A stretch of 47,191 nt of DNA from Polyangia bacterium (GTDB taxonomy: Bacteria > Myxococcota_A > Polyangia > Polyangiales > Sandaracinaceae), in the NCBI GenBank assembly GCA_030426845.1, contig JAUHXR010000027.1:1-47191 (forward strand). The letters run 5' to 3'. This document shows positions 1 through 47,191 of this stretch, in pieces; the stretch's first letter is position 1, and every line of letters starts with the position of its first letter. Below the pieces are notes generated by a model, which saw nothing but the letters and a program-made list of their open reading frames with translations, had not been told where the DNA came from and made no database searches. Both the position numbers and the translations under genes were made by a program.

Positions 1-584
1 GCTCGGACCTTGCGCGCCAGCTCGCGCGCGAAGAGGAGGTTGGCGAGCTTGCTCTGCCCGTAGGCCGCCCACGCGCTGTAGCGCCGCCGCTCCCAGTGCG
101 GGTCGTCGAAGTCCATCCAGCCCCAGCGGTGCGCGGTGCTCGAGACGACCACGACCCGCGCGTCGGTCGCGGCGAGGAGCAGAGGCCAGAGCCGCGCGGT
201 CAGCGCGAAGTGGCCGAGGTGGTTGATCCCGAGCTGGAGCTCGAAGCCGTCCGCGGTGCGCCCGCGCGGCGGGATCATCACGCCGGCGTTGTTGACGAGC
301 AGATCGAGCGCGGGGAGGTCCGCGGCCAGCGCGTCGGCGAACGACTCGACCGACGCGAGCTCGCCGAGGTCGAGCCGCCGCAGCTCGAGGTCCGCGTCGG
401 GCAGGCGCTCGGCGATCGCGCGGCGCGCCTCCTCGCCCCGCTCGAGGCTCCGGCACCCGAGGATCACGCGCGCCCCGGCCGCCGCCAGCGCGCGCGCGGT
501 CTCGAAGCCGATCCCGCTGTTGGCGCCGGTGACGACGGCCACTCGCCCGCGCTGATCGGGGATGTCGTGCTCGCTCCAGCTCAC
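1..584 (-). CDS. Short-chain dehydrogenase/reductase, 3' end outside window
   Basis: NAD(P)-dependent short-chain dehydrogenase of the classical Rossmann type; the substrate cannot be told. The frame opens with GTG at 584 and runs off the left edge, so 194 codons are visible and the C-terminus is missing. Seen: the cofactor motif TGANSGIG (about residues 19-26), an NNAG motif near residue 95 and a catalytic YGQSK motif near residue 177, preceded by the serine pair VVSST. The order and spacing suit the retinol-dehydrogenase/WW-oxidoreductase-like branch of the family. The start is supported by a TAGGCT box 8 bases upstream. The gene is divergent from tolB and about 117 bp from it. The family is certain; the substrate is unknown. 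Confidence 0.9.
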   Translation of the reverse strand, partial: MSWSEHDIPDQRGRVAVVTGANSGIGFETARALAAAGARVILGCRSLERGEEARRAIAERLPDADLELRRLDLGELASVESFADALAADLPALDLLVNNAGVMIPPRGRTADGFELQLGINHLGHFALTARLWPLLLAATDARVVVVSSTAHRWGWMDFDDPHWERRRYSAWAAYGQSKLANLLFARELARKVR

Positions 585-592
585 GGCCCGCG

Positions 593-598
593 AGCCTA
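593..598 (-). promoter_or_regulatory. -10 box (TAGGCT) for the SDR gene
   Basis: TAGGCT on the minus strand lies 8 bases before the GTG at 584, with no Shine-Dalgarno sequence between them. It fits the leaderless pattern seen at many starts in this window. Confidence 0.5.
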
Positions 599-650
599 CA
601 ACACGGCCCGCCGCCGCGTGGCAACGATGGCTCTTCGCGCCCGAACCGGT

Positions 651-697
651 TAACAATCCGGCGAATGAACGGCCCCGGAGGGCCGTCGATCCGGGAG
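651..697 (+). promoter_or_regulatory. tolB leader: AT-rich -10 candidate, hairpin and RBS
   Basis: An AT-rich TAACAAT stretch (651-657) may be a -10 element. It is followed by a short hairpin (ACGGCC at 669-674 pairing with GGCCGT at 681-686) and a GGGAG ribosome binding site (693-697) ahead of the ATG at 702. tolB therefore looks leadered, unlike its divergent neighbour. Confidence 0.35.
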
Positions 698-701
698 CCC
701 C

Positions 702-2015
702 ATGACGCTACGCCGACCGATCCACCTCCTCGCGCTCACGCTCGCCGGCGGCGCCTTCGTCCTCGCCCTCGCGGTCCGGGTGGACGGCCAGGACGGGCCC
801 TCGAGCCAGGCCGAGGAGGCGCTGCCCGAGCGCGTGGCGGTCATCGACGTCGACTCGCCCGAGCGCGCGCTCTACCGCGTCGCCGTCCCGAACATCCTCG
901 GCGACGGCTCGCTCGGGCCGGCTGGCGCCGAGGTGCTCCGCAACGACTTCCGCCTCGTCTCGCTCTTCGAGGTGCTCGACGCCCGCTCCTTCGTGGCCAA
1001 CGCGGAGCAGGAGGGCCTCGCGATCAGCCCGGCCGCGTGGACCGCGATCGGCGCCCAGGGCGTGATCAAGGGCAACGTCACGGTCGACGGCTCGCAGATC
1101 GTCGTCGAGATGCGCCTCTACGAGCTGGCGCGCGGCGGCGCCGCGACGCTGACCCGCACCTACCGCGGCGGGCGGGGGGAGATGCGCGGGTTCATGCACC
1201 AGTTCGCCAACGAGGTGCTCAACCAGCTCACCGGGCGTCGCGGCGCGTTCGGCAGCCGCATCACCTTCGCGCGGCGTCGCGCGGCGGGGCGCAAGGACAT
1301 CATGGTCGCGTCGTTCGACGGCGATCGGGTGAGCCGCGTCTCGAGCGGCCAGGGCATCGCGATGCTGCCGTCCTTCGGCCGCGGCGGGGTCTGGTACTCG
1401 ATCCTGACCGAGGACGGGATGTTCATCACCCGCACCGGGGTCGAGGAGCGCCCGATCATCCAGGGCGACGGGCTCAACATGGGGGTGAGCGTCTGCGGCA
1501 ACCGCGCGTTCTTCTCGTCGACCCGCGACGGCAACTCGGAGATCTACAGCAGCGATCTCGACGGCAACAACGTGCGCCGGCTGACCAACCACCCCGGCAT
1601 CGACGTGAGCCCGACGTGCGGCGGACCGGGCGGTCAGATCGCCTTCGTCTCGACGCGCCACGGCAGCCCGCAGGTCTTCCGCATGCCGGCCGGCGGCGGC
1701 ACCGCGACGCGGGTCACCTTCCGCGGCCAGCACAACCAGACCCCCGCGTGGTGCACGGGCGGCCCGGACGGCCCGCTCCTCGCGTTCACCGGGCGCTCCG
1801 GCGGCTTCGACGTCTTCACCGTCAACGTGAACAGCCAGGAGTACACCCGGCTCACCCAGGGCCAGGGCGTCAACAAGGACCCGGCCTTCAGCCCCGACTG
1901 CCGGATGGTCGCGTTCTACAGCTCGCGCGGCGGCATCTTCATCTCGAGCCCCGAGGGCCTCAACCAGAACCTCGTGATCCCCGGCCACGCCGAGACGCTC
2001 GTCTGGAGCCGCTGA
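702..2015 (+). CDS. tolB: TolB-like periplasmic beta-propeller protein
   Basis: TolB is the periplasmic component of the Tol-Pal envelope system, which links Pal and the outer membrane to the TolQRA machine. The 437-residue product has an N-terminal export signal (hydrophobic segment about residues 8-26), an N-terminal alpha/beta domain with the TolB-typical phrase VAVPNILGDGS, and a C-terminal propeller with WD40/PD40-like blades recognisable by STRDGNSEIY (about residue 270) and repeated PxFSPD- or PxW-type turns. The length matches the family (about 430). The ATG at 702 follows a GGGAG site. No tolQRA or pal gene lies next to it, so it may be one of several TolB-like paralogues. It ends 4 bp from the convergent CPBP gene. 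Confidence 0.85.
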   Translation: MTLRRPIHLLALTLAGGAFVLALAVRVDGQDGPSSQAEEALPERVAVIDVDSPERALYRVAVPNILGDGSLGPAGAEVLRNDFRLVSLFEVLDARSFVANAEQEGLAISPAAWTAIGAQGVIKGNVTVDGSQIVVEMRLYELARGGAATLTRTYRGGRGEMRGFMHQFANEVLNQLTGRRGAFGSRITFARRRAAGRKDIMVASFDGDRVSRVSSGQGIAMLPSFGRGGVWYSILTEDGMFITRTGVEERPIIQGDGLNMGVSVCGNRAFFSSTRDGNSEIYSSDLDGNNVRRLTNHPGIDVSPTCGGPGGQIAFVSTRHGSPQVFRMPAGGGTATRVTFRGQHNQTPAWCTGGPDGPLLAFTGRSGGFDVFTVNVNSQEYTRLTQGQGVNKDPAFSPDCRMVAFYSSRGGIFISSPEGLNQNLVIPGHAETLVWSR

Positions 2016-2019
2016 GCCG

Positions 2020-2706
2020 CTACTCGAAGAGCAGCGGCAGCGCGAGGTGGGCCGTCAGGTGGGCGGTCACCAGGAACGCGGGCGAGACGCGCAGGAACAC
2101 GACGCTCATCAGGAGCCCGGGCACGAGCAGGCGCGTGGTGAGGGGGCCGAGCTCCCACTGCCCGCCGGCGGGGCCCAGCTCGTGCGCGAGCGCGAAGGCG
2201 ACCGCGGTCAAGCCGCTGGCGATCGCGGTCGACGCGAGCACGCCGAGGCGCCGGCGGCACGCGAGATAGCTGAGCGCGAGCACGCCGAGCCGGAAGACGG
2301 TCTCCTCGATCGCGCCGGCCGCGAGGCCGAGGGTCACGCCGGGCGCGGCGCCCTCCTCGGGAGGGACGAACCCGGGCAGGGTGGAGCCGAGCGCGATCGA
2401 GGCGCCCACCGCGAGGGCGAGCGCGACGACCGCGCCGGCGAGCGCGGCGAGTCCCGCGCGGCGGAAGGCGGCCGCGCTCGGGCGGCGGCGGTAGCGGGTC
2501 GCCCACGCGAGGCCGACCGCGAGGGCGACCGGCAGGTAGAGCCACGGCGGACCCCACGCGCTCACGAGCTGCACGAGCGGATCGGCGGCCTCGCGCTGCG
2601 CGTCGGTGGGCGGCATCCAGAAGAAGAGCACCGCGTCGAGCGCGAGGAACGGCAGCAGCCAGGCCGCCGCCGCCGTCACGTCCTCCGCGCCCGCCCGCTC
2701 CTTCAT
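2020..2706 (-). CDS. CPBP-family intramembrane metalloprotease
   Basis: Predicted membrane protease of the CPBP (CAAX/Rce1-like, Abi) family, 228 residues. Several hydrophobic segments are visible, and the three family motifs occur in order: EETVFR (about residue 133, the EExxxR motif), FALAHE (the FxxxH motif) and a C-terminal TAHLTAH histidine pair. These supply the metal ligands and catalytic glutamate in the family. Members cleave prenylated or other membrane substrates or act in bacteriocin immunity; the substrate here is unknown. An in-frame ATG lies at 2715 and the frame stays open to 2841, but the TAGGAT box at 2714-2719 overlaps the 2715 codon and sits 7 bases before the ATG at 2706, so 2706 is chosen. 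Confidence 0.75.
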   Translation of the reverse strand: MKERAGAEDVTAAAAWLLPFLALDAVLFFWMPPTDAQREAADPLVQLVSAWGPPWLYLPVALAVGLAWATRYRRRPSAAAFRRAGLAALAGAVVALALAVGASIALGSTLPGFVPPEEGAAPGVTLGLAAGAIEETVFRLGVLALSYLACRRRLGVLASTAIASGLTAVAFALAHELGPAGGQWELGPLTTRLLVPGLLMSVVFLRVSPAFLVTAHLTAHLALPLLFE

Positions 2707-2713
2707 CGCGCGC

Positions 2714-2719
2714 ATCCTA
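2714..2719 (-). promoter_or_regulatory. -10 box (TAGGAT) deciding the CPBP start
   Basis: TAGGAT lies 7 bases upstream of the ATG at 2706. AGGA could also serve as a weak ribosome binding site, but the layout matches the leaderless pattern of this window. Confidence 0.5.
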
Positions 2720-2922
2720 CTCACCCGGCCCCGTGATTCATGCCAAATCCCATCGGCGATCTCCGATGCGGGTCGGCGTCGCTCCTCCGCGAAGCGCCCG
2801 GCGCGCGCTGACCGAAACGTCAGCCTGTGAACCGGAGGCACGGTCCCGGCGCGGGCCAGGGGCTCGCGATGAGTTGTGGCAATTGCAGGGCTTTCGGGCT
2901 GATCCTGGCCGGGGCCGGCGCT

Positions 2923-2937
2923 TGGCGTCGACCTTGC
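2923..2937 (+). promoter_or_regulatory. Candidate sigma-54 (-24/-12) promoter
   Basis: TGGC (2923-2926), seven bases, then TTGC (2934-2937) is the conserved sigma-54 core with the invariant GG-N10-GC spacing. Transcription would begin about 12 bases downstream, only a few bases before the ATG at 2952. No enhancer site was identified. Confidence 0.45.
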
Positions 2938-2951
2938 GGCTCTGCCCCTCC

Positions 2952-4202
2952 ATGAAGCGAACCCTCCTGGTCGGTGCTCTGTGCATGGTCGGCTGCGGGC
3001 TGCCCTGGCCCTGGCGTCGCGACGAGCCGAAGCAGGTGGCGCGCAAGCCCGCCGCCGTGCAGGTCCTCGAGACCGCCCTCGACCGCGCCGCGTTCCAGGC
3101 GCTCGCCGCGGGGCCGGTCCCCCAGGCGCCCGGCGCGCGAGCGCTCTATGACGCCGCCGAGGGCGCGCGGGTCGGCCCGCTACACGACGGCCTCCTCGTG
3201 TGCGAGGCGCGGGTCCACGGCGCCGGCTACGACGACGGCCTCTTCGCCGGCGGCGCTGACGTCTTCCTTCGCCTGACGATCGGCGACGGCGAGACGCGCT
3301 TCACGCAGCAGAACGGCTTGCGAATGTACACGTTTCCCGTCGCGAGCCTCGCGCCGGGCGATCGGCTCGACGTCTCGGTGATCGACGACGACGTCTTCTT
3401 CGACGACACGATCGGCGTCGGCGGCGCGCCCTACACCGGCGGCGAGACCCGCGTGGACACGCCGCCCGGCGCGGTGGTCACGTGTCGGCCGGCCGCCGCG
3501 GGCGCGGTGCGCGCCGGCCGGCGGCAGGCGCTCGCCCAGCTCGACCGAGCGCTCGACCGACGGGCGCGGGTGAGGCCGGATCTCCGCGCGGTCGATCTCG
3601 GCTATCCGGCCCAGCTCAACGGGGAGGTCGTCGCGGCGGCGCGTGGCGTGCTCGCCTACGGCACCTTGGCGCACCCTGGGCTCGCGGCGCGCGTGGAGCG
3701 CGCGATCGCGATCGACGCCGGATGGGCCGACGCGGTGCGCGAGGCGATCGACGCCGAGGTGCGCTCGCTGCCCGGGCCGGGATCGCCGACCGCGGCGCCC
3801 GAGGTCGGGTCGCTCACCGTGGACCGCGTCGCCTGCGGCGCCGAGGCGACGGCGGCACGCGACGGGATCGATGTCGTGCCGGTTCGCAACAGTGGTTGCG
3901 TCGTGGAGCTCACCCTGCGGGCGGATCGCGAGCTTCGGCTCGCGCCCGCCGGTTGGTCGGTCGAGGGGATCGCGGCCCGCGGCGAGCTCTCGGTCGGCGC
4001 GGTCGAGGCGGTGGCCGAGGGGGAGGGCGCGTGGCGATCGATCGCGGACGGCTCGCGCGCGGACGGCTCGCCCGCGGGTGTGGTCCATCTCGTCCCGGCC
4101 GGCGGGTCGGTCCGGCTCGCGCTCGGGCTCGCGAGCGGTCCCCGCGCCCGGCTGCTCCGGCTCGGCGTCAGAGGCGCGCCCGTGCTGCTCCGCCTCCCAT
4201 AG
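2952..4202 (+). CDS. Uncharacterised lipoprotein with a C2-like segment
   Basis: I do not recognise a named family. The 416-residue product starts with a lipoprotein signal (MKRTLLVGALCMVGC, lipidated Cys15). Residues about 80-170 look like an all-beta, acidic, C2-like domain: alternating hydrophobic strands, GGADVFLRLTI, then SVIDDDVFFDDTIG, an Asp-rich loop like those that bind calcium in C2 domains. The middle (about 180-270) is helical and the C-terminal 130 residues are again beta-rich and alanine/glycine-rich. The ATG at 2952 was chosen because it starts a perfect lipoprotein signal; the open frame extends upstream to 2733 but that part reads as non-coding. A sigma-54-type promoter lies just upstream. 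Confidence 0.75.
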   Translation: MKRTLLVGALCMVGCGLPWPWRRDEPKQVARKPAAVQVLETALDRAAFQALAAGPVPQAPGARALYDAAEGARVGPLHDGLLVCEARVHGAGYDDGLFAGGADVFLRLTIGDGETRFTQQNGLRMYTFPVASLAPGDRLDVSVIDDDVFFDDTIGVGGAPYTGGETRVDTPPGAVVTCRPAAAGAVRAGRRQALAQLDRALDRRARVRPDLRAVDLGYPAQLNGEVVAAARGVLAYGTLAHPGLAARVERAIAIDAGWADAVREAIDAEVRSLPGPGSPTAAPEVGSLTVDRVACGAEATAARDGIDVVPVRNSGCVVELTLRADRELRLAPAGWSVEGIAARGELSVGAVEAVAEGEGAWRSIADGSRADGSPAGVVHLVPAGGSVRLALGLASGPRARLLRLGVRGAPVLLRLP

Positions 4203-4387
4203 CCTCCGTCGCGCCTCGGAGCGGGTGGATCGGCCAGCGCGCCGCGGCGACTCGCGCGTCGTAGACGACCAGATCGGAGCGCGTCGCGCGCGCCGCGATC
4301 CATCCGGCAGCCCCTGCTCTGGGACGCCCTGTGCCGGCCTCGACGGACGGATGCGATGAGCCTGGATCCCTCACGAATCGCGGCGGT

Positions 4388-4393
4388 TACATT
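4388..4393 (+). promoter_or_regulatory. -10 candidate (TACATT) for the helical-repeat gene
   Basis: TACATT sits in a locally AT-rich patch of the 240-bp gap 4203-4442. It would give a leader of about 40 bases before the ATG at 4443. I see nothing else in that gap. Confidence 0.35.
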
Positions 4394-4442
4394 CGTTTCG
4401 CGATCGATTGACCGGGGGGGATGGGGCCGTCACGGTCAGTCC

Positions 4443-5780
4443 ATGGCGGTCGCGTTCAAGAGAGCCCAGCGCATCAGCAACGCGCTCCAGCTCGCGCAGG
4501 CCGGCTTCGTCGAGCACGCGGTCAAGCAGTACCTCGCGGGCGACGCGCCCGACCTGGCGGCCGAGCTGCTCGCGAGCCGCGGCCGGGTGGGCGACGCGCT
4601 CCAGCTCCTCTCGCGCTACCCGGGGCGTCCCCAGGAGATCGCGGCGGCCGCCCTGCGCGCGCGCGGTCGCAGCGAGCGCGAGGTGAGCACGCTCCTGTCG
4701 AGCCTCGGCGATCTGAGCGACGACGAGCGCGACCGCTTCGCGCAGCTCGCCGGGCTGCCCGCCCTCCGCGCGTCCTCCGGGGCCGCGCCCATCGTCCGGG
4801 GATGGCCCGACTCCGAGCCGCCGCGCGACGCGGAGGCTGGCCCTGCGGACGCGCGCGATCCGGCCGCGCTCGATCCGGCCGCGCGCGATCCGGACGCGCT
4901 CGATCCGGAAGCGCAGGCCACGCTCGCGGTCGCGCGCGCCCGGCGCGCGGCCTCGCGCTTCGACCCGGCGTCGGTGGACGGAGTCCCGCTGGACGGTGGC
5001 GCGCCGATCCAGGCGGCGGAGCCCGCGGCGATCCGCTCCTCGGAGTCGCCGGTGGCGGAGTCGGCGGTCGTTGACACCGAGCTCCGCTCCGACGAGCTGC
5101 AGGACCTCGAGATCGACATCGAGGTCGAGGTCGACGACCCGGCGCCGGTCGGTCTGCGCCGCCCGGCCGCGCCGCCGCCGCTGCCGTCGCGGGCGCGGCC
5201 CTCCACGCCGGCCTCCCCGCCTCCGCTCGGCGCGAAGAGCAGCGGGGTCTACGACCGGGTCGAGGGCCCTGGCGAGGCGGCCGAGGCGCGCATCGAAGCG
5301 TCGATCCGTCAGCTCGTCGCGTCGGGTCGCAAGGACGCCGCGGCGCGGGTGGCTCAGGCGGCCGGCCGTCATCACCGCGCGGCCGCGTGGTTCGAGGAGG
5401 TCGGCGATCACCTCGGCGCGGGCGAGAGCCTCTACGCGATCGGCTGGTACGCCGAGGCGATCGCGTCGCTCATGCAGGTCAAGCCGCGTCACCGTGACTT
5501 CCGCGTGGCCTGCCGTCTCCTCGCCCGCAGCGCGGCCGGCCTCGGGACGCTCGACCCTCGGGTCGCGGCGCGGCTGTCGGCCTACATCGAGTCCGGTCCC
5601 CGCAGCGATCAGGAGCTGAGCTCCTTCCTCGACCTCGCCGAGCTGCTCTGGGCCGACGGCGACCGCCGCCGCGCGTACCGTTGCCTCCACGGCGTGCTCC
5701 AGCTCGACCCCGGCAACACCCCGGCCGAGCTGATGCAGCTGACCTGGGCCGCCGAGGCCGAGCGCGACGGCCGCGCGTAG
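4443..5780 (+). CDS. Uncharacterised TPR-like helical-repeat protein
   Basis: Cytoplasmic protein of 445 residues with no signal peptide. Residues about 1-95 and 280-445 are made of paired helices with the small-residue pattern of tetratricopeptide-like repeats (for example AQAGFVEHAVKQYLAGD, and AEAIASLMQV further on). Between them is a long acidic, proline-rich linker (about 120-280) that contains four 5-residue DPxAx repeats. Such proteins usually act as scaffolds; no partner can be named. A possible earlier ATG at 4356 is rejected because codons 4356-4442 are unlike the rest of the gene (many A/T third positions). Confidence 0.7.
   Translation: MAVAFKRAQRISNALQLAQAGFVEHAVKQYLAGDAPDLAAELLASRGRVGDALQLLSRYPGRPQEIAAAALRARGRSEREVSTLLSSLGDLSDDERDRFAQLAGLPALRASSGAAPIVRGWPDSEPPRDAEAGPADARDPAALDPAARDPDALDPEAQATLAVARARRAASRFDPASVDGVPLDGGAPIQAAEPAAIRSSESPVAESAVVDTELRSDELQDLEIDIEVEVDDPAPVGLRRPAAPPPLPSRARPSTPASPPPLGAKSSGVYDRVEGPGEAAEARIEASIRQLVASGRKDAAARVAQAAGRHHRAAAWFEEVGDHLGAGESLYAIGWYAEAIASLMQVKPRHRDFRVACRLLARSAAGLGTLDPRVAARLSAYIESGPRSDQELSSFLDLAELLWADGDRRRAYRCLHGVLQLDPGNTPAELMQLTWAAEAERDGRA
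4857..4916 (+). repeat. In-frame 15-bp tandem repeat, 4 copies
   Basis: Four consecutive 15-bp units starting GATCCGG encode DPAAL, DPAAR, DPDAL and DPEAQ inside the linker of the helical-repeat protein. The copies differ at a few positions, mostly in the second half of the unit. Confidence 0.85.
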
Positions 5781-5846
5781 CCCTCACGCGCGGCGCGGCT
5801 CATACGCCGTACGATTCGCCACCCCGCCCGGCCGGCGCCGTCGCCG

Positions 5847-5852
5847 TAGGCT
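5847..5852 (+). promoter_or_regulatory. -10 box (TAGGCT) for the 5858 gene
   Basis: TAGGCT lies 5 bases before the ATG at 5858, with no Shine-Dalgarno sequence. It supports this start over upstream in-frame codons. Confidence 0.5.
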
Positions 5853-5857
5853 GGGGC

Positions 5858-7231
5858 ATGGTCTCGACCGCCGCGCGCACGCACGCCCTCTTCTTCCTCG
5901 CGCTGCTCCTCGTGGCCTGCGACGGCGAGCCGTCCACGCCGGACGACGCCGGTCCCCCGACGGGCGACGCGGGCCCGCCCGCGCCGGGCGACGACGCGGG
6001 CCCTCCGATCACCGCGGACGCGGGACCCGACGAGACGGTCTGCGACGCCGACTGCGGCCGCGGGAGCTGCGTCCTCGAGGGAGGCGTCGAGACCTGCGCG
6101 TGCGACGCGGGCTTCCACGCGGAGGGGCTCTACTGCCGCGCCGATCCCTGCGTCGGCGACGGCTGCCCGATGTCGGTCGACGACTGGCGCGCGCGCTTCG
6201 ACGCGGAGTACGGCAGCCCGCGTCGCCCCGAAGAGGACTGCGACGCGCTCTCGCGCTCGGGCGGCGCCCAACAGGAGCACTACTTCCTCGCGTACTGCGT
6301 GGACGGGCTCGTGTCGGTGTGGCGCGCGACCGGTGACGACGCCTACCTCGACGAGGCGCTCGGGCTCATCGAGAACACGGTCGCGGACACCGTCACCGAC
6401 GCCGCCGGCCGGCGCTACTGGGTCGGGCCGAACGACGGGCGCACCCACCCGCTGTGGGACTCGTACTACTGGCGTCAGGTCTCGACGCTCCTCCGGATCA
6501 TGGCCCAGCACTCGGAGCTGCTGGCGCGGGACGGCAACCAGGCGCGCTTCGACGACCTGCTCGCGTTCACGCGCGACCTCTGGGACCTCTGGGAGCAGGA
6601 CGGGCTCGGCAACCTCTACCGATCGCGCACCCACATGGCGAGCCACTGGGCGCGCCTCGGCATGGACCTGTACCTCCTCACCGGCGAGCCGCGCTACCGC
6701 GAGGTCTTCGACAACATCTCGCACGGCGTGATGCCCGGCTACCCCTCGAACCTGCGCGCGCAGATGGAGGCGAACCCCGCCCACCCCGAGGCGTGGGTGT
6801 GGTCTTCGGTGTGGGGTGAGCCGCCGGCCACCACGGTTCAGGACACCTCGCACGCGGGCGCGATCGTCTCGTTCATCCACGAGGCGGCCCTCGCCGGACA
6901 GCACTGGACCCAAGCCGACGTCGACGCGCTCAGCGCGACCCTGATGCAGGTGGTGTGGGATCCCGCGCTCGGCGGCGCCTACCATCAGAACGTGGACGGA
7001 ACCGACCCCACCACCGGCGCGTTCACCGGGCCCTACGGCCTCCCCGGGCGGCTCGGCGGGCGCCTCCACGAGTGGCTGCACCTCGGCCGCCGTCGCCCGG
7101 ACATCCAGGCGCGGATCGAGACGGAGTACCTCGACCCTACGCGCCGCAACGTCATCTTCTTCGGCTACGAGGCCTACGGGATCGGCGCGCTCAACGCGCG
7201 CGTGATCGCCGACGGGCGCGCCTACTACTGA
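5858..7231 (+). CDS. Lipoprotein with EGF-like part and (alpha/alpha)6-barrel glycosidase-like domain
   Basis: Predicted exported lipoprotein, 457 residues. Seen in order: a lipoprotein signal ending LLLVAC (Cys21, Asp at +2), a low-complexity spacer of DAGPP-type repeats (about 25-55), one six-cysteine EGF-like module (CDADCGRGSC to about residue 95), then a 360-residue helical domain rich in Trp, Tyr and Asp. Repeated helical hairpins and phrases such as WDSYYWRQ, THMASHWARLGMDLY and QDTSHAGA resemble (alpha/alpha)6-barrel glycosidases and epimerases, such as the AGE/six-hairpin type. The catalytic role is inferred only from this general resemblance. It probably acts on a polysaccharide at the cell surface. 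Confidence 0.65.
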   Translation: MVSTAARTHALFFLALLLVACDGEPSTPDDAGPPTGDAGPPAPGDDAGPPITADAGPDETVCDADCGRGSCVLEGGVETCACDAGFHAEGLYCRADPCVGDGCPMSVDDWRARFDAEYGSPRRPEEDCDALSRSGGAQQEHYFLAYCVDGLVSVWRATGDDAYLDEALGLIENTVADTVTDAAGRRYWVGPNDGRTHPLWDSYYWRQVSTLLRIMAQHSELLARDGNQARFDDLLAFTRDLWDLWEQDGLGNLYRSRTHMASHWARLGMDLYLLTGEPRYREVFDNISHGVMPGYPSNLRAQMEANPAHPEAWVWSSVWGEPPATTVQDTSHAGAIVSFIHEAALAGQHWTQADVDALSATLMQVVWDPALGGAYHQNVDGTDPTTGAFTGPYGLPGRLGGRLHEWLHLGRRRPDIQARIETEYLDPTRRNVIFFGYEAYGIGALNARVIADGRAYY

Positions 7232-7313
7232 GCCCGCCCAACGCTGCGCGCGGCGCGCGGCCGTCGTATGCCATCATCCCCGCGGGCGCGTGGCCGCTCG
7301 TGAGGGGGGAACG

Positions 7314-7739
7314 TTGTACTCGGTCGAGGTTCACGCTCCGCGGCTCGTGCTCGTCACGCTCGCGCCGCCGGTCGACGTCGACGTCGCGAAGGCCGCTACG
7401 GTCGAGATCCGCGCGGCGATCGTGGGCCACGCCCCGACCCCGAGCCTGCTCTGCACCGACGTGCGCTCCGCGTCCGCGTGGCCGCCGGCCGTCGGGGACG
7501 TGTTCCTCCAGATGATGCGCGCCGACAACCCGATGCTCGCGTTCAACGGCATCGTGTACACCCCCGGCGGCTCGATGGGCCTGCAGCTCGCTCGGCTGAT
7601 CCGCGAGGCCGGCCGCCCCGACCGCCGCTACGCGAGCGGCGACCCGGCCGACGTGCTCGCGCGCTACGAGCCTCACGCCACCCACGAGGAGATCGCGCTC
7701 GTGCGGAGCTTCCTCGATCGCGCGACGGTCGCGCGCTGA
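7314..7739 (+). CDS. Small conserved-looking protein of unknown function
   Basis: Product of 141 residues, soluble, with no signal peptide. It begins with a beta-rich segment (YSVEVHAPRLVLVTLAPPVD) and alternates strands and helices, giving a faint resemblance to STAS/SpoIIAA-type regulatory folds; I would not assign it on that alone. The TTG at 7314 is chosen because GAGGGGGGA precedes it at ribosome-binding distance; an in-frame GTG at 7290 is the alternative. Its TGA overlaps the ATG of the DUF2071 gene by one base, so the two are almost surely co-translated and may work together. Confidence 0.6.
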   Translation: MYSVEVHAPRLVLVTLAPPVDVDVAKAATVEIRAAIVGHAPTPSLLCTDVRSASAWPPAVGDVFLQMMRADNPMLAFNGIVYTPGGSMGLQLARLIREAGRPDRRYASGDPADVLARYEPHATHEEIALVRSFLDRATVAR

Positions 7740-8485
7740 TGGCCGTGATCGACCGCGTCGGCCCGACCCGCGCGCCCGAGGTGCCGGAGGCGGGCACCCA
7801 GTCCTGGCGCGAGCTGCTGTTCGTCCACTGGACCGTGCCCGAGGAGGCGCTCCGGCGGGTCGTGCCCGCGCCGCTCGCGCTCGACGCGTGGGAGGGTCGC
7901 TGCCTCGTCGGGGCGGTGCCCTTCAAGATGCGCCGCATCCGGACCGCGTGGATGCCGCGGGCCACGGGGCTCGACTTCCTCGAGACCAACCTCCGCACCT
8001 ACGTCACCTACCGCGACCGGCCCGGCGTCTACTTCTTCTCGCTCGAGGCCTCGAGCTGGCTCGCGGTCCAGGTCGCGCGCGCGGTCTGGAGGCTCCCCTA
8101 CTTCCACGCGGAGATGAGCGCCTCCGAGGAGGGAGGCGTCCACTCCTACGCGAGCGCGCGTCGCGCCGACCGCCGCGGCCTCCGGGCCCGCTTCCGGGTG
8201 GGCGAGGCGCTCGGCCCCTCGGCCCCCGGTACGCTCGAGCACTTCCTGCTGGAGCGCTACCTGCTCTTCTCGATGCGCGGCGAGACGGTGCTCGAGGGGC
8301 GGGTCCACCACGCGCCCTACCCCGCGCACCACGCCGAGGTGCTCTCGCTCGAAGAGGACCTCCTCGAGGCGGCGGGGCTGCCGTCCCCGGGCCGGCCTCC
8401 GGAGCTCGCCCACTACAGCCCCGGGGTGGACGTGCGGGTGTTCGGGCCCTGGCCGGCCGACGCGCTGCCTCCCGGCGCGCGCTGA
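7739..8485 (+). CDS. DUF2071 (YqjF-like) family protein
   Basis: Product of 248 residues of the DUF2071/YqjF family, soluble and of unknown biochemical role. The family opening is visible: WRELLFVHWTVPEEALRRVV followed by P-x-P-L and a GxxLVGAVPFKM-like segment. The central WLAVQVARAVWRLPYFHAEM and a late RVHHAPYPAHHAEV segment also fit. The length matches the family. Translation is coupled to the preceding 141-residue protein through a TGATG overlap. The closest known members are cytoplasmic and often lie beside stress genes; nothing here points to a particular stress. Confidence 0.8.
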   Translation: MAVIDRVGPTRAPEVPEAGTQSWRELLFVHWTVPEEALRRVVPAPLALDAWEGRCLVGAVPFKMRRIRTAWMPRATGLDFLETNLRTYVTYRDRPGVYFFSLEASSWLAVQVARAVWRLPYFHAEMSASEEGGVHSYASARRADRRGLRARFRVGEALGPSAPGTLEHFLLERYLLFSMRGETVLEGRVHHAPYPAHHAEVLSLEEDLLEAAGLPSPGRPPELAHYSPGVDVRVFGPWPADALPPGAR

Positions 8486-8542
8486 TCCGTGCCACGGGGC
8501 GGCGCTTCCACTACCATGAGCCGTCGTCCGGGAGGTGTGGGA

Positions 8543-11197
8543 GTGAGGTTTCTTCGCGCGTGCGCCGCGTGGCTCGTGGTCGCTGCGGCGGCGTCGGGCT
8601 GCGACAGCGACATCGTCGTCCCGCTCGACGGATCGGTCGACGCGGGCGTCCCGATCGACGCGATCGACGCCGACACCGTCGCGCCGATGAGCGTCCGGGC
8701 CGGGCAGCCGCTCGCCCTCTCCTGCGTGCTCATCGACCGCAGCGGCGAGGAGATCGCGCCGCCGGCCGGGCTCCCGGTGAGCTACCGCTTCGTGCCCGAG
8801 GACTCGGCGATCCAGCTCGAGGACGGCTCGTGGGCCGCGACCCAGGTCGGCCGGCTCGAGGTCGCGTGCGTGTTCCCGACCCTGCGGCTGACCGACGCGA
8901 CGCCCGCGGTGGTCGAGGTCCTCCCGGGCGACCCCGCCTACGTCGTCACCAGCCTCGACCTCGACTCGATCGAGGCGGGCGAGCTCGTCGACGTGACGTG
9001 CGACGTCTACGACGCCTACGGCAACCGCGTCGACGACGCCGAGCCCACCGTGCGCGCGGAGCCGGCCGAGGACGTGAACACCTTCGACGGCCTCACCGGC
9101 CGCTTCGAGCGCGCCGGGAGCTTCGATCTGCACTGCGAGGTCCCGGGCGCGGTGAGCCGACCCGCGGTGCTCGAGGTGCGGCCCGGTCTGCCGGCCTCCC
9201 TCGTCTTGTCCCGCGTCCCCTTCCAGGAGATCTACGCGCGCGGTCAGGTCGTCGACGTCCAGCGCCTCATCGCCGACCGCTTCGGCAACCCGGTGCCCGA
9301 CGCCCAGGCGCCCACGACCAGCGCGCCGGCCGGCCAGCAGCTCGGGGACGGCCGCTGGCGCTACGACAACGACGGCCGCTACCTCGTCACCGCGACCGTC
9401 GTCGGGCCCACGCAAGACGACGTGCCCTTGTCGCGCTCGACCGTGATCCTCGTGGACGGGAACGGCCCGGCGATCTCGTGTGACGAGCCGCTCAACGGGG
9501 CGATCCTCGACCGGGCCCCCGGCGCGCCGCTGACCTTCCGCGGCTCGGTGAGCGACCTGTCGGGCATCGCCGAGGTGCGGGTCAACGGCGCCCCCGTCGC
9601 GGTGAACGCGGTGGGCCTCTTCGAGGCCGAGGTGCCCACCCAGTACGGCATCAATTTCGTCGACCTGGCGGCGGTGGACGGCACCGGCCGGGAGGCGAGC
9701 CGGACCTGCGCGTTCCTCGTCGCCGAGCGCTGGGCCCCGGACACCTCGACCTTCTCCGACACGCTCTCGCTCCGGCTGCGCCAGGACGCGTGGGACGACG
9801 GCAGCCGGGCGGGCGCGATCGACTCGCTCGCCGACGTCCTGCACACGATCCTCAACAGCCGCGGCCTGCGCAACCAGCTCCACACCTCGCTGTCGGCGAG
9901 CCCGACCCTCAAGCCGAGCGGCTGCGACTCGCGGGTGCTCGGGGTCTGCGTGCTGCGGAGCCGCGTGCGCTACCAGGACCTCGAGATCCGCGGGCCCAAC
10001 GCGGTGACGCTCGATCTGGTGCCCAACGGGCTCGGCGCCTCGTTCCGCATCGAGAACCTCCGCATCCGCATCCGGGTGGACGGCCACGTGGCGGGCATCG
10101 GCTACGACACGAGCGGCTGGGTGACCTTCCGCAACGTCGACGTCGGGCTGATCTTCAACACGCGCCTCAGCGGCGGCCGGCCCCAGATCAGCGTGCGCGC
10201 CGGCTCGGTCAGCACGACGGTCGGCAGCGTCTCGACGAGCTTCTCCGGCCTGAGCGGGTCGATCATCAACATCATCGTCCGCCTCTTCAACGGCACCGTC
10301 CGCAACCTCGTGGCCGGCCTCGTGCGCGACTTCGTCACCGGCAACCTCAACTCGGTCCTCGACGGGCTCGTCGGGAGCCTCGACATCAGCTCGCTCGGCA
10401 CCAGCTTCGACGTGCCGCGTCTCGACGGCCCCGAGACGATCCCGCTCAGCTTCGGGGTCGGCTTCTCGAGCCTCGACGTCTCCGACACGCGCGCGCTCTT
10501 CGGGATCGGGACGCGCTTCTTCACCCCGGCCGCGCACGCCCGCCCGACCCTCGGCGCGCCGGTGCGCACCGGGCGGCGGGTCCTCGACGCGGGCGGCGCC
10601 GGGACGACCGCGGTGGCGGTCCACGAGGCGGTGCTCAACCAGGCGCTCCACGCGCTCTGGCGCGGCGGGTTCTTCGACGCGACGATCGACGGCTCGACCC
10701 TCGGCGGCAGCGTGCCGGCGGGCGTGGAGGCGGACCTCGCCATCCAGCTCCCGCCGGTCGCGGTGGTGACCAACCAGGGCAGCCGGGTCGAGCTCACGCT
10801 CGGCGCGGCGAGCCTCCGGCTGCTCTACCCGGCGCTCTTCTCGCAGCCCGTCAACCTGTCGCTCGGCGTGCGCGCGTCGATGGCGGCTCGCCTCGTGGGC
10901 GACGACCTGGTGTTCGACGACTTCCGCATCGAGGACCTCTTCTTCAGCACCGACCAGGTGAGCCTCGACATGAGCACCCGCGACACCGTCGAGGGCTTCC
11001 TCCGGCGGCTCCTCGAGCGGGTCATGGGCCCCGCGCTGAACGACGCGCTGCCCGCGATCCCCATCCCGAGCTTCACCCTGCCCGCGTCGCTCGCGGTCTA
11101 CGGCCTGCCGGCTGGCGCCCAGCTCGGCATCACCTCGCCGAACATGTCGATCGAGTCGCCGCACATCGTGCTGCGCGGAGGCTTCGCGATCCGATGA
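8543..11197 (+). CDS. Large lipoprotein: Ig-like repeats plus BPI/LBP (TULIP)-like lipid-binding halves
   Basis: Predicted envelope lipoprotein of 884 residues. The signal ends AAASGC (Cys20, Asp at +2). Residues about 45-305 form beta-rich Ig-like repeats, and about 308-395 a further Ig-like domain with a GSVSDLSGIAEVRVNG motif. Residues about 396-884 follow the order of BPI/LBP/CETP proteins: a beta barrel with helix SIINIIVRLFNGTVRNLVAG, a long middle strand set, a second half opening with LNQALHALWRGGFFDATI, a LRLLYPALF strand, and a C-terminal tail LNDALPAIPIPSF that recalls the BPI ending. This is read by eye, so it is an inference. A GGAGG site 7 bases upstream decides GTG 8543 over ATG 8516. 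The stop overlaps the next gene by 4 bp. Confidence 0.7.
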   Translation: MRFLRACAAWLVVAAAASGCDSDIVVPLDGSVDAGVPIDAIDADTVAPMSVRAGQPLALSCVLIDRSGEEIAPPAGLPVSYRFVPEDSAIQLEDGSWAATQVGRLEVACVFPTLRLTDATPAVVEVLPGDPAYVVTSLDLDSIEAGELVDVTCDVYDAYGNRVDDAEPTVRAEPAEDVNTFDGLTGRFERAGSFDLHCEVPGAVSRPAVLEVRPGLPASLVLSRVPFQEIYARGQVVDVQRLIADRFGNPVPDAQAPTTSAPAGQQLGDGRWRYDNDGRYLVTATVVGPTQDDVPLSRSTVILVDGNGPAISCDEPLNGAILDRAPGAPLTFRGSVSDLSGIAEVRVNGAPVAVNAVGLFEAEVPTQYGINFVDLAAVDGTGREASRTCAFLVAERWAPDTSTFSDTLSLRLRQDAWDDGSRAGAIDSLADVLHTILNSRGLRNQLHTSLSASPTLKPSGCDSRVLGVCVLRSRVRYQDLEIRGPNAVTLDLVPNGLGASFRIENLRIRIRVDGHVAGIGYDTSGWVTFRNVDVGLIFNTRLSGGRPQISVRAGSVSTTVGSVSTSFSGLSGSIINIIVRLFNGTVRNLVAGLVRDFVTGNLNSVLDGLVGSLDISSLGTSFDVPRLDGPETIPLSFGVGFSSLDVSDTRALFGIGTRFFTPAAHARPTLGAPVRTGRRVLDAGGAGTTAVAVHEAVLNQALHALWRGGFFDATIDGSTLGGSVPAGVEADLAIQLPPVAVVTNQGSRVELTLGAASLRLLYPALFSQPVNLSLGVRASMAARLVGDDLVFDDFRIEDLFFSTDQVSLDMSTRDTVEGFLRRLLERVMGPALNDALPAIPIPSFTLPASLAVYGLPAGAQLGITSPNMSIESPHIVLRGGFAIR

Positions 11198-13293
11198 GGG
11201 CGTGGACTCGCGTGAGCGTCGCGCTCCTCGCGCTCGGGCTGGCTGCCTGCGACGGCAGCCCCGAGCCGGCGTCGATCGTGCTGCAGATCAACCCGAGCCG
11301 GACCTGGTACCACACCGACCAGACGGTCCAGGTGAACGCGGTCGTCGCCTCGATCGACGGCGAGGACATCGAGGACGTCGAGATCGCGTGGACGTTCACC
11401 CCCGCCGGCGCCCTGACCCAGGGCGCGCCGCAGATGGATCCGCGGGTCGCGCAGTTCACCCTCGAGCGCCAGGGCACGGCCGAGATCACCGGCTGCGTGG
11501 TGGAGGAGCCGAGCGACGACCCGGAGTGGGAGCCGCTCTGCGACACGCTGCTGCTGCGGATCGACGACGGGATGCCGACCCTCGAGGTGACGAGCCCGGT
11601 GCCGGGCGACCAGCTCGACGGTGACCCGACGATCGCGGTGACCGGCTCGGTGGCCGACCAGGACATGGTCAACGTCTACATCAACGGCGTCCCGGCGACG
11701 GTCGACGCGATGGGTGCGTTCAGCGGCGAGATCGACGCGCGTTTCGGGGTGAACCACCTCGTGGTCAGCGCGACCGACGGCCTGACCGACGTCACCGAGG
11801 TCGAGATGGACGTGCTCTGGGCGCCCGCCTACACCCCGGCGATCGGGGCCGACGGCACGCCCGAGGTGCAGGTCGACGACGGCCTGCGCCTGTGGCTCGG
11901 GCAGGAGTTCTTCGACGACTCGATGCCCCTCGAGCCGACCGCGCGGCCGCTGGTCACCCGCGACCTCGCCGACGTCCTCGAGCTGGTGATCGCCAACCTC
12001 GACGTGCAGTCGCTGGTGCCGAGCCCGGTCGTCGACAGCCCGCCCAGCTTCGTCCTCAACGTCAGCAACACCCGCATCGGAGCGCCGACCGCGGAGCTCG
12101 ACGTGACCGACGACGGCGTCGACCTGTTCCTGCGCATCGGCGAGATCCAGGCCGACACCTCGGGCTTCCTGATGGTGGACACGGTGAGCCTGCCCCTCAC
12201 CGGTCAGATCCGGGCCGGCGCGGTCGCCTACGCGCACCTCACGATCCGCAAGGACGACGTCGACGCGCCGCTCGAGGTGACCCTCGGCGAGCTGACGGTA
12301 GGGCTCGAGCGCGTCGAGGGCGACTTCGTGAGCGACGAGACCGACGCGGTGTTCCTCCTCGCGGCGGGGCTGTTCCGGACGACCCTCGAGCAGGCCCTCG
12401 TCGACGCCCTGAGCGGCACGCTCGACGAGACCATCCCGATGGTGCTGCGCGACGCGTTCGGCGCGATCGACACCGCACTCGCCGACACGCAGATCCCCCT
12501 CGACAGCGCGCCGTTCCCGCCCGTCACGATCGAGCTCGACGGCCGCATCAGCCAGCTCCGCGCCGCCTACCGCCGCGAGCTGCTGGCGGGCCTGCGCCTC
12601 CGGGTCGGGACCGACACCGCCTCGATCCACCCGGACGCGCCCGGTGTGCCGCTCTACGACGTGCGCCCGCCGCTGCCCTTCGTGAACGAGGGGAGCCTCC
12701 AGCTCGGAGTGCGCCTCGCGCTCCTCAACGCGCTCCTGCAGACGCTGTGGAGCTCGGGCCTGCTCGAGGTCGACGCGACGGCGCTGCTCCCCGACGCGGT
12801 CTCGGGCCTGGTGAGCGAGGCGCGCATCGTGGGCCGCCTCCCGCCGGTGATCCGGCCGGCGCGCGAAGACGAGGAGGACGACCTCGTGCTCAGCGTCGGC
12901 CAGCTCGAGCTCGACCTGCTCTTCCAGGGCGAGATGGTCCGCTTCGCGGTGAGCCTCGACGCGGGGGTCAACCTCGAGGTGCGCGACAACGCGGTGTCGG
13001 TCCAGGTCTCGGAGACGCCGGTCCTGCGCGTCTGGACCCTGGTGCCGCCGTCGAACGAGCGGCTGCTGTCGGCGTCGACGATCGAGACGCTGCTCCTCGA
13101 GCTCTGGCCGACCCTGCGCGAGGCGGTGGCCGGCGGGCTCGCGATCGACCTGCCCATCCCGAGCCTCGGCGACCTCGGCGGGCTCTCGCCGGAGCTGGCC
13201 GGGCTCTCGCTCTCGCTCTCGATGACCGACCGCGTGCGTCCGCGCCGCGGGGTGCTCGAGCTCGAGGCTCAGCTCACCGGCCAGCTGCCCTGA
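11194..13293 (+). CDS. Second BPI/LBP (TULIP)-like lipoprotein, paralogue of the upstream gene
   Basis: Predicted lipoprotein of 699 residues (signal ending LGLAAC, Cys19, Asp at +2). An N-terminal beta domain (about 22-120) is followed by an Ig-like domain (about 126-205; ITVTGS-type fold with VNVYINGVPATVDAMGAF), then a region equivalent to the BPI-like part of its neighbour. Shared landmarks are LALLNALLQTLWSSGLLEV (about residue 510) and a C-terminal helix plus IDLPIPSLGDL. It has fewer Ig-like repeats than the first protein. The ATG overlaps the upstream TGA (ATGA), so the pair is translationally coupled and probably forms a complex or relay for a lipid or other hydrophobic ligand. The ligand is unknown. 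It ends 15 bp from a convergent gene. Confidence 0.68.
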   Translation: MRAWTRVSVALLALGLAACDGSPEPASIVLQINPSRTWYHTDQTVQVNAVVASIDGEDIEDVEIAWTFTPAGALTQGAPQMDPRVAQFTLERQGTAEITGCVVEEPSDDPEWEPLCDTLLLRIDDGMPTLEVTSPVPGDQLDGDPTIAVTGSVADQDMVNVYINGVPATVDAMGAFSGEIDARFGVNHLVVSATDGLTDVTEVEMDVLWAPAYTPAIGADGTPEVQVDDGLRLWLGQEFFDDSMPLEPTARPLVTRDLADVLELVIANLDVQSLVPSPVVDSPPSFVLNVSNTRIGAPTAELDVTDDGVDLFLRIGEIQADTSGFLMVDTVSLPLTGQIRAGAVAYAHLTIRKDDVDAPLEVTLGELTVGLERVEGDFVSDETDAVFLLAAGLFRTTLEQALVDALSGTLDETIPMVLRDAFGAIDTALADTQIPLDSAPFPPVTIELDGRISQLRAAYRRELLAGLRLRVGTDTASIHPDAPGVPLYDVRPPLPFVNEGSLQLGVRLALLNALLQTLWSSGLLEVDATALLPDAVSGLVSEARIVGRLPPVIRPAREDEEDDLVLSVGQLELDLLFQGEMVRFAVSLDAGVNLEVRDNAVSVQVSETPVLRVWTLVPPSNERLLSASTIETLLLELWPTLREAVAGGLAIDLPIPSLGDLGGLSPELAGLSLSLSMTDRVRPRRGVLELEAQLTGQLP

Positions 13294-13308
13294 GCGAGCG
13301 CGCCGGGA

Positions 13309-13722
13309 TCAGCCCAGCTCGTCGCGCCAGGCGCGCAGCACGTCGATGTAGCTGACGATCCCGACGAGGTCCTCGCCGTCGGTCACCGGGATCGCGCCGA
13401 CCTTCTCCTCGATGAAGAGGTCGGCCACGTCGCCGAGCTCGGTGACCCGGCTGACGGTGAGGAGGTTGGTGCTCATCGCCTCCGACACGCGCGTCGCGAG
13501 CTTGGCCTGGAGCTTGTCGTAGGTCTCCACGTCGGTGACCAGCCCGAGGCCGAGCGCCTGCAGGTCGCGGTCGCTGAGCAGCCCGACCAGACGGTCGCCG
13601 TCCACCACCGGGAGGTGGCGGATGCCCTGCTCCTGCATCACCTCGAGGGCGGCGCTCAGCGGCGCGTCCTCGGCGATGGTGGTCACGCGCTCGGTCATGA
13701 TCTCTTCGGCGGTCGTCCCCAT
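13309..13722 (-). CDS. Tandem CBS-domain protein
   Basis: Soluble 137-residue protein made only of two CBS domains, which pair into a Bateman module that senses adenine nucleotides or related ligands. First domain: AEEIMTERVTTIAEDAPL through GLLSDRDL (about residues 5-60). Second: VSEAMSTNLLTVSRVTEL through GIVSYIDVL (about 78-130). There is no catalytic or membrane domain, so it is a stand-alone regulator. The ATG at 13722 is supported by a TAGCTT box 7 bases upstream. The partner is not evident from the neighbours. Confidence 0.93.
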   Translation of the reverse strand: MGTTAEEIMTERVTTIAEDAPLSAALEVMQEQGIRHLPVVDGDRLVGLLSDRDLQALGLGLVTDVETYDKLQAKLATRVSEAMSTNLLTVSRVTELGDVADLFIEEKVGAIPVTDGEDLVGIVSYIDVLRAWRDELG

Positions 13723-13729
13723 GCGGACG

Positions 13730-13735
13730 AAGCTA
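13730..13735 (-). promoter_or_regulatory. -10 box (TAGCTT) for the CBS gene
   Basis: TAGCTT lies 7 bases before the ATG at 13722 with no Shine-Dalgarno sequence; leaderless layout. Confidence 0.5.
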
Positions 13736-13812
13736 CCCCCCGCCGGAGCGCGCGCAAGGTCGGGATCGCGACGCGGCGCGCCGCCGCATCAGCTCGCTCC
13801 GCGCGCGGACGC

Positions 13813-15297
13813 TCAGGGCGCCGGGCGGTCGGCCTGCCAGTCGCCGGTGAACTCGCGGCCGAGCAGGGTGCCGTCCCAGGTCCCCATGCGCATGGAGTTC
13901 GGCCCGGTGATCGGCGCGGCCCCGCGCAGGGTGATCGCGTCGGCGTCGACCCGCGCCGCGAGGAGCTCCATCAGCGCGCGGTTCACGAGGTTCTCGACCT
14001 GGGTCGTGCAGGTGCTGAAGACGGTGTCGCCAACCCCGGGGTGGTCGACGTTGGCCTCGGCGAAGTCGCCGAGCGCGCGGCAGAAGCCGGCGGAGGCGGC
14101 GGCGGCGGCGCTCCCGAGCGTGTCGTGCTCGCCGTCCGTGATCGCCCAGACGAGCGCGTCGACGACCCACGCGAGCACCGCGCCGATCGACACGTTCACG
14201 TCGTGGCGCTCGATGTGGAAGGTGCCGCAGACCGCCGAGGCGTTGAACGGCGAGGGGCTGAAGCGCCAGTTCCGGATCGTGTCGGGGCGCCCGACCAGCG
14301 GCATCGAGCGGTAGTAGAAGGTGATGCGGTCCCAGGTGTGGGTGCCGCGGTAGCTGTCCGCGACGGAGCCGTTGGTCAGGACCATCGTCTCCTCGACCTC
14401 CCAGGTGTTGAGCACCTGGTTCATGTCGGCGATCGCCCGGAACAGCGGGCGCGCCCACGCGGGGACGTGCATCTCGATGAGCGGCCGCACGAGGTCGCAG
14501 ATCTCGTTCTCCACCCAGGTCGGCAGGCCGAAGTCGATGCAGGCGGCGTCGCCCGCGAGGAAGCGGAACGGCTCCTCGACCGCCTCGAGGAAGCGGTCGA
14601 GCCAGGCCGGCAGCGCCTCGCGGATGCGGAGCGAGCTCTGCATGTCCCAGGTGCCCGCGAAGTCGGGGTGGCCGATGTCACAGACCGTCCCGTCGCGGCA
14701 GATCCCGCGGTCGCAGACCTCGCTCGCCGGGCACTCGGCGTCGGCCACGCAGGGCATCCCGCTGCCGGGCGGCGGCGTGCAGACGCCCTCCTCGCACACC
14801 AGGCCGCTCGGGCAGTCGGTGTTGTAGGTGCAGACGCAGGTCATCTCCGGCCCGCACGTCAGGCCGGCGTAGCAGTCGCCGTCGTCCATGCACGGGGTGG
14901 GCACGCGCGGGTCGGGCGTGCAGCGGCCGGCGATGCAGAGCTCGCCCGTCGCGCACTCGGCGTCGAACTCGCAGAACGCGCCCGACGACGAGGGCTGGAC
15001 GCAGACGCCGTCGCGGCACTCGCCGGGCGCCTCGCACGGGCTGCAGTCGGTGCCGTCGCCGGGGGGCGGCGGGTTCGGGTCGGCGACGCAGGTGGGCACG
15101 CCCTCGACCGCCGCGCAGACGAACCCCGGGCCGCAGCCCTCGTCGCTCGTGCAGCGGAAGACCTCCTCCGTGCCCGCGTCGCGGCCGGCCGCGTCCATCG
15201 TGCCGGCGTCGGTGGGGGAGCTCCCCGTCGCGTCGCAGCCGGAGGCGAGCCCCGAGACCAGAGAGCCGAGGACCAGGAGGCAGGCGAAGCGAGACAT
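13813..15297 (-). CDS. Cys-rich-repeat lipoprotein with a C-terminal domain of unknown fold
   Basis: Predicted surface lipoprotein of 494 residues. The signal ends GLASGC (Cys21, Asp at +2). A short spacer with three DAG-type units follows. Residues about 45-205 hold seven short disulphide modules of the CxxDxxCxxGxxC type (for example CEFDAECATGELC and CMDDGDCYAGLTC), as in many myxobacterial lipoproteins. Residues about 210-494 are a mixed helical/beta domain, beginning FAGTWDMQSSLRI, that I cannot place; it contains several Trp and paired Cys and ends in a repeat-like GTWDGTLLGREFTGDW. The start is decided by the signal and by a TAGCTT box 8 bases upstream. Confidence 0.78.
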   Translation of the reverse strand: MSRFACLLVLGSLVSGLASGCDATGSSPTDAGTMDAAGRDAGTEEVFRCTSDEGCGPGFVCAAVEGVPTCVADPNPPPPGDGTDCSPCEAPGECRDGVCVQPSSSGAFCEFDAECATGELCIAGRCTPDPRVPTPCMDDGDCYAGLTCGPEMTCVCTYNTDCPSGLVCEEGVCTPPPGSGMPCVADAECPASEVCDRGICRDGTVCDIGHPDFAGTWDMQSSLRIREALPAWLDRFLEAVEEPFRFLAGDAACIDFGLPTWVENEICDLVRPLIEMHVPAWARPLFRAIADMNQVLNTWEVEETMVLTNGSVADSYRGTHTWDRITFYYRSMPLVGRPDTIRNWRFSPSPFNASAVCGTFHIERHDVNVSIGAVLAWVVDALVWAITDGEHDTLGSAAAAASAGFCRALGDFAEANVDHPGVGDTVFSTCTTQVENLVNRALMELLAARVDADAITLRGAAPITGPNSMRMGTWDGTLLGREFTGDWQADRPAP

Positions 15298-15305
15298 CGA
15301 AGCAA

Positions 15306-15311
15306 AAGCTA
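15306..15311 (-). promoter_or_regulatory. -10 box (TGC-TAGCTT) for the Cys-rich lipoprotein
   Basis: TAGCTT, with TGC directly before it (extended -10), lies 8 bases upstream of the ATG at 15297. Confidence 0.5.
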
Positions 15312-15344
15312 GCAGACGCGGCCGGGACCGTGAATGCGCCCCGG

Positions 15345-16916
15345 CTACTTCCCCAGGTACACCCGCAGGGTGGTCACCGCGTCCTCGCGGTCGAACGCGC
15401 GCTCGGCGAGGGCCGAGCGCTGCGACACCTCGCGGAACAGCTCCTCGAGGAACTCGTAGAACTGGTGGCACTCGCGGACCGCGCCGGTCAGGCGGTCCGG
15501 CTCGACGAGGTCGACGTCGCGGAGCTGCTCGAGCGCCTCGAGGAACGGGTCGAGCCGCTCGTAGTCGTTGGCGCGGACGAGCTGGTAGCCGATCGCCCGG
15601 AAGTGGGTGAGGAAGTCGCGCACGAACTGGAAGCTCGAGGCGCCCGCCCAGCGGTCCGAGCCGGCGTGGGCGACCTGAGCCTTGGCGATGAAGGCCCGCA
15701 GGATCTGCATGAACATCCAGATCTCGCGCCGCAGCCGCTCGCCCTGGGCCGCCCTCGAGCGCGCGTCGAGCGCGAGGCGCGGCGGCGGCCGCCCGCTCGC
15801 GATGACCCGGCTGAGCGCGACGATCGCGTGCTGCACGGTGGCGCGGAGCGCGGCGGTGGCGAGCACGAGCTGAGGGCCGAGCTCGTCGCCCGGGAGCGCG
15901 GCGCTCGGGGCCGGCAGGTCGTGGCGGAACACCTTGCGCGTGTCCACGCGGAGCGCGTTGGCGACCGTCTCGAGGCCGTTGCGGAGCGCGGTGAGCCGGC
16001 GCGCCTCGGTCACGAGCGAGGCGTGCTGCTCGCGGAGCTCGAGCATGTGCACGCTCATCATCTCGCGCTCGAGCCCGTTGGCGAGCACGTCCGCCGCGTG
16101 GCGGCCGAGGTAGCGGCTGAGCGCGCGCAGGTCGCTCCGCAGGACCGCGAGGATGAGGTAGCTCCGCCGGGCGCTCGCGGGCGAGGTGGCGTACTCGTCG
16201 ATCAGGTCGAGGTAGCGCAGCGCCCGGAACAGGCTGAGCATCGTGAGCGCGCAGACGCGGTGCGCCGACTCCGAGCGCACCGAGTGCAGCGCCTCGAGCA
16301 CCTCGCCGTTGCGGATGCGGTCGAACTCCGGCCGGAACTCGAGCGCCATCAGCGGGTTGAAGAAGACGTTGCGGCCGATCTCTCGGGCGAGGATCCCCTG
16401 GATGGCGGAGTAGAGCTTCACCGGCGCGTGCTCGAGCCGGAGCGCGCCGTCGATCACGTCCTGGAACGAGGCGAAGGCGTTGCGCAGGACGAACAGCGCC
16501 TCCTCGGGCGTGTCCTGGGTGAGCTGATCCTGCAGGAGCTGCCCGCGCGAGGAGTCCTCGGGCAGGACGCTCGAGAGGTAGCGGCTGAAGGTGTAGGCGC
16601 GCTCGCGATCGCCGAGCAGGCCTCGCACGAGCGCGCCGACCTGGGCCGCGCCGTCGCGTAGGATGCGGAGCTCCTCGACGTAGTCGTGCCCGAGCGAGTC
16701 GCCCTCGCGCGACGGGCCCGGGTGGTTGCGCGGGTTGCCGAAGCACGCGACGCCCTTGAGGAGCATCTCGAGCTCGAAGAGGGTCTGCTCCTTCTTCTCC
16801 CATGGGAGCGACGCGAACCAGCCATCGCGCGCGCTCGACTGATCGCGACGGAGCCCGCGCGAGTCGCGCAGCAGGTTGGCGTAGACGTCCCGCTCGTTCG
16901 GGAGGACCTGGACCAC
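15345..16916 (-). CDS. Uncharacterised 523-residue helical protein
   Basis: I do not recognise a family. The protein is soluble, with no signal peptide or membrane span, and almost wholly alpha-helical with many Leu/Arg/Glu heptad-like stretches. A distinctive N-terminal half contains WEKKEQTLFELEMLLKGV and CFGNPRNHPGPS; the middle carries EIGRNVFFNPLMALEF. GC bias at third codon positions is strong throughout, so it is a real gene. The GTG at 16916 is supported by a TACATT box 8 bases upstream. Its divergent neighbour is dps, 135 bp away, which suggests no clear functional link. Confidence 0.8.
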   Translation of the reverse strand: MVQVLPNERDVYANLLRDSRGLRRDQSSARDGWFASLPWEKKEQTLFELEMLLKGVACFGNPRNHPGPSREGDSLGHDYVEELRILRDGAAQVGALVRGLLGDRERAYTFSRYLSSVLPEDSSRGQLLQDQLTQDTPEEALFVLRNAFASFQDVIDGALRLEHAPVKLYSAIQGILAREIGRNVFFNPLMALEFRPEFDRIRNGEVLEALHSVRSESAHRVCALTMLSLFRALRYLDLIDEYATSPASARRSYLILAVLRSDLRALSRYLGRHAADVLANGLEREMMSVHMLELREQHASLVTEARRLTALRNGLETVANALRVDTRKVFRHDLPAPSAALPGDELGPQLVLATAALRATVQHAIVALSRVIASGRPPPRLALDARSRAAQGERLRREIWMFMQILRAFIAKAQVAHAGSDRWAGASSFQFVRDFLTHFRAIGYQLVRANDYERLDPFLEALEQLRDVDLVEPDRLTGAVRECHQFYEFLEELFREVSQRSALAERAFDREDAVTTLRVYLGK

Positions 16917-16924
16917 GACGGCCG

Positions 16925-16930
16925 AATGTA
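16925..16930 (-). promoter_or_regulatory. -10 box (TACATT) for the 523-residue protein
   Basis: TACATT lies 8 bases before the GTG at 16916; leaderless layout and the only start signal visible. Confidence 0.5.
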
Positions 16931-17051
16931 GACGATCACGGCCCGCGCGTCGCCGGGTGTCTGCGCGGCCGGCGTGTGTGTCGTCTCAACGCGCCAGGGT
17001 TCCGCTCGGCGCCGCCCCGACCCACATAGGCCGGTAGAGGAGAACCACGCC

Positions 17052-17519
17052 ATGAAGATCGATATCGGCATCCCCGAGGCCCAGCGCCAGGCCACCGTCG
17101 AGGGCCTCTCGCGCCTGCTCGCCGACACCTACACGCTCTACCTCAAGACCCACAACTTCCACTGGAACGTGACGGGTCCGATGTTCAACACGCTGCACCT
17201 GATGTTCGAGCAGCACTACAACGAGCTCGCCCTGGCGGTGGATCTGATCGCCGAGCGCATCCGGTCGCTCGGCGCGCCCGCGCCCGGGAGCTACCGGGAG
17301 TTCGGCAAGCTCGCCTCCATCCCGGAGGCCGAGGGCGTCCCGGAGGCGATGGAGATGGTCCGCCAGCTCGTGGCCGGCCACGAGGCGGTCGTGCGCACCG
17401 CGCGCTCGGTGTTCCCCTCGGTGGAGGAGAGCCACGACGAGGCGACCGCCGATCTGTTGACCCAGCGCCTCCAGGTCCACGAGAAGACGGCCTGGATGCT
17501 CCGTAGCCTGACGGAGTAG
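17052..17519 (+). CDS. dps: Dps-family ferritin-like protein
   Basis: Dps proteins form dodecameric shells that oxidise ferrous iron, usually with peroxide, and shield DNA in the cytoplasm. The 155-residue product has the family signature [20 protein letters not shown] (about residues 35-54), with the ferroxidase histidines, and the downstream [11 protein letters not shown] segment carrying the acidic ligands of the inter-subunit iron site. The length and four-helix pattern are normal. The ATG at 17052 follows GAGGAGAA at ribosome-binding distance. The stop codon lies inside a 20-bp perfect tandem duplication. It is probably a stress- or stationary-phase gene, but no regulator site was seen. 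Confidence 0.95.
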
Positions 17520-17539
17520 TCCGTAGCCTGACGGAGTAG
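17500..17539 (+). repeat. 20-bp perfect tandem duplication across the dps stop
   Basis: The 20-bp unit TCCGTAGCCTGACGGAGTAG occurs twice in a row (17500-17519 and 17520-17539). The first copy encodes the last residues and stop of Dps. Each unit can fold into a small hairpin (CCGT/ACGG stem). It fills most of the 26-bp gap to the convergent cysN gene. Confidence 0.95.
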
Positions 17540-17545
17540 GCCGGC

Positions 17546-18853
17546 TCAGCGACGCTGGCTGGCGCCGAGGAGCATCCCCGCGCCGACCGTCTCGTTCGTC
17601 GTCTCGTCCACGAGGATGAACGAGCCGGTCGTGCGGTTCTTGGCGTACACGTCGTAGAGCACGGGCGAGGTCGTCCGCAGCGTGATCCGGCCGATGTCGT
17701 TGAGGCCGAGCTCCGCCGCGCCCTCGTCGCGGTGCAGGCTGTTCACGTCGAGCCGGTAGCTGAGCTCGGTGACCATCGCGCGGACCCACCGGGTGGTGTG
17801 CTTGAGGGCGTAGCGGCCGCGGTGCTTGAGCGGCCGGTCGCTCATCCAGCACACCATCGCGTCGAGGTCCTGCCCGACGGTGGGCCGGTTGTTCGGCCGG
17901 CAGATCATGTCGCCCCGCGAGACGTCGAGCTCGTCCTCGAGCCGCAGGGTCACCGCCATCGGCGGGAAGGCCTCATCGACGGGGCCGTCGTAGGTGTCGA
18001 TCGACTTGATGCGGCTCGTGAACCCGCTCGGCAGCGCGACGACCTCGTCGCCCGGCTTGAGGATCCCGCCCGCGACGGTGCCCGCGTAGCCCCGGTAGTC
18101 GTGGTGCTCGTCGGAGTGCGGCCGCACGACCCACTGCACGGGGAAGCGCACGTCGATGAGGTTGCGGTCGGCCGCGATGTGCACCGTCTCGAGGTGGTAG
18201 AGGAGCGGCGTCCCGCGGTACCACGGCATCTTCTCGCTCTGGTCCACGACGTTGTCGCCGTGCAACGCGCTGATCGGGATGAAGGAGATGTCGCGCACGC
18301 GCAGCTTCGCCGACCAGTCGGTGAACTCCGCCTTGATGCGCTCGAACGCCTCCTCGTCGTAGTCGACGAGGTCCATCTTGTTCACCGCGAAGACGATGTG
18401 CGGGATGCCGAGGAGCGACGCGAGGAAGGCGTGGCGCCGCGACTGCTCGACGAGCCCCTTGCGGGCATCGACAAGCACGATCGCGAGGTTCGCGGTCGAC
18501 GCGCCGGTCACCATGTTGCGCGTGTACTGGATGTGCCCGGGGGCGTCCGCGATGATGAACTTGCGCCGCGGGGTCGAGAAGTAGCGGTAGGCGACGTCGA
18601 TCGTGATGCCCTGCTCGCGCTCGGCCCGCAGGCCGTCGGTGAGCAGCGCCAGGTCCGTCCGCGCGTCGCCGCGCTTCTTGCTGACCATCTCGACGTGCTC
18701 GAGCTGGTCCTCGAAGATCGTCTTGGTGTCGTACTGCAGCCGCCCGATGAGGGTGGACTTGCCGTCGTCGACGCTCCCCGCGGTGATGAACCGGAGCAGG
18801 TCGCGCCCGCGCCCGATCCCCTTGGCGGTGCCGGTCTCAACGAGCTCGGGCAT
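17546..18853 (-). CDS. cysN: Sulfate adenylyltransferase subunit 1 (GTPase), CysN
   Basis: CysN is the GTPase subunit of ATP sulfurylase, which with CysD makes adenosine 5'-phosphosulfate from sulfate and ATP in the cytoplasm. The 435-residue product shows an elongation-factor-type G domain: P-loop GSVDDGKS (residues 26-33), DAPGH and NKMD, followed by beta-barrel domains 2 and 3. It ends at the barrel, so there is no fused APS kinase (CysC). Its ATG overlaps the cysD stop by one base (TGATG), giving a coupled cysD-cysN operon. No cysC or cysH is present in the window, so the route onward from APS cannot be read here. Confidence 0.96.
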   Translation of the reverse strand: MPELVETGTAKGIGRGRDLLRFITAGSVDDGKSTLIGRLQYDTKTIFEDQLEHVEMVSKKRGDARTDLALLTDGLRAEREQGITIDVAYRYFSTPRRKFIIADAPGHIQYTRNMVTGASTANLAIVLVDARKGLVEQSRRHAFLASLLGIPHIVFAVNKMDLVDYDEEAFERIKAEFTDWSAKLRVRDISFIPISALHGDNVVDQSEKMPWYRGTPLLYHLETVHIAADRNLIDVRFPVQWVVRPHSDEHHDYRGYAGTVAGGILKPGDEVVALPSGFTSRIKSIDTYDGPVDEAFPPMAVTLRLEDELDVSRGDMICRPNNRPTVGQDLDAMVCWMSDRPLKHRGRYALKHTTRWVRAMVTELSYRLDVNSLHRDEGAAELGLNDIGRITLRTTSPVLYDVYAKNRTTGSFILVDETTNETVGAGMLLGASQRR

Positions 18854-19761
18854 CAGAAGTACCCCTCGCGCTTGCGATCTTCCATCGCGGCCTCGGTGAA
18901 CTTGTCGTCGGCGCGCGTCGCGCCGCGCTCGGTGATGCGCGCGGCCGCGACCTCCTCGATCACCATGTCGATGTTCTCGGCCGGGCTCTCGACCGCGCCG
19001 GTGCAGGTCATGTCGCCGATCGTGCGGAAGCGGACGAGCCGCTCCTCGACCACCTCGCCCGGGAGCATCTCGATGAAGTCCGCCGGCGAGTAGAGCATCC
19101 CGTCGCGCGCGAACACCGGGCGCCGCCGCGCGAAGTAGAGGTCGGGAAGCTCGATGTCCTCGGCCTTGATGTACTGCCAGATGTCGAGCTCGGTCCAGTT
19201 GCTCAGCGGGAACACCCGGAAGTGCTCGCCGCGGCGCAGCCGCCCGTTGTAGAGCGCCCACAGCTCGGGCCGCTGGTTCTTCGGATCCCACTGCCCGAAC
19301 TCGTCGCGGTGGCTGAAGATGCGCTCCTTCGCGCGCGCGCGCTCCTCGTCCCGGCGCGCCCCGCCGATCGCCGCGTCGAAGCCGTGCTCCTCGAGCGCGT
19401 CGAGCAGCGTCGTCGTCTGGAGCCGGTTGCGGCTCGCGCGGGGACCCTTCTCCTCGGCCACCCGGCCCTCGTCGATCGAGCGCTGCACGCTGCCGACGAT
19501 CAGGCGCTCGCCGAGCTCCTCCACCTTCCGGTCACGGAAGGCGATCGTCTCGGGGAAGTTGTGCCCGGTGTCGACGTGCAGGAGCGGGTAGGGGAACCGC
19601 GCCGGCCGGAACGCCTTGAGCGAGAGGTGCAGCAGGACGATCGAGTCCTTGCCGCCCGAGAACAACAGGACCGGGTTCTCCCGCTCCGCCGCGACCTCCC
19701 GCAGGATGTCGATCGCCTCGGCCTCGAGGGTGCGCAGGTGGGTGAGCTGATAGGCGGGCAT
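18853..19761 (-). CDS. cysD: Sulfate adenylyltransferase subunit 2, CysD
   Basis: CysD is the catalytic PP-loop subunit of ATP sulfurylase and works with CysN. The 302-residue product has the same length as the E. coli protein. It shows the ATP-pyrophosphatase motif SGGKDS (about residues 35-40), the HVDTGHNFPE stretch after it and a C-terminal tail typical of CysD. The ATG at 19761 is preceded by GGGAGGATC, a close ribosome binding site, with TAGGAC a little further upstream as a weak -10 candidate. It is the first gene of the cysDN operon and divergent from a molybdopterin oxidoreductase gene. Confidence 0.97.
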   Translation of the reverse strand: MPAYQLTHLRTLEAEAIDILREVAAERENPVLLFSGGKDSIVLLHLSLKAFRPARFPYPLLHVDTGHNFPETIAFRDRKVEELGERLIVGSVQRSIDEGRVAEEKGPRASRNRLQTTTLLDALEEHGFDAAIGGARRDEERARAKERIFSHRDEFGQWDPKNQRPELWALYNGRLRRGEHFRVFPLSNWTELDIWQYIKAEDIELPDLYFARRRPVFARDGMLYSPADFIEMLPGEVVEERLVRFRTIGDMTCTGAVESPAENIDMVIEEVAAARITERGATRADDKFTEAAMEDRKREGYF

Positions 19762-19920
19762 GATCCTCCCAGGGTCCTACTCCGCCGGGGTTCGTTCTGC
19801 AAAATCCCGGGCGGTTGGGTCGGGAATCTCCCGGCTGGCCGGAGCAGGGCCCGAGCCCGGAGTACGATGGATGCGGATCCGGGTCCAGGATTCGGGGTAA
19901 CTCGCGGGCCCGCTCGGGCC

Positions 19921-19926
19921 TACGGT
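19921..19926 (+). promoter_or_regulatory. -10 box (TACGGT) for the Moco oxidoreductase
   Basis: TACGGT followed by GGGGC and then the GTG at 19932; the 5-base spacer is identical to that at 5853-5857. Confidence 0.5.
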
Positions 19927-19931
19927 GGGGC

Positions 19932-21161
19932 GTGATCGGAAGGCGCCGCTTCGTGCACTGCTCGGCCTGCGCGGCCGGGGCGTGGCTGCTCGGCTGCGAC
20001 GGGGACCCGGCGACCGACGCGGGCGGTCTCGACGCGGGCGGTCTCGATGGGCGCGACGCGGGCCTGGTCCGCGACGGAGGCGGTGCCTGCGACGCGGCCT
20101 TCGCGGGCGGCGAGCGCCTCGGGGTCGCCGCGTTCGTGGGCGAGGACCGACCCCACGGCGTGCTCCGCGGCGAGGGCTGGGACGCGCGGCTCTACACGGA
20201 CCTCTCGGGGGTCGAGTCGAGCGACGACGTCGTCGACAACGACCGGTTCTACGTGCGCACCGCGGACCCCGACCTCATCGACCGATCCGGCGAGTGGCGG
20301 GTCGCGGTCGACGGGCTCGTCGCCGCGCCGGTCACGCTGACCCTGGCCGACCTCGCGCCGCTCACCGCGGACCAGGGCGCGCACGTGCTCGAGTGCTCGG
20401 GCAACTTCCGCGAGTCGGGCTTCGGGCTGATGAGCGCCGCGCGCTGGGCCGGCGCGCCGCTGACGCGCGTGCTGGACGAGCTCGTCGAGGTGGCGCCCGC
20501 GGCCACCGGGGCGCTCGTCTCGGGCTTCGACATGCACTCGGTGCCGTCGGCCGGCGGACACTCGGCGCCCGGCGCGTCGTGGATCTTCCGCTTCGAGGAG
20601 CTCGAAGAGACCGGCGCGTTCCTCGCGACCGAGATGAACGGCGCGCCGCTGCCGCCCGACCACGGGCTGCCGCTGCGGCTCTACGTGCCGGGCTGGTACG
20701 GATGCAGCTGCATCAAGTGGGTCGACGCGATCCGGCTGGTCGACGACGACGAGCCGACGACGTCGCAGATGCGCGAGTTCGCCTCGCGCACCCACCAGGA
20801 CGGGGTGCCGCTGCTCGCGCGCGACTATCGTCCGGCCGCGATGCACCAGGCGGCCATGCCGACCCGGATCGAGAAGTGGAGGGTCGACGGCGCGATCGTC
20901 TACCGCGTCTTGGGGATCCTCTGGGGCGGCCAGCGCCCGACCGACGCGCTGCGGCTGGTCCTCTCGGACGACCCCGCGATCGACGTCGAGGTCTGCCCGC
21001 CGATGACCCAGAACCAGACCTGGACCACCTGGCAGACCGCGTGGCGCCCGCGCGTCACGGGGATCCACACCCTGCGCTGCGAAATCGCGGACCCGTCGAT
21101 CCCGACCCGGCGCCTCGACACCGGCTTCTACGCGCGGCTCGTCGAGGTCGACGAGGTCTGA
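19932..21161 (+). CDS. Tat-exported molybdopterin-dependent oxidoreductase lipoprotein (sulfite-oxidase fold)
   Basis: Predicted periplasmic molybdenum-cofactor enzyme of the sulfite oxidase family, 409 residues. The N-terminus combines a twin-arginine motif (RRRFV, residues 4-8) with a lipobox ending LLGC (Cys22, Asp at +2), so it should be folded and loaded before export. A DAG-rich spacer follows (about 27-50). The Moco domain shows VLECSGNFRESG, whose Cys is the usual molybdenum ligand, then GAPLTRVLDEL, LPLRLYVPGWYG and IKWVDAIRL, and a C-terminal Ig-like dimerisation domain. The electron acceptor and substrate are not evident. Location beside cysDN suggests sulfur metabolism, but that is inference. 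Confidence 0.85.
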   Translation: MIGRRRFVHCSACAAGAWLLGCDGDPATDAGGLDAGGLDGRDAGLVRDGGGACDAAFAGGERLGVAAFVGEDRPHGVLRGEGWDARLYTDLSGVESSDDVVDNDRFYVRTADPDLIDRSGEWRVAVDGLVAAPVTLTLADLAPLTADQGAHVLECSGNFRESGFGLMSAARWAGAPLTRVLDELVEVAPAATGALVSGFDMHSVPSAGGHSAPGASWIFRFEELEETGAFLATEMNGAPLPPDHGLPLRLYVPGWYGCSCIKWVDAIRLVDDDEPTTSQMREFASRTHQDGVPLLARDYRPAAMHQAAMPTRIEKWRVDGAIVYRVLGILWGGQRPTDALRLVLSDDPAIDVEVCPPMTQNQTWTTWQTAWRPRVTGIHTLRCEIADPSIPTRRLDTGFYARLVEVDEV

Positions 21162-21184
21162 GAGGAAGCCGCTCGACGGCGCCC

Positions 21185-22222
21185 TCAGAAGAGCTTGCGC
21201 TGCTTGGCGGTCGGCTCGATGCCCAGGTGCTCGTAGGCGCGGCCGGTCGCGATGCGGCCCCGGGCCGTGCGCGCGAGGAAGCCGTTTTGAAGCAAGAACG
21301 GCTCGATGACGTCCTCGAGGGTGTCGCGCGGCTCCGACAGCGTCGCCGCGAGGGCCTCGATGCCGACCGGGCCGCCCGCGTAGGTCTCGATGATCACGCG
21401 TAGGAACCGGCGGTTCATCTCGTCGAGGCCCGCGTCGTCGACCTCGAGGCGCAGGAGCGCGTCCCGCGCGGTCTCGGCGTCGAGCCTCCCGTCCGAGAGC
21501 ACCTCGGCGAAGTCGCGCAGGCGCCGGAGCAGGCGGTTGGCGATGCGCGGGGTGCCGCGCGCGCGGCGGGCGATCTCGTCGCAGGCCTCGTCGGTGATCT
21601 CGACCCCGAGGATCTGCGCGCTCCGGCGCACGATCCGCGCGAGGTCCTCGGCGCGGTAGTAGTCGAGGCGCGCGTCGATCCCGAAGCGGCTGAGCATCGG
21701 GCCGGTGAGGAGGCCCGTGCGGGTGGTCGCGCCCACGAGGGTGAACGGCTTGAGGTGGAGGGTCCACGCGGTCGCCATCGGGCCGTCGCCCTGGACGAGG
21801 TCGATGCGGAAGTCCTCCATCGCGGTGTAGAGGTTCTCCTCGACCACGCTGCTGAGGCGGTGGATCTCGTCGATGAAGAGGACGTCGCCTTCCTCGAGCT
21901 TGGTCAGCAGCGCGGCGAGCTGGCCCTTGTGCTCGATCGCGGGGGCGTGGGCGAGCGTGAGCTGCTTGCCCATCTCCTCGGCGAGGATGAACGCGAGGGT
22001 CGTCTTGCCGAGCCCGGGCGGGCCGTAGAGCAGCACGTGGTCGAGCGCGCCGCCGCGGGCGCGCGCGGCCCGGACGTAGACCTCGAGGTTCTCGACGAGC
22101 GAGGGCTGGCCGACGAACTCGCCGAGGCGCTGCGGCCTCAGGCGCGGCTCGAGCGAGCTCTCCTCGTCGTCGGAGCTGGGGTCGAGCACGCGCTCGGGCT
22201 CGGCGTTGGGCTTGATGGGCAT
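21185..22222 (-). CDS. ruvB: Holliday junction branch migration ATPase RuvB
   Basis: RuvB is the hexameric AAA+ motor that drives branch migration of Holliday junctions with RuvA. The 345-residue product has Walker A GPPGLGKTT, Walker B (DEIHRLS), sensor 1 (GATTRTGLL) and the C-terminal winged-helix domain with NGFLARTARGR. The ATG at 22222 (MPIKPNAEPE) is chosen because it starts 16 bases after the ruvA stop; an in-frame ATG at 22261 would overlap ruvA and add residues not typical of RuvB. It ends 23 bp from the convergent Moco enzyme gene. Confidence 0.97.
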   Translation of the reverse strand: MPIKPNAEPERVLDPSSDDEESSLEPRLRPQRLGEFVGQPSLVENLEVYVRAARARGGALDHVLLYGPPGLGKTTLAFILAEEMGKQLTLAHAPAIEHKGQLAALLTKLEEGDVLFIDEIHRLSSVVEENLYTAMEDFRIDLVQGDGPMATAWTLHLKPFTLVGATTRTGLLTGPMLSRFGIDARLDYYRAEDLARIVRRSAQILGVEITDEACDEIARRARGTPRIANRLLRRLRDFAEVLSDGRLDAETARDALLRLEVDDAGLDEMNRRFLRVIIETYAGGPVGIEALAATLSEPRDTLEDVIEPFLLQNGFLARTARGRIATGRAYEHLGIEPTAKQRKLF

Positions 22223-22238
22223 GGGCGCGGTTCCGGGG

Positions 22239-22853
22239 CTAGCTGAGCGCGGCGAGGGCACGCTTGAGGAGGGTCTCGACCGGCACGTCGTCGTCGGCGT
22301 CGGCCGCGATCGCGGCCACCGCCCGCTCCGCCTCCGACGGCTTGAACCCCATGCTCGTGAGCAGGCCGGTGACCGTCCCGAGGGTCGAGGTGTCGGCCGG
22401 GGCCGCGGCGACGCGGCGGGGCGCGGCCATCGGCGGCGCGGCGGTGACGAAGGTCAGCTTGTCCTTGAGCTCGAGGAGCAGGCGCTCGACCGTGCGCTTG
22501 CCGACCCCGGGGATGCCCTTGAAGCGCGCCTTGTCCTGGCTCGCGATCGCGGAGGCGAGCTCACGCGCGTCCATCCCGCTGAGGATCGCCAGCGCGAGCT
22601 TGGGCCCGACGTTGGAGATGCCGAGGAGGGTGCGGAAGGCCTGCCGGTCCTCGGCCCGGGCGAAGCCGTAGAGCACGAGCGCGTCCTCGCGCACGTGGGT
22701 GTGGACGTGCAGCGTGACCGCCTCCGGCGGTGCGGGGAGCCTACCCACCGTGCCGAGCGGGACGAACACCTCGTAGCCGACCCCGCCGACGTCGACGACG
22801 CACGAGCCGTCCGGCAACCGGTCCGCGATCACGCCCTTGAGCCGCCCGATCAC
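22239..22853 (-). CDS. ruvA: Holliday junction DNA helicase subunit RuvA
   Basis: RuvA tetramers bind four-way junctions and hold RuvB. The 204-residue product begins MIGRLKGVIADR (GTG start), has the OB-fold, two helix-hairpin-helix motifs (ISNVGPKLALAIL and IPGVGKRTVERLLLEL), and a flexible linker followed by the C-terminal RuvB-binding helices (TGLLTSMGFKPSEAERAV). The length is normal. The GTG at 22853 has a TAGCGT box 6 bases upstream. It forms an operon with ruvB. ruvC is about 15 kb away, next to yebC. Confidence 0.97.
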   Translation of the reverse strand: MIGRLKGVIADRLPDGSCVVDVGGVGYEVFVPLGTVGRLPAPPEAVTLHVHTHVREDALVLYGFARAEDRQAFRTLLGISNVGPKLALAILSGMDARELASAIASQDKARFKGIPGVGKRTVERLLLELKDKLTFVTAAPPMAAPRRVAAAPADTSTLGTVTGLLTSMGFKPSEAERAVAAIAADADDDVPVETLLKRALAALS

Positions 22854-22859
22854 GCGCGG

Positions 22860-22865
22860 ACGCTA
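22860..22865 (-). promoter_or_regulatory. -10 box (TGC-TAGCGT) for ruvAB
   Basis: TAGCGT preceded by TGC (extended -10), 6 bases before the GTG at 22853. No SOS-box-like palindrome was noticed in the 39-bp gap. Confidence 0.5.
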
Positions 22866-22892
22866 GCACAAAAGCTGAACGGAAATGCAGCG

Positions 22893-24107
22893 TCAGATGC
22901 CGGCGGGGCAGGCGGGGCACACCGTGCCGCCCGGATGGCAAGGGACGGCCGCGCACTCGCAGCACACCTCGCCCGCGCCGCACGTGCCCATCGTCAAGCA
23001 GTCGTGGCGAGTGACACAGACGCCGCTCGGCGAGCAGAACTCGTTGTCCCCGCAGCATGCCCCCGATGCGCCGCACGGGGTGGTGCCCACGGGGCACGAT
23101 CCGCACGCGTGCAGCCCGGTGCAGACCCGATCGCAGGTCCCGCACAGCCCCAGCGGCGAGACGCACGGCGTCCCCAGCGGCTCGAGGCCGGTCAGGCACA
23201 TGCCGTCGTTGGCGCAGCCGAGGACCCGGACGCAGTCGTTGCCGACGTCGAGGCAGCGCCGAGGGCCGCGCTCGCACACGCCGGCCAGGCAGCGGTCCTG
23301 AGTGCACGGGTCCCCGTCCTGATCGCACAGGGTCCCGTCCGCCGCGGGCCGCGTGGTGCAGCCCGTCGCGGGGTTGCAGGTGCCGACCTCGCACGATCCG
23401 GGCGTCGCCGTGCACGAGAGGGCGCCGCCGTCGGCCGTGCAGGCGCCGTCCTCGCAGAAGCCGGTCGAGCACGCGTCGACCATGCACGCGTCGCCGTCGG
23501 TCGCGGTGGTGAAGCGGCATGTGCCGGATTCGCAGGCCCCGGTCTGACAGGGCGGCGCGACCGCGATGCAGTCGAGGTCCTCGCGGCAGCTAAGCGTGCC
23601 CTCGCACACCCCGTCCGTGCACGTCGTGCCCCCGGGGCACAGCGGAGACGACACGCACGCGTTCAGCTGCGTGTCGCACACGCTCGGCGTGCAGGGGTCG
23701 GGCGACGGGCACTGGTTGGGGTCGGTCACGTTGGTGCAGCGGCCCGTCGCCGGGTCGCAAGCGTCGAGCGTGCAGCCCACGCGGTCGTCGCAGTTCACGC
23801 GCTCGAAGCCGCAGCCGGTCGCCGGGTCGCAGACGGCGACCATGCAGAGATCCGACGTGGTCGGGCAGACCATGGACGGCCCGGGCTGGCACTCGCCGGA
23901 CGCGACGTCGCAGACCTCCGCCCCGTTGCACAGGTCGCCGTCGTCGCAGTCCGCGTCCGAGGTGCACGGCCCGCCCGCGTCGCGGCCGCCCGCGTCCATC
24001 CCGGCGCCGCCGTCCGGGTCGTCCGGGTCGAGGCCGAGCACGAGGCCGCACCCGGCGAGGGGGGCGACGAGGGAGAGGGCGAGGACCAAACCGCGGGCGC
24101 TTCGCAC
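22893..24107 (-). CDS. Cysteine-rich-repeat lipoprotein
   Basis: Predicted exported lipoprotein of 404 residues. The signal ends APLAGC (Cys20); a short Asp/Gly-rich spacer (DGGAGMDAGGRDAGG) follows. The remainder is a long array of cysteine pairs in short disulphide modules, such as CTSDADCDDGDLC, CDPATGCGF and CDPATGRCTNVT, and later CGTCDRVC and CGDNEFCSPSGVC. No catalytic domain is visible. It is probably a surface or matrix protein. The GTG at 24107 gives a clean signal peptide. It lies downstream of, and on the same strand as, the diiron protein gene. Confidence 0.8.
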   Translation of the reverse strand: MRSARGLVLALSLVAPLAGCGLVLGLDPDDPDGGAGMDAGGRDAGGPCTSDADCDDGDLCNGAEVCDVASGECQPGPSMVCPTTSDLCMVAVCDPATGCGFERVNCDDRVGCTLDACDPATGRCTNVTDPNQCPSPDPCTPSVCDTQLNACVSSPLCPGGTTCTDGVCEGTLSCREDLDCIAVAPPCQTGACESGTCRFTTATDGDACMVDACSTGFCEDGACTADGGALSCTATPGSCEVGTCNPATGCTTRPAADGTLCDQDGDPCTQDRCLAGVCERGPRRCLDVGNDCVRVLGCANDGMCLTGLEPLGTPCVSPLGLCGTCDRVCTGLHACGSCPVGTTPCGASGACCGDNEFCSPSGVCVTRHDCLTMGTCGAGEVCCECAAVPCHPGGTVCPACPAGI

Positions 24108-24157
24108 CTCTCGACTGTGCCGAGTCCGCGTCCGGCGGACAACCCTCCGGCGGGTCG

Positions 24158-25012
24158 TCAGACCGGGGCGCCCACGCTCTCGAGGTACTCGCGCGCGAGC
24201 GCGTAGTCGTCGTGATCGTCGGGGTGGAAGTCGCGCCGCAGGTAGTCGAGGATCGCCTCGCGGAACAGCGTGAGGCGCTCCTCCGCCTCGTGCTCCACGC
24301 GTGCCGCCTCCGCGGCGCGCGCGTGCTGCGCCTTCTCCTCGCGGCCGAGGTCCTCCTGGGCCATCAGCATCGCCGCGCCGACCATCCACCAGCCGAGGAG
24401 CTGGCTCGTCGCGATCGCGAGGCCGGCGACCCGCACCCAGTAGCGCGGGTCGACCTCCTGGAGGACGTCGAAGGCGACCGACTTGTGCTCGATCTCCTCG
24501 GCCGCGTGCCACCTGAGCAGCTGCTGCATCAGCGGGTGCGCGCCGTCGAGGAACCGGTTGGTCAGCGCGCGCTTGGCCAGGGTGGCCGTGAAGTGCTCGC
24601 AGGCCACGGTGGTCGAGAGCCGGAGCACCGGCGGGAAGAGCGGCTCGAGCACGCCGAAGGCCACGCGCTCGTAGATCCCGAGGAACGTGTCGATGTCGTA
24701 GCCCTGCTCGCGCAGGATGCGGTTGGCGCGCTCGTGCTCGTGGCCGTGGCGCCCCTCTTGCCCGAAGAACGCCTTGACGCGCGCGACGAGCGCCGGGTCG
24801 TCGAGCTGGTCGACGTAGTGCTTCACGCTGCGGATGAAGAAGCGCTCACCCGGAGGGAACAGCAGGTTCAGGCCGTTGGCCAAGTGCGTGATGGTCGGGT
24901 TGCCGTGGAACCACCACCGCGGGACCTCGGCCTCCTTGAAGGGGAAGTCCATCTTCCGGACGCGGAGGCGGCGGGCGGCGGGCTCGGCGGGCTCGGTCGA
25001 AAAGAGCTGCAT
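24158..25012 (-). CDS. Metal_hydrol-family (predicted metal-dependent hydrolase) protein
   Basis: Protein of 284 residues resembling the family annotated as predicted metal-dependent hydrolase (Pfam Metal_hydrol), which has a ferritin-like helical fold and probably binds two metal ions. Seen: PRWWFHGNPTITHLANGLNLLFPPGERFF near the N-terminus in the family order (split here only for description), then candidate ligands in EGRHGHEH, CEHFTA and EEIEHK, the usual E..ExxH arrangement. The reaction is unknown; members often accompany lipid or fatty-acid genes. The gene is divergent from a TetR regulator with two palindromic sites between them, so it is the likely regulated target. Confidence 0.8.
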   Translation of the reverse strand: MQLFSTEPAEPAARRLRVRKMDFPFKEAEVPRWWFHGNPTITHLANGLNLLFPPGERFFIRSVKHYVDQLDDPALVARVKAFFGQEGRHGHEHERANRILREQGYDIDTFLGIYERVAFGVLEPLFPPVLRLSTTVACEHFTATLAKRALTNRFLDGAHPLMQQLLRWHAAEEIEHKSVAFDVLQEVDPRYWVRVAGLAIATSQLLGWWMVGAAMLMAQEDLGREEKAQHARAAEAARVEHEAEERLTLFREAILDYLRRDFHPDDHDDYALAREYLESVGAPV

Positions 25013-25022
25013 CGGGGACCTC

Positions 25023-25039
25023 GTTGAATCAGGTTCAAC
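25023..25039. promoter_or_regulatory. Perfect palindromic operator candidate
   Basis: GTTGAA-TCAGG-TTCAAC is a perfect 6-bp inverted repeat with a 5-bp centre, lying in the 58-bp gap between the divergent Metal_hydrol and TetR genes. This is the size and position expected for a TetR-family operator. Confidence 0.65.
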
Positions 25040-25055
25040 AGGAGCTTGTGGCCTT

Positions 25056-25072
25056 GTTGAACCAAAGTCAAT
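25056..25072. promoter_or_regulatory. Second, imperfect copy of the operator over the tetR start
   Basis: GTTGAA-CCAAA-GTCAAT matches the first site fully in one arm and 4 of 6 in the other. It overlaps the ATG at 25071, as expected for autoregulation. The centres are 33 bp apart. Confidence 0.5.
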
Positions 25073-25724
25073 GGGGCACAGTGCCCACGTGTCGGTCGCT
25101 GCCCGAGCCCGCCTCCAGAACGACGAGCGTCGCGCCCAGCTCCTCGCGCTCGGCCTGCGGCTGTTCGGGGAGCGCAGCTACGACGAGATCTCGATCGACG
25201 ACATCGCGCGCGAGGCGGGCGTCAGCAAGGGGCTCCTCTACCACTACTTCGGCGGCAAGCGCGCGTTCTACGTGGCCTGCGTGGCCCACGCGGCGGAGGG
25301 CCTGGTGGCGAAGCTCGCCTCGGTCGTCGGCCCGCCCGGCGAGGACCGCGCCCGCGCTGGCCTCGCCGCCTATCTCGACTTCGTCGAGGAGCACCGCGTC
25401 GCTTACCGCACGCTCATGTTCGGCGGGCTCGGCAACGACCCCGAGGTCGTCGCGATCCTCGAGCGCGCGCGCGGCGCCATCCACGGCCGGATGCTCAGCG
25501 AGCTCGGCATCGACGCGACCGAGCGGCCCGTCTTCCGTGCGGCCGCGGTCGGCTGGATCGGCCAGGTCGAGGCGAGCTGCCTCGACTGGCTCGTCCAGGG
25601 CACGCCGAGCCGCGACGAGCTGGTCGCGCTCCTCCTCGGCTCGCTCTTCGGAGTGCTCGCGAGCGCAAAGCTCGTAGACCCCGACGCCGACGTCGAGCTG
25701 CCCCCTTCGCCCTTCGCCGGGTGA
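25071..25724 (+). CDS. TetR/AcrR-family transcriptional regulator
   Basis: Dimeric repressor of 217 residues. The N-terminal helix-turn-helix is typical: ALGLRLFGERSYDEISIDDI, then AREAGVSKGLLYHYFGGK (about residues 40-57), the usual recognition helix. The C-terminal ligand domain is helical and ends at a low-complexity acidic tail. The ATG at 25071 is preferred; the open frame continues far upstream but through the operator region. It very probably represses itself and the divergent Metal_hydrol gene through the two palindromes. The inducer is unknown. Confidence 0.92.
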   Translation: MGHSAHVSVAARARLQNDERRAQLLALGLRLFGERSYDEISIDDIAREAGVSKGLLYHYFGGKRAFYVACVAHAAEGLVAKLASVVGPPGEDRARAGLAAYLDFVEEHRVAYRTLMFGGLGNDPEVVAILERARGAIHGRMLSELGIDATERPVFRAAAVGWIGQVEASCLDWLVQGTPSRDELVALLLGSLFGVLASAKLVDPDADVELPPSPFAG

Positions 25725-25728
25725 ACGA

Positions 25729-26094
25729 TCAGCCGCCGACGCAGACCGGGAGGGTGCCGCTCTCGCGGCGGGCGCTGACCTCCTGGCACGTGTAGCCCGG
25801 CCGGTCGCAGTCTGCGTCCGAGTCGCACGGGAGCAGGCACACGCCCCCGTTGAGGTCCACGCAGCTCCCGCCGGCGCGGCAGGCGAACTCGTCGTCGCAG
25901 ATCACCGTGCAGACGCCGTCGGGGAAGCGCGAGCCGCGGACGCAGATCGAGCCCGCGGCGCAGTCGAGCTCCTCCATGCAGGGCGCGCCGACCGCGCGCG
26001 TGTCCACCGCGCAGCCGCCAAGCGCGCCGCACAGCGGCGCGAGGCAGGTGAGCGCGATCCCAAGGAGCCAGGGGCGGAGGCTTCGCATGATCAT
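25729..26094 (-). CDS. Small Cys-rich lipoprotein
   Basis: Predicted lipoprotein of 121 residues. The signal ends GALGGC (Cys28). The mature part has about 12 cysteines in three modules (CMEELDCAAGSIC, CDDEFACRAGGSC and CDSDADCDRPGYTC), the same style as the larger lipoproteins of this window but without a DAG spacer. AGGAAG 5 bases before the ATG at 26094 decides the start. It is 4 bp from the convergent tetR end and 37 bp downstream of the ABC1 kinase gene on the same strand, so it may be the last gene of that operon. Confidence 0.75.
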   Translation of the reverse strand: MIMRSLRPWLLGIALTCLAPLCGALGGCAVDTRAVGAPCMEELDCAAGSICVRGSRFPDGVCTVICDDEFACRAGGSCVDLNGGVCLLPCDSDADCDRPGYTCQEVSARRESGTLPVCVGG

Positions 26095-26131
26095 CGGGGC
26101 TTCCTGACGGCAGGTTCTCGGAGGGGAGGGC

Positions 26132-27466
26132 TCATTCACGCGCCGGCGGGCCGCCCGCGAGCAGGGCCTGGGTCACGAGCGGCTTGGCGATCGCGATCGG
26201 GTTGTGGTCGGGCGCGATCGCGCTGGCCACCCCGGCGAGGAGCGCGAAGGTGCGGCCGTAGAGGACGAGCTCCTGCGGGATGGCCACGTCCTCCATCTGG
26301 TCGAGCGTGGTCAGGACTTCGCGGCGCACGTGGGCGAAGTCGAGCTCGCTCAGCTCGTCGGGTCGGAGCGTCCCGCGCTCGCGCAGGCGGGTCATCAGGC
26401 CCTCGACGATCGGGGTCATGCGCGCGCGGTCCGCCTCGCCGAAGAGGCCGATGTCGATCAGCGAGCCGACGAACATGTCGACGTTGTTCATCGCGAAGGC
26501 CATGACGGAGGAGACGAGCTTCTGGTGGAACTCCCGCTCGAGGATCTTCACCTGGCCGAAGTCGACGACACAGAGCGTCGGCCCGTCGTCGCCAACGCGC
26601 ACCAGCAGGTTGCCGGGGTGCGGGTCGCTCTGGAAGACGCCGTCGACGTACATCATCTGGATCCACGTGGAGAGCAGCCGCTCGAGGAGCACTCCGCGGT
26701 CGAGCCGCGGGTCGTCGAGCACCTCGGGCCGCGTGATCTTCTTGCCGTCGAACCACGTCGTGCAGATCACGTCGCGGGTCGTCAGCTCGTCGATCACCCG
26801 CGGGATCACCGTGCCCTCGCGGCCCTCGAAGTTCGAGTGGACGATGCGGGTGAACCGCGCCTCCTGCTCGTAGTCGAGCTCGGTCGTCAGCGCGCGGCGG
26901 ACCTCGAGGTAGATCGGCGTGAGCGCGAGCTTCGGCAGGAAGACGTTGAAGAGGCGCACCGCGACGCCGAAGAGGAACATGTCGACGCGGAGCTTCTGCT
27001 CGACGTCCGGGTACTTGATCTTGAGCGCGACCTCCTCGCCGTCCTGCGTGACCGCGCGGTGCACCTGGCCGAAGCTCGCGGCCGCCACCGACGTGCGCTC
27101 GAGCCGGGCGAAGAGCTCGTCGGGCGGGCGGCCGTAGGTGTCGCGGAGACGGCGCTCGACGCGAGCCCAGGGCAGCGGGTCGACCTCGTCCTGCAGGCCC
27201 GCGAGCGGGCGCGTCCAGCCTTCGGGGAGGATGTCGACCCGGGTGCTCATGATCTGGCCGACCTTGATGAGCCCGCCGCGCAGCTTCACCGCGAGCCAGT
27301 AGAAGCGGCGCGCATAGCGAGCGTGCTTGCGCTCCCAGACCGCGTCCGGGATCGTCGCTCCGAACCGGGTCATCCGCAGCCACGGGATCACGTAGCCGAG
27401 CCACATCGGGAACAGCGTCCCCGCGATCAGCACGAAGCGGACGACGGTGTGGTAGGCGCGGCTCAT
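26132..27466 (-). CDS. ABC1/AarF (UbiB/COQ8-like) atypical kinase
   Basis: ABC1/AarF family protein of 444 residues. Members are atypical ATP-binding kinases or ATPases linked to quinone and prenyl-lipid metabolism and act at membranes. Seen: the KxGQ motif GGLIKVGQIMSTR (about residue 65-77), the alanine-rich loop AAASFGQVHRA replacing the Gly-rich loop, the VALKIKYP lysine, the catalytic-loop DPHPGNLL and the DFGQ metal site. There is a hydrophobic segment near the N-terminus (about 8-30). The ATG overlaps the stop of the 85-residue gene (ATGA). It belongs to the 27-31 kb operon. Confidence 0.93.
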   Translation of the reverse strand: MSRAYHTVVRFVLIAGTLFPMWLGYVIPWLRMTRFGATIPDAVWERKHARYARRFYWLAVKLRGGLIKVGQIMSTRVDILPEGWTRPLAGLQDEVDPLPWARVERRLRDTYGRPPDELFARLERTSVAAASFGQVHRAVTQDGEEVALKIKYPDVEQKLRVDMFLFGVAVRLFNVFLPKLALTPIYLEVRRALTTELDYEQEARFTRIVHSNFEGREGTVIPRVIDELTTRDVICTTWFDGKKITRPEVLDDPRLDRGVLLERLLSTWIQMMYVDGVFQSDPHPGNLLVRVGDDGPTLCVVDFGQVKILEREFHQKLVSSVMAFAMNNVDMFVGSLIDIGLFGEADRARMTPIVEGLMTRLRERGTLRPDELSELDFAHVRREVLTTLDQMEDVAIPQELVLYGRTFALLAGVASAIAPDHNPIAIAKPLVTQALLAGGPPARE

Positions 27467-27720
27467 GAGCCCTCGAGGAACGCCTCGAGGCGGGACTTCG
27501 GGGTCTTCAGATCGAGCGCGCGCTCGACCGCGGCGAGGCGGGTGCTCGGCGGGCCGTGCTCGGTGGCGGCGGCGCGCATCGTGACCGCGACGCGCTGAAA
27601 CGCCTTGGCGAGGGTCACGAGGTTGACGCGCGGCTGCTCGGTGAGCGCCCGCATCGCGTCGAGGGCGTGGCGGAGCGCCTCGAAGCGATCGGAATCGGTC
27701 GTGACCTCCATGCGACTCAT
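27463..27720 (-). CDS. 85-residue protein coupled to the ABC1 kinase
   Basis: No recognised family. The small protein is predicted helical, Arg/Ala/Leu-rich, with no cysteine, signal peptide or membrane span. A GGAGG site 8 bases before the ATG at 27720 supports it, and a 4-bp stop/start overlap couples it to the ABC1 kinase, so a partner or regulator of that kinase is the best guess. An in-frame ATG at 27711 is an alternative start. Its composition does not look like a peptide natural-product precursor. Confidence 0.65.
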   Translation of the reverse strand: MSRMEVTTDSDRFEALRHALDAMRALTEQPRVNLVTLAKAFQRVAVTMRAAATEHGPPSTRLAAVERALDLKTPKSRLEAFLEGS

Positions 27721-27754
27721 GGTCGTCCCCTCCGCGACTGCGCCTCGGCGCCCC

Positions 27755-28579
27755 TCAGAACCCGACGATCCGCTTCACGATCTGTTCGACGCCCTCGAAG
27801 GGCAAGAGGCGCCGCGCCCAGAGCCGCGCGTTGACCCCGGGCCCGAGCGGGTAGCGCAGGCGCGGCCGCGGCTCCTCGAGGAGCGCGACCACGAGATCGG
27901 CGACCTCCTGCGGGTCGCCCATCTTCGCCTCCATCTTCTCGACGAGGCGTTCCATGTTGGCCTGGTACTCCGCGTAGGGGTCGTCCGGCCGGGCCGAGGC
28001 GGCGGCGACCCGCCGGTTGCGCCCGAAGATGTCCGTCTTGTACGGGCCTGGCTCCACCAGCACGACCCGCACGCCGAACGGCCGCAGCTCGTGCCGCAGC
28101 GCCTCGGTCATCCCTTCGAGCGCGAACTTGCTCCCCGCGTAGCCGCCGAGGCCCGGCATCGCCTGGCGCCCGGCCATCGAGGTCACGTTGATCACGACGC
28201 CGCTGCGCTGCGCGCGCATGTGAGGCAGGCACAGCTTGGTGAGCGCAAACGGCGCGAAGACGTTGACGTCGAACATCCGCCGCAGCTCGTCCTCCGCGAT
28301 CTGCTCCTGGAAGCCGCCGAGCGCGATCCCCGCGTTGTTCACGAGCGCGTCGATCCGCCCGTGCTCCTCCACGATCGCGGCGACCGCCGCCTCGCGCTGC
28401 GCCGGGTCGACCACGTCGAGCTGGACGGGGCGCACGTCGAGGCCCTTGGACCGCGCCATCAGCTCGTCCTTCGTCGCGAGGTCACGCAGCCCCGCGTAGA
28501 CCGTGTGGCCCGCGCGCGCCGCGGTCTCGGCGATGAGGAGACCGAAGCCGGAACGGCAGCCCGTGCAGAGGACGATCAT
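27755..28579 (-). CDS. Short-chain dehydrogenase/reductase
   Basis: NAD(P)-dependent classical SDR of 274 residues. The cofactor motif is the variant TGCRSGFG (residues 6-13; usually TGxxxGIG). NNAG is at about 86, and the catalytic Ser/Tyr/Lys set appears as NVTSMAG and YAGSK (about residue 154). The C-terminal part is rich in Arg/Glu helices. An AGGAG site precedes the ATG at 28579. It starts 10 bp after the HExxH gene, so the two are co-transcribed. The substrate is unknown; the operon partners suggest a modified lipid, quinone or peptide rather than a sugar. Confidence 0.88.
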   Translation of the reverse strand: MIVLCTGCRSGFGLLIAETAARAGHTVYAGLRDLATKDELMARSKGLDVRPVQLDVVDPAQREAAVAAIVEEHGRIDALVNNAGIALGGFQEQIAEDELRRMFDVNVFAPFALTKLCLPHMRAQRSGVVINVTSMAGRQAMPGLGGYAGSKFALEGMTEALRHELRPFGVRVVLVEPGPYKTDIFGRNRRVAAASARPDDPYAEYQANMERLVEKMEAKMGDPQEVADLVVALLEEPRPRLRYPLGPGVNARLWARRLLPFEGVEQIVKRIVGF

Positions 28580-28589
28580 GACCTCGCTC

Positions 28590-29726
28590 CTACCCGATCG
28601 GGCGGTCGCGCGAAAGCCGTTCGATCTCCTCGATCACCCCCGCGCCGACCGGCGTCGGCCGCGCGTGCTCGAGGAGCGTGCGCGCGCCGCGCCGGTTCGT
28701 GTCGACGATCTGTGCGAGCCGCCGGGCGAAGCGAGGGCTCGCGGCGCGCGGGTCACCGGCTGCCTGCATCGCGAGGTACATGCGCTCGATCGGGAGGAAC
28801 GCGTGGACCGCCAGGAGCACGCCGTGCAGCGGGCGCGGGTCGGGGCGCACCGGCGAGGGCAGCTCGAGCGAGAACCCGTTCTCGAGCAGCGGGTCGAGCT
28901 CCATCAGCGCGTTGAGCTTGTTGTGCGACAGCTCGTGCACCAGCGCCTCGGCCATCGTCATCACGTCCGGGTGCAGGCTCAGGTAGATCGTCCCGATCGC
29001 CTCGCGGTAGCTCGCGCTCAGGTGGGCGCGCGCGTCGTAGCCGACCGGCACGAGCTGGTGGATCGTCAGGCGCAGCTCCTCGGCCACGAGCGGGGCGTGG
29101 GCCTCGACGACCGCGAAGGCCTCGCGCAGCGAGTCGATCCAGGCGGAGACCGGCTGGCCGCCGAGGTCGACCGCGTTCCCCGCCTTGTCGGGGTGTGCCT
29201 CGTTCATCGCGAGCGGGTTGTCGTCGACGAGCCCGAGGCGAACGGCGCCGAAGATGACCGGCAGCGCGTCGCCCGGCGTGGTGAGCGAGTGCGCCACGCC
29301 GTCCACGCGCCACGCGCCGTCCGCGATCGTCACCGCCCCGCCCGGGAGCACCCGGCCCGCGCCGAGGCACGCGACGCGGGGCGCGTCGACGTCGCACCGC
29401 GCGACCTCGGCCCCGGCCGCGACGAGCTCGGCCAGCAGCGTCGGGGCGAGGCGCGCGAGCTGCGCCGGGTCGGCGCCGGCGGTCCGGACGAGGACGCCGA
29501 CGTTGGGGCGACGCAGCGCGCTGAACGCGGCCCCCGGGCTCGTGCGCAGCGCGCGCTTGAAGGCGTCGAGGGCGGCGACGATCGGGCGGCCCACCGCGGG
29601 GCTTGTCGAGGGGCCGCGCCCGAGCCGCGAGAGCGCGGCGAGGCGATCTTTCAGCTCGGCCGAGAGGACCGCGCGGGTCGTGGCGACCGAACCGACCGGC
29701 CAGGTGATGTCGCGCGGGGGCTCCAC
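28590..29726 (-). CDS. HExxH-motif protein resembling alpha-ketoglutarate HExxH-type peptide beta-hydroxylases
   Basis: Protein of 378 residues, soluble, with HELSH at residues 264-268. The surroundings agree with the aKG-HExxH peptide hydroxylase/putative peptide-modification family (annotated mod_HExxH): IGTIYLSLHPDVMTMAEALV before the motif, NKLNALMELDPLL after it, then RPDPRPLHGVLLAVHAFLP. In that family the two histidines of HExxH and a later residue hold iron, and alpha-ketoglutarate is the co-substrate. The N-terminal 200 residues are less conserved-looking. No radical SAM or RiPP transporter is nearby. The GTG at 29726 lies 27 bases after the Rieske-GltS stop, so it is operonic. The family assignment is by eye; the reaction is inferred. 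Confidence 0.65.
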   Translation of the reverse strand: MEPPRDITWPVGSVATTRAVLSAELKDRLAALSRLGRGPSTSPAVGRPIVAALDAFKRALRTSPGAAFSALRRPNVGVLVRTAGADPAQLARLAPTLLAELVAAGAEVARCDVDAPRVACLGAGRVLPGGAVTIADGAWRVDGVAHSLTTPGDALPVIFGAVRLGLVDDNPLAMNEAHPDKAGNAVDLGGQPVSAWIDSLREAFAVVEAHAPLVAEELRLTIHQLVPVGYDARAHLSASYREAIGTIYLSLHPDVMTMAEALVHELSHNKLNALMELDPLLENGFSLELPSPVRPDPRPLHGVLLAVHAFLPIERMYLAMQAAGDPRAASPRFARRLAQIVDTNRRGARTLLEHARPTPVGAGVIEEIERLSRDRPIG

Positions 29727-29753
29727 CCGGCCAAGCGTGCCTGGCGGCTGGCC

Positions 29754-31397
29754 TCAGCGCACGCCCGCGTAGGGGATGCCGGTGAGGTCGGCGAGGTCGC
29801 GGTCGTACGTCGTCAGGTCCTCGAGCCGGAAGCCGCCGAGCGAGTCGTGGCCGCACGCCCGCGCGAGGACCTGCATGAGCTCGGTGCTCGCCTCGAGGAA
29901 GCGCTGGAGGCGCGCCGCGCTCTGTTCGATGGAGAGGCGTCCGCGCAGGTGCGGCTTCTGCGTCGCGATGCCGACCGGGCAGTTGTTGGTGTGGCAGGCC
30001 CGCATGCCGAGGCACCCGATCGCCTGCAGCGCGCTGTTGGCGAGCGCCACCGCGTCGGCGCCGAGCGCGAGCGCCTTGACGAAGTCGCTCTCGGTGCGGA
30101 GGCCGCCCGTGATCACGAGGGTGACGTCGCGCGCGCCGCGCCGGTCGAGGTGCCGCCGCGCCCGCGCGAGGGCGATCATGGTGGGCACGCTGATGTTGTC
30201 GCGGAAGATCAGCGGGGCCGCCCCGGTCGCGCCGCCGCGCCCGTCGACGATCACGTACTCGACCCCGACGTCGAGCGCGAAGTCGAGGTCGTCCTCGATG
30301 TGCTGCGCGCTCATCTTGAAGCCGATCGGGATGCCGCCCGTCGCCTCACGCACCCGGTCGGCCACGCGGCGGAAGTCCTCCACCGTCGCGAGGTCCGCGA
30401 AGCGGCTCGGGCTGATCGCGGGCTGGCCCTCCGCGAGGCCTCGCACCTCGGCGATCTTGCCCGTCACCTTCTCGCCCGGGAGGTGGCCGCCCGTGCCGGT
30501 CTTCGCGCCCTGCCCCGCCTTGAAGTGGAACGCCTGGCACCGCTTCACCTTGTCGAGGCTCCACCCGAAGCGGCCGCTCGCGAGCTCGTAGAGGTAGCGC
30601 CGGTTCGCGGCCTGCTCCTCGGGGAGCATCCCGCCTTCGCCCGAGCAGATCGCCGTCCCGGCGAGCTCGGCCCCGGTCGCGAGGGCCACCTTCGCCTCCT
30701 CGGAGAGCGCGCCGTAGCTCATGTCGCTCACGAACAGCGGGCGCTCGAGGGTGAGCGGCCGCTCGGCGCTCGGCCCGATCACGCATCGGGTGTCGACCTC
30801 CGCGTCGTCGGCGAGGGGCCGGCGCGCGAGCTGCGCGGTGAGGAGCTGCACCGAGTCCCAGCGCGGCAGCTGCGTTCGGGGCACGCCCATCGCGGACACC
30901 CGGCCGTGGTGGCCGAGCTCGCTGAGGCCCTCGCGCGCGAGGCGCTGGATGTAGCCGTTCTGGTCCTCCGCCGGAGTGCCGTGCGGGTCCTGGTAGAGCC
31001 CGAGGTAGGCGTCGCGATCGTAGGGCTGCGGGTGGGTCCGTTCGAACGCGCGCACGTCGGCCTCACGGACGAAGACCGCGTCGGCCTCCTCGTCGATCGT
31101 CGCCTCGAAGCGGCGCAGCGCCTCCTCGTTGTTGTAGGCGCTCACGCCGGTGTCGAGGCGGTAGTCCCACCCATGGAGGCCGCAGATGAGGTTGTCGCCG
31201 TCGACGTGGCCGTCGGACATGAGCGCGCCGCGGTGCAGGCAGCGCCCGTAGAGGACCGAGACCTCGTCGGCGCGCCGGACCACGACGAGGTCGGTGTCGA
31301 GCGCGAGCGCGTAGGCGGGAACGCGATCCTCCAGCGCGCTCCAGGTCGCGACCTTCAGCCTGCGGTTCTGCCCGAGCTCGAGGATGCCGTCAGCCAT
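29754..31397 (-). CDS. Rieske [2Fe-2S] domain fused to FMN glutamate-synthase-type domain
   Basis: Fusion of 547 residues. The N-terminal 110 residues are a Rieske ferredoxin domain with GRCLHRG and, 16 residues on, CGLHGW (the C-x-H and C-x2-H cluster ligands). Residues about 140-547 are the FMN-binding synthase domain of glutamate synthase, without the glutaminase part: KAGQGAKTGTGGHLPGEKV, GRGGATGAAP, and the iron-sulfur loop GMRACHTNNCPVGIA. Stand-alone domains of this type take electrons from ferredoxin. Here a Rieske domain replaces or feeds that donor. It heads the operon, with its own TAGGCT box 5 bases before the ATG at 31397. Substrate unknown. Confidence 0.9.
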   Translation of the reverse strand: MADGILELGQNRRLKVATWSALEDRVPAYALALDTDLVVVRRADEVSVLYGRCLHRGALMSDGHVDGDNLICGLHGWDYRLDTGVSAYNNEEALRRFEATIDEEADAVFVREADVRAFERTHPQPYDRDAYLGLYQDPHGTPAEDQNGYIQRLAREGLSELGHHGRVSAMGVPRTQLPRWDSVQLLTAQLARRPLADDAEVDTRCVIGPSAERPLTLERPLFVSDMSYGALSEEAKVALATGAELAGTAICSGEGGMLPEEQAANRRYLYELASGRFGWSLDKVKRCQAFHFKAGQGAKTGTGGHLPGEKVTGKIAEVRGLAEGQPAISPSRFADLATVEDFRRVADRVREATGGIPIGFKMSAQHIEDDLDFALDVGVEYVIVDGRGGATGAAPLIFRDNISVPTMIALARARRHLDRRGARDVTLVITGGLRTESDFVKALALGADAVALANSALQAIGCLGMRACHTNNCPVGIATQKPHLRGRLSIEQSAARLQRFLEASTELMQVLARACGHDSLGGFRLEDLTTYDRDLADLTGIPYAGVR

Positions 31398-31402
31398 GGC
31401 GC

Positions 31403-31408
31403 AGCCTA
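31403..31408 (-). promoter_or_regulatory. -10 box (TAGGCT) for the five-gene operon
   Basis: TAGGCT lies 5 bases before the ATG at 31397, inside the 31-bp gap after the DUF3634 gene, giving the operon its own promoter. Confidence 0.45.
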
Positions 31409-31428
31409 CCGCGCCGGCGCGGCGCAGG

Positions 31429-31836
31429 TCAGCGACCGCTGAGGAACCAGGCGAGCCAGGCGATGCCGAGGAGCTGGCCGAGGTTGCGCGAGCGGCCGCT
31501 CGAGGCATTGCCGGTCTGCGCGCTCGCCTTGAGGTGGCCGAAGCCCGTCGAGCCGAGCGCGTTGCGCAGGCGCTGCTGGGTGCCCGCGTCCACCCCGCGG
31601 CAGGCGAGCCGCACCCCGCCATCGTGCTTCACCGCGCGGATCGTCCCGCGGTGGATCCGCGCGCGGGAGACCACCTCGCGCAGCTCGCGCCACACCGCCG
31701 GCGGCACGTTCCCGCGGACGATCAGGCAGCGGCCGTCGCGGACGGAGACGCAGAAGATCTCGCTCGCCCGCGACAGGACGACAAGCACGACACCGACGAC
31801 GGCCGCGAGGGCGAGGAGCGTTCCGAGCGAGGGCAC
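31429..31836 (-). CDS. DUF3634-family membrane-anchored small protein
   Basis: Protein of 135 residues with an N-terminal membrane helix (about residues 4-22) and a soluble domain that matches the DUF3634 pattern: a strand with GRCLIVRGNVPPAVWRELRE, then VKHDGGVRLACRG and RLRNALG at its end. The function is unknown in the family. A second hydrophobic stretch is at the C-terminus (LGIAWLAWFLSG). The GTG at 31836 has a perfect TATACT box 6 bases upstream. It is 31 bp ahead of the Rieske-GltS gene, so read-through into that operon is possible. Confidence 0.7.
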   Translation of the reverse strand: MPSLGTLLALAAVVGVVLVVLSRASEIFCVSVRDGRCLIVRGNVPPAVWRELREVVSRARIHRGTIRAVKHDGGVRLACRGVDAGTQQRLRNALGSTGFGHLKASAQTGNASSGRSRNLGQLLGIAWLAWFLSGR

Positions 31837-31842
31837 GCCGGC

Positions 31843-31848
31843 AGTATA
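31843..31848 (-). promoter_or_regulatory. -10 box (TATACT) for the DUF3634 gene
   Basis: TATACT is close to the bacterial -10 consensus and lies 6 bases before the GTG at 31836. It is one of the clearest leaderless-type promoters in the window. Confidence 0.6.
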
Positions 31849-31878
31849 CGCCCGGCGCCGAGCGGCCTCCCCCGAGGC

Positions 31879-34275
31879 TCAGCGGGTGAGCGCGTCGAGG
31901 ACGTCGAAGGTGAACCGCGGGTTGTGCACCCCACGCGACCCGTCGGCGCGAACGAGCGCGAGGTCGTAGGCGCGCGCCTGCAGCGCCGTGGGCAAGCGGC
32001 CGATCGTCACCGCGACCTCGTCGCCGCCGATCGCGCCGTCGGAGTCGCAGTCGCCGAGGAGCCGGCCGTCGGCGTCCACCAGGACCAGCCGGGCGTCCCG
32101 CTCCGCCACGTCGGCCGCGAGCCCCTGGGCGGCGCAGGCGTCCGTGATCGCGAGCTCCTCCACGGCCGAACGGAAGGCGGCCGTGGCCCGTCGCAGCGCG
32201 CGGTCGTGCTCGTCGGCGATCGGCCCGGTCCGGCCGTCACCGTCCCAGTCGCCCGCGCCGATCGCGTCAGGAGGGACGTCGCCGTGGCACGGCGCGCAGG
32301 CGGCGGGGCTGAGCGCATCGGGGCTGAGCGCGTCGGGGTTGAGCGCATCGAGGTTGAGCTCACCGGGCGCGCGCGTCGAGAAGGTGTGGCCGCCGACCCG
32401 CCCGGCGAGCGGGTCGTCGTCGGCCGGCCGCGTCATGTGACAGCGCGTGCAGGTGTCCGCGATCGCGCGGTGCCCACCCGGGGCCTCGTCGACGAGACGA
32501 GCGCCCACGCCCAGGAGCAGGTTGGTTTGCGGTGCATGCGGGGCGGCGTCGGCGGCGCCATCCCAGACGTCGCCCGCGCGGTGACAGGTCGCGCAGAGCG
32601 CGCCGCGCCCCATGCGGTCCACCTGGGCGCCGCCCGAGAGCGCGTCGGTCTCGTCGTAGACGCGCAAGCCGCGCGGCGTGTCCGCGCGGTGCGGGTCATG
32701 GCAAGTCGCGCAGGTGAGAGGCGCGGCCGTCGCGGCGTCCGGCGCCTCGTGGGTGCCGCGGCGCCGCCACGCCACGAAGCCCTGCGCGCTGTGGCACCGG
32801 GCGCACTCGACGCGGAGCGCGGGCGCGTCGGCGGTGAGCCCGCGCGCGAAGTCGCTCATCGGTGACAGGCGCCACTCGTCGACCTGAGGCGCGGCGTGGG
32901 CCGCGAGCGGGCCGGCCGCGTCGACGTCGTGGCACCGCGCGCAGACGTCGACCGCGTAGCGCCCGCCGGCCGGCCCGTGGCGCTCCGTCGCCTGGCTGCG
33001 ATCCTGGATGTGGCAGGTCGCACATCCCTCGCGGCGAGGAAGAGGCGCCGACGCGTCGGCCCCGACGGACGCGTCGAGCGCGTCGAGCGCGTCGAACGCC
33101 GAACGCGGCCCGCTGGCGCGCAGCCCGTCGGCGCGCAGCCCGTCGGCGCGCAGCCGCTCACGACCCATCGCCGACGCGCCGATCGCGTGGCACGCCCCGC
33201 ACCGCCCGCCGACGCGGGCTTCGAGCGAGCCGTCGACGCCTCGAGTCAGCGCGCGCGCGTGCGCGGTCCGCGCCCAGCCCGCGTCCTCGCTCGCGTGGCA
33301 CCCGGCGCCGCCACAGCGCGCGCCTTGGTCCGGATCTGCGTGCAACGTAGGTTGCGAACCGTCACCCGGCGCGACCGCTCCGCATGCGGGCGAGCGTTCG
33401 GTGACGTGCCCGGGAATGTACGTTGACGCGCTGGGCTCCGCGGTCTCGCGGCCATCGTCGCCCGGGTCGAGGGCCGCGGCGCGTGGCCGGGCCACGCCGT
33501 CGAAACGGTCGCCCTCGCTCTCGGCCGGGCGCCGGTGGGCGTGACCGGTGCTCGGCGCGCTCCGCACGTGGGCGCGCGCGACGGTCTCCTCGCCGCCGAA
33601 CGACGCGCGGAGCTCGAGGACGTAGTCGACCTCCGGGCCCGTGGTAGGGGGCCCTAGGTCGAGGCGCGCGTCGAGCTGGACGAGCTCATCGACCCGGTGC
33701 GTGGTCACCGTGAGGGTGCGCCCGTCGTCGGAGCCGCGCATCCCGTAGCCCTCGAGCGCGGGGCCCGACCGCTGTACCCAACGGGGCGTGTCGTCGGGCG
33801 CGCACGCCAGCCGAGCCCGCAGCTGCACCGTCCCCCCGGGCGCCACACGCGCGTGCTCCACCTCAAGCGCGATCGCCTCATGAAGGTGCAAGGTGAGCTG
33901 CGGAGCGACGCGGCCCGGGATCGCGATGATCGTCTGCTGTGTCGGGCACCGCCCCGCGGCGCGTGCGGTGATGACGCGCGCGTCGCCTTCGGAGACGTCG
34001 AGGGTGAAGCGGCCGTCCTCGTCGGTGTGGGTCGTCGGGCCGTCGTCGGAGGAGACCTCGGCGCCCGCGATCGGCGCGCCGGTGCGGCCGTCCCGGACCA
34101 CGCCCTCCACCTCGACCCGCGCGGCGGGCCCACAACCGGACAGGGCGACGACGCACCCGAGGGCGACCGACCTCACATGCGGCCCGAGCACGGCCTCGAG
34201 CAGTGCGCTCGCGCCTGCCTCGAGCGCCTCCAGCAGGGGCTCCAACGAAGGGAGCCCGATCCGCGAGCGGACCAT
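31879..34275 (-). CDS. Multiheme c-type cytochrome lipoprotein (nine heme motifs)
   Basis: Predicted exported electron-transfer protein of 798 residues. Eight CxxCH motifs (CGACH, CATCH, CARCH twice, CATCH twice more, CTRCH, CAPCH) and one CGGAGCH (CX4CH) lie between about residues 320 and 665. An N-terminal carboxypeptidase-regulatory-like beta domain (VEGVVRDGRTGAPIAGAEV, about 60-120) precedes them, with a further beta domain to about 230; the C-terminus is a non-heme mixed domain. Two 15-bp repeats encode LRADG and LSPDA units. Start: TAGGCT 7 bases upstream supports ATG 34275, but the lipobox ALSGC fits better if translation began at GTG 34176. I keep 34275 and flag the conflict. Confidence 0.88.
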   Translation of the reverse strand: MVRSRIGLPSLEPLLEALEAGASALLEAVLGPHVRSVALGCVVALSGCGPAARVEVEGVVRDGRTGAPIAGAEVSSDDGPTTHTDEDGRFTLDVSEGDARVITARAAGRCPTQQTIIAIPGRVAPQLTLHLHEAIALEVEHARVAPGGTVQLRARLACAPDDTPRWVQRSGPALEGYGMRGSDDGRTLTVTTHRVDELVQLDARLDLGPPTTGPEVDYVLELRASFGGEETVARAHVRSAPSTGHAHRRPAESEGDRFDGVARPRAAALDPGDDGRETAEPSASTYIPGHVTERSPACGAVAPGDGSQPTLHADPDQGARCGGAGCHASEDAGWARTAHARALTRGVDGSLEARVGGRCGACHAIGASAMGRERLRADGLRADGLRASGPRSAFDALDALDASVGADASAPLPRREGCATCHIQDRSQATERHGPAGGRYAVDVCARCHDVDAAGPLAAHAAPQVDEWRLSPMSDFARGLTADAPALRVECARCHSAQGFVAWRRRGTHEAPDAATAAPLTCATCHDPHRADTPRGLRVYDETDALSGGAQVDRMGRGALCATCHRAGDVWDGAADAAPHAPQTNLLLGVGARLVDEAPGGHRAIADTCTRCHMTRPADDDPLAGRVGGHTFSTRAPGELNLDALNPDALSPDALSPAACAPCHGDVPPDAIGAGDWDGDGRTGPIADEHDRALRRATAAFRSAVEELAITDACAAQGLAADVAERDARLVLVDADGRLLGDCDSDGAIGGDEVAVTIGRLPTALQARAYDLALVRADGSRGVHNPRFTFDVLDALTR
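32309..32367 (-). repeat. In-frame 15-bp tandem repeat, about 4 copies (LSPDA type)
   Basis: Four near-identical 15-bp units from CTGAGCGCATCGGGG onward (plus-strand view) encode successive LNLDA/LNPDA/LSPDA pentapeptides in the cytochrome, between the CTRCH and CAPCH hemes. Confidence 0.85.
33116..33160 (-). repeat. In-frame 15-bp tandem repeat, 3 copies (LRADG type)
   Basis: Two identical 15-bp units GCGCGCAGCCCGTCG and a third diverged copy encode LRADG, LRADG and part of ERLRADG. Just beyond, 9-bp GCGTCGAGC units (about 33071-33098) encode LDALDA. Confidence 0.85.
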
Positions 34276-34282
34276 CGCGCGG

Positions 34283-34288
34283 AGCCTA
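34283..34288 (-). promoter_or_regulatory. -10 box (TAGGCT) for the multiheme cytochrome
   Basis: TAGGCT lies 7 bases before the ATG at 34275, in the same arrangement as at the other leaderless-type starts. Confidence 0.5.
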
Positions 34289-34483
34289 TCACCTCTCGTG
34301 CGTGCGTCCACAGAGCTTCGCAGCGTTCGGATGCGTTCGCGGGTCCGGGCATGCTCCAGGCTGCTCACACTTGATTCACGTCGCGGCGCCGCACGTCGAG
34401 ACGAGGCCGCGGCGACGGCCCGCGCGCGCTCACGCCACGCGCGACGCCTCGATCGCGCTCTTCGATCCGGCGCGGCCGCTGTC

Positions 34484-34494
34484 GGGGGGGGGGG
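34484..34494 (+). repeat. Poly-G tract of 11
   Basis: An uninterrupted run of 11 G, the longest homopolymer noticed in the window, about 200 bp from the cytochrome promoter. Such runs are prone to slip in replication. Confidence 0.9.
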
Positions 34495-34668
34495 CGCCGG
34501 GGATGGCGTCGTCTTGTGGCAGGGCTCGCCTCGTGAGGGCGCGGCGATCGCGACGCCCCCGAACCTCGTCGGAGAGGGGTCTCCGGCGCTGACAACACGT
34601 CGTGCCGCGGTCGCTCGACTGCGCCGGCGCGCCGCGGCCTGGTCGTGGCTCGCTCGTCGAGGTCTAGA

Positions 34669-34764
34669 TGACCGACCGCGACTCGAGAGCTGCTTCGCCG
34701 AGGCTGCGACGTCGCGGGACGCCGCCGCCTCGGCGATCATCTGTCCTCGCATCGCGGTCGGTCA
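34669..34764. repeat. Palindromic repeat element, copy A
   Basis: A 96-bp element bounded by a perfect 13-bp inverted repeat (TGACCGACCGCGA at 34669-34681 and its complement at 34752-34764). Its interior (GCGACGTCGC, GGACGCCGC, CATCTGTCCTCG) recurs in copy B. Confidence 0.8.
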
Positions 34765-34830
34765 CTTTGGCGGTCGCGCTCGCCCGCGCGGCGGCGGCGC
34801 GTCCCGGCCGGCCTTCACCCGGCTCCCTGC

Positions 34831-34836
34831 TATCCT
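34831..34836 (+). promoter_or_regulatory. -10 box (TGC-TATCCT) for the matrixin gene
   Basis: TATCCT, with TGC before it, lies 6 bases before the GTG at 34843. It supports the unusual long N-terminus of the matrixin. Confidence 0.5.
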
Positions 34837-34842
34837 CTGCCC

Positions 34843-35808
34843 GTGGCGCTCAGAGAGCACGACGGCCGACGACGCGCGACCACTCACCCCGTCGGTCGAC
34901 GCTTCGCGCCGCCACGTGACCGCGCACGATTCGAGAACGACCCTCGCCGGTCTGCGACGTCGCTGGACGCCGCGCCACTCCTCATCTGTCCTCGAATCGC
35001 GGTCGGTCATTTGTCCCTCGCGCTCGTCGCCGTGATGGGTTTCGCCGCGCCAGCTCGCGCGTACGAGCGTTCGACGGTGGACTCCGATCCGAGCCGCGCG
35101 CTCTTCTGGCGCTACCGCACGGTGCTCGTCCACCCGCGCGACGGCAGCTCGCAGGAGCTCGAGGGGGCGCGCGTGACCGCGGCCCTGGCGCGCTCCATGG
35201 CCACGTGGAACCAGGCGGCGGAGGGCTGCCCGAGCGACTTCTTCTTCGTGGATGCGGGGCCCGCGGCCTCGGAGGAGACCAACCTCAGCGGCGGCCCGCA
35301 CGACGGGGAGAACCGCGTGGTGTGGCGCGAGACGTGGTGGCCGCAGGACGTGGACCCCGCGACCCTCGCGCTGACCACGAGCGTGTACCGGCGCAGCACG
35401 GGGCAGCTCCTCGACGCCGACATCGACGTCAACGGCGTGCACCACACCTGGACCGACGCGGACGTGCCCCAGCCCGGTCTGGCCGACGCGGAGAACACGC
35501 TCACGCACGAGCTCGGGCACATGCTCGGCCTCGCGCACGTGACCGATCCCGAGGCGACGATGTTCGCGCGGAGCGACTCGGGCGAGGTCAACAAGCGCTC
35601 CCTCGAGGCCGACGACATCGACGGCCTCTGCTTCATCTACCCCGAGGGCGCGCGCACGCCGGGCGCGCCGGCCGACGAGCCGATGGCGCTGATGGGCGGC
35701 TGCGCGGTGCGCGACGCCACGCGCGACCGGCCCGCGCTCTGGGGGCTCGCGCTCGGCCTCGCGGCGCTCGTCACGCGCCTTCGACGAAGGCGCGCAGCGC
35801 TTCGATGA
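34843..35808 (+). CDS. Matrixin-type zinc metalloprotease with MYXO-CTERM-like tail
   Basis: Predicted secreted, then surface-sorted metalloprotease of 321 residues. The zinc site HELGHMLGLAH (residues 222-232) with the downstream Met-turn EATMFA is the metzincin/matrixin signature. A hydrophobic export segment LSLALVAVMGFAAPARA ends about residue 73, an unusual 57 residues after the GTG at 34843, because copy B of the repeat lies in frame between. The start at 34843 has a clear -10 box; TTG 35011 is the alternative. The C-terminus has a GGCAVRD motif, a membrane helix and RLRRRR, like MYXO-CTERM sorting signals. Its last 38 bp overlap the convergent Hpt-receiver gene. Confidence 0.85.
   Translation: MALREHDGRRRATTHPVGRRFAPPRDRARFENDPRRSATSLDAAPLLICPRIAVGHLSLALVAVMGFAAPARAYERSTVDSDPSRALFWRYRTVLVHPRDGSSQELEGARVTAALARSMATWNQAAEGCPSDFFFVDAGPAASEETNLSGGPHDGENRVVWRETWWPQDVDPATLALTTSVYRRSTGQLLDADIDVNGVHHTWTDADVPQPGLADAENTLTHELGHMLGLAHVTDPEATMFARSDSGEVNKRSLEADDIDGLCFIYPEGARTPGAPADEPMALMGGCAVRDATRDRPALWGLALGLAALVTRLRRRRAALR
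34917..35009. repeat. Palindromic repeat element, copy B, inside the matrixin 5' end
   Basis: About 93 bp, ending TCGCGGTCGGTCA (34997-35009), identical to the right arm of copy A. The left arm (from 34917) is imperfect. The interior shares 22 of 23 and 27 of 28 bases with copy A in two blocks. It runs in frame through the N-terminus of the matrixin gene. Confidence 0.8.
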
Positions 35809-36508
35809 GACGCGCGGGGCGGAACGGCTTGCGCATCCACGCGAGGCGCGGGTCGTTCGGCAGCTCCCAGCCCAGCTCGTCCGCGGTCGCCGCGCTCAGG
35901 ATCACCACCGGCCCCTCGAACGCGCGGCGCGCCGCGCGGTAGAAGGTCAGCCCGTCGACGTCGGGCATCATCGCGTCGACGATCACGAGGTCGGGCGCGC
36001 GCGCTTCGATCGCTGCAAGGGCGGGGCCCGGCGCGCCGAACAGCGACGGCTCGCAGCCCCCGGCCTGGCGCAGGGTGATCTCGAGGAGCCGCCGCGTCGC
36101 GGGCTCGTCGTCGAGCGCGACCACCCGCCAGCCGAGCTTGGGTCGGGCCGCCGGCGCGGCGGTCGAGGCCGAGGTCGAAGCCGGCCGCGGCGCGGGCGGC
36201 GCCTCGATCGCGTCGGCGAGCCTCCGCGCGCCCTCGGCGATCGCGAGCGGGGGCGCCTCCCCGCGGGCCGCGGCTTCGAGCCGCGCCGCGCGCTCGGTCA
36301 GGTCGCCGCGTCCGGCGCTCGCCGCCACCCCCCGGAGCCGGTGGGCGAGGCGCGCGATCGCTTCTGTGCCCGTGGCGTCCCCCGCGAGGAGCTGGGCCGC
36401 GGCCTCGCGCAGGGCCGCGGCCCGCGCCGGCAGCCCCTCGCGCGTCTTGGCGCCGATGCCCTCGAGCCGCGCCTCGAGCTCGCTCAGCGGCGGGGGAGGA
36501 TCGGACAC
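35771..36508 (-). CDS. Hpt-domain plus receiver-domain signalling protein
   Basis: Two-component signalling protein of 245 residues. The N-terminal helical Hpt domain has the phospho-histidine motif AHRLRG (His56). A proline/alanine linker (about 98-120) leads to a receiver domain with the acidic pocket ALDDEP, the phospho-acceptor VIVDAMMPDVDG and the conserved lysine WMRKPFRP. There is no output domain, so it is likely a phosphorelay intermediate or diguanylate-type adaptor. GTG at 36508 gives this start; GACACT 7 bases upstream is a weak -10. It is divergent from a kinase-receiver fusion (92 bp), which is a natural partner. Confidence 0.85.
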   Translation of the reverse strand: MSDPPPPLSELEARLEGIGAKTREGLPARAAALREAAAQLLAGDATGTEAIARLAHRLRGVAASAGRGDLTERAARLEAAARGEAPPLAIAEGARRLADAIEAPPAPRPASTSASTAAPAARPKLGWRVVALDDEPATRRLLEITLRQAGGCEPSLFGAPGPALAAIEARAPDLVIVDAMMPDVDGLTFYRAARRAFEGPVVILSAATADELGWELPNDPRLAWMRKPFRPARLIEALRAFVEGA

Positions 36509-36585
36509 CGAGGGCAGTGTCGCACCCCTTCGCCGATCGGGCACCCGCTCCCGCGCGTTCCGTCCCGCGCGGTCACGCGGCCTGC

Positions 36586-36591
36586 TACGCT
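36586..36591 (+). promoter_or_regulatory. -10 box (TGC-TACGCT) for the kinase-receiver gene
   Basis: TACGCT with TGC before it, 9 bases before the ATG at 36601. It sets the start 28 codons inside the longest frame. Confidence 0.5.
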
Positions 36592-36600
36592 CGCGCCTCG

Positions 36601-37875
36601 ATGTCGCGAGGTCGCCACACGACGACGATCCCCCCCGGGATCCGCGAGGGCATCCTCCTCGACGAGACCTACCGGCTCGGCGGCGCGATCGGCGAGGGCG
36701 CGATGGGCGTGGTGCACCTCGGCCACGACGAGCGCCTGCAGCGCGACGTCGCGATCAAGTTCATCCAGCCGAACCTGGTCCGCAGCCGCGAGGCGCACGA
36801 GCGGTTCCTCAGCGAGGCCCGGACGATGGCCCGGGTGCACCACGTCAACGTGGTCGAGATCTACGCGTACGGCGAGTACCTCGACGCGCCCTACTTCGTG
36901 ATGGAGTACGTGCCGGGCACGACGGTCGAGGGGTGGCTCGAGGCGCGCGCGCGGCCGTACCTCTCGGTCGATGAGGCGATCGGCGTGCTCGATCAGGTGT
37001 GCCGCGGCGTCGCCGCGATCCACGAGGCGGGCGCGGTGCACCGCGACCTCAAGCCGACCAACGTGCTCATCGGCCCGGCGTTCCGCGTCTGCGTCACTGA
37101 CCTCGGCCTCGCCAAGGTCCTCGACGCCGCGCTCGACGAGGACGGCAAAGACACCGTCTCGGGCACCCCCGCGTACATGGCGCCCGAGGTGATCCTCGGC
37201 ACGCTCCTCGACCCCGCGGTCGAGTCGCAGGCCGACGTCTACTCCCTCGGCGTGCTCGCGTTCGAGCTCTTCACCGGGCGCCTGCCGTTCCAGCACCGCC
37301 AGGCGACGGACATGATGCTCGCGCACGTCGACGACGCGCCGCCGATCCCCTCGGAGCTGCGCGAGGACCTCCCGGCGGCCTTCGACAAGGTGGTGCTCGA
37401 CGCGCTCGAGAAGGACCCGTACGAGCGGACCCAGGGAGCGGCCGCGTTCCGGCGCGCGCTCCTCGAGGCGCGTCAGAGCGCGAGCGTGGGGCGGTCGGCG
37501 CACCGCTTCCTCATCGCGGACGACGACGACGACTTCCGCGCGCTCGTGCAGGAGACGCTCTCCTACGCCTTCGCCGACGCCGAGATCATGAGCTTCCCCG
37601 ACGGCGCCTCCGCGCTGCGCGCGGCCGAGCGGCTGCCGCCGTCGCTCGCGATCGTGGACCTCGACATGCCGGGCCTCAACGGCGTCGAGCTCACCGCCGC
37701 GTTCCGGGCCACCCCGCAGCTCGAGCGCATGCCCATCCTCGTGGTCACCGCGACCGGCGGCGCGCCCGACTGGCGGCTGCTCCAGTCGCTCGGCGCCGAC
37801 GGCTTCCTCGTCAAGCCGATCGACCCGATCAGCCTGCTCGCGCTCGCGCGCCGCACGCTCGACCACGGCCCGTAG
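36601..37875 (+). CDS. Hanks-type Ser/Thr kinase fused to a receiver domain
   Basis: Cytoplasmic kinase of 424 residues with no membrane span. The N-terminal kinase domain (about 24-295) has the Gly loop GEGAMG (31-36), VAIK with Lys53, the catalytic loop HRDLKPTN (147-154) and APE as MAPEV. The metal-binding DFG is DLG here (167-169). The C-terminal domain (about 303-424) is a full receiver: DDDDDF acidic pocket, phospho-acceptor Asp353 in VDLDMPG and a late FLVKP lysine. It thus couples Ser/Thr phosphorylation to a phosphorelay. The divergent Hpt-receiver gene may feed it. Partners and targets are not known. Confidence 0.93.
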   Translation: MSRGRHTTTIPPGIREGILLDETYRLGGAIGEGAMGVVHLGHDERLQRDVAIKFIQPNLVRSREAHERFLSEARTMARVHHVNVVEIYAYGEYLDAPYFVMEYVPGTTVEGWLEARARPYLSVDEAIGVLDQVCRGVAAIHEAGAVHRDLKPTNVLIGPAFRVCVTDLGLAKVLDAALDEDGKDTVSGTPAYMAPEVILGTLLDPAVESQADVYSLGVLAFELFTGRLPFQHRQATDMMLAHVDDAPPIPSELREDLPAAFDKVVLDALEKDPYERTQGAAAFRRALLEARQSASVGRSAHRFLIADDDDDFRALVQETLSYAFADAEIMSFPDGASALRAAERLPPSLAIVDLDMPGLNGVELTAAFRATPQLERMPILVVTATGGAPDWRLLQSLGADGFLVKPIDPISLLALARRTLDHGP

Positions 37876-37884
37876 CGCCGCGCG

Positions 37885-38358
37885 TCAGCGGCGCGCCTGC
37901 GAGAGGTGCGTGATCGCGATGGCGAGGGCGTCCGTCGCGTCCTCGCCGGGCGTCTCGGTGAGGCCGAGCATCGCCCCGACCACGCGGCTCACCTGGTCCT
38001 TGTCGGCCGCGCCGCGCCCGACGACCGTTCGCTTCACCAGCGCGGGCGGGTACTCCGCGAGCCCGAGGGCGCGCTTGGCCACGAGCAGGAGCACCACGCC
38101 GCGCACGTGGCCGAGCTTGATCGCCGCGTTCGCGTACTTCGCGAAGAACACGTCCTCGACCGCGATGACGTCGGGGCGGTGCTCGTCGACGAGCGCTTCG
38201 AGCGCGTCGTAGATCGTCTCCAGCCGATCGGCGAGCGGCGCCTTCGCGTTGAGCCGCACGGTCCCCGCGGCGACGCACCGCATCCCGCCGCGCCGGCGCT
38301 CGACCACGCCCCAGCCGGTGCGGCGCGACCCCGGATCGACCCCGAGGACGCGGCTCAC
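37885..38358 (-). CDS. ruvC: Holliday junction resolvase RuvC
   Basis: RuvC is the dimeric nuclease that cuts Holliday junctions. The 157-residue product has the first catalytic Asp in VLGVDPGSRRTGWG (Asp8), the VEDVFFAKYANAAIKLGH segment with the catalytic Glu, and the C-terminal EDATDALAIAITH with the last Asp and His. The length is normal. The GTG at 38358 overlaps the yebC stop (GTGA), so yebC-ruvC is coupled, a common gene order. ruvAB lies 15 kb away. It ends 9 bp from the convergent kinase gene. Confidence 0.96.
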   Translation of the reverse strand: MSRVLGVDPGSRRTGWGVVERRRGGMRCVAAGTVRLNAKAPLADRLETIYDALEALVDEHRPDVIAVEDVFFAKYANAAIKLGHVRGVVLLLVAKRALGLAEYPPALVKRTVVGRGAADKDQVSRVVGAMLGLTETPGEDATDALAIAITHLSQARR

Positions 38359-39104
38359 TCGGAGAGCTCGGCGAGCAGCGCGTCGGACGGCGAGAACTCG
38401 CTGAAGACGTTCTGCACGTCGTCGTGATCGTCGAGCGCGTCGAGGAGGCCGAGCATCGTGCGCCCCTCGTCCCCGTCGAGGACCTTGTCGGTCTTGGGGA
38501 GCTGCTCGAGCTTGGACTCGGACGCCTGGAGGCCCGCGTCCGAGAGCGCGCCGCTGACCGCGTCGAGGTCCTCGCGGGCCGTCGTGATCACCCAGACGTC
38601 GTCCTCGCGCGCGAGGTCCTCCGCGCCGGCGCCGACCGCGAGCTCGAAGAGCCGCTCTTCGCTCGCCGCGTCGATCGCGAGGCGGATCACGCCCTTCTGG
38701 TCGAACGCCCAGCCGGCCGAGCCTGCCGAGCCCAGCGTGCCGCCGTTCTTGTCGAACAGCTTGCGGATCTCCTGGACGCTGCGGTTGCGGTTGTCCGTGA
38801 CGACCTCGACCACGACGAACACCCCGCCCGGGCCGACGCCCTCGTAGAGCAGCTCCTCGTACTGCACGCCCTCGAGCTCGCCGGTGCCCTTCTTGATGGC
38901 GCGGTCGATGTTGTCGCTCGGCATGTTGTTGGCGCGCGCCTCGTCCAGCGCGCGCCTGAGCCGCGGGTTGCCGTCCGGATCGCCGCCACCCAGGCGCGCG
39001 GCCACCGTGAGCTCCTTGATGATCTTGGTGAAGACCCGGCCCCGCTTGGCGTCCTGGCGACCCTTGCGGTGCTTGATCGAGGACCATTTGTTGTGGCCGC
39101 TCAT
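38355..39104 (-). CDS. YebC/PmpR-family regulatory/translation factor
   Basis: YebC-family protein of 249 residues, usually annotated as transcriptional regulator and more recently linked to translation of proline-rich stretches. The typical start MSGHNKWSSIKHRKGRQDAK is complete, followed by KIIKELTVAAR, GGTLGSAGSAGWAFDQKG and a C-terminal acidic helix domain. The length is that of the family (about 245). TATTTT lies 9 bases before the ATG at 39104. It forms an operon with ruvC. Confidence 0.95.
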   Translation of the reverse strand: MSGHNKWSSIKHRKGRQDAKRGRVFTKIIKELTVAARLGGGDPDGNPRLRRALDEARANNMPSDNIDRAIKKGTGELEGVQYEELLYEGVGPGGVFVVVEVVTDNRNRSVQEIRKLFDKNGGTLGSAGSAGWAFDQKGVIRLAIDAASEERLFELAVGAGAEDLAREDDVWVITTAREDLDAVSGALSDAGLQASESKLEQLPKTDKVLDGDEGRTMLGLLDALDDHDDVQNVFSEFSPSDALLAELSE

Positions 39105-39113
39105 CGCGCCCGA

Positions 39114-39119
39114 AAAATA
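39114..39119 (-). promoter_or_regulatory. -10 box (TATTTT) for yebC-ruvC
   Basis: TATTTT lies 9 bases before the ATG at 39104, in a rare AT-rich patch; leaderless or nearly so. Confidence 0.5.
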
Positions 39120-39195
39120 GGGAGGCGCGATCGGTGCCGTCAACCGTGGGCTCGTCCCCGTTGACGCGCGCGCCCATGCGTGGTCAACCCGGGCC

Positions 39196-40869
39196 ATGTT
39201 CAAGCTCCCGGCCGCGCCGCGGCTCACCGGCTCCGTCCTGCGTTCGGTCGTCGCGGCGGCCCGCTCCGAGCCGGTCCGCCGCGCCCTGGTCGCGCTGATG
39301 CGCAAGGACCTCGGGATCGAGGCGGCGCTCGCGCTCGATCCGTCGCTGCGCGGCCGCCAGCCTCTCGACGCCCGCCCGGTGCGGGCGCGGGCCGAGCGCG
39401 CGCCGGTGCGCGGCGACCTCCCGCTGCCGTCGGCCGACGGCGCCATCCCGACCGCGCGCGCGTGGGCCGCCGCCTACCGCGAGGGCCGCGTCACCCCGAC
39501 CGAGGTGGTCGCGCGCGCGATCGCGGAGGCCCGCCGCCTCGAGGAGGCGCGGCCGGCGATGAGCTGCTTCGTGACGATCGACGCCGAGGGCGCGACCCGC
39601 GACGCGGCCCTGAGCGCGCGGCGCTGGGCCGAGGGCGCGCCGCTCGGGCCGCTCGACGGCGTGGTCGTGCCGATCAAGGAGGAGCTCGACATCGCGGGCC
39701 ACGGCTACCGGCTCGGGATGGCGATCCTCGAGGGCGATCCGCAGGCGGTCGACGCGACCGCGGTCGCGCGGCTGCGCGCGGCCGGCGCGATCATCCTCGG
39801 CCAGACGATCATGACCGAGGTGGGGATGAGCCCGCTCGGCGGCAACGTGCAGCGGCCGATGCCGCGCAACGTGCACCGCGTCGATCGCGTGGCCGGCGGC
39901 AGCTCCACCGGGAGCGCGGTGGCGGTGGCCTCGGGCCTCGCCCCCGTCGCGATCGGGAGCGACGGCGGCGGCTCGATCCGCATCCCGGCCGCCTTCAACG
40001 GCGTCTTCGGCATCAAGCCGACCTTCGGCCGCGTCTCGCGTCACGGCGACGGCTTCGACGGCACGGTCGATCACGTCGGCCCGATCGGCGCCTCGGCCCA
40101 TGACCTCGCGGCGCTCCTCGAGATCGCGGGCGGGCCGGATCCCGCCGACCCGATCACGCACGGCGCGCCCGAGATCGCGCCGGGCAGCCTCGTCGCCGCG
40201 CTCGGGCGGGGGGTGCGCGGGCTGAAGATCGGCGTGCTCGAGGGCGAGCTCGAGGCGGCGCGGCCGGCGGTCGCGCGCGCGTGCCGGGTGGCGCTCGACG
40301 CGCTCGAGCGCGAGGGCGCCGAGCTCGTCCCCGTCGGCATGTCGCTCGCCCCCCACGCCGCGGGCATCGGCTACCTGACGATCGGCCTCGAGACCTTCGT
40401 CGCCCTGCTCGGCCCGCGCCGGCGGCGCTGGCGCGAGCTCGGGCCCGATCTCCAGCTCCTGATGCGCCTGCTCGAGTCCTTCGAGCCGGGGGACTACCTC
40501 GACGCGCAGTGCCTCCGCGCGACGCTGCGGGCCCAGGCGGCCGACCGTCTGCGGGAGGTCGACGTGCTCGCGCTGCCCACCACGGTCGGGGTCGCGCCGG
40601 GTGTCACCGCGCTCGACCTCGCCCAGGGCTTCGCCGACACCCCCGCGCTCCACGACGCCTGTCGCTTCTCCTTCCTCGGCAACCTCACCGGCCTGCCCTG
40701 CGGCACCGCTCCGGTCGGGCTCGGCGAGGCGGACCTCCCGGTCGGCCTCCAGATCGTCGGCGACGCGTTCGACGAGGCGAGCGTCCTCGCGGTCCTCGCG
40801 CACCTCGAGCGCCTCGGCGTCGCTCGCACCCGCGCCCCGCGCGTCCCCGTCCACCTCCTCGGGAGCTAA
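39196..40869 (+). CDS. Amidase-signature family enzyme
   Basis: Hydrolase of 557 residues with the complete Ser-cisSer-Lys triad of the amidase signature family: VPIKEELD (Lys161), GGSSTGSAVAVASG (Ser236/237) and GSDGGGSIRIPAA (nucleophile Ser260). It has an extra N-terminal stretch of about 80 residues, including a helical start that is not a convincing signal peptide. The substrate (amide, nitrile or peptide) is unknown; it is not clearly GatA because no gatB or gatC is near. purT starts only 3 bp later, so the two are probably an operon. Confidence 0.92.
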   Translation: MFKLPAAPRLTGSVLRSVVAAARSEPVRRALVALMRKDLGIEAALALDPSLRGRQPLDARPVRARAERAPVRGDLPLPSADGAIPTARAWAAAYREGRVTPTEVVARAIAEARRLEEARPAMSCFVTIDAEGATRDAALSARRWAEGAPLGPLDGVVVPIKEELDIAGHGYRLGMAILEGDPQAVDATAVARLRAAGAIILGQTIMTEVGMSPLGGNVQRPMPRNVHRVDRVAGGSSTGSAVAVASGLAPVAIGSDGGGSIRIPAAFNGVFGIKPTFGRVSRHGDGFDGTVDHVGPIGASAHDLAALLEIAGGPDPADPITHGAPEIAPGSLVAALGRGVRGLKIGVLEGELEAARPAVARACRVALDALEREGAELVPVGMSLAPHAAGIGYLTIGLETFVALLGPRRRRWRELGPDLQLLMRLLESFEPGDYLDAQCLRATLRAQAADRLREVDVLALPTTVGVAPGVTALDLAQGFADTPALHDACRFSFLGNLTGLPCGTAPVGLGEADLPVGLQIVGDAFDEASVLAVLAHLERLGVARTRAPRVPVHLLGS

Positions 40870-40872
40870 GCC

Positions 40873-42063
40873 ATGACCACCCTCGGAACCCCGCGCACCC
40901 GCACCGCGACCAAGCTCCTCCTCCTCGGCTCCGGCGAGCTGGGCAAGGAGGTCGCGATCGAGGCGACCCGCCTGGGCGTCGAGGTCGTCGCGGTCGACCG
41001 CTACCCGAACGCGCCCGCCATGCAGGTCGCGCACGCGTCCCACGTGATCTCGATGCTCGACGGCGACGCGCTGCGCGCGGTGATCGCCGAGGAGCGGCCC
41101 GACTTCGTGGTCCCCGAGATCGAGGCGATCGCGACCGAAACGCTGCTCGCGCTCGAGGCCGAGGGGGTCACGGTGATCCCGACCGCGCGCGCCGCGCGCC
41201 TCACGATGGACCGCGAGGGGATCCGCCGGCTCGCGGCCGAGGAGCTCGGGCTCAAGACGTCGCCCTACCGCTTCGCGGGGAGCGAGGAGGAGTACCGCGC
41301 CGCGGTGGAGGCGGTGGGGCTTCCGTCGGTGGTGAAGCCGGTCATGAGCTCGTCTGGCAAGGGGCAAAGCACCTTGCGAGCTGCCGACGACGTGGCGCGC
41401 GGCTGGGCGCTCGCGCGCGAGGAGGCGCGCGGCGGGGCGGGCCGGGTGATCGTCGAGGGGTTCGTCGACTTCGACTACGAGATCACGCTGCTCACCGTGC
41501 GGCACGCGGGCGGCACGACGTTCTGCGCGCCGGTCGGGCACCGGCAGGTCGACGGCGACTACGTCGAGAGCTGGCAGCCGCAGCCGATGAGCGACGCGGC
41601 GCTCGCGGAGGCGCAGCGGATCGCCGGCGCGGTCACCGAGGCGCTCGGCGGGCGCGGGCTCTTCGGGGTCGAGCTCTTCGTGAAGGGCGACACGGTCTGG
41701 TTCAGCGAGGTGTCCCCGCGCCCCCACGACACCGGGATGGTGACGATGATCTCGCAGGACCTGAGCGAGTTCGCGCTCCACGTCCGCGCGATCCTCGGCC
41801 TGCCGATCCCCGCGCCCCTCGCGCAGCACGGCCCGAGCGCGTCCGCGGTGGTCCTGGCGGCGGGTGACAGCGACGCGCCCGCGTTCACCGTCTCGGGCGA
41901 GGCCCTCGCGGAGCCCGACACCCAGCTCCGCCTCTTCGGCAAGCCGGAGGTCCGGGGTCATCGCCGCATGGGTGTGGGCCTGGCGCGCGCCGCGACGATC
42001 GAGGAGGCGCGCGCCAAGGCCAAGCGGGTCGCGGACTCGGTGACTGTCTCGCTCGACAGGTAG
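40873..42063 (+). CDS. purT: Formate-dependent phosphoribosylglycinamide formyltransferase PurT
   Basis: PurT uses ATP and formate to make formylglycinamide ribonucleotide in purine synthesis. The 396-residue product has the ATP-grasp order of the family: [20 protein letters not shown] at the N-terminus, [23 protein letters not shown] (ATP-binding lysine and Gly-rich loop), [20 protein letters not shown] with the metal acids, and a C-terminal domain ending [14 protein letters not shown]. The length matches E. coli PurT (392). A GGGAG site precedes the ATG at 40873. It is co-transcribed with the amidase. Confidence 0.96.
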
Positions 42064-42088
42064 CCGCGCGAGCGCGTGGAGGTGAGGG

Positions 42089-42976
42089 TCAGCTCTTGGC
42101 GAGCTTCGCGCGGAGCTTCTTCATCTCCTCGCGCTCGTCGTCCGAGACCTCGGGGTAGCGAGGCCCGATGTTCTCGAGGGTCTGACGGACGATCTCGGCG
42201 ACGGTCCGCCGCATGAACGGCTTGTCGTCGGCCGGGATCGCGTACCAGGGCGCCCAGGGGCGGCTCGTCTCGTTCAGCGCGGCCTGGTAGGCGTCCATGT
42301 AGTCGCCCCAGCGCTTGCGCTCGGCGATGTCGCCGGCGTTGAACTTCCAGTTCGAGTCGGGCTCGTCGATGCGGTCGAGGAGCCGGTCGCGCTGCTCGTC
42401 CTTGCTGACGTTGAGCCAGAACTTCACGATCACCGTCCCGTTGCGGGCGAGGTGGCGCTCGAAGTCGCGGATCGACTCGTAGCGCTCGGTGAAGCGCGTC
42501 TCGAGGTCGATGTCGCGGGGCAGGCGCTGGCCGGCGAGGTACTCGGGGTGGACGCGCACCACGAGCACCTCCTCGTAGTGCGAGCGGTTGAAGATCCCGA
42601 TGCGGCCGCGCTCCGGGAGGTCCTGCACGATCCGCCAGAGGAAGTCGTGATCGAGCTCCTCGGCGCTCGGCGCCTTGAAGCTCGAGACCTGGCAGCCGGC
42701 GGGGTTGATGCCGCTCATCACCGCGCGGATCGTCCCGTCCTTGCCGGCCGCGTCCATCGCCTGGAAGACGAGCAACAGGGCGTGCGAGTCGAAGGCGTAC
42801 ATCGCGCGCTGGAGCTCGCGCGTGCGCTCGACCGTCTCTTCGAGCGCCTTCCGGTGCCTCTTCTTCTTGCCGCGCTGGTCCTCGGGCGGCGCGGTCGGGG
42901 CGTCCTCGACGCGGAAGCTCCCGTCGAAGGGGACGAGGTAAGGGCTCTGGGCGGGCTCGAGGGTGCGGGCGGTCAT
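42089..42976 (-). CDS. Polyphosphate kinase 2 (PPK2) family protein
   Basis: PPK2 enzymes transfer phosphate between polyphosphate and nucleotides. The 295-residue product has the Walker A FQAMDAAGKDGTIRAVMSG, the GIFNRSHYEEVLVVRVHPE segment that carries the lid and the general acid region, and NVSKDEQRDRLLDRI later on. Single-domain length and the FNRSHYEEVL form suit the short, AMP/ADP-phosphorylating subgroup; the exact class is uncertain. TAGGGT lies 7 bases before the ATG at 42976, within the 17-bp gap to the upstream same-strand gene. Converges on purT with a 25-bp gap. Confidence 0.93.
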   Translation of the reverse strand: MTARTLEPAQSPYLVPFDGSFRVEDAPTAPPEDQRGKKKRHRKALEETVERTRELQRAMYAFDSHALLLVFQAMDAAGKDGTIRAVMSGINPAGCQVSSFKAPSAEELDHDFLWRIVQDLPERGRIGIFNRSHYEEVLVVRVHPEYLAGQRLPRDIDLETRFTERYESIRDFERHLARNGTVIVKFWLNVSKDEQRDRLLDRIDEPDSNWKFNAGDIAERKRWGDYMDAYQAALNETSRPWAPWYAIPADDKPFMRRTVAEIVRQTLENIGPRYPEVSDDEREEMKKLRAKLAKS

Positions 42977-42983
42977 GGCCGCG

Positions 42984-42989
42984 ACCCTA
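42984..42989 (-). promoter_or_regulatory. -10 box (TAGGGT) for ppk2
   Basis: TAGGGT lies 7 bases before the ATG at 42976 and just after the kynureninase-like stop codon. Confidence 0.5.
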
Positions 42990-42993
42990 CACC

Positions 42994-44139
42994 TTAAGCG
43001 CGCGGGACGAGCTCCCCGAAGTGGGCGAGGGCGCGATCGATCTCATCGTCGGTCACGTAGGGAGCCGGCCCGAAGCGCAGGCGGTCGCCGCGCGCGTCGA
43101 CGAAGACGCCGCGCTCACGCAGACCAGCCACGACGTCCGCCGCTGCCGCCACCCGCACCGTCACGAACCCGCCCCGGCGCGCGTCCTCGCGCGGGGTGAG
43201 CACGTCGTAGCCCTCGAGGTGGCCGAGGATCCGGGCGGTCTGACGGAGCGAGATCGCCCGCAGCGCCTTCACGTCGAGGCCGAGCTCGTCGAAGAGCGCG
43301 ATCACCGCGCGGGCGCGGTAGTGGCTCAGCGGGTCGTAGGTGCTCCCCGCGAATCGCTCGGCGCCGCGTTCTCCGTAGCCGATCGGTCCGTCCTGCGCGC
43401 CCGCGAGGTTGGCGAAGTCCGCGAACCAGCCGGTGTAGATCGGGCGCCGCTCCCGGTCGGGCGGCACGCGGAGGAAGCAGACGCCCTCGCCCCACTGGGC
43501 GTACTTGTAGCCGCCGGCCGTCGCGAAGACGGGGGCCTCGAACGCGCGCAGGTCGAAGGGGACGACGTTGAACGCGTGGTAGGCGTCGAGCAGGACCTCG
43601 GCTCCGCGCGCGTGGGCCGCGGCCGCGGCGCGCGGGAGTCCGTCGACCACCGACGCGGTCTCGAACAGGACGGTCGAGCACATCAGCGCGGCGGTGCGTT
43701 CGTCCACCGCCTTGACGAGCCGCTCGGCGAGGGTGTCGAGCGGCTCCGGGTCGACCCACACCACCTCGAGCCCCTCCTCGGCGAGCCGGCGGAGCTGGCG
43801 ACGCATCGAGTGGAACTCGCCCTTGGTGGTCACGACCCGAGGCCTCGCCCGCAGATCGAGCGCGCTGAGGAACCGCGTGACCAGCTCGTGGGTGCTCTGG
43901 CCCAGGGCGATCTCCGAGGGGTCGGCGCCCCATTGCCGGGCCACCGCGCCGCGCACCGCGTCCGCTGCCTCCGCCGCGAGGCCCCACTTGTCGTCGACGT
44001 GGGCCGCGGCGTCGTCCCAGCCGCGCAGCACCGCGTCGCGCGCGACGTCGGGCCAGGCCTGGTGGCTGTGCCCGGTGAGGAGGATCCGCTCGCCGGTCAC
44101 GAACCGCGAGTAGTGGGGCCGCAGCGCTTCGGGGGTCAC
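42994..44139 (-). CDS. Kynureninase-like PLP enzyme (class V aminotransferase fold)
   Basis: PLP-dependent protein of 381 residues. The start ALRPHYSRFVTGERILLTGHS and GQSTHELVTRFLSAL, the DAYHAFNVVPFDLR loop with the PLP Asp, and the Schiff-base lysine in GGYKYAQWGEG all fit the class V fold; the order is nearest to kynureninase, which cuts kynurenine to anthranilate and alanine. It is shorter than typical kynureninases and no tryptophan-degradation genes are next to it, so the substrate is a guess. The GTG at 44139 is set by a TACAGT box 6 bases upstream. Confidence 0.75.
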   Translation of the reverse strand: MTPEALRPHYSRFVTGERILLTGHSHQAWPDVARDAVLRGWDDAAAHVDDKWGLAAEAADAVRGAVARQWGADPSEIALGQSTHELVTRFLSALDLRARPRVVTTKGEFHSMRRQLRRLAEEGLEVVWVDPEPLDTLAERLVKAVDERTAALMCSTVLFETASVVDGLPRAAAAAHARGAEVLLDAYHAFNVVPFDLRAFEAPVFATAGGYKYAQWGEGVCFLRVPPDRERRPIYTGWFADFANLAGAQDGPIGYGERGAERFAGSTYDPLSHYRARAVIALFDELGLDVKALRAISLRQTARILGHLEGYDVLTPREDARRGGFVTVRVAAAADVVAGLRERGVFVDARGDRLRFGPAPYVTDDEIDRALAHFGELVPRA

Positions 44140-44145
44140 GCCGGC

Positions 44146-44151
44146 ACTGTA
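44146..44151 (-). promoter_or_regulatory. -10 box (TACAGT) for the kynureninase-like gene
   Basis: TACAGT lies 6 bases before the GTG at 44139. It sits just downstream of the terminator that ends the previous same-strand gene. Confidence 0.5.
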
Positions 44152-44162
44152 GCCCCCCCCGG

Positions 44163-44200
44163 AGAAACGAAAACCCCCGGCCAGGTTCCCGGCCGGGGGT
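44163..44200 (-). terminator. Strong intrinsic terminator after the 44223-45332 lipoprotein
   Basis: A perfect 10-bp GC-rich stem (ACCCCCGGCC at 44173-44182, GGCCGGGGGT at 44191-44200) with an 8-base loop. Read on the minus strand it is followed by TTTTCGTTTC. It lies 22 bp after the stop of the lipoprotein gene and separates it from the kynureninase-like promoter. It is the clearest terminator in the window. Confidence 0.9.
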
Positions 44201-44222
44201 CGTCGGTGAGAGCGCGCTCGGT

Positions 44223-45332
44223 TCAGCGGCAGACGCCGTCGACGCAGCTCTGGCCCGCGGTGCAGTCGCTCTGCTCGTCGCAGTCGCTCGTCGCCTCGTT
44301 GGTGGTCGCGCAGACCATGTCGAGGCAGAAGGTGAGGCTGACGTCGAACGCCGGGCACTCGGGGTGGTCGGTGCAGGGCGAGCGGCACGCGCCGTTGCGG
44401 CAGACCGAGCCGGGCATGCAGTCCGAGTCCATCGTGCAGAACGGGTTGGGGCGGTCGTCCACCCGGCAGCGGCCGAAGTAGCAGTAGTTGCCCATGCCGC
44501 ACTCCGCGTCGCCGGTGCAGCCCTCGTAGCAGGCGCCGTCCACGCAGACCTGGCCCGTCATGCAGTCCGCGTTGCTGCCGCAGCCGGTCGGCGGCGGGGT
44601 CTCGACGCAGAAGCCCGCGTCACACATCTGCCCGGTGGGGCAGGGGCTCTCCATGCTGCACCCTACCGTGCACCGCTCGTTGACACACACGCGGCCGGGG
44701 CCGCACTCGGTGCTGAACTGGCAGGTGTTCTCCTCGGCGCGGCACTCGCCGTCGAGGCAGACCTCGCCCGCGTCGCAGTCGGCGTCAGCCGCGCAGCCGC
44801 CGGGCTCCTCCGAGGGCGTGCAGGTGCCGTCGATGCAGACGAAGCCGGTCTCGCACTCGTCGTTGCTCGCGCAGGCCGGGGCCGGCCCGCAGGCGCCGTC
44901 GGTGCAGACCTCGCCCGCCTCGCAGTCTGCGTGGCCGGTGCACTCGGCCGGGCCGCAGAGGCCGTCGATGCACACGAGGTCGTCGGGGCAGTCCGCGGTC
45001 GTCGTGCAGGTGCCCGGGTTCGGGTTCGGGTTCTCCGTCGGGTGGACGCACAGGCCCTCGCGGCAGATCGTGCCCCGGGCGCAGTCCGCGTCGGACGCGC
45101 ACCCGGTGGCGACGCAGCCGAGGTCCGTGCAGATCTCGCCGTCGGCGCACTCGAAGTCACCGCGACACGTCGGGCGCGTCGGCGGAGGCTCCTCGCGGCA
45201 GCCGACGCCGTCGCACGTGTAGCAGCCGGTGTCGTCGCAGTAGTAGTCCTCGTTCGCGCACCCACTGAGGGCGACGAGGCCGAGGGCGGTGGCCACGAGG
45301 GGGAAGAGAATCTGCAAGCGTCGATCGCTCAC
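44223..45332 (-). CDS. Cysteine-rich-repeat lipoprotein
   Basis: Predicted surface lipoprotein of 369 residues. The signal ends LVALSGC (Cys25). The mature part is a nearly continuous row of about a dozen modules of the form CxxDxDCxxGxxCxxGxC (for example CASDADCARGTICREGLC and CNEDAEC-type variants), each likely closed by two or three disulphides, with proline/asparagine-rich gaps. There is no other domain. The GTG at 45332 is supported by the signal and by GGGAG and AAGG upstream. It is followed by a strong terminator. Surface display or matrix building is likely, but unproven. Confidence 0.82.
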   Translation of the reverse strand: MSDRRLQILFPLVATALGLVALSGCANEDYYCDDTGCYTCDGVGCREEPPPTRPTCRGDFECADGEICTDLGCVATGCASDADCARGTICREGLCVHPTENPNPNPGTCTTTADCPDDLVCIDGLCGPAECTGHADCEAGEVCTDGACGPAPACASNDECETGFVCIDGTCTPSEEPGGCAADADCDAGEVCLDGECRAEENTCQFSTECGPGRVCVNERCTVGCSMESPCPTGQMCDAGFCVETPPPTGCGSNADCMTGQVCVDGACYEGCTGDAECGMGNYCYFGRCRVDDRPNPFCTMDSDCMPGSVCRNGACRSPCTDHPECPAFDVSLTFCLDMVCATTNEATSDCDEQSDCTAGQSCVDGVCR

Positions 45333-45517
45333 GGGGCACCTTTCTCCCGCTCCCAATGCTCCGGAGCGAGTCGAATCCGCCTTAGCTCTACCAGGATTCG
45401 TGCCAGGCGTAGAGTCGATGCGGATCGAGTCCGATTCCCCGGGGACCGTCAACCGAGGTTCACGCCTGTTGGCGCGATGCCCGTGAACGGCCTGGCACAG
45501 AGGTGCTCGGGGGCTGC

Positions 45518-45523
45518 TAGTCT
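45518..45523 (+). promoter_or_regulatory. -10 box (TGC-TAGTCT) for the 210-residue lipoprotein
   Basis: TAGTCT with TGC before it, 8 bases before the ATG at 45532. The 199-bp divergent gap upstream also has a 7-bp inverted repeat (CGAATCC 45372-45378, GGATTCG 45394-45400). Confidence 0.5.
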
Positions 45524-45531
45524 GCGCGCCG

Positions 45532-46164
45532 ATGTCGGGGCGCGCGAGGTGGGTGGGGATCGGCCTTTTGGCGGTCGGCTGCGCGTCGGGCCCGCCGGTC
45601 GAGGGGCCCTCGCGGGTGATCCTGGCCTACGGCGAGGCGCTCCGCGAGGCCGACGCGGCGCGGGCCTGGGAGCTGCTCGACGAGGACGCGCGCCGGGGTC
45701 GGTCGGCCGAGGAGCACGCGGCGTTGATGGCGGCCAACCGCGAGGAGCTGGCGGGCCAGGGCGAGGCGCTCGCGCGCGCGGCGCGGGCGGGCGTGCCGGC
45801 GCGGGCCCGGGTCCCGCTCGCGAGCGGGGAGACGATCGTGCTGGTCCTCGAGGAGGGTCGCTGGCGGATCGACGGCGGGGTGCTCGACGCGGCCGGGCTC
45901 CGCTCGCCGCTCGACGCGGTGGCCGCGTTCCGTCGCGCCCTGATGCGCCGCGACCTCCCCGGGGTCGAGCGAGTGCTGAGCCGTCAGACCCGCGCGGAGT
46001 GGGAGGAGGAGATCCGCCAGGTCCTCGAGTCGACCGCCGACGCCGACGACCTCGAGGTGGAGGTGCAGGGCAACCACGCCCGCGTGCGCACCACCCGCGG
46101 CGGCTCGATCGAGCTCGTGCGCGAGTCCGGCGAGTGGCGGGTGGTCGACGTCGTCGGCCCCTGA
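45532..46164 (+). CDS. Small lipoprotein, possible tandem NTF2-like domains
   Basis: Predicted lipoprotein of 210 residues (signal ending LLAVGC, Cys17). The mature protein seems to contain two similar alpha/beta units: PSRVILAYGEALREADAARAWELL opens the first, and PLDAVAAFRRALMRRDLPGVERVL the second (about residue 125), each followed by beta strands (VLVLEEGRWRIDG; SIELVRESGEWRVVDVVG). The helix-then-curved-sheet pattern resembles SnoaL/NTF2-like lipoproteins. No ligand is suggested. The next gene on the same strand starts 27 bp later but has its own -10 box. Confidence 0.72.
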   Translation: MSGRARWVGIGLLAVGCASGPPVEGPSRVILAYGEALREADAARAWELLDEDARRGRSAEEHAALMAANREELAGQGEALARAARAGVPARARVPLASGETIVLVLEEGRWRIDGGVLDAAGLRSPLDAVAAFRRALMRRDLPGVERVLSRQTRAEWEEEIRQVLESTADADDLEVEVQGNHARVRTTRGGSIELVRESGEWRVVDVVGP

Positions 46165-46178
46165 TCGGCGTCGGCTGC

Positions 46179-46184
46179 TACGCT
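46179..46184 (+). promoter_or_regulatory. -10 box (TGC-TACGCT) for the 46192 lipoprotein
   Basis: TACGCT with TGC before it, 7 bases before the ATG at 46192; it is the same core as at 36586-36591. Confidence 0.5.
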
Positions 46185-46191
46185 GGCGCCC

Positions 46192-47034
46192 ATGTGGCGC
46201 ACAACTCACCTCGTCGCGGCCTCCCTCGTCACCGCGGGCTGCTCGTTGATCGTCCCGGGTCCCGACGACTTCACGTACGACGGCGTGGACGGCGGGATGG
46301 ACGCGGGTCCGAGCGACGCGGGCGCCGATGCCGGCGCGCCCGACGCAGGCCCGGATTCGGGCTCGCGCGACGCGGGCGCGACCGACGCGGGCACGACCGA
46401 CGCGGGGCCTGGCGGCTGCGCGCGCGACGAGGACTGCACGGGCGACCCGGCCGGCGACTACTGCGACGAGCCGAGCCGGACGTGTGTGGCGTGCACGGTG
46501 GATCGGGAGGAGGACGCCTGCGGCTCGAGCGCGACGTGCGATCCCGTCGCCTTCACGTGTACGGGGGGACCGAGGTACTTCACCGAGATCTGCGAGGAGT
46601 GTGTCGCGAGCTCGCAGTGTGCGCTGCTCCTGGGCGACTTCCCGGCTCCCGACAATCCTCAGGGTAGGTGTGTCGAGACCTTCTTCGGAGCCACCAGCAT
46701 CGGCTTCCACTGCGTTGCCAGCCTGAGCGATCTGCGGACCGCCACGGGGGACCCCCTCTACGGGTGTCCGAGCGGCCTCTCCCAGACCTCCGTCACGGAC
46801 GACCGTGAAGGTCGGCGCGACACCTACTGTGTGCCGTCGGCCCTCACGACCTGCCCCGGGCTCATCTTCGGCGATCGTCGCCGCACCTGCCCACGCGGCA
46901 CCGACGCCGAGTGTGGTGTGCCGGGACTGGACGACGCGCGATGTGTGTCGAACATCTGCCAGAGCCGGTGTGACTTCGGTCGGGACTGTTTCAGCAACAT
47001 CTGCTCGCTTGGACTCTGCGCGAGCGGCTCGTGA
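46192..47034 (+). CDS. Lipoprotein with long DAG spacer and Cys-rich C-terminal part
   Basis: Predicted lipoprotein of 280 residues (signal ending LVTAGC, Cys17). Residues about 28-78 are the longest DAG-type spacer in the window, nine near-repeats such as DAGAPDAG and DAGTTDAG. About 80-280 are cysteine-rich (roughly 20 Cys) with modules CARDEDCTGDP, CDEPSRTCVAC and later CDFGRDCFSNIC. From about 46600 onward the codons use more A/T in third position (for example TGT, CCT, AAT) than neighbouring genes, so this half may have a different history. No function is suggested beyond surface display. Confidence 0.8.
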   Translation: MWRTTHLVAASLVTAGCSLIVPGPDDFTYDGVDGGMDAGPSDAGADAGAPDAGPDSGSRDAGATDAGTTDAGPGGCARDEDCTGDPAGDYCDEPSRTCVACTVDREEDACGSSATCDPVAFTCTGGPRYFTEICEECVASSQCALLLGDFPAPDNPQGRCVETFFGATSIGFHCVASLSDLRTATGDPLYGCPSGLSQTSVTDDREGRRDTYCVPSALTTCPGLIFGDRRRTCPRGTDAECGVPGLDDARCVSNICQSRCDFGRDCFSNICSLGLCASGS

Positions 47035-47191
47035 CGCTCGCGGAGACCCCACGGAATCGGCGGTTCAAGCTTCGCTCAGCGCCGATCCTCGACTAGGACA
47101 CCTCGGTCATAAGTCCCACCGCGATCGCGCGCCAGTGATTCCGAGGACTTACGTCCCGAGTTAACAAGAATATCGCCCTACACGTAGGATC
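47035..47191. other. Right-end non-coding tail
   Basis: About 157 bp after the last gene, more AT-rich than the rest, with no gene visible. A short inverted repeat (CCTAC-AC-GTAGG) lies near the end. It may be the start of another intergenic region. Confidence 0.5.

Follow-up and report, generated by a model that had tools for sequence, protein, structure and literature searches.

Two overlapping genes, designated A and B, in a 47,191-nucleotide stretch of DNA from a Polyangia bacterium (contig JAUHXR010000027.1; hereafter the window) were found to encode putative lipoproteins whose C-terminal regions of ~490 residues, unnamed by any curated model at its cut-off, are predicted to fold as two TULIP domains in the arrangement of BPI, a human blood protein that, like LBP and CETP, binds and carries lipids. 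We judge with a probability of roughly 55% that A and B constitute a pair of lipid-anchored envelope proteins which display a BPI-type double TULIP module, consisting of two tubular lipid-binding barrels set end to end, on Ig-like arms and carry lipid. Support was obtained for the presence of lipoboxes and arms, for the predicted BPI fold, for the homology of A and B, and for their overlapping or closely spaced genes and joint inheritance; the ligand, the location, and the binding and transfer of lipid by A and B are inferred, with no binding or transfer data at hand.

The overlapping gene pair, its lipoboxes and its arms

As summarized in Table 1, the description of an overlapping lipoprotein pair at 8543-13293, given in a first-pass annotation of this DNA, was borne out in that both ORFs were in place, the ATGA overlap was present, and each protein possessed a lipobox. 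The A frame opens with a GTG codon, and an in-frame ATG at 8516 offers an alternative start. The sharing of the ATGA by the stop codon of A and the start codon of B led us to infer translational coupling of the two genes. The coding signal was strong in both (GC3 0.98 with low GC2), indicating that the A and B frames are the coding frames. The two proteins proved to be homologous (BLASTP E 6e-23), and their resemblance is thus not due to chance; they are nevertheless divergent, being 19 percent identical in A1, a mixed alignment of 19 sequences that comprises A, B and other distant members. As for the flanking genes, a DUF2071/acetoacetate-decarboxylase-like gene at 7478-8485 on the same strand ends just upstream of A and is not a conserved neighbour in relatives, and a convergent gene downstream of B (13813-15297, minus strand) encodes a lipoprotein-like product with Cys-rich DUF7107/EB-like modules.

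Table 1. Features of the A-B locus (positions in the window).
Feature	Positions	Strand	Remarks
Gene A, putative lipoprotein: BPI-like region of two domains on a long Ig-like arm	8543..11197	+	884 aa from the GTG start
Lipobox ASGC of A	8591..8602	+	Cys20 predicted lipidation site; Asp at +2
Ig-like arm of A	8603..9715	+	~373 residues
Ig-like module of A, Pfam PF09136 Glucodextran_B	9467..9709	+	E 8.4e-7, above cut-off
Predicted TULIP N half of A	9716..10429	+	family profile (LBP 3.1e-9), model
Long helix in TULIP N half of A	10256..10375	+	model residues 181-220
Predicted TULIP C half of A	10430..11194	+	invariant Asn (codon 10637-10639), LPAIPIPSF tail
ATGA overlap, A stop/B start	11194..11197	+	short spacing kept in relatives
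Gene B, putative lipoprotein: BPI-like region of two domains on a short Ig-like arm	11194..13293	+	699 aa
Lipobox LAAC of B	11239..11250	+	Cys19; Asp at +2
Ig-like arm of B	11251..11814	+	~190 residues
Ig-like module of B, Pfam PF09136 Glucodextran_B	11575..11781	+	E 2.3e-9, above cut-off
Predicted TULIP N half of B	11815..12516	+	strongly acidic
Long helix in TULIP N half of B	12370..12474	+	model residues 186-220
Predicted TULIP C half of B	12517..13290	+	invariant Asn (codon 12727-12729)

A motif scan detected a signal peptide followed by a lipobox in both proteins (ASGC at residues 17-20 of A and LAAC at residues 16-19 of B), and a lipobox was likewise present in nearly all complete family members, the lipidation itself being inferred. 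Just before the C-terminal region, Pfam identified a Glucodextran_B Ig-like module in each protein (residues 309-389 of A, E 8e-7; residues 128-196 of B, E 2e-9), and the remaining Ig-like repeats of the arms were visible in the sequence only. The arm length, taken as the distance from the lipidated Cys to the start of the TULIP region, was mostly 370-440 residues in A-type proteins (373 in the window) and mostly 180-240 residues in B-type proteins (190 in the window), with the exception of one lineage including Kofleriaceae, in which the B arms measured ~96-110 residues.

Placement of A and B in the outer membrane can be inferred only weakly, because the +2 rule of E. coli, under which Asp at this position leads to inner-membrane retention, would keep such proteins in the inner membrane. 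Both A and B have Asp at +2, and neither has Lys at +2 or Ala at +7, which in lipoprotein sorting of Myxococcus xanthus are associated with the inner membrane and the extracellular matrix, respectively (PMC3222651).

Predicted fold and sequence relation to BPI and LBP

Template-free AlphaFold2 models of the C-terminal regions were built from A1 (19 relatives) for A and from alignment A3 (28 B sequences) for B, with mean pLDDT values of 86.7 and 88.5, respectively, and a pTM of 0.81 in either case. In a Foldseek search, the top PDB match was human BPI for both A (6e-22) and B (6e-18), followed by CETP and LBP. VIA-align superimposed the A model on BPI over 420 residues at 4.6 A (Z 21.9) and the B model over 411 residues at 3.3 A (Z 23.0), which corresponds to essentially the entire BPI chain; BPI residues 1-456 were covered by both models, which are predicted and not experimental structures. 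The Z values were 18.9 (A) and 17.9 (B) for CETP and 18.6 (A) and 20.3 (B) for LBP, and then dropped clearly, with none of the single-domain TULIPs, P47 or YceB exceeding ~11. Since the non-TULIP protein Aha1 reached Z 9.7, a Z near 10 means little alone, and values above 18 are well clear of it. Each half of either model contains a long helix among long strands (residues 181-220 and 419-442 in A; 186-220 and 420-441 in B), in agreement with the long helix and curved antiparallel sheet expected of a TULIP domain. The BPI-like halves that the first-pass annotation had recognized by eye were thus recovered as two TULIP barrels in both regions, with BPI matched in full length and YceB far more weakly, and the motifs quoted for them were all located, namely SIINIIVRLFNGTVRNLVAG at residue 573, LNQALHALWRGGFF at residue 698, LRLLYPALF at residue 758 and LPAIPIPSF at residue 836 of A, and LLNALLQTLWSSGLL at residue 510 of B. 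On the strength of these models, the assignment of both C-terminal regions as two TULIP domains in the BPI arrangement is supported.

The AlphaFold2 network was trained on the PDB, and the alignments supplied to it were small, with only 19 and 28 sequences, so that one might ask whether the network merely remembered BPI and the sequence match arose by chance. Such an artefact appears barely credible to us: the HMMER profile, single-sequence and Pfam matches described below are independent of AlphaFold2 and indicate the same family, the N half aligns in register with the N domain of BPI, and two proteins as divergent as A and B gave the same answer.

A search of the complete set of PDB sequences with the A1 profile, at E values up to 10, returned three chains only, LBP at 3.1e-9 and BPI at 5e-7 and 6.8e-7, so that the anticipated profile match to TULIP families was obtained and nothing else. 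These alignments cover the TULIP N domain. A profile of A orthologues only gave LBP at 0.003, which is weak, and one of B orthologues only gave just BPI at E 1.2, which is not significant; the strong value of 3e-9 therefore depends on the mixed alignment with its distant members. A single relative (L040) on its own reached LBP at 5.8e-5, and PDB searches with the window proteins individually returned no match for one and noise only for the other.

With the Pfam LBP_BPI_CETP models, to which a profile match had been expected, relatives scored above the cut-off whereas the window proteins remained below it. PF01273 matched 5 of the 19 A1 members (best 1.2e-7), and of 237 Myxococcota genomes, 15 had a match above its cut-off; the cut-off of the C-terminal model PF02886 was passed by two ORFs from one genome, both distant relatives. 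All fetched ORFs behind these matches also matched the A1 family profile. Window A scored 12.9-14.7 bits against a PF01273 cut-off of 28.8, window B gave no PF01273 match, and PF02886 matched neither. A PF01273 search of the host genome at E 0.001 was empty, and the BPI-like family is thus visible only with relatives. A profile of the C half found no PDB chain, and PF02886 reached at best 0.03, in two members of alignment A6. Accordingly graded, the homology of the N half to LBP and BPI is well supported for the family as a whole by profile comparison, and the case for the C half rests on the predicted structure and the two PF02886 relatives. Comparison of the N half with the C half by hhalign yielded a match of only 23 columns (51.7 percent), and hence an internal duplication is not demonstrated by the sequences.

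The TULIP region of B has no Cys, which rules out a BPI-type disulphide in this protein, and the only two Cys in that of A, TULIP residues 70 and 78, are separated by 8 positions. Judging from these positions, the conserved N-domain disulphide of BPI (Cys135-Cys175) is not conserved in A or B. The lipopolysaccharide-binding N end of BPI is basic. The net charge of the N half is +3 in A and -29 in B, mostly negative across the family, and between -12 and -61 in B-type proteins; by this measure, the strongly basic N domain of BPI and LBP is absent in A and B.

Occurrence of the family and comparison with known TULIP proteins

Matches to the A1 profile were obtained in 174 of the 284 Myxococcota genomes sampled, a scan that scored no more than five candidates in each genome, so that copy numbers are lower bounds. 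A scan of 84,980 species with two peptide patterns confirmed 35 loci, whose names fell in Myxococcota or former Deltaproteobacteria or were unspecific titles; as this was the only scan beyond Myxococcota, absence in other phyla is not shown. The diverse A1 alignment contained no stretch conserved enough to serve as a scan pattern, a first contig scan with B alone found no relative, and no family match was found in plasmid records. The 9.4-Mb host genome gave nine family-profile matches over eight contigs, some of them partial, the family being duplicated and diverse within it. The host most likely belongs to Sandaracinaceae in the phylum Myxococcota, as the A and B ORFs of a genome from its own family (G141) equal those of a named Sandaracinaceae record (L080) in length and nearly so in profile score.

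A B-type gene came next after the A-type gene on the same strand in 32 of the 35 named loci (some B genes being cut by the contig end). The other three (L095, L109 and L110) carried an A-type gene without a following B-type gene, a similarly sized gene occupying that place in L095 and L109. In a tree of 64 regions, B formed one clade (100/100) and all A rows fell in another (100/100), which also held four paralogues from the host genome and a same-family genome; the A and B profiles were related at 99.6 percent probability. The clean separation of the clades together with the pairing indicates that the A/B duplication predates the split of the sampled lineages and that the pair travelled together.

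Some irregularities were observed among family members. In-frame 18-base tandem repeats coding VAPDMI occur in four paralogues, three in the host genome (L037:9327-9420, L038:11860-11944 and L039:9879-9971) and one in the relative L043, all at one corresponding position of the TULIP C half that follows the conserved N..LH..W segment. Near the predicted start of the VAPDMI-bearing paralogue of L038, 15-base tandem repeats code LTNPV-like units (L038:13289-13448). One in-frame stop each was present in the family matches G015:C215, G033:C40 and G049:C2, from three genomes of one family (f11), and these may be split genes, sequencing errors or loose match ends.

With BPI, LBP, CETP and PLTP (PF01273 + PF02886; 1bp1, 1ewf, 4m4d, 2obd), A and B share two TULIP domains per chain, matched in full length (Z 18-23), the N-half sequence similarity seen with the family profile, and a long helix per half. 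Unlike these eukaryotic proteins, A and B are predicted to be lipid-anchored on Ig-like arms rather than freely secreted and are encoded as a tandem gene pair; furthermore, the N half is mostly acidic in the family, B is devoid of TULIP cysteines, and the window proteins lie below the Pfam cut-offs. The clostridial proteins P47, OrfX2 and OrfX3 are, like A and B, bacterial TULIP proteins and matched them at Z ~7-11 over much of the chain, but this structural match is far weaker than that of BPI and the gene context differs; we know of no lipoprotein anchor or Ig-like arm in these proteins, nor of a tandem partner for YceB. The latter (DUF1439; 3l6i, E. coli) resembles A and B in combining a bacterial TULIP with a lipoprotein anchor (Z 10.6 against the C half of A), but has one TULIP domain and, in place of the Ig-like arm, a short spacer (PMC5507252). 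Pfam found no DUF1439 match in A or B, which have two TULIP domains, not one.

The statement in the first-pass annotation that bacterial TULIP members are much simpler could not be maintained for all of them. The 2019 survey of bacterial TULIPs covered P47, OrfX2, YceB, DUF4403, DUF2140 and DUF2993 (PMC6791001), and DUF4403 was predicted therein to be a full-length, pseudo-dimeric BPI homologue (Levine 2019, PMC6791001), so that a two-domain bacterial TULIP is not new in principle; the match of P47 to much of the chain likewise contradicts the statement. The best eukaryotic-bacterial TULIP link in that survey, obtained for DUF4403 by remote profile methods, had a probability of 63 percent (PMC6791001).

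DUF4403 (PF14356), a bacterial family of ~460 residues that also occurs in other Myxococcota genomes, has the same plan of two TULIP domains per polypeptide with a BPI-like interface (PMC6791001), and A and B might on this ground be taken for members of it. This assignment, which we regard as very unlikely, is already contradicted at the sequence level: a Pfam search with E allowed up to 10 did not detect PF14356 in either protein, the profile-profile probability by hhalign was 1 percent, and the host genome gave no PF14356 match. Of 113 genomes sampled, 23 had DUF4403, whereas none was detected in the host genome, which has nine BPI-like family matches. In a like-for-like control, a same-phylum DUF4403 profile found no BPI or LBP in the PDB. 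There is thus no detectable sequence relation between the two families and no PDB match of DUF4403 to BPI by the equal method, and judged by this PDB profile test, the A/B family is nearer in sequence to eukaryotic BPI and LBP than DUF4403 is.

No description of the family was found in the literature searched, which was limited to open-access papers, and those members that exceed the Pfam cut-off are probably labelled LBP/BPI automatically in databases. What we consider new is the existence of BPI-type bacterial TULIPs with a lipid anchor, an Ig-like arm and a coupled partner, and an unusually strong sequence link between bacterial and eukaryotic proteins.

Possible roles of the pair and origin of the family

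A TULIP barrel encloses an apolar pocket able to carry lipid or a similar molecule (PMC5507252). If A and B are envelope lipid carriers, as we favor, they would sit in the outer membrane, the two pockets of each module would bind lipid or another hydrophobic molecule, and the bound molecule would be moved through the aqueous envelope space. The long arm of A and the short arm of B would hold the modules at two distances from the membrane, and the modules may act in series, with lipid passed between them, or at two surfaces or partners. Several observations do not favor lipid carriage: no gene neighbour beyond the A-B pair is conserved across the phylum, no recognised lipid-transport gene was found among the neighbours at the window locus, the Asp at +2 signifies inner-membrane retention under the E. 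coli rule, and three loci have A without B. Moreover, a lipid role is deduced from the fold, which by itself does not establish function.

The main rival to envelope carriage is lipid capture at the cell surface. In this case the arms would present the BPI-like modules to the exterior, where the modules would extract lipids or lipopolysaccharide from prey or from the environment in the manner of LBP in blood; surface proteins often bear Ig-like arms. We consider such capture unlikely, although it deserves to be kept in view, as the N halves are mostly acidic (-12 to -61 in B-type proteins) in contrast to the basic lipopolysaccharide-binding end of BPI. It would accord with the presence of the pair in Bradymonabacteria (Lujinxingia vulgaris, L105), predators that lack FabB/F and FabI/L, key enzymes of fatty-acid synthesis, and are thought to take fatty acids from their prey (PMC7460792). 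Neither A nor B, however, has the extracellular signal of M. xanthus, Ala at +7 (PMC3222651), and surface exposure is not shown.

More doubtful is a structural, adhesive or sensory role, in which the fold would have been kept and lipid carriage lost or made secondary, the modules serving envelope architecture or kinase signalling instead. A sensory role would fit the kinase-like gene that immediately precedes A in at least five Bradymonadales-like loci, where a single gene family occupies this position on the same strand (L100:2580-4601, L101:2756-4588, L102:2041-3846, L105:2516-4519 and L107:857-2650) and Ser/Thr kinase motifs were recognized in the L100 copy, the only one read; the duplication and diversity of the family within one genome would also be compatible with a structural or sensory role. 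Myxococcota are rich in such kinases, however, the kinase link is confined to one lineage, and the full double-TULIP layout is kept, both helices included, which speaks against a fold retained for structure or sensing alone.

Two-domain proteins of the BPI type are textbook eukaryotic lipid-binding proteins. Here, a bacterial family was linked to BPI and LBP by plain HMMER at E 3e-9 and through a single member at 6e-5, in addition to full-length structural matches, and through this link the origin of the BPI family becomes accessible to phylogenetic testing. It is conceivable, although we put it forward only as a speculation that is rather unlikely to hold in full, that the Myxococcota family is more closely related to eukaryotic BPI/LBP/CETP than any other bacterial family, that it derives from a bacterial stock ancestral to the eukaryotic family (or was the source of a gene transfer to eukaryotes), and that it served first as a coupled two-protein lipid relay of the envelope. 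With the direction of descent left open, the family offers a definite bacterial entry point to the question of how the animal BPI/LBP/CETP family originated, and it points to cultivated bacteria in which such a module may be tested in a Gram-negative envelope. It also presents an oddity: human relatives of the module bind or kill Gram-negative bacteria, and yet bacteria that are themselves Gram-negative maintain several copies of it.
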